From the NCBI RefSeq assembly GCF_003086295.3, contig NC_092054.1:35184393-35248392 (forward strand): DNA of 64,000 bases. The letters are read 5' to 3'. Source of the stretch: Arachis hypogaea. Lineage: Eukaryota; Streptophyta; Magnoliopsida; Fabales; Fabaceae. The notes under the pieces are model-generated. The model made no database searches, had not been told where the DNA came from, and saw nothing but the letters and a program-made list of their open reading frames with translations. Below, in pieces: positions 1 through 64,000 of this stretch (position 1 is the first letter of the stretch; each line of letters opens with the position of its first letter). A program made the position numbers and the translations under genes.

Positions 1-364
1 GTGAAGAACAAAAATTAGAAAGCATGATTAGAGAAGGATAGAGTGATTACCCTATACACTAGAGAGATTAGAGTGCACACACACCATCAGTAAGGGTTCA
101 ATGCTCAACTCCATGTTCCTTGCTTTCACAAGCTGTCTTCTTACAAATTTACTCGCTTTTACTGTATGATTTAAACTAGTGAAATCTGCTCTATGTTCTG
201 TCTTAGAGAACTTATTTATTTTAATCAGATAGACAAAATCATATAATTGCATTCATGTATATAGGTTGCATTGCATTGCATGAGTCTTACATACCCCTAT
301 TCATTCATTTTTACCTCCTTCAACTAAGCATGAGGACATGCTAATGTTTAAGTGTGGGGAGGTT
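1..364 (+). mobile_element. Element C: 3' end of the internal region
   Basis: Non-coding tail of an Athila-type element whose body lies left of the window. It matches by eye the tail of element G on the other strand (around 42950-43300), including the stretch about the start of the hairpin. A hairpin AGCATG-AGGA-CATGCT at 327-342 is followed by a polypurine tract at 348-363 and then the LTR. The short ORF on the minus strand here has no recognisable product. Confidence 0.7.
327..364 (+). promoter_or_regulatory. Hairpin plus polypurine tract of element C
   Basis: The stem AGCATG/CATGCT with loop AGGA lies five bases before TTAAGTGTGGGGAGG, which abuts the LTR start at 365. The purine-rich run is the expected primer for plus-strand DNA synthesis during reverse transcription. 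The hairpin is not part of the textbook tract, but it recurs in G and B (see findings). Confidence 0.7.
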
Positions 365-1859
365 TGATAAACCATTATTTTATGATTTATATTATGTTTA
401 ATTGAGAGGTTTTATCAAGTCTTTCACCCACTTATTCATATGATTTGCATGTATTCACAATTCCTTCCTAAAATTGTTCTATGTTTGAAAACTTGCTTCC
501 TAAAGATCTTTTAATTGAAAATTTTTTTTATTCTCCTTTATACCATTCGATGCCGTGATCTGTGTGTTAAGTGTTTCAGGCTTCATAGGGCAGGAATGGC
601 TTAGAGAATAGAGAGGAAGCTTGAAAAGATGGAAGGAACACAAGAAATTGAGCAGATGACCAGCGAGAAGTGACGCGGGCGCATGGCTCACACGACCGCG
701 CGAAATAGAGAAAATTGCAGTGACGCGCTCGCGTGCTTGACGCGAATGCGTGGATTGGAAGCTACACGAGTGACGCAAATGCGTGGACGACGCGCACGCG
801 TGGCACGGAAAACGCTGAGTAACGCGAATGCATGGACGACGCGGTCGCGTGGCGTGCGCGATCTGCAGAATTTACAGAAGCCGCTAGCGTGAATTCTGGG
901 CTGCATTCTAACCCATTTTTTGGCCCAGAAACACAGATTAGAGCCAGGGAACATGCAGAGACAAAGGACGACATTCATTCTGCATAATTTTTAGTTTTAG
1001 ATCTGATTTTACTTATCCTCTAGGTTTTCTCTCTACACATTCATAGTTATTAGGATTTTGTTTTTATTACTTTTTGGATTGGGATATCGAGAAGGGTTGT
1101 TACCTCTGCAAGACTTCATCTCTCTAGTTTGTTTTCTCTACTTTTTACTTACTCTTCCATATCCTTAATTTGTCCAGAGTACAATTGGATTATTTTTAGA
1201 ATTATTTAATACAAAGACTATTTTTATTTTTTTAATTAATCTCTTTGATTATTGTTTATCATGTCTCTTTTTATTTCCCCTCTTTATTTTGTGAAGTCTA
1301 TATTTATGATAATGGAGTAGTTCCCCAACTTGATTGGGAGTTGATTAAAAGGAGAACCTTGAGTTGGAATACTCAAGAGTTCAATTGTAATTGGTTTGTT
1401 GTTGGTGGCTTGTTAGTTACTAACTCTAATCCTTCCCAAGGGAGAGAATTAGGACTTGTGAATAGAAGTTGGCTTTTAACTTGACTTTCCTTCATTCGTT
1501 GAGGGTTAACTAAGTGGAACAACTACTAATTATTAATTAATCTTGAGAAAATTCCAACAAGGATAGAACTTCCGATTAATCTTCTCCCGGTCAAGATTTT
1601 TATTTAAATTACATAAATTCTCTGATTTAATTTCCTGTTTATCAAACTCAAACCATTTTGGAAAACCTCTAATTAATAAAATAGCATATCTTTCTGCAAG
1701 TCGTTGGGAGACGACCTGGGACTCATACTCCCAGTATTCTAATTTTAATTTTGTGACAACTCTTTTCTAAATTGACAAGTGGATTTTTGTTGGTTAAGAG
1801 CTGTACTTGCAACGCCGTTTTTCTTAATGATTCTTAATCTACCAATTTTCACCACGTCA
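365..1859 (+). repeat. Element C 3' LTR (1495 bp)
   Basis: Starts TGATAAACC directly after a polypurine tract and ends ...CACGTCA. It is related to the LTRs of B and G: same start, same 'acctgggac' stretch near 1710, same 'cttgcaacg' near the end. The 5' partner is outside the window, so the TSD cannot be confirmed; the first 3' flanking bases are GGCAT. Bases 670-858 hold a palindrome array built from GACGCG...CGCGTGG units. ORFs in both strands of this array are compositional. Confidence 0.85.
670..858. repeat. GACGCG/CGCGTGG palindrome array in LTR C
   Basis: Roughly eight short near-palindromes (ACGCG, a few bases, CGCGT) spaced 15-35 nt apart. Several have decayed by C-to-T or G-to-A change (GCATGG for GCGTGG). 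The same theme recurs in the B LTRs and downstream of pol in B and G. Confidence 0.75.
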
Positions 1860-2778
1860 GGCATCTCAGGGATTTCTTGTTGAGGTAGCTCCATATGCTC
1901 TTGCTGTGGTCCATGTGCTGGCTCTCTAATTTACTCCATCTTCTTCTTGGTGATGGGCTTGTCCTCCTCAATAGGAATGTCTCCTTCTATAACAATTCCA
2001 ACTGAATTGCATAGATGAAAGATAAGGTGGGGGAATGCCAACCTTGCTAAGGGGGAAGGCTTTTCAACTTTCTTGTACACTCTTGAGGTATTACCTCGTG
2101 TACCTCCACCTCACTTCCAATCATAATGCAATAAATCATGATGTGTCTGTCAATGGTCACTTCTGATCGATTGCTAGTAGGGATGATAGAGCGTTGGATT
2201 GATTCCAACCATCCTCTAGCTACTGGCTTGAGGTCAAGCCTTCTCAGTTGGATAGGCTTGCCTTGAGCATCCCTTTTCCACTGAGCTCCTTCCACACAAA
2301 TGTCTGAAAGGACTTGGTCCAGCTTTGGGTCAAAATTGACTCTCCTAGTGTAAGGATGTGGGTCTTCTTGCATCATTGGCAAATGGAGTGCCAACCTTAC
2401 ATTCTCTAAGCTGAAATCCAAGAGACAGCCTCGGACCATGGTGCTCCAATTTTTGGGATGAGGGTTCACACTAGTGTCATGGTTTATAGTAACCCCTGCA
2501 TTAGCATAGAACTCCTGCACCATCAAAATCCCAACTTCTGGGATAGGATTGGTTAAGAATTTCCAACCTCTCCTCCGGATTTCTCTTCGGATCTCTGGGT
2601 ACTCATCCTTTTTTAGCCTAAAAGAGACTTCAGGAATCACCATCTTCTTTGCTACTACTTCATAGAAGTGGTCTTGATGAGCTTTGGTGATGAATCTCTC
2701 CATCTTCCAAGATTCGGAGGTGGAATCAACTGCTTTCCCTTTCCTCTTTCTAGAGAATTCTCCAACCTTGGGTGCCAT
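1860..2778 (-). pseudogene. Accessory ORF of element D (putative plant transposon protein)
   Basis: The longest open stretch is 2047-2778, 243 aa, starting MAPKVGEFSRKRKGK with a basic N-terminus, then a mixed helical region including EFYANAGVTINH and LENVRLALHLP. It resembles the accessory proteins found downstream of pol in Tat/Athila elements and often annotated 'putative plant transposon protein'; its function is not known to me. After the stop at 2047 the sequence continues to 1860 and still matches the H copy at 59330-59500, so the original frame was longer. A (18251) and H (59251) carry shorter, damaged homologues with the same start. The ATG is supported by conservation of MAPK in all three. 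Confidence 0.6.
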
Positions 2779-2796
2779 AAGTGTGAATGGAAAGAA

Positions 2797-2850
2797 AAAA
2801 GCAAGGCTTTTCCAACACCAAACTTAAAAGTTTTTCTTGTTCTCGAGAAA
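2797..2850 (-). promoter_or_regulatory. Hairpin + AAGTTTGGTGTT module upstream of D accessory ORF
   Basis: On the minus strand: stem TTTCTCG/CAAGAAA (2833-2850, one mismatch, loop AGAA), then TTAAGTTTGGTGTTG (about 2813-2827), then a second hairpin AAAAGC-CTT-GCTTTT (2797-2811) about 20 bases before the ATG at 2778. The same order occurs in A (18181-18234) and H (59176-59229). Confidence 0.6.
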
Positions 2851-3227
2851 AATATGAAGAAAAGAGTAGAAGAAAAAGAGAATAGAGGAGATGGAGAGGG
2901 ATAGTGGATTCGGCCAAGAAGGGTGTAGTGTATGGATGGTGTGTGTGTGTATGAAGGGTAGGAAGAAGGGGTATTTATAAGAGTGGGATAGGGTAGGGTT
3001 CAAATGAATGGGTGGGAATTGGGCGGGAAATTTTTGAATTTGAAGTGGGTGGGGGTTGGTGGGAGTTATGATGGTTTTGGAAAGTGATATAGATGTAATT
3101 GGGTTAGGGTTTATAGGTAAGAATGTATGGGGAAGAGTGAAAATGAGAGAAAAGAAGGTGGGGTAGGTGGAGATTCTGTGGGACCCACTGATCCTGAGGG
3201 GATAGAGAATTCGAGTTCCCTGCCCCC

Positions 3228-3480
3228 TTGTGGGCATTGAACGCTCAGATGCTGCTCCTGGCTAGCGTTCAACACCAGCTATGTACCTCTATGTGGGCGC
3301 TAAACGCCCATTGGGGTGTTCCTGCCTGGTGTTTAACGGCGGGTCTCTGCCCCATCACTGGCGTTCAACACCAACAATATGCTCCCTGGCTGGCATTCAA
3401 CGCCAACAATGCTGCTTCTCATGGGCATTGAACGCCCACTCTGGCCTCCCTGGCTGGCGTTCAATGCCAGCAAGGTCTCT
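3228..3480. repeat. GGCGTTGAACGCC palindrome array downstream of D protease
   Basis: About nine odd-centred palindromes of the type TGGGCGTTGAACGCCCA or CTGGCGTTCAACGCCAG at 20-30 nt spacing, many with CG-to-TG/CA decay. The outer bases change symmetrically (TGGG/CCCA against CTGG/CCAG). The same position in A is 17695-17942 and in H 58795-59075. Confidence 0.75.
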
Positions 3481-3624
3481 TCTCCAAGGTGTTCTATTTC
3501 TAGCTCTAACTATTTCTATTTTTATTTTAACTACTGCACATGATCATAAACTCAAAGAAAACATGAAAATTAAACTAATATAACTTAAATAAACTTAAAG
3601 AAAAATAAGAAAACATTAATAATT

Positions 3625-3642
3625 GATGGGTTACCTCCCAAT
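3625..3642 (-). other. Post-stop hairpin of element D (decayed)
   Basis: Minus strand reads GCTTATTGGGAGGTAACCCAT 40 nt after the protease stop at 3682. Only four pairs (TGGG/CCCA) remain, against six in A, B, G and H. Confidence 0.5.
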
Positions 3643-3681
3643 AAGCACTTCTTTAGCGTCACTAGCTTGATAATTAGCTCC

Positions 3682-5130
3682 TTACGGAGATGGATAGGGG
3701 CTCAGAATTTTGCCCCTTACAGTAAATTTCTTGCCTGTGCTCTCATGGATAAGTTCCACATATTCTAGAGACATGATCCTGTTTACAGTGTGTGAAATAA
3801 CAGGATTGTCAGTGAAGATAACTCTCATGCCAAGTGAGAGGCCTTTAGTGGGGATTTTCTTATCCCTCCATCCTTTAGGTACTTTCTTCTTAGTACCTTT
3901 GTTCTCAGTGCTTGATAATGGCTGCCCAATACCAAACTTAGAATTGGTGTCTGGGAGCTCTGTATAACTTTGCACTGAGAGAGAAGATTGGAACACTAGG
4001 TGTTGCACAACTGTTTCTCTTTTGCCACGAGGAGAGTTAGGGTTAGGCATCTTGAACAAGATGTGGTCTTCCCATAACTGTAGAATTAGCTCTCCCTTTG
4101 CCACATCAATGATGGCATTGGCAGTGGCTAGGAAGGGTCTTCCAAGGATGATGGATTCATCCTCTTCCTCCCAAGTATCCAGGATTATGAAGTCAGCAGG
4201 GATGTAAAGGTCTTCAACCTTTACTAAGACATCCTCTACCAGTCCATAAGCCTTTTTCATGGACTTGTCTGCCATCTCTAGTGAGATTCTTACAGCTTAT
4301 ACCTCAAAGATTCCCAACTTCTCCATTACAGAGAGTGGCATAAGGTTTATGCTTGACTCTAGGTCACACAGAGCCTTTTCAAAGGTAATGGTGTCTATGG
4401 TCCAGGAAATCAGGAAGCGTCCGGGATTCGACAGCTTTTGAGGTAGTTTCTGCTGAACCAAGGCATTAAATTCCTTGGTGAGCACTGAAGGTTCTTCCTC
4501 CAATGGCTCTGTGCCAAACAACATGGCATTGAGATTCATGAGGACTCCTAGGTAACAAGCAACTTGCTCTTCCCTTGTTTCTTCTTCCTCATCAGAGGAG
4601 GAGTGATCCTCACAATCCATGATTTGCAACAAGGCATTCATGGGAACTTCCATAGTATCCTCATGAGCCTTAGTTGCCTTCAGATCTTCAATAGGGAAGC
4701 CTTGAGTGGGCGTTGAATGCGCAGCTTGTGTCCCTTGACTGGTGTTCAATGCCAGTGAGTGTGCCTTTTTGGGCGTTGAACGCCCAGTAAGGTCCTCCTT
4801 ACTAGCGTTCAACGCCAGTGATGGTGCCTTTGTGGGCGTTGAACACCCTCCTTACTGGCACTCAACACCAGTTCCTCTCCTCCAGATTCGGCCTCAATGT
4901 CCACTGTGATGGCCTTGCACTCTTCTCTTGGGTTCACTTTAGTATTACTAGGAAGAGTGTTAGGAGGAGTCTCAGGGATTTTCTTGCTCAGTTAACAAAC
5001 GTGTACCTCCAAATTTCAAATGGAGGACCTTATTTCAGTTATGAAACTATGAGTGGTCTTAGAGAGGTTGGAGACTATAGTGACTAAGTTAGAAAGGCTC
5101 TGCCTAGGAGTCTCCATATGTTCTTGAGAA
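3682..5130 (-). pseudogene. Element D gag C-terminus and retropepsin remnant
   Basis: Minus strand. Around 5130-4990 the frame reads a gag C-terminal segment (NLVTIVSNLSKTTHSF..EIRSSI) matching A at about 16378-16480, but it is fused directly to leader sequence, so the capsid is deleted. 4812-4297 carries the acidic linker and the protease start; the catalytic motif reads CDLESS where A has CDLGSG, so the Gly after Asp-Leu is lost. A TAA at 4297 breaks the frame; 4275-3682 continues with ILGRPFLATA (flap/second half) and a C-terminal tail containing NSKFGI. The product would have cut the Gag polyprotein in virus-like particles. It cannot be functional. Confidence 0.75.
4700..4880. repeat. GGCGTTGAACGCC array inside D coding sequence
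   Basis: At least six palindromic units lie within the linker between gag C-terminus and protease, translated in part as the start of the 171-aa open stretch. A has no array at this place. Confidence 0.65.
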
Positions 5131-5139
5131 GATGGGAAT

Positions 5140-6278
5140 GGTGGTCTGTTGTTGATTAAGAAAGATTTGAAAACAAGATAAGATAGAAAAATTGAAAAAG
5201 ATTTGATTTTGAAATTTGAAAATTGAAATTGAATCAAGATAAGATAAGATTATGAAAATTGAATTTTAAAATCTGAATTTAAAACAAGATAAGATCAAGA
5301 TTTGAAAAAGATTTGATTTTTGAACAGATTTGAAATTTAAAATTAAGATAAAATAAGATAACGATTTGAAATTAAATGAAAGATAACAAAAGATAAGATA
5401 AAGATTTGAAAAAAAAGTTTTGAATTTTAAACTTTAAAAGAAAGATAAGATGAGATAGAATCAAATTAAAAGAAAGATATGATAAGATATAAAAAGATAA
5501 GATTTGAAATTTGATTTTTGAAATTAAGATAACATAAGATAATGATTTTGAAATTAAAATTTGAAATTGTGTTTGAAATTTTCGAAAATAATTTTGAAAT
5601 AAAGATAGAAAATATATTTTTTTATTTTTTGAATTAATAAGGAAAGAGAAAAACAACCAAAAGACACCAAACTTAAAATTTTTAGATCTAAAACACTAAG
5701 TTTTCAAAAATTTAAAAAGAAGAACACCAAAAGACACCAAACTTAAAAATTTTAAGATCAAAACAAGAAAAGAAACAAGAACAACTTGAATACCAAGAAA
5801 GAACACTAAGATGATTTTTGAAAATTTAAAGCAAATAAAGAACAACAAAAAGACACCAAACTTAGAAACTTTGAAAATCAAAGACACTAATTTCAAAAAT
5901 TTTAAAGGAAAATACTCAAAGACACTAAACTTAAAAATTTTGAAATCAAAGACTCTAATTTTCGAAAAGAAAAGAAAAGAAACTTAAAGATTCAAGATGA
6001 CTCAAAAAGACACCCAACTTAAAGATTGACACAAGACTCAAACAAAAGATACTATTTTTGAAAATTTTTGGAAAGAAAGCAAAAAAATTGGAAACTTTAA
6101 CAAGAACAAGAATAAGAACAACGACTCAAACAAAAGATAAAGATCAATAAAGAAAACAAAGATTTTTTTATTTTTTTTATTTTTTTTGAAAAAAAAAGAA
6201 AATAAAAGACTCAAACAAATTTAAAAGGTACCTAATCTAAGAAACAAGATAATCCATTTGTTTGTCAAATCCGAACAA
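5140..6278 (-). other. AT-rich 5' leader of element D
   Basis: Low-complexity leader made of AAGATAAGATAA, TTTGAAATT and AAAACAAGAAC runs. Minus-strand ORFs here are rich in Phe, Leu, Ser and Lys because of the composition and are not genes. Confidence 0.7.
5640..6020 (-). repeat. Leader repeats with CACCAAACTTA (AAGTTTGGTG) in element D
   Basis: Copies of the motif begin near 5663, 5733, 5851, 5921 and 6010 (plus coordinates), so spacings alternate about 70 and 118. The same alternation is seen in the H leader. The DNA between is A/T-rich with TTTTCGAAAA-like palindromes. Confidence 0.6.
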
Positions 6279-6296
6279 TCCTCGGCAATGGCGCCA
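6279..6296 (-). other. Primer binding site of element D
   Basis: Minus strand TGGCGCCATTGCCGAGGA, complementary with two mismatches to the 3' end of plant tRNA-Asp, lying seven bases inside the LTR edge at 6303. Confidence 0.8.
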
Positions 6297-6302
6297 AAAA
6301 CT

Positions 6303-9300
6303 TGGTGCACAAAACTGGCTCTACAGAATTCGCACGGATAGACCGGCCAGTATACCGGGTCGTCCAAGTAATACTTGAGGTGAGTCAGGGTCGATCCCAT
6401 GAGGATTGTTGTTTTGAGCAAGCAGTGGACACCTTGCAGATCTTAGTTAGGCGGATAGAAAATTATAGTTTGTCACAAAAATCATATAAAACAAAATAAA
6501 TAAATAAATGTTACTGGATAGATAGGAATTCAATGTTATAGAATGGTTGAGATTTCGGAGATGCTTTGTCTTTCTAGATTAACTTTTCTTACTATCTTCT
6601 TTAATAACCTTTCGATTCCTTCAATGGCACCGTAAGTGATTAACTCATGTCCTCTCATCAAGTTAACCTCCTCTACTACAGCAATCCACCACGTTGAGAT
6701 GACTGGTGCGCGGAATTACACTTTGCACAACTGAACCAGCAAGTGTACTGGGTCGTCCAAGTAATACCTGAGTGAGTTAAGGTCGATCCCATGAGGATTG
6801 TGATTTGAAGCAAGCTATGGTTATCTTGTAGATCTTAGTCAGGCAGATAGAAAAGTTGATTGTTTGTTTAAAACGCATAAAAGTAAAATATAGAAAACGT
6901 TACTCAGTTGATGGTGAATGCAATGATATGGAGATGGTTAAGGCTTGGAGGTGCTTTGTTCTTCTAGATTACTCCGGTCTTACTGTCTATTCCAACTGTG
7001 AATGATTTCTTCTATGATAGGCTGTATGTGATCAACGCCTTTCTTAAGAGATCGCCAATGCTCCTCCAGATCTGATTGAGGGTGAAGTTCCTGCAGTCCA
7101 TTCTCTTAAGTGATCATACTCAAAACGCCACAGACAAGGTCGAATCTTCCGGATTAGAGAATGTTGCACCTTTGGTTCTAGCCTTTACCACAAAGACTTT
7201 AATCTCCCCGTACCTTGGTTGAACTGGTGTCTCGAGAAGTGCCTAACGAAGTCGTGGATTAGCCGTCTTAGAGAATGTATAATCAAGCTAGTGGTTCATC
7301 ATTGTCTGGTGAAAGACTCACTTTGAACCCATGAAGAATGAGATAACCTTGTACCAGTTTAATGCATTCATAATGATAAAGAACGAATATACATCTTAGA
7401 ATAGAGAATCAAACACGTATTGAGATAGAACAGTGGTACTTTATTAATCTATAAAACTCAGCAGAGCTCCTCCGCTCAACCTAGGAGGTTTAGAAACTCA
7501 TACTGATAGAAAATACAATGATAAACGTGTAAAGCATCAAAAGGTCCCTAAGATTGTAAAATTTCTCAAATAAATACTAAACTAATGACTAAGGATTACA
7601 TAAGAAGGGTAAAATAGTCTTTTAGTACGAAAATCTACTTCTGGGGACCACTTGGTGAGTGTTTGGGCTGAGCTTGATTGATATCCACATGCTAGGAGGC
7701 CTCTAGGGCATTGAACTCTGGCTAGGGGATCCTTCTTGGGCATTGGACGCTGGTCTCTTCTCCTTTGGGCGTTGGACGCCAGAATAGGGCAGGAGGCTGG
7801 CGTTGAACGCCAGTTTTTTGGGCCTTCAATTATGACACAAAGTATGGACTATTATATATTGCTGGAAAGCTCTGGATGTTAGATTTCCATAGCCATTCAG
7901 AACGCTCCATTTGGACTTCTGTAGCTCCAGAAAAGCTCTTTTGAGTGCAAGGAGGTCAGATCTGGACAGCATCTGCAGCACTTTCTCTGTCTCTGAATCA
8001 AACTTTTGCCCCTGCTCCTCAATTTCAGTCAGAAAATATCTGAAATTGCATAAAAACACACAAACTCAAAGTAGAATCCAAATATGTGAATTTTGCACTA
8101 AAACCTATGAAAACTTAATAAAACTTAAACAAAATATACCAAAAACTATATGAAAATAATGGCAAAAAGCGTATAAAATATCCGCTCATCAATGACTCAT
8201 GTCCTCTCATCAAGCCACCTCTAGGTTTCTCACTGTAGCAGAAGATGAAGCTCTAAGCAGTCCACTTCCCTTTACGATTCTACTCAAGGTTCCACAGACA
8301 AGGCACATCTTCCGGATCAAAAAGTGCTACTTCTCTGACTCTAGCCTTAACGCAATAGAAACTTCACGTACCCATAGTCAACAGGATTATATGTCACATA
8401 TCCAAAGTTGCTCAGATGCTCTATAGGAATCCGTAATGCAATCTCTAGCTTTAGTTCAACACTATCCGGGTCAGGAATTGCACAGAACCCATGTAGCACA
8501 AGGGTGATTGTCACGGGTCACCCTCAATTCATAAGATGAAGAATGAGGTTGCATAAGAGAATAGAATCAGACATATTGAATGAAAACAGTAATATTATTG
8601 ATTCATGAAACTCATCAGAGCTCCTAATCTTAACCTTAGGAGGTGAGTGACTCATACTGTACATTATAGTGTTCAAAAATAATGGGGGAGGAAGAAGATC
8701 CTAAACATGGGTGATCTTCTCCTATATATACTAATCTAATGACTAAGGATTACAGAAATAAGATAAACTAAGTTGATAGTACAAAAATCCACTTCCGGGG
8801 CCCATTTGGTAAGTGTTTGAGCTGAGCTTAAGTGTGTCCCACGTCCTAATGTCCCTTAGGGATGTTGAACGCTGGCTAGGGACCCCCTTTTGAGCGTTGA
8901 ACTCCAGTTGCTCCCTTGTGGGCGCTGGACACCAGGAATGGGGCTGGTGGCTGGCGTTGAATGCCAGTTTTGGGCCTTTATTTCCGAAACAAAGCATAAA
9001 CTATCATATATTTATGGAAAGTCCTGGATGTTAGCTTTCCAAAGCCGTTAAGATCGTGCCATTTGAACTTCTGTAGCTCTAGAAAAGCTCCTTCAAGTGT
9101 ATGGAGGTCAGATCCTAACAGCATCTGCAGCCCTTTCTCTGCTTCTGAATCAGACTTCTGCTCAAGCTCCTCAATTTCAGTTAAAAAAATACCTGAAATC
9201 ACCATGAAACACACAAACTCATAGTAAAATCCAAAAATGTGAATTTTGCACTAAAACCTACGAAAACTTAATAAAACTTAAACAAAACATAACAAAAACT

Positions 9301-9344
9301 ATATGAAAACAATGCCAAAAAGCGTATAAAATATCCACTCATCA
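6303..9344 (-). repeat. Element D 5' LTR, split by solo LTR E
   Basis: Plus coordinates start TGGTGCAC at 6303 and end ATCCACTCATCA at 9344, the reverse of a TGATGAG-type LTR. Removing E (6704-8191) and one ATGAC copy leaves about 1549 bp. A TATA-like TATATATA lies on the minus strand at 8723-8730. A GGCGTTGAACGCC array occupies 8850-8965. A 19-base stretch CTCATGTCCTCTCATCAAG occurs on both sides of E. Confidence 0.8.
6704..8191 (-). mobile_element. Element E: solo LTR (1488 bp), minus strand
   Basis: Starts TGGTGCGCGG and ends TATCCGCTCATCA, with no internal region. It is flanked by ATGAC at 6699-6703 and 8192-8196. It is of the same family as the LTR it lies in and has a palindrome array near 7700-7820. 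It arose presumably by recombination between two LTRs of a former full element. Confidence 0.88.
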
Positions 9345-10298
9345 TTCCAGCCACCAAGATTCAATCCCAATCAATCCAATTGCCAAATTCAACTTCAATA
9401 AATACTAATTTTCAATCTAATATCATATAATTCATCATAATCAATTCTAGGATTCATAAAATTGACAAACCACAAGGGTTTACAGAATCCTTACCTTGCC
9501 CAATGATGTCTGGGGCAAAACCCAATAACAACCCAATTCTAGATTACACTTAAATAACAAAATCATGAAAAATCTTAATTTCCTAAAACCAAAAGTCAAA
9601 ATTATGTTAGGACAGAGAACTGGAGCATAGGTTTTGAATTTCATACCACTTTGTTCAGTTAGAATCGAAGAGGTCAACGAGAGCTTTGCGTAGCCGCAAA
9701 CAACACGTCAATCGAAACTCCGGATAAAAAGTTATGATCCAAAGAAGAAGATGATAAATAGTGGTAAGGGTTTGTGTTTTCCCTTCCAATTCTCAGGTGC
9801 TCCTTCTCCTTGTGTGTATGAAATGAAGCTGAATTGCCTCTTAATGAGACATATATATGTTGGGCTTGGATCCAACTTGGGCCGGTTGAGTTTTGGTTCA
9901 TTTTGGCCCACTCTCAGGCCAAAACTTTTAAAATAACTTACCGGTTTTCTATCCCAAATATTTCTCTAAGTATTTTATCAGTTTTTATTTTCTCATATGT
10001 AGTACCAAACAGACTTAATCCGGTACTGCCGGCTAAATTACCGTTACGTGTTTTCATGTCTTTTTCCGCAGAAAATTACATTTTTTTTACTCGGAAAAAT
10101 CTGCTGAATCTAATTCTCACCTTTAAGTTTTCAAATTAATATTTCTAAATTTTTTAACCTATTTTGGACAATTAAATTATTATTTTATTCTAATTAAATG
10201 GCTAATAAATTTTCCGTTCTTATATTTGTTTTCAGTTCAAACGATTTAAAGTCACTCCTCCATACCCAACACACCTAAGAGAGTTCAAAGGGGAGTAG
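9345..10298. other. Unassigned stretch, possibly a decayed LTR fragment
   Basis: No gene seen. The composition and phrases near 9900-10130 (tracts around 'ccggtactgccggctaaattaccg') look to me like part of a long chromovirus-type LTR, but no TG...CA ends or TSD are visible. Treat as unclassified repeat. Confidence 0.3.
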
Positions 10299-10905
10299 AT
10301 GGATCGTCTCTACCGAGTAGATGGAGTTGTCCATATTGTTGGTAACATCAATAAGGAGGCCAGTATACCAAATTTCTTTTCTTCATGTTAGATTATAAAT
10401 GTCAGTGATCTGTAGTGACTTAGAATTATTAGACTAGAAATGTTAGTTAGGGTGGTGATTTGAAATTGTTAGTTAGAGTTTTTAAATTAGAAATGTTAGT
10501 GATAGTAGTGATTTAGAATTGTTGATCATAGTTAAATTTAGAATGCTAGTGATAGTGTTTTTGAAATTTGGTTTCTATAGATAAGGTTAGAGTAGGATAT
10601 GTGGTATGGTGGAGACACTAAGATTGAATTTTGCATGTAATGACATGATTGGATTTTAACTTTTAGGATAAGGTTTTTATCACTTGATTGGAAAGAAAAA
10701 TTTACTAAATGATTATGAATTAAGTTATATAATGTTCATTTTTCCAAAAGGTTACAAATTTGTTATTAAAATTTAGTCAAGAAATTTGTTGATTATCTAA
10801 TTTTGTATAGATTCTTAATAATCTTTTTTACTATTATGTAGCTGACCTGACCTATGTATTACTAGCATTAAGAGGCAGCAGGGTATGCTTCTGGATGACC
10901 ATATC
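10299..10905 (+). pseudogene. Plant mobile domain (PMD / MAIN-like) N-terminal fragment
   Basis: ATG at 10299 opens MDRLYRVDGVVHIVGNINKEA, which resembles the N-terminus of plant-mobile-domain proteins. These are transposon-associated proteins, some domesticated as MAIN/MAIL and also found in 'serine/threonine phosphatase 7 long form' homologues. A second piece, RQQGMLLDDHI, begins at 10873 in the expected order. The roughly 500 bp between holds an imperfect tandem repeat of 'ttagtgatagtagtgatttagaatt' type and could be an intron or an insertion. The rest of the domain is missing: the fragment meets the MuDR pseudogene at about 10905. Recognition rests on two short matches. Confidence 0.5.
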
Positions 10906-11596
10906 ACTAGAAATCTCTATAGCTAGACATGTATGAAGTCCATTATACTTTTTTACCTCTAAAGTGCCCTTTCGCTGTCAAAGAGTGATCTGAATCAACC
11001 AATTATATTGCAACCTTTTCTAAAATCCTTATACTTTCCAAAGAACTTCATGTGATCTGACTCCAACACTCTATACTCAACCCTACGACAAATGCTATGA
11101 CTCTTTGACACTAAGGAAAACTTCCTCTTTATTACACTGAAATTGTTATCTATCTTGGAACTCAGTTAGAGCCAAAATATCATGAGAATATATTCCCTCC
11201 AAATTCAGATTCTATGTTCGAAAAACCTTACTGCATCATGACCTCTAAGTTTAAAGTCGAAAGTTAGGCGAATATTGCTGCACTACAGAACTTGAGGGGC
11301 CACTTTGTCTAACTGAAATGCTCCCTAAATCCTCATCGATATCCTCGCTTATCATGGTGGGCTCTATATCCTCATCATCTTGCATTGCATCTTCCATAGG
11401 ATCTAGTTCTCCATCCTCCACAGAAGCTGGTATCATCCTAGGAGAAGCAGCCATTACAATCGAAAGCTTACCAAAGGAACGATTATCACCAATGTCACAA
11501 GCATCATCATTATCATGGTTTAAGTTAACTGCATAAGATGGAGATGCCACTAATGCTAGTTTCTGTGTAATTACAAGCACCAAACTAGAGGCAACT
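10906..11596 (-). pseudogene. MuDR-family (MULE) transposase, N-terminal part, broken
   Basis: Minus strand. 11583-11251 encodes an acidic low-complexity region (ALVASPSYAVNLNHDNDD ... DDEDIEPTMISEDIDED ... SGPSSSVVQQYSPNF), as in the N-terminus of legume MuDR-type transposases. Further down, in shifting frames with several stops, come pieces matching the MuDR DNA-binding domain, ending in KKYNGLHTCLAIEISSD at about 10950-10906. The catalytic DDE domain is absent. The frame is open across the insertion point of A: the upstream codons continue at 21455 after A is removed. The gene was already decaying when A inserted, or has decayed since. Confidence 0.65.
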
Positions 11597-13342
11597 TGAT
11601 GAGCGGATAATTTATACGCTTTTTGGCATAGTTTTTAGTAGAATCTAGTTACTTTTAGAGATGTTTTTATTAGTTTTTATGCTAAATTCACATTTCTGGA
11701 CTTTACTATGAGTTTGTGTGTTTTTCTGTGATTTCAGGTATTTTCTGGCTGAAATTGAGGGACTTGAGCAAAAATCAGATTCAAAGGTTGAAGAAGGACT
11801 GCTGATGCTGTTGGATTCTGACCTCCCTGCACTCAAAGTGGATTTTCTGGAGCTACAGAACTTAAAATGGCGCGCTTCCAATTGCGTTGGAAAGTAGCAT
11901 TCAGGGCTTTCTAGCAATATATAATAGTCCATACTTTGGGCAATTTTAGACGACGTAAAAGGGAGTTGAACGCCAATTCTACGCTGCTGTCTAGAGTTAA
12001 ACGCCAGAAACACGTCACGAACCAGAGTTGAACGCCAGAAACACGTTACAACCTGGCGTTCAACTCCAGAAAGAGCCTCTGCACGTGTAACATTCAAGCT
12101 CAGCCCAAGCACACACCAAGTGGGCCCCGGAAGTGGATTTATGCATCAATTACTTACTTCTGTAAACCCTAGTAACTAGTTTAGTATAAATAGGACTTTT
12201 TACTATTGTATTAGGATCTTTTGAAAGATCCTGGATTGTATTTTTGATCCTGTGATCACGTTTTGGGGGCTGGCCATTCGGCCATGCCTGAACCTTTCAC
12301 TTATGTATTTTTCAACGGTAGAGTTTCTACACTCCATAGATTAAGGTGTGGAGCTCTGCTGTTCCTCATGAATTAATGCAAAGTACTACTGTTTCTCTAT
12401 TCAATTCAACTTATTCCGCTTCTAAGATATTTATTCGCACTTCAATATGAATGTGATAAACGTGACAGTCATCATCATTCCCCCACGAACGCGTGCCTGA
12501 CAACCACTTCCGTTCCACCTTAGATTGAAGGAGTATCTCTTGGATCTCTTAGTCAGAATCTTCGTGGTATAAGCTAGATTGATGGCAGCATTCATGAGAG
12601 TCCGTAAAGTCTAAACCTTGTCTGTGGTATTCCGAGTAGGACTCTGGGATTGAATGACTATGACGAACTTCAAACTCGCGAGTGCCGGGCGTAGTGACAA
12701 ACGAAAAAGGAGGGTGAATCCTATTCCAGTATGATCGAGAACCTCAGATGATTAGCCGTGCTGTGACAGAGCATTTGGACCATTTTCACAAGAGGATGGG
12801 ATGCAGCCATTGGCCACGGTAATGCCTCCAGATGATTAGCCATGCAGTGACAGCGCATCGGACCATTTTCACAGAGAGGATGAAAAGTAGCCATTGACAA
12901 TGGTGATGTCCTTACATAAAGCCAGCCATGGAAAGGAGTAGGACTGATTGGATGAAGACAGCAGGAAAGCAGAGGTTCAGAAGAACGAAAGCATCTCTAT
13001 ACGCTTATCTGAAATTCTCACCAATGAATTACATAAGTACTTCTATCCTTATTTTCTATTTATTTATTATTATTCGAAAACTCCATAACCATTTGATATC
13101 CGCCTGACTGAGATTTACAAGGTGACCATAGCTTGCTTCATACCGACAATCTCCGTGGGATCGACCCTTACTCACGTAAGGTTTTATTACTTGGACGACC
13201 TAGTGCACTTGCTGGTTAGTTGTGCGAAGTTGTGAAGTTATGTTTGGACCATGGTTCTGTGCATCCGTTTTTGGTGCCATTGCCAGGGAAAGAACGAACA
13301 AATAATTTTACAACCTAATCTGAGTAGCAATTTCGCATACCA
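11597..13342 (+). repeat. Element A 5' LTR
   Basis: Begins TGATGAGCGGATAATT and ends TTTCGCATACCA. It holds a GGCGTTGAACGCC array at 11965-12070 and a TATA box at 12185-12192. The 155-aa minus-strand ORF over the array is kept in a second LTR copy only because the LTRs are copies. Confidence 0.93.
12185..12192 (+). promoter_or_regulatory. TATA box of A 5' LTR
   Basis: TATAAATA, about 590 bp into the LTR, downstream of the palindrome array. Identical boxes lie at 20297-20304 and 33037-33044 in the other copies. Transcription would start roughly 30 bp downstream. Confidence 0.6.
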
Positions 13343-13348
13343 AGTTTT

Positions 13349-13366
13349 TGGCGCCATTGCCGGGGA
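13349..13366 (+). other. Primer binding site of element A
   Basis: TGGCGCCATTGCCGGGGA, six bases after the LTR end, complementary with one mismatch to the tRNA-Asp 3' end. It primes minus-strand DNA. Confidence 0.88.
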
Positions 13367-15165
13367 TTGTTCGAGTTTGGACAACTGACGGTTCATCTTG
13401 TTGCTCAGATTAGGTAATTTTCTTCTTATTATCTTTTCAAAAGAAAAATTTCGAAAATCTTTCAAAAATTTCTCATCTGTTTTCGAAAATTATTCTAAAA
13501 TTTTTTAAGAATGAATTCTAGTGTTTCATAGAGCATGTTGAAGCCTGACTGGCTGTAAAGCCATGTCTAAATTCATTTGGACTGGGACTCCCAACCCAAT
13601 ATTATTAAGAGCAAGCTAGTTGTTGCTAATCCACCTGCTGCTGTTTCTGATCCACCTGATTTACATGCTAAAGCTTGACTGGCTATTAAGCCATGTCTAA
13701 CCCTCAGATTGGAGCTTTAGACTAAGAATGCAAGATTCCTGGAATTCATATTAAAAATTTTGGAATCCTTATTTTTCTTTTTCACAAATAATTTTCGAAA
13801 AAATACAAAAAAATTAGAAAATCATAAAAATAAAAAAAATATTTCATGTTTCTTGTTTGAGTCTTGAGTCAAATTGTAAGTTTGGTGTCAATTGCATATT
13901 CATTTTGCATTTTTCGAAAAAATCATGCATTCATAGTGTTCTTCATGATCTTCAAGTTGTTCTTGGTGAATCTTCTTGTTTGATCTTGATGTTTTCTTGT
14001 TTTGTGTCTTTTCTTGTTTTTCATATGCATTCTTGAATTCTTAGTGTCTAAGCATTAAAGATTTCTAAGTTTGGTGTCTTGCATGTTTTCTTTGCATCAA
14101 AATTTTTTCAAAAATATGTTCTTGGTGTTCATCCTGACATTCAAAGTGTTCTTGGTGTTCATCTTGACATTCATAGTGTTCTTGCATTCATCACATATTT
14201 TGATCCAAAATTTTCATGCATTGCATCATTTTCATGTTTTTCTCTCTCATCATTAAAATTTCAAAAATGAAAAAAATATCTTCCCTTTTTTCTCTCTCAA
14301 AATTTCGAAAATTAGATTTGATTTTTTTCAAAAATTTTTAAAATTCAATTGTTTCTTATGAGTCAAATCAAATTTTCAATTTAAAAATCTTATATTTTTC
14401 AAAATCTTTTTTAAAAATCAAATCTTTTTCATTTTTTTATTTATTTATTTTCAAAAATTTTAAAAATATTTTTTAAAAATCTTTTTCTTATCTTTATCAC
14501 ATAATTTTCGAAAATAACATCATCAATTAATGTTTTGATTCAAAAATTTCAAGCTTGTTACTTGCTTGTTAAGAAAAATTCAAACTTTAAGTTCTAGAAT
14601 CATATCTTGTGATTTCTTGTGAATCAAGTTATTAATGGTGATTTTAAAAATCAAATCTTTCTCAAAACTAATTTCAATCATATCTTTTCAAAAATATCTT
14701 TTTATCTTATCTTTTTCAAAATCATATCTTTTTCAAAAATTTGATTTTAAAATATCTTTTCTAACTTTTTATCTTTTCAAAATTGATTTTCAAATTTGTT
14801 TCAACTAACTAACTAACTTTTTGTTTGTTTCTTATCTTTTTCAAAACTACCTAACTAACTCTCTCTCTCTAATTTTCGAAAATATCTCCCTCTTTTTCAA
14901 AAATTCTTTTTAATTAACTAATTGTCTCAAAATTCAATTTTAATTTATTTCTTCTTTTAATTTTCGAAAATTCTCTTTCTCTCTCATCTCATTCTATTTA
15001 TTTATTCATCTACTAACATCCCTCCCTCACTCACCAAAAATCCGAACCCTCTCTCTCTGAGTTCAGATTTTCTCTTCTTCTTTTCTTCTACTCACATAAG
15101 AGAACCTCTATACTTGGGTAAAAAGGATCCCTATTATTATTATTTTTCTATTCCCTCTTTTTCAT
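13367..15165 (+). other. AT-rich 5' leader of element A
   Basis: 1.8 kb of T/A-rich DNA before gag. Copies of TAAGTTTGGTGTC occur at 13877 and 14065, 188 bp apart. Palindromes of the type AATTTTCGAAAATT are frequent. A phrase 'gcttgactggcta(t)taagccatgtctaa' occurs near 13543 and 13671. No coding sequence is seen. Confidence 0.7.
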
Positions 15166-17487
15166 ATGAGCAGGAACAAGGACAAGAATATTCTTGTTGA
15201 AGCAGATCCAGAACCTGAAAGGACTCTGAAGAGGAAACTAAGAGAAGCTAAATTGCAACAATCCAACAAGCACCTTTTAGAAATTTTCGAACAGGAAGAG
15301 GAGATGGCAGCCGAAAATAATAATAATACAAGGAGGATACTTGGTGACTTTACTGCACCTAATTCCAATTTACATGGAAGAAGCATCTCCATCCCTACCA
15401 TTGGAGCAAACAACTTTGAGTTGAAACCTCAATTAGTTTCTCTGATGCAGCAGAACTGCAAGTTTCATGGACTTCCATCTGAAGATCCTTTTCAGTTCTT
15501 AACTGAATTTTTGCAGATCTGTGATACTGTTAAGACTAATGGAGTAGATCCTGAAGTCTACAGACTCATGCTTTTCCCTTTTGCTGTAAGAGACAGAGCT
15601 AGAGTGTGGTTAGACTCTCAACCCAAAGATAGCCTGAACTCTTGGGATAAGCTGGTCACGGCTTTCTTAGCCAAGTTCTTTCCTCCTCAAAAGCTGAGCA
15701 AGCTTAGAGTGGATGTTCAAACCTTCAGATAGAAAGAAGGTGAATCCCTCTATGAAGCTTGGGAGAGATACAAGCAACTGACCAAAAAGTGTCCTTCTGA
15801 CATGCTTTCAGAATGGACCATCCTGGATATATTCTATGATGGTCTGTCTGAATTAGCTAAAATGTCATTGGATACTTCTGCAGGTGGATCCATTCACCTA
15901 AAGAAAACACCTGCAGAAGCTCAAGAACTCATTGACATGGTTGCTAATAACCAGTTCATGTACACTTCTAAGAGGAACCCTGTGAGTAATGGGACGCCTC
16001 AGAAGAAGGGAGTTCTTGAAATTGATACTCTGAATGCCATATTGGCTCAGAACAAAATATTGACTCAGCAAGTCAATATGATTTCTCAGAGTCTGAATGG
16101 AATGCAAGCTGCATCCAACAATACTCAAGAGGCAGTTTCTGAAGAAGAAGCTTATGATCCTGAAAACCCTGCAATAGCAGAGGTGAATTACATGGGTGAA
16201 CCTTATGGAAACACCTATAGCCCCTCATGGAGAAATCACCCAAATCTCTCATGGAAGGATCAACAAAAGCCTCAACAAGGCTTTAATAATGGTGGAAGAA
16301 ACAGGTTTAGCAATAGCAAGCCTTTTCCATCATCCACTCAGCAACAGACAGAGAACTCTGAACAAAATACCTCTAATTTAGCAAACTTGGTCTCTGATCT
16401 ATCTAAGGCCACTGTGAATTTCATGAATGAAACAAGGTCCTCCATTAGAAATTTGGAAGCACAAGTGGGCCAGCTGAGTAAGAAGATCACTGAAACCCCT
16501 CCTAGTACTCTCTCAAGCAATACAGAAGAAAATCCAAAAGGAGAGTGCAAGGCCATTGATATAACCATCATGGGCGAATCCAAGGAAGAAGGGGAGGACG
16601 TGAATCCCAAGGAGGAAGACCTCCTGGGACGTCCAGTGATCAATAAGGAGTTTTCCTCTGAGGAACCAAAGGAATCTGAGACTCAACTAGAGACCATAGA
16701 GATTCCATTAAACCTCCTTATGCCATTCATGAGCTCTGATGAGTATTCCTCTTTCAAAGAGAATGAGGATGTTACTGAGGAGCAAGTTACCAAGTACCTT
16801 GGTGCAATTATGAAGCTGAATGCCAAATTATTTGGTATTGAGACTTGGGAAGATGAACCTCCCTTGTTCACCAATGAACTGAGTGATCTGGATCAACTGA
16901 CATTGCCTCAGAAGAAACAGGATCCTGGAAAGTTCCTAATACCTTGTACCATAGGCACCATGATCTTTGAAAAGGCTCTGTGTGACCTTGGTTCAGGGAT
17001 AAACCTCATGCCCCTCTCTATAATAGAGAAACTGAGAATCTTTGGGATGCAAGCTGCTAAAATCTCATTAGAGATGGCAGACAATTCAAGAAAATAGGCT
17101 TATGGACAAGTAGAGGACGTATTAGTAAAGGTTGAAGGCCTTTACATCCCTGCTGATTTCATAGTCCTAGATACTGGGAAGGATGAGGATGAATCCATCA
17201 TCCTTGAAAGACCCTTCCTAGCCACAGCAAGAGCTGTGATTGATGTTAACAGAGGTGAACTAGTTCTTCAATTGAATGAGGACTCTCCTCAAGGACATCC
17301 TTCTGTAAACATGGAAAAGAGGCACAGTAAGCTTCTCTCAAAACAGAGTCAACCAGAGCCCCCACAGTCAAACTCTAAGTTTGGTGTTGGGAGGCCACAA
17401 CCAAACTCTAAGTTTGGTGTTGAACTCCGATATCCAAACTCTAAGTTTGGTGTTGGGGAGTCTCAACAATGCTCTGAACATCTGTGA
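15166..17487 (+). pseudogene. gag-pro: Element A gag-protease polyprotein
   Basis: ATG at 15166 (MSRNKDKN). The first 188 codons hold the capsid core (FHGLPSEDPFQFLTEFL ... LMLFPFAVRDRARVWLDSQP). An in-frame TAG at 15730-15732 interrupts it; the frame resumes at once and runs 15733-17094, with the capsid C-terminus, a Gln/Asn/Ser-rich linker without a CCHC knuckle, and a coiled segment (16378-16490). The protease begins CDLGSGINLMPLS at about 16981. A second TAG (17095-17097) follows. The flap region reads ILERPFLATAR, where D has ILGRPF, so the Gly is lost. The tail holds three NSKFGV repeats (17374-17455) and stops at 17487. Both stops look like Gln codons changed by C-to-T. Gag would form the particle and the protease would mature it. 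Confidence 0.88.
17374..17455 (+). repeat. Triple CTAAGTTTGGTGTTG in protease tail
   Basis: Copies at 17374, 17408 and 17441, each translated NSKFGV in the same frame. This is the same motif that abuts the 3' LTR at 19693. Confidence 0.85.
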
Positions 17488-17535
17488 GGCTCCATGAGAG
17501 CCCACTGTCAAGCTATTGACATTAAAGAAATGCTT

Positions 17536-17553
17536 ATTGGGAGGCATCCCAAT
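17536..17553 (+). other. Post-stop hairpin of element A
   Basis: ATTGGG-AGGCAT-CCCAAT, 49 nt after the gag-protease stop. Upstream context is TTAAAGAAATGCTT. It pairs perfectly over six base pairs, or seven if the loop A-T is counted. Confidence 0.75.
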
Positions 17554-17694
17554 TTTTATTTCTCTAATTTTATTTTATTGTTATTTCATGTTTTATTAGG
17601 TTCATGATCATGTGGAGTCACAAAATAAATAAAAAAATTAAAAACAGAATCAAAAACAGCAGAAGAAAAATCACACCCTGGAGGAGGATCTTAC

Positions 17695-17942
17695 TGGCGT
17701 TTAAACGCTAGTAAGGAGCATCTGGCTGGCGTTCAACGCTAGAACAGAGTATGGATATGGCGTTGAACGCCAGAAACAAGCAGCATCCTGGCGTCCAGAC
17801 GCCAGAAATGCGCAGTGAAGAAGAGCTGGCGCTGAACGCCAGAAACAAGCATCTGGCTGGCGTTCAACGCCAGAAATATGCTGCATCTGGGCGCTGAACG
17901 CCCAGAACAAGCATCAATTCGGCGTTTAAATGCCAGAATTGT
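17695..17942. repeat. GGCGTTGAACGCC palindrome array downstream of A protease
   Basis: Eight units, such as CTGGCGTTCAACGCCAG, TGGGCGCTGAACGCCCA and CTGGCGTCCAGACGCCAG, about 25-30 nt apart with spacers like 'aaacaagcatctgg'. Symmetric changes in the arms keep the pairing. Confidence 0.85.
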
Positions 17943-18180
17943 ATGCAAAGGCATTTTACATGCCTAATGGGTGCAGGGATGTAAATCCTTGACACCTCAG
18001 GATCTGTGGACACCACAGGATCATCTCAGGATCTGTGAATCTCACAGGATCCCCACCCACCTCACCCTCACTCTCTCCATTCATGGTCATCCCTTCTGTT
18101 TTCTATTCACCACTCACATCCATACACACATCCCTCCATCTCCTCCATATCTTCTTCTTCTTCTTCTATTCTTTCTTCTT

Positions 18181-18234
18181 TTGCTCGAGGGCGAGCAACA
18201 TTCTAAGTTTGGTGTGGTAAAAGCATAAGCTTTT
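18181..18234 (+). promoter_or_regulatory. Hairpin + AAGTTTGGTGT module before A accessory ORF
   Basis: TTGCTCG-AGGG-CGAGCAA (18181-18198), then CTAAGTTTGGTGT (18203-18215), then AAAAGC-ATAA-GCTTTT (18219-18234), then the ATG near 18251-18254. Confidence 0.7.
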
Positions 18235-18250
18235 TATTTTTCCATTACCA

Positions 18251-18646
18251 TTGATGGCACCTAAGACCAGAGAAACCTCTAGAAAAGGGGAAGGGAAGAC
18301 AAAGGCTTCCACCTCCGAGTCATGGGAGATGGACAGATTCATCTCAAGGGTCTATAGCTCAGTGGTAGAACATGTGGCTGCAAATCAAGAGATCCCTGAG
18401 ATCCCTCAGGGGATGCACTTCCCTCCACATAATTATTGGAAGCAACTGAGGATAGGAATACCAAAAATCACTAGGGATCAAGCCACAAAGGCAAGGAAGA
18501 GACATAGAAGAGCTCAAGGACATCATTGGTTCCTCAAGAAGGAAACGCCACCATCACTAAGGTGGACTCATTCCTTGTTCTTACTTTCTCTGCTTTTTGT
18601 TTTCTTTATGTTAAATGCTTATCTATGTTTGTGTCCTATTACATGA
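18251..18646 (+). pseudogene. Accessory ORF of element A, internally deleted
   Basis: 131 aa starting MMAPKTRETSRKGEGK. The first 40 residues align with the D protein (STSESWEMDRFI against STSESWKMERFI). The rest jumps to a segment resembling the H sequence at 59460-59750 (IPQGMHFPPHNYWKQLR...), so most of the D-like core is missing, and the last 25 residues are hydrophobic read-through. A Met one codon later (18254) is the conserved start. The role is unknown; the homologues are called putative plant transposon proteins. Confidence 0.55.
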
Positions 18647-18779
18647 TCATTAGTATTTAGTAACTATGTCTTAAAGTTATGAATGTCCTATGAATCCATC
18701 ACCTCTCTTAAATGAAAAATGTTTTAATTCAAAAGAACAAGAAGTACATGAGTTTCGAATTTATCCTTGAACTTAGTTT

Positions 18780-19660
18780 AATTATATTGATGTGGTGACA
18801 ATGCTTCTTGTTTTCTGAATGAATGCTTGAACAGTGCATATGTATTTTGAAGTTGTTGTTTAAGAATGTTAAATATGTTGGCTCTTGAAAGAATGATGAC
18901 AAGGAGACATGTTATTTGATAATCTGAAAAATCATAAAAATGATTCTTGAAGCAAGAAAAAGCAGTGAATACAAAAGCTTGCAGAAAAAAAAAATAGAAA
19001 AAAATGGCTAAAAAAAAGAGAGAAAAAGCAAGCAGAAAAAGCCAAAAGCTCTTAAAACCAAGAGGCAAGAGAAAAAAAGCCAATAACCCTTAAAACCAAA
19101 AGGCAAGGGTAATAAAAAGGATCCCAAGGCTTTGAGCATCAGTGGATAGGAGGGCCTAAAGGAATAAAATCCTGGCCTAAGCGGCTAAACCAAGCTGTCC
19201 CTAACCATGTGCTTGTGGCGTGAAGGTGTCGAGTGAAAACTTGAGACTGAGCGGTTAAAGTCAAGGTCCAAAGCAAAAGAAGAGTGTGCTTAAGTACCCT
19301 GGACACCTCTAATTGGGGACTTTAGCAAAGCTGAGTCACAATCTGAAAAGGTTCACCCAGTTATGTGTCTGTGGCATTTTTGTATCCGGTGGTAATACTG
19401 GAAAACAAAGTGCTTAGGGCCACGGCCAAGACTCATAAAGTAGCTGTGTTCAAGAATCAACATACTGAACTAGGAGAATCAATAACACTATCTGAACTCT
19501 GAGTTCCTATAGATGCCAATCATTCTGAACCTCAATGGATAAAGTGAGATGCCAAAACTATTCAAGAGGCAAAAAAGCTACAAGTCCCGCACATCTGTTT
19601 GGAGCTATGTTTCATTGATAGTTTGGAATTTATAGTATATTCTCTTCTTTTAATCCTATT
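18780..19660 (+). other. Conserved non-coding block between accessory ORF and 3' LTR of A
   Basis: No ORF is supported on the plus strand. The block matches H 59950-60800 by eye over most of its length, including 'tccctaac..atgcttgtgg.gtgaaggtgtc' and 'gtatccggtggtaatactgg'. A purine-rich part (18950-19110) holds an imperfect 40-bp tandem duplication (AAAAAGCCAA...CTTAAAACCAA). Confidence 0.6.
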
Positions 19661-19669
19661 TGATTTTCA

Positions 19670-19707
19670 GTTGCTTGGGGACAAGCAACAATTTAAGTTT
19701 GGTGTTG
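19670..19707 (+). promoter_or_regulatory. Hairpin and PPT-position motif of element A
   Basis: GTTGCTTG-GGGA-CAAGCAAC (19670-19689), then TTTAAGTTTGGTGTTG ending at 19707, directly against the LTR. The site is where the plus-strand primer must be, but it is not polypurine. Confidence 0.75.
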
Positions 19708-21454
19708 TGATGAGCGGATAATTTATACGCTTTTTGGCATAGTTTTTAGTAGAATCTAGTTACTTTTAGGGATGTTTTTATTAGTTTTTATGCTAAATTC
19801 ACATTTCTGGACTTTACTATGAGTTTGTGTGTTTTTCTATGATTTCAGGTATTTTCTGGCTGAAATTGAGGGACTTGAGCAAAAATCAGATTCAGAGGTT
19901 GAAGAAGGACTGCTGATGCTGTTGGATTATGACCTCCCTGCACTCAAAGTGGATTTTCTGGAGCTACAGAACTCAAAATGGCACGCTTCTAATTGCGTTG
20001 GAAAGTAGACATTCAGGGCTTTCCAGAAATATATAGTAGTCCATACTTTGGGCGAGTTTAGATGACGTAAAAGGGAGTTGAATGCCAATTCTACGTTGCT
20101 GTCTAGAGTTAAACGCCAGAAACACGTCACGAACCAGAGTTGAACGTCAGAAACACGTTACAACCTGGCGTTCAACTCCAGAAAGAGCCTCTGCACGTGT
20201 AACATTCAAGCTCAGCCCAAGCACACACCAAGTGGGCCCCGAAAGTGGATTTATGCATCAATTACTTACTTCTGTAAACCCTAGTAACTAGTTTAGTATA
20301 AATAGGACTTTTTACTATTGTATTAGGATCTTTTGAAAGATCCTGGATTGTATTTTTGATCCTGTGATCACGTTTTGGGGGCTGGCCATTCGGCCATGCC
20401 TGAACCTTTCACTTATGTATTTTTCAACGGTAGAGTTTCTACACTCCATAGATTAAGGTGTGGAGCTCTGCTGTTCCTCATGAATTAATGCAAAGTACTA
20501 CTGTTTCTCTATTCAATTCAACTTATTCCGCTTCTAAGATATTTATTCGCACTTCAATATGAATGTGATGAATGTGACAATCATCATCATTCCCCCACGA
20601 ACGCGTGCCTGACAACCACTTCCATTCCACCTTAGATTGAATGAGTATCTCTTGGATCTCTTAGTGAGAATCTTCGTGGTATAAGCTAGATTGATGGCGG
20701 CATTCATGAGAGTCCGGAAAGTCTAAACCTTGTCTGTGGTATTCCGAGTAGGACTCTGGGATTGAATGACTGTGACGAACTTCAAACTCGCGAGTGCTGG
20801 GCGTAGTGACAGACGCAAAAGGAGGGTGAATCCTATTCCAGTATGATCGAGAACCTCAGATGATTAACCGTGTTGTGACAGAGCATTTGGACCATTTTCA
20901 CAAGAGGATGGGATGCAGCCATTGGCCACGGTGATGCCTCCAGATGATTAGCCATGCAGTGACAGCGCATCGGACCATTTTCATAGAGAGGATGAAAAGT
21001 AGCCATTGACAATGGTGATGTCCTTACATAAAGCCAGCCATGGAAAGGAGTAGGACTGATTGGATGAAGACAGCAGGAAAGCAGAGGTTCAGAAGAACGA
21101 AAGCATCTCTATACGCTTATCTGAAATTCTCACCAATGAATTACATAAGTACTTCTATCCTTATTTTCTATTTATTTATTATTATTCGAAAACTCCGTAA
21201 CCATTTGATATCCGCCTGACTGAGATTTACAAGGTGACCATAGCTTGCTTCATACCGACAATCTCCGTGGGATCGACCCTTACTCACGTAAGGTTTTATT
21301 ACTTGGACGACCTAATGCACTTGCTGGTTAGTTGTGCGAAGTTGTGAAGTTATGTTTGGACCATGGTTCTGTGCATCTGTTTTTGGTGCCATTGTCAGGG
21401 AAAGAACGAACAAATAATTTTACAACCTAATCTGAGTAGTAATTTCGCATACCA
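19708..21454 (+). repeat. Element A 3' LTR (1747 bp)
   Basis: Same ends as the 5' LTR, followed by CAACT. TATA box 20297-20304 and palindrome array 20075-20180. The truncated copy at 32559-34194 shares several variants with this LTR and not with the 5' one (for example GATGA..ACAATC near 20570). Confidence 0.93.
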
Positions 21455-21660
21455 CAACTATAGGCATTGAGGTAGAAGCTCCTGGCAGCTCAGCAGAACT
21501 AATTAATTGTCGGATAAAGACACTCATTAGATCTTTATTAGTAAATTTTATTCTCTCTCGTGCTTTTTACTTAATCTTTCCTCTATAGTATATAAGAACT
21601 AGTTGATTGTGTTTGCCACTCTATACAACACCAAATGTTGTGTATGTATTTATAGGTCAT
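21455..21660 (-). pseudogene. Upstream part of the MuDR-type pseudogene
   Basis: Minus strand 21545-21455 reads SSAELPGASTSMPIV in the frame that joins the piece at 11596 once A and one CAACT copy are removed. The remainder up to 21660 shows no clear coding. B is inserted at GTCAT (21656-21660). Confidence 0.55.
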
Positions 21661-23133
21661 TGATAAACCACTATTTTATGGTTTATATTGTGTTTAATTG
21701 TGTGGTTTTATCATGATCCTTACCCACTTATTCATTAAATTAGCATGAAATTATAATTCCTTCCTGAATTTATAACATGTTTGAAAACTGCTTCCTAGAG
21801 ACTTTAATTATGTATTTTTAATTCTCCTTTATTCCATTCGATGCCGTGATCTGTGTGTTGAATGTTTCAGACTTTATAGGGCATGAATGAATTGGAGATT
21901 GGAAAGGAAGCTAGCAAAAATGGAAGGAACACAAGAATTTGAGGGGATAACCAGCGAGAAGTGACGTGGTCGCATGGCTCACGCGACCGCGCGAAGGAGA
22001 GCAAATCGCAGTGACGCGGCCACATGGCTCACGCGGCCGTGCAGATTGGAAAAGCTTAGGCGACGCAGTAGCGTGGACGATGCGAACGCGTGGCAAGGAA
22101 AAGCGCGAATGACGCGTCCGCATGGATGACGCGATCGCGTGACATGTGCGATCTGCATAATCTGCAGACTTCGCTGGGGGCGATTTTGGACCTTATTTCG
22201 ACCCAGTTTTCGGCCCGAAACAGCAGACTAGAGCCAGAGAATATGTAGAAACAAAAGACAGCATTCATTCTACATAATTGACAGTTTTTAGATCTAGTTT
22301 TTCCTCCTCTAGGTTTTAGAATTTTACTTTTGGAATTGATCTAAGCATTGGAACATTGAGAAGAGTTATTTTTCCTCATCAAGACTTCGTCATTCTAGTT
22401 CGCTCTCTTAACTTGGTTTTATTCTTCCATGTTCTTTGCTTTGTTCAATTTTGTTATTTGAATATTTTCATGATTATTTTATACAAGGATTATTTCTCCC
22501 ATTTTAATTTATTTTCCATTCCAATAATCATGTCTTCTTTTAATTCCCTTTCATGTGTTATGGATTTATTATTTGCAATGAGTGAGTAGTTTCCCCACTT
22601 GATGGGGAGTTGATTGAAAGGAACTCTTGAGTTGGAAGGATTGAAAGAAAAATTGTAATTGGGTTAACTGTTGGATTCTTATCTAATCACTAACACCAAT
22701 CCCTTTGAACTAAGTGGGTTGTAACTCGTGAATAGATCTAGCATTTCAATTTGTTTGACTTTCCTTTACCTAGTAAGGGATAACTAAACAGAACAACCAT
22801 TAGTTATAAATTAATCTTGAAATCATCCCATCAATAATAGAGATTCCAACTAATCAACTCCTAGTCAAGGCTTTTATTCATATTATTTAAATTTTCTCTT
22901 TTTAATTTTCCCTCTACTTAACTCAACTTCTTGGAACATCTGATTAATAAAATAGCACACTTTTCTGCAACTCGTTGGGAGACGACCTGGGACTTAAACT
23001 CACAGTAATTTTTAATTTAAACTCTCTGTGACATATTTCTAAATTGATAGGCAGATTTTCGGTGAGTTAAGAACTATACTTGCAACGTAACCATTTTAAT
23101 AATTTTTAATTCACCAACTTCTGCCCCTCATCA
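21661..23133 (+). repeat. Element B 5' LTR (1473 bp)
   Basis: TGATAAACCACTATTT ... CCCCTCATCA. A palindrome array of GACGCG...CGCGTGG type lies at 21961-22146. Confidence 0.92.
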
Positions 23134-23138
23134 ATTTT

Positions 23139-23156
23139 TGGCGCCGTTGCCGGGGA
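23139..23156 (+). other. Primer binding site of element B
   Basis: TGGCGCCGTTGCCGGGGA, an exact match to the complement of the tRNA-Asp 3' end as I know it, five bases after the LTR. Confidence 0.92.
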
Positions 23157-23248
23157 GTTGCAATAGAGTGCTAAAGTTATTAATTAGAATTTATTTATCT
23201 GCATTTTATTTTATTTTGCTACTATGAGCTGCATGTTTCTTCCGTCAA

Positions 23249-26200
23249 ATGACGAGTTCACTTCCTGATCCGCGCTTGCTCATATTCGATCCTGAAATTG
23301 AAAGGACTATTTCACGAATAAGGCGAGAACAGCGTCGGTTAGTCCGCTCTGAGGGCGGATTTGAAAGTGAACTTGAGGAAGAAACCAGCCCCCGTTCTAC
23401 TGATTCGGTTGTTTTACGTGCAGAAGACATGGCAGCTAGGAGAGTTACCATCCAGGAGGAAGGAGTCCCTGATTTTACAATGCAACCGTTTCAAGCGCAT
23501 CATCCAGCGGTAGCTACAGATTTTGAAATAAAGACCGCACTACTAAATTTGATGCCCAAGTTTCATGGCCTACCTGCTCAAGAGCCTATCAAGCACTTGA
23601 GAGATTTCCAGGCAGCCTGTTCTACTGTCAGGCGTGATGGTACTGATGAAACTTCAATTTTGCTGAAAGCTTTCCCGTTTTCTCTTGAGGGAAAAGCAAG
23701 AGAGTAGTACTACACTCAACCTCTAGCAAATGTATCCAACTGGGATACACTCAGAAAGGAGTTTTTGGAGAAATTCTTTCCATCTGAAGTTACTGATAAA
23801 CTGAGAAAGGATATTTCCACAATTGTTCAGGATGACAATGAAACTCTCTTTGAATACTGGGAGCGCTTCAATAATCTTCTAGAAGCATGCACCCACCACA
23901 GGATTGACAAGATAGTGTTACTTAGCTATGTCACACAGGGCATAAGGCCCCAAGATAAGACCACATTGGAAAGTGCTAGAAATGGGTCTATGAAGAAGTA
24001 CAAGACCACTGATGAGGCTTGGCAATTAATCAGTGATTTAGCTGAATCCACTAGGAACCACAAGCAAAAGCAAGGCCGTTCAAAAGTCGTTGCATAAGTA
24101 TCCTCTAACAGAGAGACTGCTGCTCTTGCTCAGAGTATATGTGAGATGACCAACTTGCTGAAGCAGATGCAATTGAATCAACAACAAGCTCAGCAAGCTC
24201 CTCCACCACAGCAAAACCAACAACTGGTCCCGCAAAAAATTTGTGGAATTTGTGCTGATTGCAGCCATTACACTGATGAATGCCCACAGCTCCAACAAGA
24301 AGATAACATGGTGGCATCCACTCATAACTTCTATGACTGCCCCAACCAAGGGTACAATCAAAGTGGAAATAATAACCATGGATGGCAGGACAATTCTAAC
24401 CAGAATTGGAGGGATAACAATAACAGAGGAGGCAGAGATAATTAGGAAAATCAGAGGTGGAATAATAACAACAACAGGCAGCAGAATCAACCTTACAGAG
24501 CACCTCACCTGAGGCAAAACCAAGGACCACAGAACAATCAACAGTAGACATCTCAATTTACTCATTCTTCTTTATCTCCTAATGAAGAGCTACTACAATC
24601 TTTTGAGCAAAGACAACAGACCATAGAAAATAACATGAACAGTATTAACGCCAGTCTGAATGGTCTCAACTCTACTTTGCAAGCTCTTATGTCACAGATT
24701 GGATCAACGTAAAATTCCAGTAACCAACCTTCAAGCTCCACTGGAATCCCCTCTCAACCATTACCCAATCCAAAGGGAGGCATTAATGCCATCACCCTAA
24801 GGTCTGGAACCACACTGCAGGAGAGGAATCAGGAGGAACCAAGCCCATCAGAACACACCTCAGTTGAAGAGGTAGTAGAAATAGAAGATGTTGAAGAGGA
24901 AGAGGACATACAGGACATAGCTGAAGAAGAAATAGCTCAACCACAGGAGGAAGCACCAAAAGGCTTAGACACCACAAAAGAAACCACTCCTATTCCATTT
25001 CCACAACTTGCAAGGAAGCCCAGGAAGCAGCTGGAACCCGACCCCAAAATGGTAGAAATATTCAAAAAGGTTGAGGTAACTGTTCCTCTTTTTGATGTTA
25101 TTCAGCAGGTACTTAAATATGCAAAGTTTCTAAAAGACTTATGTATCCATAAAGACAAAATTAATGAATTAGAAACTATTCCTTTAGGTAGTTCTATATC
25201 TGCTTTAATGGGAGGATTACCTGAAAAATGTAGTGATCCAGGTCCTTGTATAGTTAGCTGTACTATTGGTGGTGTAGTAATTTATGATTGCATGTGTGAT
25301 TTAGGAGCATGTGTCAGTATAATGCCTTTGTCTATATATGATGTTTTGAGGCTCCCTCCCTTAAAAAGGTCGGCAGCTCGTTTTGTGTTAGCAGATAAAA
25401 GTATTATTACAGTGGCTGGAGTTGCTGAAGATGTTTTGGTGAACATTAAAGGCCTTATGTTTTCCACTGATTTTTATATCTTGGAGATGCCCCATAATGA
25501 TTCAGATAAGCCATCATCAATCCTACTTGGAAGACCATTCCTGAAGACATCAAAATTCAAATTGGATGCTTTTTCAGGAACATACTCCTTTGAAATAGAT
25601 GGTCGCATAGTAATCTTCAATCTGAATGGAGTCATTAATAACCCCCCAGAAGATCGTTTTATCTTTCAGTGTGATGTCATAGACGAAAGTGTAGCTAAAG
25701 TTCACAAGGAAGAATTAGAAGAGAGGCACACTGGACAAGGTCCAAGTGTGGGGACCCTCTTAACTGACAATGAGGGCACTTCGTCATTTTCACAAGCTCC
25801 AGATAATCCAGAGCCTGCCCATGATCAAAAGTTAGAATTGAAACCCCTCCCTCCACATCTCAAATATGTTTATCTCGAAGATGAGCAGAAGTTTCCAGTT
25901 ATCATTGCAAGGGAACTTACTTCTCAACAAGAAGAGCAGTTACTTGATGTGCTGAGAAAGCATAAGAAGGCAATTGGGTGGAGCTTGGCAGACATAGTAG
26001 GCATCAACCCTTAAGTATGTGAGCACAGAATATTCTTAGAAGAGGAGCAAGACCTGTCCGTCAACCCCAAAGAAGATTGAATCCCACCATCTTGGAAGTT
26101 GTCAAAAAGGAAGTAACCAGACTATTGGAAGCCGGTATCATATATCCCATTTCAGACAGTGAATGGATAAGCCCAGTACAAGTGGTGCCCAAGAAGTCTG

Positions 26201-28743
26201 GGGTCACTACAGTGAAGAATGAGCATGGAGAGCTCATAGCAACTAGAGTTCAGAATGCTTGGAGAGTCTGCATTGATTACAGGCGTCTTAACCAGGCTAC
26301 CCATAAGGATCACTACCCACTTCCATTCATTGATCAAATGCTGGATTGCCTGTCAGGTAAATCACATTATTGCTTTTTAGATGGTTACACAGGTTATTTC
26401 CAGATCCATATAGCTCCTGAGGATCAGGAAAATACTACTTTTACATGTCCTTTTGGGACCTATGCTTATAAGAGAATGCCCTTTGGCTTTTGCAATGCAC
26501 CAGCTACTTTCCAAAGGTGCATGCTGAGTCTTTTCTCTGATCTTATTGAGGACTGCATGGAAGTTTTTATGGACGATTTTAGCGTTTATGGTGATTCTTT
26601 TAGCCTTTGCTTAGATGGATTATCTAGAGTATTAGATAGATGTGTTAATACAAACCTTGTATTAAATTTCAAAAAATGTCATTTTATGGTAAAATAAGGA
26701 ATTGTGTTAGGACATGTGGTATCTAATAATGGCATTTCTATAGACCCAGCAAAGGTGAATGTTATCTCTAGTCTACCTTACCCCTCTTCTGTGAGGGAAG
26801 TCCGTTCGTTCCTTGGCCATGCAGGTTTTTACAGGATATTTATTAAGGACTTTAGTAAGGTCGCACTTCCCTTATCTAGATTATTGCAAAAGGATATTGA
26901 GTTCGAGTTCAGTGAGGATTGCAAACAAGCGTTTGATAAGCTGAAGACTGCTCTGACTCAAGCTCCAATTGTGAGAGGACCAGACTGGAGCCAGTTATTT
27001 GAAATCATGTGCGATGCTTCCAACCATGCAGTAGGAGCAGCGCTGACTCAGCATGAAGGTAAGGATCCTTTCGTTATTGCTTATGCGTCTAAGACTTTAG
27101 ACATTGCCTAGTCCAATTATACTACTACTGAGAAAGAGCTTCTTGCTATTGTTTTTGCTCTGGATAAATTCCGGGCTTATTTACTTGGTACTAGAGTAGT
27201 AGTGTATTCAGACCATGCAGCTTTAAAGTATCTATTAGCTAAAAAGGAATCCAAACCAAGACTCATACGTTGGATACTGCTATTACAAGAATTTGATTTA
27301 GAAATAAAGGATAGGAGTGGTAATCAGAATTTAGTGGCAGACCACTTGAGTCGCCTGGAGCATATTAAGGATGATTCTACTCCTATAGATGATAATTTTC
27401 CTTTTGATAACCTGCAAGCAGTATCTGAGGTAGTCCCTTGGTATGCACCTGTTGCTAATTATTTAGTTAGCCGCACATTTCCTCCAAATTTTTCTAAGCA
27501 TCAAAGAGACAAGCTAAAAAGTGAGTCTAAATATTATATATGGGATGACCCGTATTTATGGAGGTGTGGCACTGATCAAGTAATTAGACGTTGAGTGCCT
27601 CAATCAGAATTCCAATCCATTTTAGAGGCCTGTCACTCATCTGAGAGTGGAGGACATTTTGGTCCTCAGAGAACAGCCAGAAAGATCTTAGATTGTGGAT
27701 TCTGGTGGCCTACTCTTTTTAGAGACGCTGCTGAGTTTTGTAAATCTTGTCTCCCATGCCAGAAATTTGGTAATATATCTAGGAGGGATGAGATGCCTCA
27801 ACAAATTATGCTATTCTGTGAAATTTTTTATGTTTGGGGCATTGACTTCATGGGTCCATTCCCAAATTCTAATGGATATTTTTATATATTGTTAGCTGTG
27901 GATTATGTTTCCAAATGGGTGGAAGCAATTCCTACCCTCACTGATGATACTAACACTGTTGTTTCCTTTGTGAGAAACCATATTATATGTCGCTTCGGAT
28001 CACCACGAGCAATCGTGAGCGACCAAGGCACCCATTTTTGTAACAGGAGACTAACAAGATTAATGAAGAAGCATGGGATAATTCATAAAGTTGCAACAGC
28101 TTACCATTCCCAAACTAATGGGTAAGCCGAGGTGTCAAACAGAGAAATTAAACGTATCTTGCAAAAGATAGTAAAGCCTCATAGAAAAGACTAGAGCACC
28201 AGGCTACAAGATGCACTCTGGGCATACAGAACAGCATACAAGACACCCATTGGGATGAGTCCTTTCCGCTTGGTTTATGGAAAAGCTTGTCATCTCCCAG
28301 TTGAAGTAGAACACAAAGCCTTTTGGGCAGTTAAGGAGTGCAACATGGGAATTGAGAAAGCCGGAGCTGAAAGGAAGTTACAGCTGCAGGAACTGGAGAA
28401 CCTTCGCCTAGAAGCTTATGAAAACTCCATAATATACAAGGAAAAGATGAAAACTGTACATGATCAAAACATCAAGAAGAAAGAGTTCCAACCTGGGGAT
28501 TTAGTCCTCCTTTACAAATCTCGACTAAGGCTCATGCCAGGCAAGTTGAGATCAAGATGGGAAGGTCCATACAGAGTAGAGAAGGCCGAACCGTACGGAG
28601 TTTATCACCTAAGCCATCCTTCAAGCTCTGAACTTATTAAGGTTAATGGACAACGCCTGAAGCTATACCATGGCGATAAGGTACAGAGAAACAAGGAGCT
28701 TGAGATCTTCCTCTTGGAAGATCGTCACATAGCAGAGGATTGA
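23249..28743 (+). pseudogene. gag-pol: Element B gag-pol polyprotein
   Basis: Start ATG 23249 (MTSSLPDPRLL). Capsid to about 24090; CCHC knuckle CGICADCSHYTDEC near 24240; Asn/Gln-rich linker; acidic linker 24830-24960; protease CDLGACVSIMPLS near 25296 and ILLGRPFLK near 25525; reverse transcriptase with WRVCIDYRRLN, FLDGYTGYFQI and FMDDFSVYG (26080-26760); RNase H with DASNHAVGAAL and [11 protein letters not shown] (26700-27350); integrase zinc finger (HHCC, 27620-27770), core with GIDFMGPFP, SDQGTHF and a later Glu (27830-28140), and C-terminal [16 protein letters not shown] (28560). Stops: 23705 TAG, 24095 TAA, 24443 TAG, 24545 TAG, 24710 TAA, 26012 TAA, 26695 TAA, 27109 TAG, 27592 TGA, 28123 TAA, 28192 TAG. 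One frameshift lies near 26045. All domains are present and in order, but the protein cannot be made whole. Confidence 0.95.
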
Positions 28744-28786
28744 GCTAGTGGAGCGTCCAACTTACGGACGTTAAAGCAAAGTGCTA

Positions 28787-28804
28787 GGTGGGAGACAACC
28801 CACC
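28787..28804 (+). other. Post-stop hairpin of element B
   Basis: GGTGGG-AGACAA-CCCACC, 44 nt after the pol stop (28743), preceded by TTAAAGCAAAGTGCTA. The same position and spacing occur in A, G and H, with different stem bases. Confidence 0.75.
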
Positions 28805-28911
28805 ATGGTATGATCGTTCTTTTCTTTATTTTTAGTTTTTCCTATTCAATAACTCTTCTCTTTCGTAGTACTTTCGTGCATCTGCATTTGCATGTTTAAA
28901 AAAAAAATTCG

Positions 28912-29460
28912 CTACACGACGCGATCGCATCAGCGACACGTCCGTGTCCCAGGGAGAGTAAAGAAAAATAAAAAAATGAACAGAAAGTCCCGCTGGAGTG
29001 TGGCTGGAGGCGTGCCAATGGCACAAATCAACCCACGCGACCGCGTCACTGACGCATTTGCGTCGCATGGGAATTATGGCCTCGCACGCGATCGCGTGCC
29101 CCACGTGGCCGCGTGCCCTGAAGTTTTCGACGTAAAAGTGTGCACAATGAAATACTGTGCGAAAGTGATGCTGGATTGGTGCTGGAAGCACAATCCTTAT
29201 CACGCGACCGCGTCGCTGACGCGGCTGCGTCATCCATCTCCTGGCGCACACTTACGCGATCGCGTGACCCACGCGATCGCGCCGTCCCAATTTTGGCAAA
29301 CAATTTAATTTGAACAGAGAGTTGTGCTGGAGCGAGGCTGCACTCGCGCCAGACGCATAATATGGGTCACGCGACCGCGTGACCAACGCGATCGCGTCAC
29401 CTTACTTGAAGCGCATTCCCGCAAACGCGTGCCCCACGCGGCTGCATCGCGTGCGCCGCA
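28912..29460. repeat. GACGCGATCGCGT palindrome array downstream of B pol
   Basis: About 15 units such as CGCGACCGCGT and ACGCGATCGCG, separated by 10-50 nt of ordinary sequence, GC-rich in an otherwise AT-rich element. ORFs on both strands are by-products. Confidence 0.8.
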
Positions 29461-29469
29461 CAGCTCAAC

Positions 29470-30225
29470 CTAAATTTCCAAATTATCTTATCTTTCTCTC
29501 CTCCAAATCCTAATTTTTCTTTTCCCTCCTTATTTCTTCCTTCTCCCTTCTTCTTCCAATCTCACCTATCACTCTCTCTCTCTCACCTCCATTACCAAGG
29601 TTCTATTTTCTTCTTCCTTCTTCTCTTTTCTATCATTTTATATATTATTTTAGATATTATTCTTCTTCTCATTATTCATATTTTTCTTCTTTTTCTTTTC
29701 CTTTTTACATGGTGTTAGAAATTTTTTGAGTCATTGTCCCTCATTATATGCTTGTGGATTGTTGCAAATTGTTTGACAATTATTTTTATTCTAATTAAGG
29801 GATTGCTTGCATTTTCACCTTCATATTTTCTATATCTTATTTACCATGCATGCCATGTGTTTGTGAAAAATCTCAAATAGCATTATGCACTTCTCTATGT
29901 TGTTATACTATTCAATGCTTGCTTTTCAGAACTTTCCTTTACTATTGTATTAATTGAATTTAATTGTCAATACAAACGTGACGGTTTGTTACAAAGTATT
30001 GCTTGGTCTATGTTACTCATGCCCTTTTCCGGCATGCCAATAAACACCTTGCAGTCACTTGTCTTTATATGCACTAGCTATTTTTTCATTATTGGCTTTT
30101 CACATGTACTCGAGAGCATGTGTTAATGTCATCTACATCCTAATGTGCACCCATCACCACTCTTCCGTTCTCTTCCTTGCTACATATCTATTTGAATTTA
30201 ATTTACTTTCTCCTCTCTTTTCAGG
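29470..30225 (+). other. Non-coding stretch before B accessory ORF
   Basis: C/T-rich at the start (29480-29640, 'ctctctctctctcacc'), then AT-rich. It matches the G interior at 44520-45060 on the other strand. No gene is seen. Confidence 0.6.
30196..30224 (+). promoter_or_regulatory. Candidate 3' splice site for the accessory ORF
   Basis: A pyrimidine tract ending TTTTCAG lies two bases before the ATG at 30226. G has a similar tract and an AG at the same place on the minus strand (about 44473-44510). This would suit a spliced subgenomic mRNA, as expected for env-position ORFs. Confidence 0.4.
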
Positions 30226-31479
30226 ATGGCCACCAAGAAAGGAAAGGAGAAAGCGACTCCTAAACCCCCAGCAAGAAGAGGCACTAAAAGAGCATTAGTG
30301 GCAGAACCCTCTTCAACCGCAGTCAAGCCCTCAACAAAAAGAGTTAAGAGGATAATAAAGGTTGATGAAAAGGAGAAAGCCTTTCCAGCAAAGGACACTG
30401 TGTGATTTTCCAATCGCTACTATGAGCAGATGTTCCCTATCCTGGCAGAAAGGAACTATAACAATGAATACTTTCTTATCCTCCCGTCCAATATTGCTAC
30501 CTTTGTTGAGCCGCAAATTGAACGAAGACAATGGGGTTTCCTACGGAGACAGCCAAGGCAGGTCAATCTTTCTTGGGTAGTTGAGTTCTACTCTAACTTC
30601 TACATGCCCACCCTGCAGTCTGTTTATGTCCGGCAGAAGCAAGTCCCCATCACAGAAGAGGCGATTCAGCAAGCTCTGAGTCTTCCCCCTATTCCAGAAG
30701 GAATGGACGCCTTCCAAGAAGCCACACTTAAGCGCCAGAGGTACCAATTTAACTGGGACTCCGTTCTCGGAGTTATCGCATTACCTGGCAACTGTTGGAT
30801 CTACGGATACCACCGTACCCACCCTAAGAGAATCTTGGCTTCAGCACTTACCTTGGAGGCTCGCGTATGGGCACAGATTATGTCCCATTACGTCTTTCCG
30901 AGTACTCATGAGTCCTCCTTCACTGCGGACATGGCCGTTCTACTATGGTGCATCCTTACAGACCAACCTCTGAATCTCTCAAGACATATCCGGAATGCTA
31001 TGGGACACGTACAAATTGCGAGCAACTTACCTTTTCCCGCCTTGGTCTCTGATCTTATCTCAGCAGCCGGAGTCTCCTACAGAGTTGGGGACACCAAAGC
31101 CGTGCTTCCACGGGATGGTCAGTATGTCCCTAACGAGAAATACCTCAGACTTCCAGCAGCCACTACAAGTCTTCTTACTGCTCCAGTTGAAGATAATCCT
31201 TCTTCAACACCACAAGCACCCACAACTGATGAATTGCTCCAGCAGATAATCGAAAGGTTGGATCGGCAAGAACACAAAGCTAAGTTGAGAGAGCGCCGTA
31301 ACGAGCGCCGATTCAAACACCTCAAGGAGCTACTCAAGGGACACTTCAGGGACTCAGATACCCCGGACTCGACTTCTTTTACCAGCACAGGGAGCCATGA
31401 CGGTCCCGACTGTGGAGATACTACCACCAGCCCACCCCTGTTCCTGACAGACGGCACCGAGGACGGTGCAAAGCCTTAA
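30226..31479 (+). pseudogene. Accessory ORF of element B (env-position, putative plant transposon protein)
   Basis: 417 codons from ATG 30226 (MATKKGKEKATPKPPARRG, lysine-rich and probably nucleic-acid binding or nuclear), one in-frame TGA at 30403-30405, then open to the stop at 31477-31479. The middle (FSNRYYEQMFPILAERNYNNEY ... WGFLRRQP ... VVEFYSNFYMP ... YVRQKQVPITEEAIQQAL) is the domain widely annotated as putative plant transposon protein. A charged coiled segment (LLQQIIERLDRQEHKAKLRERRNERRFKHL) sits near residues 340-370. No signal peptide or membrane helix is obvious, so it is not a typical envelope. The stop overlaps the hairpin-PPT module. The TGA looks like a CGA arginine codon changed at CpG. 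G keeps only both ends of this ORF. Confidence 0.8.
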
Positions 31480-31491
31480 GTGTGGGGAGGT
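31454..31491 (+). promoter_or_regulatory. Internal hairpin + polypurine-like module of element B
   Basis: GCACCG-AGGA-CGGTGC (31454-31469) lies in the last codons of the accessory ORF, followed by TTAAGTGTGGGGAGGT (31476-31491), identical to the tract at the 3' LTR of C and G. Confidence 0.75.
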
Positions 31492-32558
31492 CGGTTAGTA
31501 CCTGACTTCCGGAGGTAATTTCTTTTCCCTAGCACCAATAATTAGGATACTTTAGTTAGATTTTCTTTCTTTTATAGATTAGAATAAATTGCATAGGTTA
31601 GAATAGTTGCATGCATGTTCTACTTGATTGAAAAGACAATAAGTTTCTTTTAAGACTCTATCTTTGGAACAAAATTTCACTAATTTTTCAAAATTTTTAT
31701 GATAAATTTGCTTGAGTTGTATTTGGAACATGATATTTGAGCTAAAGAACACACTACCTGTGAGGATTTGAGCCTTTATGCATGGTTACATTATTTAACC
31801 ATAATTATTTCATTCTTGTGTGTTTACTTCTTTATGATTGTGATCTATATTTTGTTTTATCTTATATGTCTAATATTTATTATATTTACATGCTTGCACA
31901 TGATTGAGGCCATTATTTGTTTAAACTCACTTATCCAAATTAAGCCTACCCTTTTCAATTACCTTTGTTAACCACTTTGAGCCTTTAAATCATATTTGTT
32001 CTATATTTTACCACATTACTAACCTTAAGCTGAAAAACAATTGTATATCCCAAATTGAATCTTTGGTTAGCTTAAGATAGAATTGTGTGTGCTAGTTAAG
32101 TATGGGAAATTGTGGGAACAAAAGTTGTTAAGGGAATGTGTCATGAGAATTTAATGGAAATTTGGATACCTACTCATGTGAAACTATAAGAAATAAAAAT
32201 CTATGTGCATTGATAAGCTATATTTATTTTAATTCCAAAAAAAATTTATAAATAAATAAGGGGACAAAATGACCCCAATGTTAAATTCAGAATTCAAAGA
32301 TCAATGCACATATGATAGAACCAAATATCAAGTTGATACATGAGTATGGATAGAAAAAGGGAATTCTGGGTAGCTAGGTATGAACTTTAAGATTACATTA
32401 AAAATATATAGGTTGGGTTGAAGCTTGGGTTAATTAAAGATTCAATTTATTAGCTCACTTAACTATATGTATACCCCTACCTGTACCTTAGCCCCATTAC
32501 AACCTTGAAAAGACCTCATGATGTTTGCATTGGTATATTAACTGTTGTTGATTAGTTA
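31492..32558 (+). other. Non-coding tail of element B, cut at 32558
   Basis: AT-rich, no gene. It aligns by eye with G 43300-44320 (minus strand), for example 'accttagccccattacaac' against the G equivalent. The alignment runs up to about 'gttgattagttatatgag' and then changes to A-LTR sequence. Confidence 0.7.
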
Positions 32559-34194
32559 TATGAGTTTGTGTGTTTTTCTGTGATTTCAGGTATTTTCTGG
32601 CTGAAATTGAGGGACTTGAGCAAAAATCAGATTCAGAGGTTGAAGAAGGACTGCTGATGCTGTTGGATTCTGACCTCCCTGCACTCAAAGTGGATTTTCT
32701 GGAGCTACAGAACTTAAAATGGCGCGCTTCCAATTGCGTTGGAAAGTAGCATTCAGGGCTTTCCAGCAATATATAATAGTCCATACTTTGGGCGATTTTA
32801 GACGACGTAAAAGGGAGTTGAACGCCAATTCTACGCTGCTGTCTAGAATTAAACGCTAGAAACACGTCACGAACCAGAGTTGAACGCCAGAAATACGTTA
32901 CAACCTGGCGTTCAACTCCAGAAAGAGCCTCTGTACGTGTAACATTCAAGCTCAGCCCAAGCACACACCAAGTGGGCCCCGGAAGTGGATTTATGCATCA
33001 ATTACTTACTTCTATAAACCCTAGTAACTAGTTTAGTATAAATAGGACTTTTTACTATTGTATTAGGATCTTTTGGAAGATCCTGGATTGTATTTTTGAT
33101 CCTGTGATCACGTTTTGGGGGCTGGCCATTCGGCCATGCCTGAACCTTTCACTTATGTATTTTTCAACGGTAGAGTTTCTACACTCCATAGATTAAGGTG
33201 TGGAGCTCTGCTGTTCCTCATGAATTAATGCAAAGTACTACTGTTTCTCTATTCAATTCAACTTATTCCGCTTCTAAGATATTTATTCGCACTTCAATAT
33301 GAATGTGATGAACGTGACAATCATCATCATTCCCCCACGAACGCGTGCCTGACAACCACTTCCGTTCCACCTTAGATTGAATAAGTATCTCTTGGATCTC
33401 TTAGTCAGAATCTTCGTGGTATAAGCTAGATTGATGGCGGCATTCATGAGAGTCTGGAAAGTCTAAACCTTGTCTGTGGTATTCCGAGTAGGACTCTGGG
33501 ATTGAATGACTGTGACGAACTTCAAACTCGCGAGTGCTGGGCGTAGTGACAGACGCAAAAGAAGGGTGAATCCTATTCCAGTATGATCGAGAACCTTAGA
33601 TGATTAGCCGTGCTGTGACAGAGCATTTGGACCATTTTCACAAGAGGATGGGATGCAGCCATTGGCCACGGTGATGCCTCCAGATGATTAGCCATGCAGT
33701 GACAGCGCATTGGACCATTTTCACAGAGAGGATGAAAAGTAGCCATTGACAATGGTGATGTCCTTACATAAAGCCAGCCATGGAAAGGAGTAGGACTGAT
33801 TGGATGAAGACAGCAGGAAAGCAGAGGTTCAGAAGAACGAAAGCATCTCTATACGTTTATCTGAAATTCTCACCAATGAATTGCATAAGTACTTCTATCC
33901 TTATTTTCTATTTATTTATTATTATTCGAAAACTCCATAACCATTTGATATCCGCCTGACTGAGATTTACAAGGTGACCATAGCTTGCTTCATACCGACA
34001 ATCTCCGTGGGATCGACCCTTACTCACGTAAGGTTTTGTTACTTGGACGTCCCAGTGCACTTGCTGGTTAGTTGTGCGAAGTTGTGAAGTTATGTTTGGA
34101 CCATGGTTCTGTGCATCCGTTTTTGGTGCCATTGCCAGGGAAAGAACGAACAAATAATTTTACAACCTAATATGAGTAGCAATTTCGCATACCA
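32559..34194 (+). repeat. 5'-truncated copy of the A LTR
   Basis: Corresponds to A 3' LTR from about 19818 to its end (21454), followed by the same CAACT and the same flank as A. It lacks the first 108-110 bp of the LTR. TATA 33037-33044 and array 32815-32915. This is not an independent insertion: the flank proves it is a duplicated genomic segment. Confidence 0.9.
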
Positions 34195-34400
34195 CAACTA
34201 TAGGCATTGAGGTAGAAGCTCCTGGCAGCTCAGCAGAACTAATTAATTGTCGGATAAAGACACTCATTAGATCTTTATTAGTAAATTTTATTCTCTCTCG
34301 TGCTTTTTACTTAATCTTTCCTCTATAGTATATAAGAACTAGTTGATTGTGTTTGCCACTCTATACAACACCAAATGTTGTGTATGTATTTATAGGTCAT
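34195..34400 (-). pseudogene. Duplicated MuDR pseudogene piece and flank
   Basis: Copy of 21455-21660, starting CAACTATAGGCATTG and ending TATAGGTCAT. It carries the same minus-strand SSAELPGASTS reading. Confidence 0.75.
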
Positions 34401-35872
34401 TGATAAACCACTATTTTATGGTTTATATTTTGTTTAATTGTGTGGTTTTATCATGATCCTTACCCACTTATTCATTAAATTAGCATGAAATTATAATTCC
34501 TTCCTGAATTTATAACATGTTTGAAAACTGCTTCCTAGAGACTTTAATTATGTATTTTTAATTCTCCTTTATTCCATTCGATGCCGTGATCTGTGTGTTG
34601 AATGTTTCAGACTTTATAGGGCATGAATGAGTTGGAGATTGGAAAGGAAGCTAGCAAAAATGGAAGGAACACAAGAATTTGAGGGGATAACCAGCGAGAA
34701 GTGACGCGGTCGCATTTCTCACGCGACCGCGCGAAGGAGAGCAAATCGCAGTGACGCGGCCGCATGGCTCACGCAGCCGCGCGGATTGGAAAAGCTCAGG
34801 CGACGCGGTAGCGTGGACGACGCGAACGCGTGGCAAGGAAAAGCGCGAATGACGCGTCCGCATGGATGACGCGATCGCGTGACATGTGCGATCTGCATAA
34901 TCTGTAGACTTCGCTGGGGGCAATTTTGGACCTTATTTCGACCCAGTTTTCGCCCGGAACAGCAGACTAGAGCCAGAGAATATGCAGAAATAAAAGACAG
35001 CATTCATTCTACACAATTGACAGTTTTTAGATCTAGTTTTTCCTCCTCTAGGTTTTAGAATTTTACTTTTGGAATTGATCTAAGCATTGGAACATTGAGA
35101 AGAGTTATTTTTCCTCATCAAGACTTCGTCATTCTAGTTCGCTCTCTTAACCTGGTTTTATTCTTCCATGTTCTTTGCTTTGTTCAATTTTGTTATTTGA
35201 ATATTTTCATGATTATTTCATACAAGGATTATTTCTCCCATTTTAATTTATTTTCCATTCCAATAATCATGTCTTCTTTTAATTCCCTTTCATGTGTTAT
35301 GGATTTATTATTTGCAATGAGTGATTAGTTTTCCCACTTGATGGAGAGTTGATTGAAAGGAACTCTTGAGTTGGAAGGATTGAAAGAAAAATTGTAATTG
35401 GGTTAACTGTTGGATTGTTATCTAATCACTAACACCAATCCCTTTGAACTAAGTGGGTTGCAACTCGTGAATAGATCTAGCATTCCAACTTGTTTGACTT
35501 TCCTTTACCTAGTAAGGGATAACTAAACAGAACAACCATTAATTATAAATTAATCTTGAAATCATCCCATCAATAATAAAGATTCCAACTAATCAACTCC
35601 CAATCAAGGCTTTTATTCATATTATTTAAATTTCCTCTTTTTAATTTTTCCTCTACTTAACTCAACTTCTTGGAACATCTGATTAATAAAATAGCACACT
35701 TTTCTGCAACTCGTTGGGAAACGACCTGGGACTTAAACTCCTAGTCATTTTTAATTTAAACTCTCTGTGACATATTTCTAAATTGATAGGCAGATTTTCG
35801 GTGAGTTAAGAACTATACTTGCAACGTAACCATTTTAATAATTTTTAATTCACCAACTTCTGCCCCTCATCA
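34401..35872 (+). repeat. Second B LTR (1472 bp), solo-like
   Basis: Near-identical by eye to 21661-23133, flanked on both sides by GTCAT (34396-34400, 35873-35877), with no primer binding site after it. A palindrome array lies at 34700-34887. It can be read as a solo LTR or as the 3' LTR of B separated from its interior by the duplicated A-LTR segment. Confidence 0.88.
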
Positions 35873-36077
35873 GTCATGCTGCCTTGCTAAATCAATTTGC
35901 ACTAGCTCAAAATACGATAAACGCATAAATCATAGATAAAAGCTATGAATTATATTATGCGACACTTTTCTTTAATTGAAGCAGCCTACTATGATTTATT
36001 ATAGTATATGTTCTTGTATGAATACCTGGAGGGGAGCTCGGCTTCTAAGAATCGGCGCCGAGTTGTTATCTTCAATG

Positions 36078-36464
36078 CCGATCTATGAAGCTTGGGATAG
36101 TTTGAGCTTTTCGCCTAGGGAGGTGTCCAATTGTGCAGAGTATGAACAAAAAAAAGTGGGGAGTGTACCTGAAAAGGCACTCCGAAGCTTAAGTTAGTAT
36201 TGAGAATTCAATATATATTTAGGATAGAAGATCATACCTTTTATAGGTGAGAGTATACAGGTCGGTTACATTCCTGCTTTATTGTCTAAATTGAAGAGCA
36301 ATAATGAGGGTGTAACGGGTGATGATATCTGATAAGACGTTTTGACTCTAGGATGTAGTTCGTTGAGCTTGGTTGTAGCGTGTCACGCCGAGCTATAATG
36401 TAAGTTTGCCGAGTTATGACGCATAATGCTGAGTTATTACGTCAGATTCATAACGGCCGGATCA
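36078..36464. repeat. 387-bp direct repeat, copy 1
   Basis: Starts CCGATCTATGAAGCTTGGGA and ends AACGGCCGGATCA. It contains 'acctagggaggtgtccaattgtgc'-type sequence and repeated GCCGAGTTA/GCCGAGCTA phrases. Confidence 0.85.
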
Positions 36465-36604
36465 TAGCTCCTAAGCTTAGCCTGGGAATATGTTTAATGA
36501 AGCAGGTTGAGCTTTTAATGAGGCATAAGTCGGCCATTGAGTGAGGATGTAGGTTGGTGAGTTTGGGTTGCCCTTGGAGCCCCCAGTTCAAGTGCTTTAT
36601 TAAA

Positions 36605-36991
36605 CCGATCTATGAACCTTGGGACAGTCCGAACTTTCCACCTAGGGAGGTGTCCAATTGTGCAGAGTATGAACAAAAAAAAGGGTGGAGTGTACCTGCA
36701 AAGGCACTTTGAAGCTTAAGTTAGTATTGAGAATTCAATGTGTCTTTATGATAGAAGATCATACCTTTTATAGGTGAGAGTATATAGGTCGATTACATTC
36801 CTGCTTTATTCTCTGAATTGAAAAGCAATAATGAGTGTGTAATAGGTGATGATATCTGATCGAACATTTTGACTCTAAGATATAGTCTGTTGAGCTTGGT
36901 TGTAACGTGTCACGCCGAGCTATAACGTAAGTTTGCCGAATTATGACGCATAATGCCAAATTATTACGTCGAATTCGTAACGGCCGGATCA
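36605..36991. repeat. 387-bp direct repeat, copy 2
   Basis: Same ends and exactly the same length as copy 1, with scattered substitutions, 140 bp downstream. No TG start is visible, so a terminal-repeat (TRIM) element is possible but not shown. Confidence 0.85.
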
Positions 36992-38069
36992 GTATAGAAT
37001 CAAAGCCTAAATCATAATAGGGTGTAATTTACTTTCTTCTATGCTATTCACGTAATTCATATTAGGGTGTATTAATTTATTTATACATGCTTAAATCGAT
37101 TTTGTAAGCTACGGTTTACATAAAATACGAATAGGACACGCATGTATTGAAAATCCAAATAAGATATTTGTATAAAATTGGATGCCAATCTATTTATTCT
37201 GGTAAATGATCCTATCTATATGTTATATAATTTTAATGTGCTTAAAAAAGTAATCTATCTACTAATAATTAATATATTATTCTATTTTTTTCCTTGTTTA
37301 TAATATAATGTATTTAATTTTCTTTCTAATAACTTATAGATTATAGTATTTGATGTGTAATTTAAGCTCAATAAAATTAAAAAATTTTACGTAACTTTTT
37401 CTTATCTTTAATATTATAATATAATATATATAATAATACCAAAAATAATATATTTAGTTTAAATTAAGTATATATAAAAATTAAAATATATAAAATGCAT
37501 TTATTTTTCGAATAAAAAGAACTTATGAATTAAGATATAAATAAACTATTATTTTTTTTGTTTGGTTATTTTTTATTATTCTATAACATAAATATATATT
37601 ATCATGAATGTTATACATATATAATCTTGAGATTTGATTATTTTATTTTTTATTTAACTATTATATTATATTTATTCGAGATTATAAAATTTTAGTCGGT
37701 TTTGTACTTTTAATTCATGTATTTTTAGAATTTATATTAGCATATATTTATATTTTTTTATATCTATTTATAACTTTACATACTATTTTATTATAACATG
37801 ATTCCAGTTGAATCGACTAAACTTTTAAACTAGCAGACCAGTAACTAAAACAATTCAATAATGATGCATGAGCATTTTATGTATTTTTCTTAGGTATTTT
37901 TTAAGTAAAATTGATGACTTTTTTGCTTGATAACCATGTGCTTTTATATGATATTCTATTAGTACTTCGAATGTTTTAATTTCTTGTTAATTGTAGGAGA
38001 ATGATACCAAAAGAAAAGCAAAGCACAAGCAAAGGAAAGAAACTAGAAAAGCATCCATCAGGAGGCAAA

Positions 38070-38985
38070 AAATTGGCGTGCAACACGCCCATACAAGAAA
38101 GCAGAGGAGATGGCATGCAACGTGCTAAAAGGGAGGGCATGCCATATGCCCAGGCAACCAAAAATAGAGCCTTGGCGTGCCACACACCAACATGTCGGCG
38201 TGGCATGTTAGGCCAAAAGTCCAGAGAGTAATTTTGTGGATAAAGTGGCGTGCAACCATGACCTCTTCCTATTCTAACGAACATAACTTGAGTTATAGAG
38301 GTCCAAATGAAGCTCTTCTAGCAGCGTTAGAAAGCTAACATTTAGAGCTTTCCAACAATATCTAATAGTTCATGGTGTATGTGCATAAAAGTGGGTGTGC
38401 AACACGCCAAAGCCAAGGCATGTCACACGCCCATAAAGCGTGCTCCATGAGGCCAAGAACCATAGCGTGTAACACACAAAGATGAAGGGGTGTGTCATTT
38501 TGGCACGCTTTCGAAGGGGTAGTCGTGCATACGCATCTCTCATGCATACGCACAAGACCTAAAGTTTGCTGAATCATGCGTACGCACAAAGCTTGGAAGT
38601 TTGATGGATCATGCGTACGCATCCCCATGCATACGCATCCCCATGCGTACGCACAAATGAGAAATTTTGCCCAATCATGCCTACGCATGTTCCATGCGTA
38701 CACATGACCCTACTTCAAGGTTGGGCGTGCCACATGCCCATATACAAGTGTGTGCCATTTTGACACGCCTTCGAGGCCTCCATAATACCAAAAGCTGGCG
38801 TGCAACACGCCATACATAGGGCGTGCCACACGCCATGGTTGGAGCTCCCATGGAAGAAGAAAGTTATGGCATGCTACACGCCATGCGCAAGGCGTGGCAT
38901 GCTAGGACAGATCCAGAAGGCCACCAAAGCTTGAGAAGAGGCATGCAACACGCCAGTGGATTGGTGTGCCACATGCCCAGAAAGG
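38070..38985. repeat. Two palindrome themes in LTR F
   Basis: GGCGTGCAACACGCC-type units at 38070-38230, 38390-38500 and 38720-38985, and CATGCGTACGCAT-type units at 38525-38706. Both are short odd- or even-centred palindromes, analogous to the arrays of the other families but with different bases. Confidence 0.75.
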
Positions 38986-41484
38986 CCCAAGATCACACAC
39001 TTAAAGAAGACTCTCCTTAAGCTCATATTGAATAACTAAGTCAAAGATTGAATCATTAAGTGATGGACCTAAATCACTAAGAAGATTTGAAGATTAATTG
39101 TGGAAGATTTGATTGGATTTTGCTTTTAAGTTTGCATTTAATGCTTAGTTTTTATTTTAGATTTTATTATAAAAGGTGTTGAGTTTAATGAATTAAACCA
39201 TGATTAAAATGATGACCAAACATCACTGGATTAATGTCAAATTGGTGTGTGATATATTTTGTTTAAATGTGCATAATTGATCTTATTGGACAGGCTCAAG
39301 CCCATACACACATTGGCCTATTATCATATTGAACATAACCAAATGTTATTTCATTATAAGTTGCTGAACCATATGAGAGAAAAGAAAGAAAGTGAGCCCA
39401 TATCCATTTCAATCCCAACTCGGTAATCCATAACCAAATCTCACACTCGCAAAATTACTTCCACCGAACAAACAAAAATCTCTCTTTCCTATTTTTTTCC
39501 TATCACATCAATCTCTGAATCAAGAAAGAAGAAAGAGGAAAGATCTGGAGCTAGGGCAAAAAGAAGTATGAAAAGCTAGCTTCCATTCTCAAGCAAGAAG
39601 GGATAGTTAAAGGACTACAACCAAGGAAAGATCTCAACACAACAGAGGATCACAAAAAGGTGATTTCTCCATCTGTGCTTCACCAAGAAACTGTGAAGAA
39701 ATCTTCTGAGCTCCAAACACCTTTCAAGCAACGATAAAGACAATGAAGTCAAAAGTGCTCAGTGGTTCATAAATGGCCAAGAAATGAATTTGGGGCCGAA
39801 GCAAAGAACAACGGCCAAGATCCAAGATTTGTGAAGAAAAAGGTTAAGAGAGAAAGGTAAGGTTGCCTGTCTCTGCCTCTGCTCACTCCTACTTCTGAGA
39901 ACACCACTGCTAATTCTGATTGTTGGAGAAAAAGACAAACCATGTGTTAAAGATGCCTCAAGCCGTGGAAGCTTCACTCCTCTATAATAGGGATGAATGG
40001 CCAAGGATTGAAGTAAGAGAGAAAGAGCACTAGTTTTGGTTCCCATAGCTCCCTGAGCTATTCTTCTCCTTCATGGTTTTTATTTCGTAATTATTTTTCT
40101 CAGTTTAGTCTGTCTGAGTTTCATTGGAAAAAGACAAACACAGTAAGATTTGTGAGAAAAAGCCAATGAATGAAAAAAGACAGTGAGCTAGACTTGGAGA
40201 AAAAGCCTAAGTTATTTCAAAAATTCTTTGTAAGTATTTCTATTTTGTGTCATGATCCTGAGCTGATTCCCTTGCAAGTTAGGTTAGCATTTTATAGTTG
40301 GAAGCTAGGATGAGTCCTAGTCAAGTTCAGGTTGGGATAGAATCTGGACTTGTCCCAGATAGGATTGGGTGTATCCTAGGGAGAATTGGTGTATGTATTC
40401 TATTGAAAAAAATAGTAAAATTCTATCATTGTTGTGATGAAGACTGGATGTAGGCTACATTGCACTGGGTAGCTGAACCAGGATACATCTATGTGTCATT
40501 CTCTACTCTCTTTTCTGTTTCTGGTTCTACAACATAATAGACAAAAATAAAGTGTCTCTTGACTTCTCTAATCAACCACGTTTCACTATAACTATTCTTT
40601 CTATCAACTCTGATTAGGCTCCTCCTATGTTAGGAGACAAAACCATAGTTTCTCCTGTTTTTCTCATCTAAAAGTAAAGGTTACAAGTAAAGTAAAAAGG
40701 AGGCCAAATTTCAACTCTCCCTTCTCTTAGCCACTGATATCCATCAAAAAGTATCCTGAGAACTTTCTTTAGGGATCTCAGATCTTTTGGCCATCTTTTA
40801 TTCTAAATTTTAGGTTTTTATGGAAGCATGAGTCACTAATCTCCTTGGTTAAGGTTAGGAGCTCTATTGATTCCTATGGACTAATGTTATAGCTTTTCTA
40901 TCTTGATTAATGCATTGATGTTTTCTTAAGAAAAAGTTTTCGTTCTTCATCCAAAGAATTTGAATGTGTTGAAAAATAATTCTTCTCTGATTTGAATTCT
41001 CTTAATATCCTGAAAAAGTTAATTAATTGAATTAAGCTTGAAAACTCTTCTCACGATTCTTAGGTATTGAACTTGGACTTGATAAGTGACATCAAATCAA
41101 CCAAGTTTAGTTCTTGAGAGTTGTGTGGTTTTAAATCAATGAATGTTCTTAACCTATTGTCATAATTAATTAATCAAGGAATTGATAATTGATTAGGATT
41201 AGAGAAATTGAATTACTAAGGAATTGATGTTTGATTACTTATGATTTGCCATATATACATCATTGTTTAATCAAGGTGAAAAGTGAAAAACATTTTTTCG
41301 GAAGTTTCAACATCTCTGAAAGCTTAACTCTTTTGAATCATACTTCTTTCTCAATTACTTATGACTTGCTTTTATTCAATTCATTATTTTTATGCAATTA
41401 CTCTTGAAACCCTTGATTTTGATTGTCTAACTAGAATAATCAATTGAATATTTCTTGCTTAGTCCGTTAATCATTGTGAGAACG

Positions 41485-42933
41485 TGATGTTAGGATTTTT
41501 GCCAGTAAAGAATGTCATAAAAACAGTCGCGTTGTAGATATAGTCTCTAAACCGACAAAAATCCCTTCGTACAAATGTTTTGGTTGTCACAAGTAACAAA
41601 CCCCTTTAAAATTGATAACCGAGTATTCAAACCTCGGGTTGTCTTCTCAAGGAATTGCAGGGAAGTATGTTCTTATTATTGGTTATGAAGATTGTAAATT
41701 GGGGGTTTTGGAAGTTTGGGCAATGCGCACAGGTATATTTTCGAGCAATAAAAATAAATAAATAACTGTAAAATAAACTCTTGGCAAGGTATGAGAAATT
41801 GAAAGTCCTATCCTGGTTATCCTTATCAATTGTGATGAGAATTGGATTTTTCTCCCACTTTGTTATCCTCTAACTATGCAGGTAAGTTAAGTATATGAAT
41901 TAATTCTGATTCCTCAGGTCCTAGTCTTTCCTTGGGAAAGGCTAGAGTTATTGGAACTTGAATTAATTCCTGAAGAATTTCAATTTTCAATCAATAATGA
42001 GTTTGATAACTCAAGTGTGTTCAATGACTCAACCAAAGCCAAAAGAGAAAAATGCCTACTTGAATGAAAATAATTTGGATACACAAAGAGCAGTAATAAA
42101 TTAAAGAGAACAATCATAAGTCTGAAAATACCTCAAATTATATTAAATAAAGAAATCAATTCTAACATGGAGTTCATAAATTAAATTGAGAAAGTAAATA
42201 AAGATAAAGAACCTGGGATTGAGAGTCACTCCTAAAACTAAGAGAAATCCTAAATCCTAATCCTAAGAGAGAGGAGAGAACCTCTCTCTCTAAAAACTAC
42301 ATCTACTCCTAAAATTGTGAATTATGTGAGCCTCCTTATGAATGGATGCATTCCCCTACTTTATAGCCTCTAATCTGTGTTTTCTGGGCCGCAAACTGGG
42401 TCAGAAACAGTCCAGAATTCGCTGGTTTCGAATTTTAATGCGCTGATTTCCGTCACTGCGATGCGGCCGCATGAATCATGCGGTCGCGTCACCTAGCATT
42501 AAGGGAACTATAGCACATTATATATCAAATCGAAGCCCCGGATGTTAGCTTTCCAACGCAACTGAAACCGCGTCGTTTGGACCTCTGTAGCAAAAGTTAT
42601 AGCCATTTGAGTGCAGAGAGGTCAGGCTGGACAACTTAGCAATTTCTCCAACTTCTTGCATTCCTTCCACTTTTGCATGCTTTTTTCCCATCCTCCAAGC
42701 CATTCCTGCCTTATAATATCTGAAAACACTTAACACATATATCAAGGCATCTAATGGTAATAAGAGAGGATTAATAATAAGCAAATATAAGATCAAAGAA
42801 GCATGTTTTCAATCAAAGCACATAATTAGGAAGGCAAACGTAAAACCATGCAAATAGTATGAATAAGTGGGTAAAGAGTTAATAAAAACCACTCAATTGA
42901 GCACAAGATAAACCATAAAATAGTGGTTTATCA
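41485..42933 (-). repeat. Element G 3' LTR
   Basis: TGATGTTAGGATTTTT ... GTGGTTTATCA on the plus strand. A small GACGCG-type cluster lies at 42451-42491. ORFs within are duplicated in the other LTR and are not genes. Confidence 0.92.
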
Positions 42934-42972
42934 ACCTCCCCACACTTAAACATTAGCATGTCCTCATGCTAA
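42934..42972 (-). promoter_or_regulatory. Hairpin plus polypurine tract of element G
   Basis: Minus strand TTAGCATG-AGGA-CATGCTAA (42953-42972), two bases, then TTTAAGTGTGGGGAGGT against the LTR. Eight perfect pairs. Confidence 0.8.
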
Positions 42973-44321
42973 GCTCAAGAGAAGCTATAAAGATGAAGAG
43001 GAATGGTAGAATGTATGAAATGTAACCTATGAATGTAACTACATGCAAAATGTTTCTACCTACTTAGTTAAAAGTAAACAAATCTTTCAAGAGGAAATAT
43101 GAACTGGATTTCACTAATTCAAATTATGAAAACGAAGTACAAATAGACTTGCGAGAAAAAAATAGCTCATGAAAGCATGGAACAAGGAATTGAGCATCGA
43201 ACCCTCACTGGTAGTGTATACACTCTAATCACTCAAGTGTTTTTAGGTTCGATTCTCTCAATTCTCTACTAACCTTGCTGTCTAAGGCTTGCTCTTCATC
43301 TAGCAATCAACATAAATTTGATACACAAATACACAAATCAAGAGGTCTTTTAAGGGTTGTAATGGGGTTAGGGTCAAGGTAGGATTGTATTTGGCCAAGT
43401 GGACTAAAATCTGAATTCTTAATTAATCTTAAACTTTCCACCTAACTTTAGACAATCCATGTAATCATAATACCACATCTAACTATCCATTAACCATGTT
43501 TTCCACATATTCATGCATTCTAATTTCAAGTACAGTACATATGCATTGCTTTCACCATTTACTTTGGGGTATTTTTTTCTTTTTCTTTTGTTTTTCTCAA
43601 TGCATATGATTAATTTATTGAATGCATGAACATATTCTCAACATTCTTTCACATTTTCAGAAAATTCTAGCATACTCAATTATCAAACCAAATGTTTCCA
43701 AACCCAATTTCCCACACTTAAATCATAAGCACTCTTACTAGTCTAAGCTAACTAAGGATTCAAATTTAAGGACATTATTGTTTTCTGCTTAGAGTTAATG
43801 ATGTGCTAAAGTAAAGAACACAGGGGTAAAATAGGCTCAAATTGGTTTGCAAGGGATAATGAAGGGTTAAGGCCATATGGGTATGTAAGCTCAGTGAACA
43901 AAGGCCTCAATCATATAAGTGTATGCATACATCAAACCATGGAAATATAGAATTAAGCAAGACAAAGATCACAATTTTAGAGAGAAAAATACACACTAAA
44001 ACAAAATTTTTGGTTGATAAAATGCAACCAATTCAAATAGGCTCAAAATCTCACAGGTTTTGTGTGTTCGAGGTCTAAACCATGTTCCAGTATAATATTT
44101 CTTCAAACAAGTGTAACATTAAATTTTATTCAAATTAGTGAAATTTTCTAAAAGGTTTCTTGGAAAAGAAAATATTACTTTAACCAAGTGGTAAAATATG
44201 CAAAAAAAAAAAAAAAAATCAAATAAATATGCAATTAAATATGCAAATGCAACAACTAACAAGAAAAATAAACCATTGGTGTTTGAGATAGGAAGGTACT
44301 AACCCACGGAGATCGGTATCG
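42973..44321 (-). other. Non-coding tail of element G
   Basis: AT-rich and colinear with the tails of B and C; no gene. It includes an A-run at 44200-44218. Confidence 0.6.
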
Positions 44322-44472
44322 ACCTCCCCACACTTAAAGATTGCACCGTCCTCGGTGCATGCTGAGATGTGCAGGTGGACGGGGGTTGTGGTTCCTCAGC
44401 TGGGGCTCTTTTTGTTCCTTTCCTTGCTGGTAGTTTGGGAGTAGCTTTCTCTTTACCTTTCTTGGTGGCCAT
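44299..44472 (-). pseudogene. Remnant of the accessory ORF in element G
   Basis: Minus strand ATG at 44472 gives MATKKGKEKATPKLPARKGT, like B, then after about 35 codons joins sequence matching the last codons of the B ORF in another frame. The core (more than 300 codons in B) is deleted. An ATG 12 codons upstream is probably not used because the AG and pyrimidine tract lie between. Confidence 0.65.
44322..44359 (-). promoter_or_regulatory. Internal hairpin + polypurine-like module of element G
   Basis: Minus strand TGCACCG-AGGA-CGGTGCA (44342-44359), then TTTAAGTGTGGGGAGGT (44322-44338). It is the same as in B although the ORF around it is deleted. Confidence 0.75.
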
Positions 44473-45129
44473 CCTAAAAAAAGGGAAGAGAAAGTAAATT
44501 AAATTCAAAGAGATATATATAGCAAGGAAGAGAACGGAAAAGGTGTTGATGGATGCACATTAAGATATAACTGACATTAACACATGCTCACGAGTACATG
44601 TGAAAAAGCCATCAATGGAAAATAGCTAGTGCATATAAGGACAAGTGAATGCAAGGTGTTTATTGGCATGCCGGCAAAGGACATGAGTAGCATAGACCAA
44701 GCATTACTTGTAATAAATCACCATGTTTGTATTGACAATTATATTCAATTAATAAAATAGTAAAGAGAGTTTATGAAAAGCAAGCATTGAATAGTATAAA
44801 GTAAAATAGAGAAGTGCATAATGCCATATGGGCTTTTTCACAAACACATAGCATGCATAGTAAATAAGCTATTTGAAAGTATTAAATTGAACATGCAAGC
44901 AACCCTTTAAAAAGTAATATATAATTGTCAAACCATTTTAATAATCCAAAAATATAGAAAAATAATGACCCAAATAAATTTCTAACACCAATGAAAATAA
45001 TGCAATGAATGAAAGTATGCAAATAAATGAAATAAAATAGAATGGAAGTGAAAGAAAATAAGAAAGGAAGAAGAAAGAAATAAGAAAAGAGAAGAAAAAT
45101 AAGGATTAGGGAAGAAAAGATAAGAAAAT

Positions 45130-45690
45130 TGGCTGATCTGGATATTCTGTGCGCCGCCTGTGACGCGGACGCGTGAGTGACGTGGTCGCATAGTGCGTGA
45201 TAAGGTCAGGTGACGCGGACGCATGGGGCACACGATCGTGTGGCCTGTTTTGTGCGATTGGCGCGAGTGCAGCCTCGTGGTCGCGCAACTCTCTGTTCGA
45301 AACTCTTTTTGCCAAAATTCTAGGTGACGCGATCGCGTGGTCGACGCGATCGCGTGAGTGGCCATCATGGGGATATGATGCAAACGCATGGGGCACGCGT
45401 TCGTGTGGTAAGGCTTGGGCTTCCAGCACGATTCCAGCCCAACTCCAGCTCAACTTTCGGCCATGCACCCGGGTGACGTCGATTTTCAGGTCACGCGGCC
45501 GCGTGGGGCACGCGGCCGCGTGGGGCACGCGGTCGCGTGGGAGGCCATTATTCCCATATGACGTAGTCGCGTGGGTCGATTTGTGCCATTGGCACGCCTC
45601 CAGCGCTGCTCCTGCAAAACTCTCTGTTCATATTAATATTATGTCCCATCTCCTTGCGACGCGGACGCGTCGCTGATGCGGTCGCGTCGC
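45130..45690. repeat. GACGCG palindrome array of element G
   Basis: Units such as GCGATCGCGT and ACGCGGCCGCGT at 45160-45690, colinear with the B array at 28912-29460. Confidence 0.8.
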
Positions 45691-45842
45691 GTTCTCGCTC
45701 TCTTTTTTTTTGTAATCTGAAAAATGTAGAATGCAGTGTTAATATGAATGTGATGCAAAACTCCAGGTTCAATATAACAAAATAAAATAAAATTCAAAAA
45801 CAAATAAAACTAAATAAAAATGAAAAAGGACGATCATACCAT

Positions 45843-45860
45843 GGTGGGTTGTCTCCCACC
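45843..45860 (-). other. Post-stop hairpin of element G
   Basis: Minus strand GGTGGG-AGACAA-CCCACC, 50 nt after the stop of ORF2 (45910). Same as in B although the upstream gene is unrelated to pol. Confidence 0.75.
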
Positions 45861-45909
45861 TAGCACTTTTAGTTAAAGTCCTTAAGTTGGACATTTGATG
45901 AGCTTCCTG

Positions 45910-46827
45910 TTATGGTGGCTTATCCTTGAACTCATCCAGGAATCTCCACCAGTGTTTGTGATTCCAGTAACCTCCGGGGTCCCAATCTAGGCATGTAAAA
46001 CCCTTGAGCAGCTTCAAAAAGATTCTTAGGCTCCCGGGGTGTTGGATGTCAGAACAGATTCCAGGATCCCAAACCTTGCTTTTACACCCATTTTTGTTGG
46101 GATCTGTATTTTTCCAGCCGGGTGATAGGTGATCTGAATTCTCACTGCAGCGACCAAACAGCTTCCTAGACCCATTCAGTTGAGCTTTATACCAACCTAT
46201 GCGTTTGAACTTAAAGCTTCCAACCATGATGAACCTTGTAGGACAATACTTACCACTGGCCATCTTCCTCTTACTCTTAATGTCACAAAAAGCTCTAAGT
46301 TGACCATCCGTCTCCAGTAGCCCATATTCAAGTGGGATTAGAAAACTATGGGATATGAATTTTACCCACTTGAATGTTGTGAAGGATGATGGCAACTTAG
46401 GGGGAGGTATTTTTAATGAAATTGCAAGTTCCACTCCCTTGTGCTCTTCTCTGATAATTACCACCTCTTTGCAAGCTTCTTTAATTTCAACCTCTGCCTC
46501 TTGGTAGCTTTCTTCCAATTCAATCTCTTCTTCATTGCTCACCAAGGGCATGGGAGGTTGTGCTTCATCTTCTTTAATCTCCATTTCTTGATCAACCTCT
46601 TCCAAGTCTTCAACTATGATATGCTTTGGAGATTGTACACCCTCCTCAGCATCAATTACAACCGTCTTGGAAGGAGGCTCTATGTCTTGACTTTCCCATG
46701 GAGGTTCTGCATCTCCTAAGTCTTCAACCACTTCTTCTTCTTCTTGAACAATGACAGCTTCTTCTACTTGTTCTAGTACGAATTCATTTTTTGTCTTGTC
46801 CACTGGGGTTTCTGGTATCTCCTTCAT
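45910..46827 (-). CDS. Element G ORF2, orphan protein of a non-autonomous retroelement
   Basis: 305 aa, minus strand, intact. Residues 1-135 are very acidic (long Glu-rich runs, EEEEVVEDLGD, EVDQEMEIKEDE). From about 150 the protein becomes basic and aromatic: FKWVKFISHSFLIPLEYGLL, LRAFCDIKSKRKM, FKFKRIGWYKAQLNGSRKLFGRC, then a Trp/Gly-rich end (WDPGGYWNHKHWWRFLDEF). I do not recognise a family. There is no protease, reverse transcriptase or integrase motif. It sits where gag-pol would be, 6 nt after ORF1 in the same frame, so the two may be one polyprotein split by TAG. Being open in a young element suggests it is or was recently expressed, possibly for packaging or trans-mobilisation; that is inference. 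Confidence 0.7.
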   Translation of the reverse strand: MKEIPETPVDKTKNEFVLEQVEEAVIVQEEEEVVEDLGDAEPPWESQDIEPPSKTVVIDAEEGVQSPKHIIVEDLEEVDQEMEIKEDEAQPPMPLVSNEEEIELEESYQEAEVEIKEACKEVVIIREEHKGVELAISLKIPPPKLPSSFTTFKWVKFISHSFLIPLEYGLLETDGQLRAFCDIKSKRKMASGKYCPTRFIMVGSFKFKRIGWYKAQLNGSRKLFGRCSENSDHLSPGWKNTDPNKNGCKSKVWDPGICSDIQHPGSLRIFLKLLKGFTCLDWDPGGYWNHKHWWRFLDEFKDKPP

Positions 46828-46833
46828 GCTACG

Positions 46834-47424
46834 CTATTCACTAGACTGTCCACATGGAGCTGTGGCTGATCCTTGTATATTTGAGCGCCTAGAAGCCCAT
46901 TGAGTTAATGCTTGCCCCAGTTGTTGAACGGTTGCCTGAAATTTAATTACTGTTTTCCTTAGGCGATCCTCTGCTTCTCGGGTTGCCGGACTTTGACATG
47001 CTACAAAAGAAAGTGGTGGTGGTTGGGAGTGACTGGATTGGAATTGGGGTGGTTCTATATATAGTTCATATGGCTTATAAGGTGGTTGGTATGGTGGTTG
47101 AGGGTTAGGGTCATATGGAGGTGAATGGCGGAAAGGGGCTTGTGAGTTTGGTGGTCCAAAGTTATGTTGAGAAAAGGGTTCATAGGCATATGGTGGTGGT
47201 TGTTGATAATTAAAAGAGTGCTCACCATAGCCATTGTCTTGATATGCATCACAGAATGGTTGTTGATGGTCCATTGGAGGTGGTTGTTGCCATGAGGATT
47301 GATTAAATCCTTGTGACTCCTCCCATCTTTGATTCTTCCAACGTTGATGCATATTTTCATTATAGTTTCCATTCCTAACAACAACATTGGAATCAAACTT
47401 GAAGCGAGAGGGGTGAGAATTCAT
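46834..47424 (-). CDS. Element G ORF1, Pro/Gln/Tyr-rich gag-like linker protein
   Basis: 196 aa, minus strand, MNSHPSRFKFDSNVVV start. Residues 20-140 are low complexity, rich in Pro, Gln, Tyr and Asn (QQPPPYAYEPFSQHNF, PPYQPPYKPYELYIEPP), like the disordered C-terminal part of gag in A and F but longer. Residues 150-180 (EAEDRLRKTVIKFQATVQQLGQAL) look like a short coiled coil, as follows the linker in gag of these elements. No capsid core or CCHC knuckle. The stop is TAG at 46834-46836, followed in frame by the ORF2 ATG. It may derive from the gag tail; this is inferred from composition and position only. Confidence 0.65.
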   Translation of the reverse strand: MNSHPSRFKFDSNVVVRNGNYNENMHQRWKNQRWEESQGFNQSSWQQPPPMDHQQPFCDAYQDNGYGEHSFNYQQPPPYAYEPFSQHNFGPPNSQAPFRHSPPYDPNPQPPYQPPYKPYELYIEPPQFQSSHSQPPPLSFVACQSPATREAEDRLRKTVIKFQATVQQLGQALTQWASRRSNIQGSATAPCGQSSE

Positions 47425-47765
47425 AGTAACTAATAAAAATTTAAAAACAAAAATAAAACAAATTGAAATTAAAAGGTTATTTAAAATTCGAATTTGAAAA
47501 TTAAATTTTGAATTTTGAATTTTAAATTTTTTTGAAATTTGAATTTTTGAAATTTAAAATTTGAAAATTTTTAAATTTGAATTTTGAAAAAAAATTTAAA
47601 ATTTGAAATTTTTTTTTTTGAAATTTGATTTTTGAAATAAGATAAGATAAAATAAAAATTTTAAAATAAAAAATCAATAACCTCTTAATTTAATAAAAAT
47701 AAAAATAAAAACAAATCAAAAAGCAAATATTTACAATAACCAATAATAAGGCACACGTTTGCAAT
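47425..47765 (-). other. AT-rich leader of element G
   Basis: Runs of TTTGAAATTT type between primer binding site and ORF1; no gene and no AAGTTTGGTG motif. Confidence 0.65.
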
Positions 47766-47783
47766 TCCCCGGCAACGGCGCCA
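47766..47783 (-). other. Primer binding site of element G
   Basis: Minus strand TGGCGCCGTTGCCGGGGA, tRNA-Asp type, three bases from the LTR. Confidence 0.92.
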
Positions 47784-47786
47784 TTT

Positions 47787-49235
47787 TGACGTTAGGATTT
47801 TTGCCAGTAAAGAATGTCATAAAAACAGTCGCGTTGTAGATATAGTCTCTAAACCGACAAAAATCCCTTCGTACAAACGTTTTGGTTGTCACAAGTAACA
47901 AACCCATTTAAAATTGATAACCGAGTATTCAAACCTTGGGTCGTCTTCTCAAGGAATTGCAGGGAAGTATGTTCTTATTATTGGTTATGAAGATTGTAAA
48001 TTGGGGGTTTTGGAAGTTTGGGCAATGCGCACAGGTATATTTTCGAGCAATAAAAATAAATAAATAACTGTAAAATAAACTCTTGGCAAGATATGAGAAA
48101 TTGAAAGTCCTATCCTGGTTATCCTTATCAATTGTGATGAGAATTGGATTTTTCTCCCACTTTGTTATCCTCTAACTATGCAGGTAAGTTAAGTATATGA
48201 ATTAATTATGATTCCTCAGGTCCTAGTCTTTTCTTGGGAAAGGCTAGAGTTATTGGAACTTGAATTAATTCCTGAAGAATTCCAATTTTCAATCAACAAT
48301 GAGTTTGATAACTCAAGTGTGTTCAATGACTCAACCAAAGCCAAAAGAGAAAAATGCCTACTTAAATGAAAATAATTTGGATACACAAAGAGCAGTAATA
48401 AATTAAAGAGAGCAATCATAAGTCTGAAAATACCTCAAATTATATTAAATAAAGAAATCAATTCTAACATGGAGTTCATAAATTAAATTGAGAAAGTAAA
48501 TAAAGATAAAGAACCTGGGATTGAGAGTCACTCCTAAAACTAAGAGAAATCCTAAATCCTAATCCTAAGAGAGAGGAGAGAACCTCTCTCTCTAAAAACT
48601 ACATCTACTCCTAAAATTGTGAATTATGTGAGCCTCCTTATGAATGGATGCATTCCCCTACTTTATAGCCTTTAATCTGTGTTTTCTGGGCCGCAAACTG
48701 GGTCAGAAACAGTCCAGAATTCGCTGGTTTCGAATTTTAATGCGCTGATTTCCGTCACTGCGACGCGGCCGCATGAATCATGTGGTCGCGTCACCTAGCA
48801 TTAAGGGAACTATAGCATATTATATATCAAATCGAAGCCCCGGACGTTAGCTTTCCAACGCAACTGAAACCGCGTCGTTTGGACCTCTGTAGCAAAAGTT
48901 ATAGCCATTTGAGTGCAGAGAGGTCAGGCTGGACAACTTAGCAATTTCTCCAACTTCTTGCATTCCTTCCACTTTTGCATGCTTTTTTCCCATCCTCCAA
49001 GCCATTCCTGCCTTATAATATCTGAAAACACTTAACACATATATCAAGGTATCTAATGGTAATAAGAGAGGATTAATAATAAGCAAATATAAGATCAAAG
49101 AAGCATGTTTTCAATCAAAGCACATAATTAGGAAGACAAACGTAAAACCATGCAAATAGTATGAATAAGTGGGTAAAGAGTTAATAAAAACCACTCAATT
49201 GAGCACAAGATAAACCATAAAATAGTGGTTTATCA
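47787..49235 (-). repeat. Element G 5' LTR
   Basis: TGACGTTAGG ... GGTTTATCA, same length as the other LTR. The few differences seen include C/T at the fourth base. Confidence 0.92.
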
Positions 49236-49323
49236 GAACGATAACCCGCTCCCGTGGTATTACTTGGTATGACTCAGTGTAATTGCCGATCGTTTGTGGT
49301 TTTGAAAATTTGCATCAAGTTTT

Positions 49324-49341
49324 TGGCGCCGTTGCCGGGGA
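49324..49341 (+). other. Primer binding site of element F
   Basis: TGGCGCCGTTGCCGGGGA six bases after the LTR F end at 49317. Leader follows until H at 49489. Confidence 0.9.
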
Positions 49342-49488
49342 TTAATTGAGATTAACAACAAATCAATCAATTGATTACCTAGATTAGACACTTTTCTTTC
49401 TTATTATTTATTATTTTAGTTACATCACTGGGGATTTTCTTCACTTTGACATAGAGAATCCCAATATTTCTTGTTTTTTGTGCAAGTG

Positions 49489-50979
49489 TGATGAGCGGAT
49501 ATTTTATACACTTTTTGACATCATTTTAATATAGTTTTCGTTATGTTTTGTTTAAGTTTTATTAAGTTTTCTTAGGTTTTAGTGCAAAATTCATATTTTT
49601 GGATTCTACTTTGAGTTTTTGTATTTTCTGGTGATTTCAGGTATTTTTTGGCTGAAATTGAGGAGCTTTAGCAGACGTCTGATTCAGAAGCCGAGAAAGG
49701 ACTGCAGATATTGTCAGGATCTGATCTCCATGCACTCGGAAGAGCTTTTCTAGAGTTACAGAGGTCCAAATCGTGCGCTCTCAATGGCTATGGAAAGCTA
49801 ACATCCAGGGCTTTCCAGAAATATATAATAATCTATATCTTGTTTCAGAAATGAAGGCCCAAAACTGGCATTCAACGCCAACCACCAGCCCCATTCCTAG
49901 CATTCAACGCCCACAAAGGAGCAACTGGAGTTCAACGCCCAAAAGGGGGTCCCTAGGCAGCGTTCAACGCCCCCAGGGGACATTAGCAGGTGGGAAACAC
50001 ATAAACTCAGCCCAAACACTCACCAAGTGGGCCCTAGAAGTGGATTTTCGCACTGTCAACTTAGTTTATCTTATTTCTGTAATCCTTAGTCATTAGATTA
50101 GTATATATAGGAGAAGATCACTCATGTTAATTATCTTCTTCCTCCCCCATTCGAATACTTTACTACTTTTGTATAGTATGAGTCACTAACCTCCTAGGTT
50201 AAGGTTAGGAGCTCTGCTGAGTTTTATGGATTAATAAAAGTACTACTGTTCTATTTCAATCCGTGTTTGATTCTCTCCTAAGATGTATCTTCATTCTTCA
50301 ACCTAATGAATGAGTTGAACCATCACAAGTTATCTCTATTCTACATGGGTTCAGTGAGCGTCTTTAATCGGATATTACTAAACCACTAGCTTGAGGATAC
50401 GTCTCTTAGACGGCTAATCCACGACTTCATTAGGGATTTCTCGAGACATCAGTTTAGCCGAGGTATAGGGAGATTAAGGTCTTTGTGGTAAAGGCTGAAA
50501 CCAAGGCGCAGCATTCTCTGATCCAGAAGATTCAACCTTGTCTCTGCCATTTTGAGTAGGATCACCAATGGATTGAACTGCAGGAGCTTCACCCTCATTC
50601 ATACTGGATGGGCAGTAAACCTGGTGTTCAGCCTAGAGGAAGATTGGTGACCGCTAAAACCGGTGTTGATCACATACAGCCTGCTATAGAAGAAATCATT
50701 CATAGTTGGAGTAGACAGTAAGAAAGTATTGATCCAGAAGAACAAAGCATCTCTGAAGTCTTAACCATCCTCCTATCATTAGATTCACAACCACTGAGTA
50801 ACGTTATCTTTATTTTACCTTACTTTTATGCACTTAAACAACTACATAACTTTTCTATCCGCCTAACTAAGATTTACAAGATAACCACTGTTTGATCTAA
50901 GCTGACAATCCTCAGGTATTACTTGGACGACCCACTGCACTTGCTAGTTCAGTTGTGCGAAGTTAAATTCCGCGCACCA
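49489..50979 (+). repeat. Element H 5' LTR
   Basis: TGATGAGCGGATATTT ... CCGCGCACCA. Palindrome array 49865-49980. TATA-like TATATATA at 50102-50109. Confidence 0.9.
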
Positions 50980-50985
50980 AGTTTT

Positions 50986-51003
50986 TGGTGCCGTTGCCGG
51001 GGA
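50986..51003 (+). other. Primer binding site of element H
   Basis: TGGTGCCGTTGCCGGGGA, tRNA-Asp type with one mismatch (T for C at the fourth base). Confidence 0.85.
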
Positions 51004-51264
51004 TTGTTCAAGTTTGAACAAACTAACGGATTATCTTGTTGTTTAGATTAGGTATTCTTTATATTTTATTTGCTCTTTTGTTTGTGTCTTTTGTTTTCTT
51101 TTTAAAAATTTTTCAAAACCTTTTCTGTTTTTGTCTATGTATTTTCTTTTGATTTTCTTACTTTGAGTCTAACCTATTTCTTGTTTTCTTTTTCAAAAAT
51201 TTTTCAAAACCCTTTCTTTTCTTTAGTAGTCTTTACCTTTTGTTTGAATCTTGTGTCAAAATTC

Positions 51265-51650
51265 TTAAGTTTGGTGTCTTGTTGGTTTTTCTTTCCTTTA
51301 GTTTTTCGAAAACTATTCTTGGTGCTCTTCCTTGTATTCGAAATTGTTCTTGCTATTTTTCCTATTTGATTTTAAAAATTCTAAGTTTGGTGTCTTTTAG
51401 TGTTTTTCATTTAAAATTTCCGAAATTGGTGTCCTTGATTTCCAAAAGTTTTAAGTTTGGTGTCTCTTTGCATTTTTTTTCTTAAATTTTCGAAAAGTGT
51501 TCTTGAGTGTTCTTCATTGTGTTCGGATTGTTCTTGGTATTTTTCTTAGTTTGATCTTAAAATTTTCAAGTTTGGTGTCTTTTTATGTTTTTCCTCCAAA
51601 ATTTTCGAAAATTATAGCCTTTAATTTCAAAATTTTTTAAGTTTGGTGTC
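51265..51650 (+). repeat. 186-bp higher-order leader repeat in H
   Basis: AAGTTTGGTGTC motif copies begin near 51265, 51381, 51451, 51567 and 51637, spacings 116, 70, 116, 70. Two 186-bp units (51265-51450, 51451-51636) plus the start of a third. Each has TTTTCGAAAA-type palindromes between motifs. The leader then continues at 56218 after I. Confidence 0.75.
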
Positions 51651-52748
51651 TTTTAGTGTTTGTCTTTTTAATTTTTCAAATTTTAAAAAATTCAATATTT
51701 TCAAATTTTAAAATTTCTTGTTATCTTTTCAAATTTTTTCTTTTAATTTGATTGGTTCTTATCTTATCTGTAACACCCTAACTACCAAAGCTCACGCTTC
51801 CTGCTGCGCAACTCTGATAGCTCGGCCATTACGACGACACTTATAATATTTAATACTAAAATATGAGCCTGTTTTAGACTTTAAACCGCAACACCGCTCC
51901 CAACAACACTTTCATCCGATAACATACATCCATAAATACCATACAACTTACAAAACTCATAAAGAGTACATCCGTATATATATACAAATATATATATAAA
52001 TAATATTACAAACATAATCCAATACAATACAAAGCATCTCAACAACAACAAAATGAACTCTTCGTAACTTCTGCGCCCATATCCTGAAAGGGGAAAAATG
52101 TAGGGGGTGAGAACATCATCCTCGAAAGGGTTCTCAGTAGAGGGTTTTTGGGAATTATTGTAATAGGATACGTGAAGATAACCGCACCAGTGATACATAA
52201 CCGTCTTATGCCTCTTTTCAAAAACAACGGTTTACAATGAAAGTAAAGTCGGAAATCTTTTCGGAAAGAAGAACCGTTCAATTCTCAAAAACTCAAAAGC
52301 CTTTCAAGACGGTTTATCTATGTGGAACCAAAATAGCCTTTCATAATTTTATTCCAAACCAGAAACACAAAACCGAAATCAACCATCAATTCATCTCTTT
52401 CCAACCACGGCCCTAGGCCCAAACAATCCAACCAACAACCAGTCACCACAATCCGACAGAGTCCCAGATGCAAACACAGATAGGAAGTTCAAGCACAAAC
52501 AAACAGTTATTACAAGTAGAACAGTTAGCAATTAATCACATAGGCAAACCAAGTATAATATGCACACCCAACCAATGTCACACAAATGCATATGATGCAT
52601 GCCTGTCCCTAGTGGCTGATGATATCATCTGTCGGTTATAGAGCCAACCCGACAAGTCCTAGTAGCTAACCATTGGACTGTCCCTCTGTCGTGCATCCCC
52701 AACTCGAGTTATACTCATCATAAACTTGATCATAATCATGATCCATAT

Positions 52749-52802
52749 CCATCACCCTCATTGGTGAATATTTATCCATCACCATCACTGGTGAATATTT
52801 AT
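52749..52802. repeat. 27-bp tandem duplication in I
   Basis: CCATCACC(C/A)TCA(T/C)TGGTGAATATTTAT twice in a row. Each unit is itself partly palindromic (TCACC...GGTGA). Confidence 0.8.
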
Positions 52803-53020
52803 GGGGGCGAGCTCATCCGGGGCTTTCACAGTGCCCGGCCACACTTACGACATAGGGTCAACAGAGTATCAAGTCTCAACCTGGAGCACGTGGTGGCTAG
52901 CCACTGCTACTACCCAGGGAAACTTGTATCTCAGATAGTGGAAGTGCAAAATCACAATTATCAATATCTCAGCATATATGCATTCATTCTCAGCCATGGA
53001 TCAACATCCATCTTAGCCAT

Positions 53021-53142
53021 CCGGCTCACGGTTCAATCCAGAACCAGCCAATATTGATAAATAATACACAGCCATTCCGGCTCACGGTTCAATCCAGAAC
53101 CAGCCAATATTCATAAATCATACACAGCCATTCCGGCTCACG
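53021..53142. repeat. 56-bp tandem repeat in I
   Basis: Units start CCGGCTCACGGTTCAATCC at 53021 and 53077, and a partial one at 53133. Confidence 0.85.
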
Positions 53143-56100
53143 ATAAAACAGCACTTCCACATTCAAAATCATCAAATTCATGAAATCGGCATTTAAGCCA
53201 TAAATCACTTTCTCAATTCATTTAACTTTGAAATCAAGTTTCAACTCTTTTCAGCCTTGGCTTTAAAGATCTCATTTCTCAAATCATCTCAGGCTCATAA
53301 GCCACTTTTACTCAAGGTAAATTCCCCTTTTAAAAACAATGCCACTCTCGGCATCCTCTTTCCAAAACTTCCATAATCATGGTAAGTTAAAAGCCTCTTT
53401 GAGATATTCAAAATCACCCATCCAACAATGGGATTTTATAATAAAAGTTTCTCGGCAGAGTCCCAAGTCTTTAGGGGAGAATAACATAACTCATTTCGCC
53501 AAATTCATTTAAAATCATTAAAACATTGGCTTTCCGATTTGAGTAATAAAATAGGATCTAAGCCAAACCGAGTCACGTAATCATTTACTTCTTTCAAAGC
53601 CATTTCCTTTACTTAGGCAAAACCAGCTTCAACCCCTATGATAAATTCTAAAGCGTTTCAACTGTTCAAAATTGTTTTAGTCTTGCAAAAGTTCAGAGTT
53701 CAAAGTGTACTTAAAACCTTTCTCAAAACATTTCAAAATAAAACTTGTCAATAGACATTCAGGTTCTTTCAAAGTCATTGAAACTTCTTTAATTGAAACC
53801 CCCAAGTCAAATTCAAAGGCATAAACCCTTTTCACATCCAAACAGCTTTAAAACACAAGTTTCATCTAAATAACCTTCTCCTGAAAGAGATACAATGCCT
53901 TTCTTAAGAAGCAAGACTAAATCACAATTTCCTCTTTATTAGTTCATTTCGAAAGCATGAATCATCCTTTTCTCGATAATTCAAATAAAATAGTAGAAGT
54001 CTTTAACTCATCATTTTCCAGACAACATTTCAATAAAGACTTGGATTTTATAGAAATTTCGGCAGCACCTCCCCTAAAACTTGGACTTTTGCCACCCGGT
54101 TCGGGTCCCAACTAAACCGTTTCTCATTCCTTTTCAACAGCTCAAAACCAGAAATCAATTCAAAAGCAAGCTAAATCCAACAGTCGCCTCAATGGCATAC
54201 CTCAAAGAAACCATTTCAAAAATCAACTCAATATCAACCGATTTAACTCATTTATAAAGCTTTAAAGAATCGGTTCAGCAATAAATCATTTATCAAAACC
54301 AGAGCAATTAAAGCAACCCAGGCTGAATTTCAAGAGCATTCTATCTTTCACATCATCAAAATAATTGACTCAATTCAAACCAATCCTCAACGGATTAAAC
54401 TCATTTCAAATATTTAAAGAATCAACTTCAAACATTACATTTCACAAGCCACACAACAATTCAGCCAAACCAACATCCATAGTCATTCGAGTCAATCAAT
54501 TGATACATAAGGCAGATACAATCACCAAATACACAATATCTCACATCAGTACCTATATGTAATAATTCCAATAATAAATTATAGTTTTTAGAAAGCGCCC
54601 CTACCTCAAAACGCAAATCCATAATCCAAATGCGTCACAGAATCCTTTTCGCCTCAGCCCGAGATCAACAATCGAAATTCCGGCAACCAAAACCTTGGTT
54701 CCAAGCCACTTTCGCAACAGTCTCAACACTCTAATCGCAACATACAACAACCGAAACTCAATCGTATAGCGATTAATGCCACAAACCTCAGCGTATGATA
54801 ACAGAACAGTAACTAAAGGACTTTCAAATCGAAAACGCTTACCGAACCGAAGGAGGAACGGCTGAACCGACACAGCCGTGGTCTCTGAACCGGCTCGGCG
54901 GCAGCCGGCAGCCACCTCAAGCGGCAGCGGCGACAATTTCCAATCACGATGACTAAAACCAACAGGCAGTGACCATAGTAACCTCGGAATTCAAAAATGA
55001 CAGAAACCCCAAATAAAACCCTTACCGGCATTGGATCTCGACGGCGGCAGAGGCATTTTTCGGCGACGGCAGCGGGGTCTCAAGTGGCAGAAATGGCCAG
55101 AAGCTCCGGTGTGGTTCCGGCAGCCACAACCACTTCTCCGGCAGCCATTCACGACAGGCGACGACCACCGCAGCAGCTGGCTGGACGGCGGCAGCTTCTG
55201 ATGGCAATGGAAGCTCCGGCGGCGTCGCAATTGGCTTTCCCCCTCTCTCTCGCGTCGGGTTCTTCTCAGACGACGGTGGCGTCCTCCATTACTGGCGCTA
55301 GGGCACGACGGCGACGCCAGGTTGAGACGGAATGGCGATGGCGAAGGCACGAGTAGCGGCGGCGGCGCGACGCTCTTCGTGAAGCCTTCCTCCCTTCTCA
55401 CGCGCATGCCCTCCCGTCAGACTCTTCCTCTCTCGCCTCAGTTCCGATCTGTGACGGAGGCGACTCGTGAACAGCAGCGGCGGCCTCAACTGGGCAGGGC
55501 GCGGCGGCAGAACGGCTCCCCACGTGTGGCTCTCGGCGGTGGCGGCAAAACCCAGTGGCGCCGGCAGACAGCCCCCTTCCTCCCTTCTCTCTTCCGTTCT
55601 CCCGATTTCTGCCTTCCCTTTCTTTCTCTTCGTTGGTTTCTCAAAGAACAGTGTGTGTGTGTGTTTCGCATAGGGCTGCGCAGAAGGAGGATGAAGGAAA
55701 GCCTGGAGGCTGCGCAGCGTGAAGGAGGTTGGTTTTAGGGAATGGGTGTATCAAAATTAGGGTTAGGGTTACTTTTGTAATTTCAAATAAAAGTAGGGGT
55801 AATATAGTAATTGAAACTCAATTAAATTCAACACTAATTATATATAGAAAATACTATTTGTTCATCACTTTCACAAATTATTTTCAACAAAACGTCCAAA
55901 TCAAATAATTAGAAGTAATATACTTAATTTCTTCATTTTTCCAAAATAGCAGTATTAATATTTAAAATATTACTCATCTAATCCAAACCATATAAAATCC
56001 TTATTATTTCATAACTATCAACTTTATACTTTAAATATAGAAAATAATCCAATAATTATAAAATTGGATAATAATCCAATAACTTATCTCAAATCCAATA

Positions 56101-56222
56101 AGTCAAAACTTGCCTTAATTACTTTTAATAAAATAATTTCTGAAATTAAGGCTATAAATAACCATATGATCTGAGACTTGATCATAATAAGATTTTTCAA
56201 AAGTTCTGGGCCTTACATTATC

Positions 56223-57033
56223 TTTCTTTTAAAATTTAAAATTCAAAACTTTTTCAAATCTTTATCTTATCTTTGGTTATCTTTCTTTAAATTTCAAATC
56301 ATTATCTTATCTTATCTTAATTTTAAATTTCAAAATCAAATCTTTTTAAAAATCAAATCTTTTTCAAACATTTATCTTATCTTGTTTCAATTTCAAAATT
56401 CAAAGATTCAAAATTCAAGTTTTCAAAATTCAATTTTCAAATTTTAAATTTTAAATTTCAAGATTCAAAATTTAAAATTCAAATTTCAAATCCTATCTTT
56501 TCAAATCTTTTTCAAATCTTTTTCAAAATCTTTAAATTTTAAATCTTATCTTTCTTAATCCTTTTTAAATCTTTACCTTATCTTTCTTTTTGAATTTAAA
56601 ACTTTTAAATTTTAAATCTTTACTTTCTTTCAACTTTTAAAATTCAAAATTTTTTCCTTTTAATTTCAAAATCAAATCTTTTATTTTGTTCTTAGATCTT
56701 GTTAATTAGTTAGTTACTTGTTTTATCTTTTATTCTCCTTTCTCTTTTCTCTTTTTCAAAGCTTCCTAACTACTTTCTCTTTCTTCTTTTTCGAAAATTC
56801 CCTCTTTGATTTTAAATCTTGTTAGTTAATTGATTGTCATATCTTTTCTTAATCTTTCCTTTTCTTTTTTAATTATTTTTTTATTATTTTCGAATTAGTT
56901 TTCCATTTTTATTTTATTTATTTATTTAATTTTCGAAAAAAAATAATTCTTGTCTCTTTTCTTCTTTTTGGTATCTCACAAGGAGCTCTCTATACTCTGA
57001 CATAGAGACTCTCCACTTTTCTTTGTCTCTTGT
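56223..57033 (+). other. Second part of the H leader
   Basis: AT-rich TTTCAAATCTTTATCTTATC runs up to gag; no coding sequence. Confidence 0.65.
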
Positions 57034-58040
57034 TTGTATATGCAGGAACAGGAAGAGTGCACTATGGATCTAGAGGAAGAGGCACAACAAAGAAGAACCT
57101 TGGGGTCTTATACAACCCCCACCCCTGACTTCTATGGAAGCAGTATTAGTATACCTCCTATTAGAGTAGCTCACTTTGAGCTCAACCCACAACTAATCAC
57201 ATTAGTGCAGCAAAATTATCAGTTTCAGGGACTTCCTCAAGAGGAGCCCATAGAATTCCTTGCAGATTTCCTGCAATATGCTGACACAGTGTACACTGAT
57301 GGAGTAGACCAAGATGTCTACAGGTTGTTGCTCTTTCCATTTGCTGTTAAACGCCAAGCAAAGAGGTGGTTGGATAATCAACCCAAATCAAGCATGAAAA
57401 CATGGAGTCAGCTGGTGGATAAGTTCTTGAATCAATACTTTCCACCAAAGAAGCTAACCCAGTTAAGACTGGACATTCAAGGCTTTAAACAAGAAGATAA
57501 TAAATCCATTTATGATGCTTGGGGGAGGTACAGAATGATGCTACGGAAATGCCCTACTGAAATATTTTCAAAATGGCTAAAGTTAGACATCTTTTACTAT
57601 GGACTCACAGTTGAGGAAGCTCACGAGCTCATTGAGATAGTTGCCAGCAATCAGCATCTGTACTCATCTAATGAGACTCCAATGAAATGAGAGGTTAAGA
57701 CAGTGACAACTGAGTCAGACCCTCCTGAGCAAAGTGACTCATTAACCCAGCAACTACACTTCCTTGCACAACAAATATTGAAATTTCAAGAGATGCTGCA
57801 ATAAGCCTGAGCCTCTAACAGAGCTATAGAGGCACAGTTGAGTCAAACTAGACAGCACTTATCTGAACAGATAAGAGAAGAGTGTCTAGCCTTCATTAGT
57901 ACCAAGGAGGCTGAGCCTCAGGTGGTACACACTGTTGAAAAACTAAATGAAGAAGAGGCTCAAGAAGAGGCTGGAAGCACATTGTTGCACACCCCTCTGA
58001 TGGGAAGAAATTCTGAAGTACCACACCCTCAGAAGACCTA
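57034..58040 (+). pseudogene. gag: Element H gag
   Basis: 57034-57690 is open (218 aa). The start is uncertain: MYMQEQEECTMDLEEE offers a later Met at 57064. Capsid core: FQGLPQEEPIEFLADFL, LLLFPFAVKRQAKRWLDNQP, FLNQYFPPKKLTQLRLDIQGF. Near 57605 about 20 residues found in A (between FYDGLS and AEAQELI) are missing in frame. A TGA at 57688-57690, TAA and TGA near 57801-57807 and TAA near 58039 break the rest, which is a Gln-rich and acidic linker. Confidence 0.85.
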
Positions 58041-58539
58041 AAAGGAGACCAAGGACGAGCACTGCTCACAGTCCTTGGACGGCTCTAAAAAGCTACAAAG
58101 CAATAGTCCTTTTTCAGAGGTTGTGGAGCAATGGTCTCTATCTATTGGAGGAAACCTCTCTGATGCAAAAAGAGGTGAATTAGTGATGAGGTTACAGAAG
58201 GATTACATGATTATCAAGGTCCTTCAACCTCCATTACCCCCTGACAAAGGAGGTACAACCATTCAAAATACAATACTGAAGCCTCCTCCCTTGGTGAAAA
58301 CTCATACAGTTTCCCCAAATATTAAACTTAAGTTTGGTGTTAGGCAGTCACCACCCACCAAGGAGGAAGGTCCCAAGAAAAAGATGTATAGGGGATGGAG
58401 AAACAATACAATCCCTACCCTAATAAGTAAAGAGAATCAAGCTTACCACACTAAAAGAAAGCTTGTTAGGAGGAATTCAAATCTGAGGGCACTAATCTCC
58501 TCCTCTTCTCCCATGGAGTCATTTCTGTTAACCAACTAG
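58041..58539 (+). pseudogene. Element H protease tail, catalytic part deleted
   Basis: The open stretch 58075-58539 reads AKRGELVMRLQKD, matching the segment after the flap in A (NRGELVLQLNED), then a basic tail with IKLKFGV at the place of NSKFGV. The Asp-Leu-Gly active site and the flap are absent: gag linker joins directly to the tail. Confidence 0.7.
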
Positions 58540-58597
58540 AAAAAGAGGAAGAAAGTCAGCAATCGAATGTCAAGCTAATGACATTAAAGAAGCACTT

Positions 58598-58615
58598 GTT
58601 GGGGGGCAACCCAAC
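58598..58615 (+). other. Post-stop hairpin of element H
   Basis: GTTGGG-GGGCAA-CCCAAC, 59 nt after the stop at 58539, with upstream ATTAAAGAAGCACTT. Confidence 0.75.
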
Positions 58616-58794
58616 CATGAGTAGAGTATTTCTATTCTTATTTCTTTTGTTTATTTTCATTTGAGTTTATTTTAGTTTATTTTTAGAGTTTTTTCTTTCT
58701 TTTTAATGTTTGTGATCATGTGCAGTAGTTAGAACAAAAACAGAAATAGTCAGAACTAGAAACAGAACACCCTGGAGCAGAGACCTTATTGTCA

Positions 58795-59075
58795 TTGAAC
58801 GCCAGATAAGGGGGCCAGAGTGGGCATTCAATGCCCATGAGGAGCAGCAAAGCTAGCGTTGAACACCCGCCAGGAGGCAGAGACCTGGCATTGAATGCCA
58901 GGAAGGAGCACATAGCTGGCGTTGAATGCCAGCCAGGGGACAGAGACCTGGCGTTGAATGCCAGGAAGGAGCACCCTAATGGGCATTCAGTGCCCTATAA
59001 GGAGCATCAAGCTGGCGTTGAATGCCCAACTCTCAACGCCAGCCAGGAGCAAGAGCTAGGCATTCAACGCCCACA
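58795..59075. repeat. GGCGTTGAACGCC palindrome array of element H
   Basis: About nine units, for example CTGGCATTGAATGCCAG (fully symmetric around one base) and GGGCATTCAATGCCC, with spacers like 'gaaggagcac'. Several units changed CG to TG/CA on both arms together. Confidence 0.85.
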
Positions 59076-59175
59076 AGGGGGCAAGGAATTCGAATTCCCT
59101 AGCCTCCCAGGACCAGTGGGTCCCACAGAAACTCCACATATCCCACCTAACTCTCTCACTCCCAATTGTTCATAT

Positions 59176-59229
59176 TTGCTCGATGACGAGAAAAACTCTT
59201 AAGTTTGGTATTATAAAAGCTTTGCTTTT
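59176..59229 (+). promoter_or_regulatory. Hairpin + AAGTTTGG module before H accessory ORF
   Basis: CTCG-ATGA-CGAG (59179-59190, outer pairs partly lost), TTAAGTTTGGTATT (from 59199), then AAAAGC-TTT-GCTTTT (59215-59229), then ATG 59251. Confidence 0.6.
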
Positions 59230-59250
59230 TTACTTCTACCACTCCTAAGT

Positions 59251-59750
59251 ATGGCACCAAAGACTGGTGGAACCTTAAGGAAGAGGAAGGGAAAGCCACT
59301 TGCCTCCGCTTCCCCTACCCCATATGTCACCTATGCAATTTAGCCAAAATTGTCACAGAAGGAGACATCCTCAGTAAGGAGGACAAGCCCGTCACTAAAA
59401 AAAGGATGAAGCATGTTAGAGAGCTGCCACATGGACCATAGCAAGAGCATATAGAGCCGCCTCAACAAGAAATCCCTAAGATGTCTCAAGGATGTATTTT
59501 CCTCCCCAAAATTTTTTTCGGGACTAATTGCACACTTCTCTAGGATAATTGAGCTCCAGCATGGATCAACTAAGGATGGGACATCAAGAGCATTCCGCCA
59601 TCCTCCATGACATAAGAGAAGACCAAAGAGCCATGAGGGAAGAACAAAGAGTTATAAGGGAAGAAAAATAGAGGCAGGAGCATGACATAGAGGAAATCAA
59701 GCACTCCATTGGATCCTCCAGAAGGAGTAGTGGCCGCCATCACTAAGGTG
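59251..59750 (+). pseudogene. Accessory ORF of element H, broken
   Basis: ATG 59251 gives MAPKTGGTLRKRKGKPL as in A and D, but the frame stops at 59341. Later segments match the D region 1860-2046 and end in a helical charged stretch (about 59565-59700, MGHQEHSAILHDIREDQRAM) with further stops. No functional product. Confidence 0.55.
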
Positions 59751-59949
59751 GATTCATTCCCTTTACTCCCCTATTGTTTATCCTATGTTTTTCTATTTTT
59801 CATGTATTTTGTTTATCTGTTTCTAGTGCATGATCATCTGTCTTTATGTCTTAAAACTATGAATTATCCCATGCATCTCTCACCTTACTTAAAAGAAAAT
59901 TATTTTAGTTGAAAAAGAAAAGTAAGATGCATGAATTTCGAGTTATATA

Positions 59950-60178
59950 TTAAGAATAGTTCAATTATTTGATGTGGTGGCGTTGCTTTTGTTTTCTGAA
60001 TGTATGAATGAACAATGCATATTTGAAATTGCAATTAAGAATGTTGGCTCTTGAAAGAATGATAAAAAAGGAGAAGTATTATTGGTAATCTGAAAAATCA
60101 AAAGAAATTGATTCTTGAAGCAAGAAAAAGTAGCAAAAAGCAAGATGCAATAAAATGAAAAATAAATGCATGCGAAAA

Positions 60179-60240
<62 letters not shown>

Positions 60241-60800
60241 AGAGAAAGAAACAGAAAAAGCCAATAGCTTTTTAAACTAAAAGACAAGAGCATAGGTCTA
60301 AGACTTTGAGCATCAATGGTTAGGAGGGCCTAAAAGAAACAAAATCTTGGCCTAGGCACTCCAAAGGAATAGTGTCCCTAACTATATGCTTGTGGTGTGA
60401 AGGTGTCAAGTAAAAAGCTTGAGACTGAGCAGTTAAAGTCGTGATCCAAAGCAAAAAGATTATGCTTAAGAACTCTGGAGACCTCTAACTGGGGATTTTA
60501 GCAAAGCTGAATCACAATCCGAAAGGGTTCACCCAGTTAAGTGTCTGTGGCATTTGTGTATCCGGTGGTAATACTGGAAAACAAAGTGCTTAAGGCCACG
60601 GCCAAGACTCTAAAAGCTGTGTTCAAGAATAAAAAAGAACTAAACTAGGAGAGTCAATAATATCATCTGGATTCTAAGTTCCTAAGGATGCCAACACTTC
60701 TGAGCTTCAATGGATAGTGAGATGCCAAAACTATTCAGAAGCAAAAAGCTACTAAGTCCCGCTCATCTAATTGAAACGGAGCTCCATTGAAAACTCTGAG
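59950..60800 (+). other. Conserved non-coding block of element H
   Basis: Counterpart of A 18780-19660. It includes the (TA)n run. No ORF is supported. Confidence 0.6.
60181..60236. repeat. (TA)n microsatellite
   Basis: About 27 TA units. It is absent from the matching place in A (about 18985), where an A-rich run stands. Confidence 0.95.
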
Positions 60801-60843
60801 ATTTATTGTATCTTACTCTTCTTTTTATCCTACTTTGTTTTTA

Positions 60844-60880
60844 GTTGCTTGGGACAAGCAACAGTTTAAGTTTGGTGTTG
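60844..60880 (+). promoter_or_regulatory. Hairpin and PPT-position motif of element H
   Basis: GTTGCTTG-GGA-CAAGCAAC (60844-60862), then TTTAAGTTTGGTGTTG ending at 60880 against the LTR. Confidence 0.75.
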
Positions 60881-62363
60881 TGATGAGCGGATATTTTATA
60901 CGCTTTTTGACATCATTTTCATATAATTTTTGTTATGTTTTGTTTAAGTTTTATTAAGTTTTCATAGGTTTTAGTGAAAAATTCACATTTTTGGATTCTA
61001 CTTTAAATTTGTGTGTATTATGGTGATTTTAGGTATTTTCTGGCTGAAATTGAGAAGTTTGAGCAGAAGTCTGATTCAGAAGCAGAGAAAGGACTGCAGA
61101 TGCTGTCAGGATCTGACCTCCATGCACTCGGAAGAGCTTTTCTAGAGCTATAGAGGTCTAAATGACGCGCTCTTAATGGCTATGGAAAGCTAACATCTAG
61201 GGCTTTCCAAAAATATATAATAGTTTATACTTTGTTTCAAAAATGAAGGCCCAAAACTGGCGTTCAACGCCAGCCACTAGCCCCATTCCTGGCGTCCAGC
61301 GCCCACAAAGGGGGTCCCTAGCCAGCGTTCAACACCCCCAAGGGACATTAGCACGTGGAAAACACTTAAGCTCAGCCCAAACACTCACCAAGTGGGCCCC
61401 ATAAGTGAATTTTTGCACTATCAACTTAGTTTATCTTATTTCTGTAATCTTTAGTCATTAGATTAGTATTACAGGAGAAGATCACTCATGTTAATCATCT
61501 TCTTCCTCCCCCATTCGAATACTTTACTACTTTTGTATATTATGAGTCACTAACCTCTTAGGTTAAGGTTAGGAGCTCTGCTGAGTTTTATGGATTAATA
61601 AAAGTACTACTGTTCTATTTCAATTCGTGTTTGATTCTCTCCTAAGACGTATCTTCGTTCTTCAATCTTATGAATGAGTTGAATCATCACAAGTTATCTC
61701 TATTCTACATGGGTTCAGTGAGCATCTTTCATCAAATATTACTGAACCATTAGCTTGAGGATACGTCTCTTAGACGGCTAATCCACGACTTTGTTAGGGA
61801 CTTCTCGAGACATCAGTTCAGCCGAGGTCTGGGGAGATTAGGGTCTTTGTGATAAAGGCCAGAACCAAGGCACAACATTCTCTGATCCGGAAGATTCGAC
61901 CTTATCTATAGTGTTTTGAGTAGGATCACCAAGGGAATGAACTGTGGGAGCTTCACCCTCATTCAGACTGGATGCGCACTAAACCTGGTGTTCAGCCTAG
62001 AGGAAGATTGGCAGCCGCTCAAATCGGCATTGATCACATACAGCCTGCTATAGAAGAAATCATTCACAGTTGGGGTAGACAGTAAGAAAGTATTGATCCA
62101 GAAGAACAAAGCATCTTTGAAGTCTTAACCATCCTCCTATTATTAGATTCACAAGCACTGAGTAACGTTATCTTTATTTTACCTTTTATGCGCTTAAACA
62201 ACTACACAACGTTTTTTTCCGCCTAACTAAGATTTACAAGATAACCACTCTTTGATCCAAGCTGACAATCCTCATGAGATCGACCCTGACTCACCTCAGG
62301 TATTACTTGGACGACCCAGTGCACTTGCTGGTTCAATTGTGCAAAGTTAAATTCCACGCACCA
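60881..62363 (+). repeat. Element H 3' LTR (1483 bp)
   Basis: Palindrome array 61255-61340, with a unit missing relative to the 5' LTR. The TATA site reads GTATTACAGG near 61467 in place of GTATATATAGG, so the box is lost. Confidence 0.9.
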
Positions 62364-62382
62364 ATGTGATTATACATAAAAT

Positions 62383-64000
62383 AGGAATAAAGACCCTCTT
62401 CAATTTTATCCCAAAATTAAAAGGACTCTTTGGAGGCAAAGAAAACAAGTCAGAGACCAGAGAGTTGGAGAAGAAATTGAAGAGGAAGTTAAAGAAGAGC
62501 CTGAATTCAATATGGCAGCTAACAGTAACAATGTGATTACCCCTAATATTCTAAATGACCAACAAGTTAGGAGGACTCTTGGTTCTTTCACTACTCCAAA
62601 TTCTGGGCATTATGGCAGTAGCATTGTCACTCCTACTGTGAATGCTAATAACTTCGAGTTGAAGCCCCAACTCATCACAATGGTTCAATAAAATTGTCAA
62701 TTTGGTGGAAGTCCTCAAGAGGATCATAACCGACATGTCTCTAACTTCCTCCGAATCTGTAACACAGTCAAGACTAATGAATTCCCCACTGAGGTTTATC
62801 AGTTGTTGTTATTCCCATTCTCTGTGAGAAACTGGGCCAAGCAATGGCTTGAAACTCAACCCAAGGAGAGTATAGCAACCTAGGAGGATTTGGTGAATAA
62901 AATTTTTAACAAAATTTTTTCCACCTCAGAGGTTGACAAAGCTGAGAATGGAAATCCAAATGTTTAGACAATAAGACAAAGAGTCTCTTTATGAAACCTG
63001 GGGGAGGTACAAGGAGATGTTGAAGAAGTGTCTGCCGGATATATTTTCTGACTAGGTGCAACTCCAGATTTTCTATGATGGTATTACTCCTACTTCAAGG
63101 ATTTCATTGGATAACTCAGTTGGAGGATTTCTGCACATGAAGAAGACTACTGATGAAGCTTTGGAGTTGATTAAAATAGTGGCTAATAATCAATACTTAT
63201 ACTACTCCGAAAGAACAATGAGAAACAGAGTAATGAAGTTGGATGCACTAAACACCCTTCTAGCTCAAAACAAAGCCATGTCACAGCAAATCAATGTCAT
63301 CACTCAACAATTAGGAAATATGCAAGTCTCAATCGTAAATACACAAGATGGTTCCTATGATTTGAGTAGAGGAATCTCTCAAGGTGAAAGTTTTGATTAT
63401 GGCTATTCCTTTGCTGAGCAAGCAAATTATCTAGAGAATTCTTCAAGAGCACCTAACAATGACCTTTTCTCTAAGACATACAATCTTGGGTGGAGAAATC
63501 ACCCCAACTTTGGGTGAAAAAATCAAGGTCAGAGGCAAAATAACTTCAATAATAACCTTCACCAAAACAATTTCAATAACAACCATCAACAAAATAACTT
63601 CAACCCCCATCATCAATCCAGCAACTTTAATCACAACCACCAATCCTCACAACCTCCCCAACCATCACAAGAATCCCAAATTCCTCAAAAGCTTTTCCAT
63701 ATAAAAATTGCCTTAGAAAAACTCTCCCAAAACACCTCTACTTTTGTGCAAACCACTCAAAACTTCATGTAGGAAACTAAAGCCTTTATCAAAAACTTGA
63801 AAATACAAGTAGGACAAATTGCTCAACAATTAGCAAAACCTACAAATATTTTTCCCAGTGACACAATTCCAAGCCCAAGAGAAGAATGTAAGGCTATTAC
63901 TTTGAGAAGTGGAAGGATGGTGGGCAATAAAGTAACAAGCAATGACAAACAATCTGAAGAAGACAAGCATTTGAAGAAGCAAAGGAGGAGACCAACCATC
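62383..64000 (+). pseudogene. gag: Element F gag, truncated by the window edge
   Basis: RNKD at 62383 matches the second to fifth residues of A gag; the initiator Met is not evident. Capsid core with FELKPQLITMVQ (stop follows), LLLFPFSVRNWAKQWLETQP, then a frameshift near 62922, and MFRQ..DKESLYETWGRYKEML. 63056-63517 is open (FYDGITPTSRISLDNSVGGF ... coiled NVITQQLGNMQ). Stops near 62688, 62881, 62972, 63053, 63516 and 63770 mostly stand where A or H has Gln or Trp. The Asn/His/Gln-rich linker (63520-63690) has no CCHC knuckle. The end reads CKAITLRSGR, the usual start of the region before protease. Confidence 0.85.

Follow-up and report, generated by a model that had tools for sequence, protein, structure and literature searches.

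A hairpin-tract module present twice in peanut retroelements and its possible role in plus-strand priming

Hairpin and tract in the elements of the window

How the RNase H of retroelements finds the plus-strand primer is unsettled: for Ty1, section 18 of PMC2829016 reports that the polypurine tract (PPT) alone is insufficient for correct RNase H processing and proposes a nearby secondary structure as the signal. The window analyzed here, a stretch of 64,000 nucleotides from Arachis hypogaea (contig NC_092054.1, positions 35,184,393 to 35,248,392), poses this question in concrete form. Do the short hairpins that lie just upstream of the primer tracts in its retroelements form a unit with them, and what could such a unit do? 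A sequence-only reading of the window had quoted four pairs of hairpin and tract in elements B, C and G, assigned to a lineage 1, and had proposed that a second lineage shares the arrangement. We recovered all four pairs, namely, that of C, that of B, and the terminal and internal pairs of G. The features are as follows (MFE, minimum-energy structure; z, fold z-score of the context; aORF, additional ORF situated 3' of pol and 5' of the 3' LTR).

41485-42933 and 47787-49235, minus strand: LTRs of G, 98.7% identical to each other
42934..42950, minus strand: terminal tract of G (PPT site), adjoining the 3' LTR, whose start TGATAAACC is at 42933
42953..42972, minus strand: terminal hairpin of G, TTAGCATG-AGGA-CATGCTAA, part of the MFE fold, z -3.11
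44322..44338, minus strand: internal tract of G, 1388 nt upstream of its terminal tract
44342..44359, minus strand: internal hairpin of G, TGCACCG-AGGA-CGGTGCA, part of the MFE fold, z -2.92
327..342, plus strand: terminal hairpin of C, AGCATG-AGGA-CATGCT, outside the MFE fold of its 81-nt context, z -2.08
347..363, plus strand: terminal tract of C, followed by a single T and by the LTR start at 365
21661-23133 and 34401-35872, plus strand: LTRs of B
30406..31479, plus strand: aORF of B, PF20167 (Transposase_32), with the internal module at its end
31454..31469, plus strand: internal hairpin of B, GCACCG-AGGA-CGGTGC, within the final aORF codons, part of the MFE fold, z only -0.50
31475..31491, plus strand: internal tract of B with one mismatch, containing the aORF stop TAA (31477-31479)
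18181..18198, plus strand: lineage-2 internal hairpin, TTGCTCG-AGGG-CGAGCAA, 4-nt gap, tract from 18203, in the MFE fold
19670..19689, plus strand: lineage-2 terminal hairpin, GTTGCTTG-GGGA-CAAGCAAC, 3-nt gap, tract from 19693, in the MFE fold
60844..60862, plus strand: lineage-2 terminal hairpin, GTTGCTTG-GGA-CAAGCAAC, loop of 3 nt, 3-nt gap, tract from 60866

Element G is flanked on both sides by the 5-bp target duplication GAACG. It was said to carry a second module about 1.4 kb upstream of the terminal one and to keep the module although the overlapped ORF is deleted, and both statements hold: the tract spacing agrees, both pairs of hairpin and tract are in place, and the aORF position has no ORF of at least 180 amino acids. 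A scan of 42800-44500 against Rfam gave zero matches up to E = 1. A degenerate third copy of the tract lies between the two modules of G (43706-43722, minus strand), without an RGGR hairpin (R, A or G), and has counterparts at L072:524, L084:1608 and L090:4705. The primer-binding site (PBS) of G is an exact 18-nt match at 47766-47783, 3 nt past the LTR, and that of B, equally exact, lies at 23139, 5 nt past the LTR; both are of the tRNA-Asp type. Another exact PBS of this type is found near the 5' LTR of G on the opposite strand (49324-49341, plus). Calypso and Diaspora have a tRNA-Asp PBS 5 bp past the LTR, according to the passage of PMC1142308 that deals with them.

Within the window, C is represented by its 3' end only, and both its aORF position and its internal site would fall beyond the edge. 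Comparison of C with G gave 30/30 identical positions across the module (331-360), against 18/30 and 21/31 in the two preceding 30-nt windows, and the LTR start is likewise conserved (27/30). In both elements the terminal tract ends 0-1 nt from the LTR start TGATAAACC, thus abutting the LTR in the manner of a PPT. Element B carries the internal module only, and lacks a terminal one because its 3' end, from 32559 on, has been replaced by a copy of the sequence preceding its 5' LTR. The duplicated block spans 3316 columns (19818-23133 and 32559-35872, 97.6% identity), comprises a portion of a lineage-2 LTR with its flank together with the B LTR, and in its second copy displaces the 3' internal end of B. 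GTCAT stands 5' of both copies of the B LTR and 3' of the 3' LTR. It is as if a full copy of B had been fused to a version of that locus reduced to a solo LTR.

A lineage-2 aORF in the window belongs to the same family as that of B (PF20167), and the hairpin at 18181..18198 lies upstream of a likely aORF start. The tract of this lineage is GU-rich, not polypurine, and the terminal copy beginning at 19693 is followed by the LTR start TGATGAGCGG at 19708. Upstream of gag, lineage-2 stretches repeat TTAAGTTTGGTG(T) several times, and no RGGR hairpin accompanies these copies (5676-6022, minus strand; 13876-14065 and 51265-51637, plus strand), and similar pre-gag stretches occur in L072, L073, L076, L079 and L083. 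The lineage-2 linker at 17375-17452 (plus strand) contains CTAAGTTTGGTGTTG three times at a spacing of 33 nt; comparable arrays have three units in L073, L076 and L088 and two in L083.

Frequency, pairing and spacing of the hairpin

Four copies of TTTAAGTGTGGGGAGGT in the window, that of B being off by one letter, begin 2-5 nt 3' of an AGGA-loop hairpin. Conversely, eight AGGA hairpins were found in the window with a stem of at least 5 bp, G-U allowed, and the tract follows in four of them, which are the quoted four. The host assembly holds 30,404 exact copies of the tract (15,216 + 15,188), compared with 3 of the reversed pattern. We sampled 60 regions from the head of the tract list, all on a single contig, and obtained 79 of the 30,404 copies, which a script divided into 46 with an LTR-like flank (class T) and 33 with an internal-like flank (class I), an imperfect split that placed at least one internal copy (L070) in class T. 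A perfect stem of at least 6 bp with a 4-nt loop, within 45 nt upstream, was present in 39/46 class T and 20/33 class I copies. The sequence-only reading had called for a comparison with shuffled sequence: dinucleotide shuffles give such a stem in 0.87% (class T) and 0.61% (class I) of cases, hence below 1%, against 59 of the 79 real copies, an outcome that favors that reading. The 45 nt downstream of the tract contain stems of at least 5 bp in 4/46 class T and 1/33 class I copies. When G-U pairs and stems from 5 bp upward are allowed, a stem is found at the site in 68 of the 79 copies and is absent from the other 11. Internal and terminal copies are paired in 18 sampled loci, 1403-1769 nt apart.

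A second sample, made up of 20 stretches that were each 10 kb long and placed at round coordinates (200 kb), was approached from the side of the hairpin. With stems of at least 6 bp, the tract comes next in 12 of 17 RGGR-loop hairpins versus 2 of 515 other hairpins, and the loops of these two, AAGA and AGAA, are each one change away from AGGA. We sorted the 57 tract-like sites of this sample by hand according to their flanks. Hairpins accompany lineage-1 sites in 4/4 terminal and 2/4 internal cases and lineage-2 sites in 6/6 terminal and 3/4 internal cases; at two of these hairpin-bearing sites the loop is off by one letter. The other 39 sites, comprising lineage-2 leader and linker copies, the third lineage-1 copy and strays, have no RGGR hairpin with a stem of at least 4 bp within 40 nt, and 3 of the 39 have a different stem of at least 5 bp. 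The hairpin is therefore not simply carried along with the tract. We conclude that hairpin, short gap and tract are a real, selected-looking cis module.

Is pairing what is kept in the stem itself? We anchored sites on an RGGR ending 8-13 nt before the tract, ignoring the stem, and found at least 5 Watson-Crick pairs in 79 of the 99 sites so defined. The 33 distinct arm pairs, which include one mis-anchored 3-nt-loop hairpin, are 86% paired over six positions, versus 47% when the 3' arms are re-dealt (standard deviation, 5.5; highest of 2000, 68%). As the copies are related, re-dealing overstates independence, and independent compensatory events must be fewer than the counts. Six of seven stem positions show at least two Watson-Crick pair types, and the loop-closing pair is G-U in 4 and unpaired in 6 of the 33 distinct forms, one of the 6 being the mis-anchored case. 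The stems comprise TAGCATG, AAGCATG, TGCACCG, AGCACGG, AGCATCG, TTGCTTG and TTGCTCG, as well as ACATTG in L001, and all except the last have the frame GC...G[loop]C...GC in common. To call the stems unrelated, as had been done, was therefore too strong, and the loop described as a constant AGGA also occurs as GGGA, AGGG and the 3-nt GGA, so that RGGR describes it better. Between families, the letters of the two arms vary together so that pairing is preserved, which suggests, as far as comparison of the copies can tell, a working signal for primer making.

The placement of the hairpin is nearly invariant. In lineage 1, 42 of 48 places where a tract meets an LTR have a 4-nt-loop stem of at least 5 bp, and the distance from loop end to LTR is 26, 27 and 28 nt in 19, 22 and 1 of them. 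Six of the seven lineage-2 places have a 4-nt-loop stem, in every case 26 nt from the LTR. The base of the stem lies 18-22 nt from the LTR. The distance from the internal site to the 3' end is looser: 1388 nt (lineage 1) and 1490 nt (lineage 2) in the window, and 1508, 1833 and 2331 nt in three lineage-2 cases of the 200-kb sample. The internal module overlaps the aORF stop in lineage 1 and precedes the aORF start in lineage 2; these opposite sides and its presence in G, which has no aORF, imply that the module is independent of the ORF.

Pyrimidines make up 77-78% of the 22 nt that precede the terminal hairpins and 71% of the corresponding stretch in 30 internal copies, compared with 50% in the window. 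Pairing of this stretch with the tract, hinted at by the folds of C and L001, was rejected as a specific feature because 56 distinct upstream 25-mers have a mean of -9.5 kcal/mol versus -10.3 for shuffles. In context folding, the hairpin is within the minimum-energy structure in 5 of 7 cases, being absent from it in C and L001, and z-scores range from -3.1 to -0.5, the weakest being that of B.

Classification of the two lineages and their relatives

The tRNA-Asp-type PBS just 3' of the LTR in B and G and the aORF of B agree with a placement of lineage 1 in the Athila clade of Ty3/gypsy elements. The reverse transcriptase (RT) of B is 66% identical to that of L001, 61-71% identical to two peanut RTs and 31% identical to that of L075, in a set that contains no named Athila reference. 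C and G have no RT within the window, and the window's lineage-2 copies gave no RT match. L079 is grouped with the window's lineage 2 by its leader motif, its internal module and a PF20167-like aORF below the Pfam cut-off. Its RT is 71% identical to that of B and 74% to that of L001 (a second L079 RT aligned across 19 residues only), whereas the RT of L075 is only 31-35% identical to those of B, L001 and L079. An additional RNase H (aRH) marks the Tat lineage. The pol pieces after the L079 RT gave only RT_RNaseH, RT_RNaseH_2 and integrase domains, so that an RNase H of this kind was not found in them; the term aRH is among those listed in PMC6317226. By these comparisons lineage 2 tests as Athila-like, and the earlier equation of lineage 2 with Tat is not supported. 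Of the claim that two lineages share the module, its double occurrence in G and in the 18 paired loci stands, but sharing between Athila and Tat is unsupported, given the Athila-like RT of lineage 2 and the lack of an extra RNase H in L079.

A search of other plants had also been proposed, and one non-peanut element bears on it. L001 and L002, which are 99.6% alike, are copies of a plant Athila-like element in the bacterial assemblies NZ_QPKJ02000021.1 and NZ_JABGCL010000066.1; their RTs reach identities of up to 84% with unnamed contigs and of up to 77% with named flowering plants among the 120 matches listed, and the presence of a plant element in these two CPCC-strain assemblies is evidently contamination. 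The module of L001 is ACATTG-AGGA-CAATGT, a 5-nt gap and TTAAGTTGGGGGGAGG, and no LTR start was recognized 3' of this tract. The second tract of L001 (6239) has no stem of at least 5 bp nearby; this non-peanut element carries the module at one of its two tracts. These two were among three loci retained from 148 candidate stretches of genome_contigs; the third, L003, has a distant RT (32%) and one AGGA hairpin without a tract. Viral contigs contained neither the exact tract nor a confirmed RT relative, the phage collection gave no RT match, and the plasmid collection gave three distant ones (29-41%).

Plus-strand priming, other explanations and known systems

The arrangement, its two positions, the matched stem differences and the nearly fixed distance from loop to LTR can be read directly from the copies. 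Position, duplication and structure together point to plus-strand priming, and on balance we think it probable that the module acts in cis, as RNA, in this process, helping to define the primer both at the 3' LTR and at a second, internal site. In order, a stretch rich in pyrimidines would be followed by a hairpin of ~6-9 bp whose loop reads G-[A/G]GG[A/G]-C, by a gap a few nucleotides long and by the plus-strand primer tract. One copy lies at the 3' LTR, and another, ~1.4-1.5 kb upstream (more in some copies), would serve as the internal primer. During minus-strand synthesis, the reverse transcriptase would copy the tract and then meet the hairpin, which, by pausing the enzyme or by being bound, may position RNase H to release the tract as a primer by cutting at the LTR junction. 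Tract copies elsewhere in lineage-2 elements, where the hairpin is lacking, would go unused. HIV-like spacing between polymerase and RNase H fits the distance between stem base and LTR. The spacing of the Ty3 RT, ~13 bp in the passage of PMC5371799 that gives it, does not, and we therefore keep both stalling and docking. Also speaking against this reading are the 11 of 79 copies without a stem, the folds of C and L001 together with the weak z-score of B, the hairpin-less second tract of L001 and the GU-rich tract of lineage 2.

A bolder and rather doubtful extension is that the hairpin acts as a licence mark: of the several tract copies in these elements, which in lineage 2 include leader and linker copies, only those preceded by an RGGR hairpin would be cut out and used, RNA structure and not the tract alone thereby setting primer choice. 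With a matched-stem hairpin at a near-fixed distance from the primer, and hairpin-less tracts as built-in controls, the question becomes directly testable in abundant plant elements. The hairpin would also serve annotators as a signal for Athila 3' ends and internal primers.

Other functions would place different demands on the module. The hairpins might be binding sites for Gag or nucleocapsid, or serve RNA dimerization or packaging, with a purine loop exposing G and the closeness of the tract being secondary. Retroviral nucleocapsid zinc knuckles do bind exposed loop G's, and the G-rich loops, mostly closed by G-C, and the two copies per element suit such a role; yet signals for packaging tend to lie close to the 5' end, and packaging would not need a loop-to-LTR distance that varies by no more than 2 nt, and we regard this explanation as unlikely. 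A role in RNA expression, be it the end or start of aORF translation, splicing or 3' processing, seems quite improbable. It could draw on B, whose internal hairpin encodes the last aORF codons with the stop inside the tract, and on the residues ED (GAGGAC in B), kept in 12 of 14 tail-reaching homologues among the 24 listed, a conservation at the protein level only. However, the hairpin is at the end of the PF20167 aORF in lineage 1 but before its start in lineage 2, is present in the aORF-less G and recurs at the 3' LTR.

It is also improbable, in our judgment, that the module is an inherited block without present function, whether an old duplicated 3' end with a palindrome kept by descent, or a DNA palindrome bound as duplex. 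The copies are indeed related by descent, and the upstream flanks of internal and terminal copies look similar by eye, but matched differences occur in both arms, the loop is asymmetric and lies on one strand, and tract copies exist without hairpins. The peak of identity between C and G over the module argues in the same direction, with the reservation that the LTR start is conserved as well (27/30).

The module belongs to a known kind, that of PPT accessory structures combined with a duplicated PPT, of which the hairpin form seen in peanut is apparently undescribed in the literature searched. The earlier statement that no standard annotation covers the arrangement stands in part: the duplicated PPT is already in print (PMC2829016), while we found no description of the hairpin in the open-licence PubMed Central literature searched. 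In the same literature, the tract and hairpin strings led to no title recognizable as being about these elements, and a term search of PMC2410132 gave no occurrence of PPT, polypurine or hairpin.

Wright and Voytas (2002), cited as reference 35 in PMC2829016, reportedly described a further PPT within the linker of Athila4 and of Calypso. Section 17 of PMC2829016 likewise places an extra PPT copy in the linker of env-containing Athila-type elements, naming these two; the peanut elements resemble them in having a second copy there, but the passage mentions no hairpin, whereas the peanut elements have one. The same section refers to HIV-1 and Ty1, whose coding domains contain another functional PPT; the peanut elements would match them in having two plus-strand primer sites, predicted in their case. 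Unlike in HIV-1 and Ty1, the internal site of the peanut elements lies about 1.4-1.5 kb from the 3' LTR. We know of no hairpin of the peanut kind at the second PPT of HIV-1 or Ty1.

Closer in structure are the Sireviruses (Ty1/copia), in which an inverted repeat around the terminal PPT has been proposed to guide RNase H (PMC2829016, section 8). They share with the peanut elements a precisely placed, PPT-linked structure and several PPT copies, and we propose the same task for the peanut hairpin, in a different geometry. As described in that source, the right arm of the Sirevirus repeat falls within the LTR, the loop holds the PPT, and PPTs farther upstream have no repeat. In the peanut module, by contrast, both arms precede the tract and a separate hairpin accompanies the internal copy, and by the position of its arms the module does not match the Sirevirus-type inverted repeat. 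The Conserved Hairpin Site of the fungal GalEa elements, as presented in PMC5445492, is also a conserved hairpin at a junction of LTR and internal region with a presumed role in transposition; it differs in lying directly 3' of the 5' LTR, in elements with no PBS, and in having 12-41 bp between its arms.
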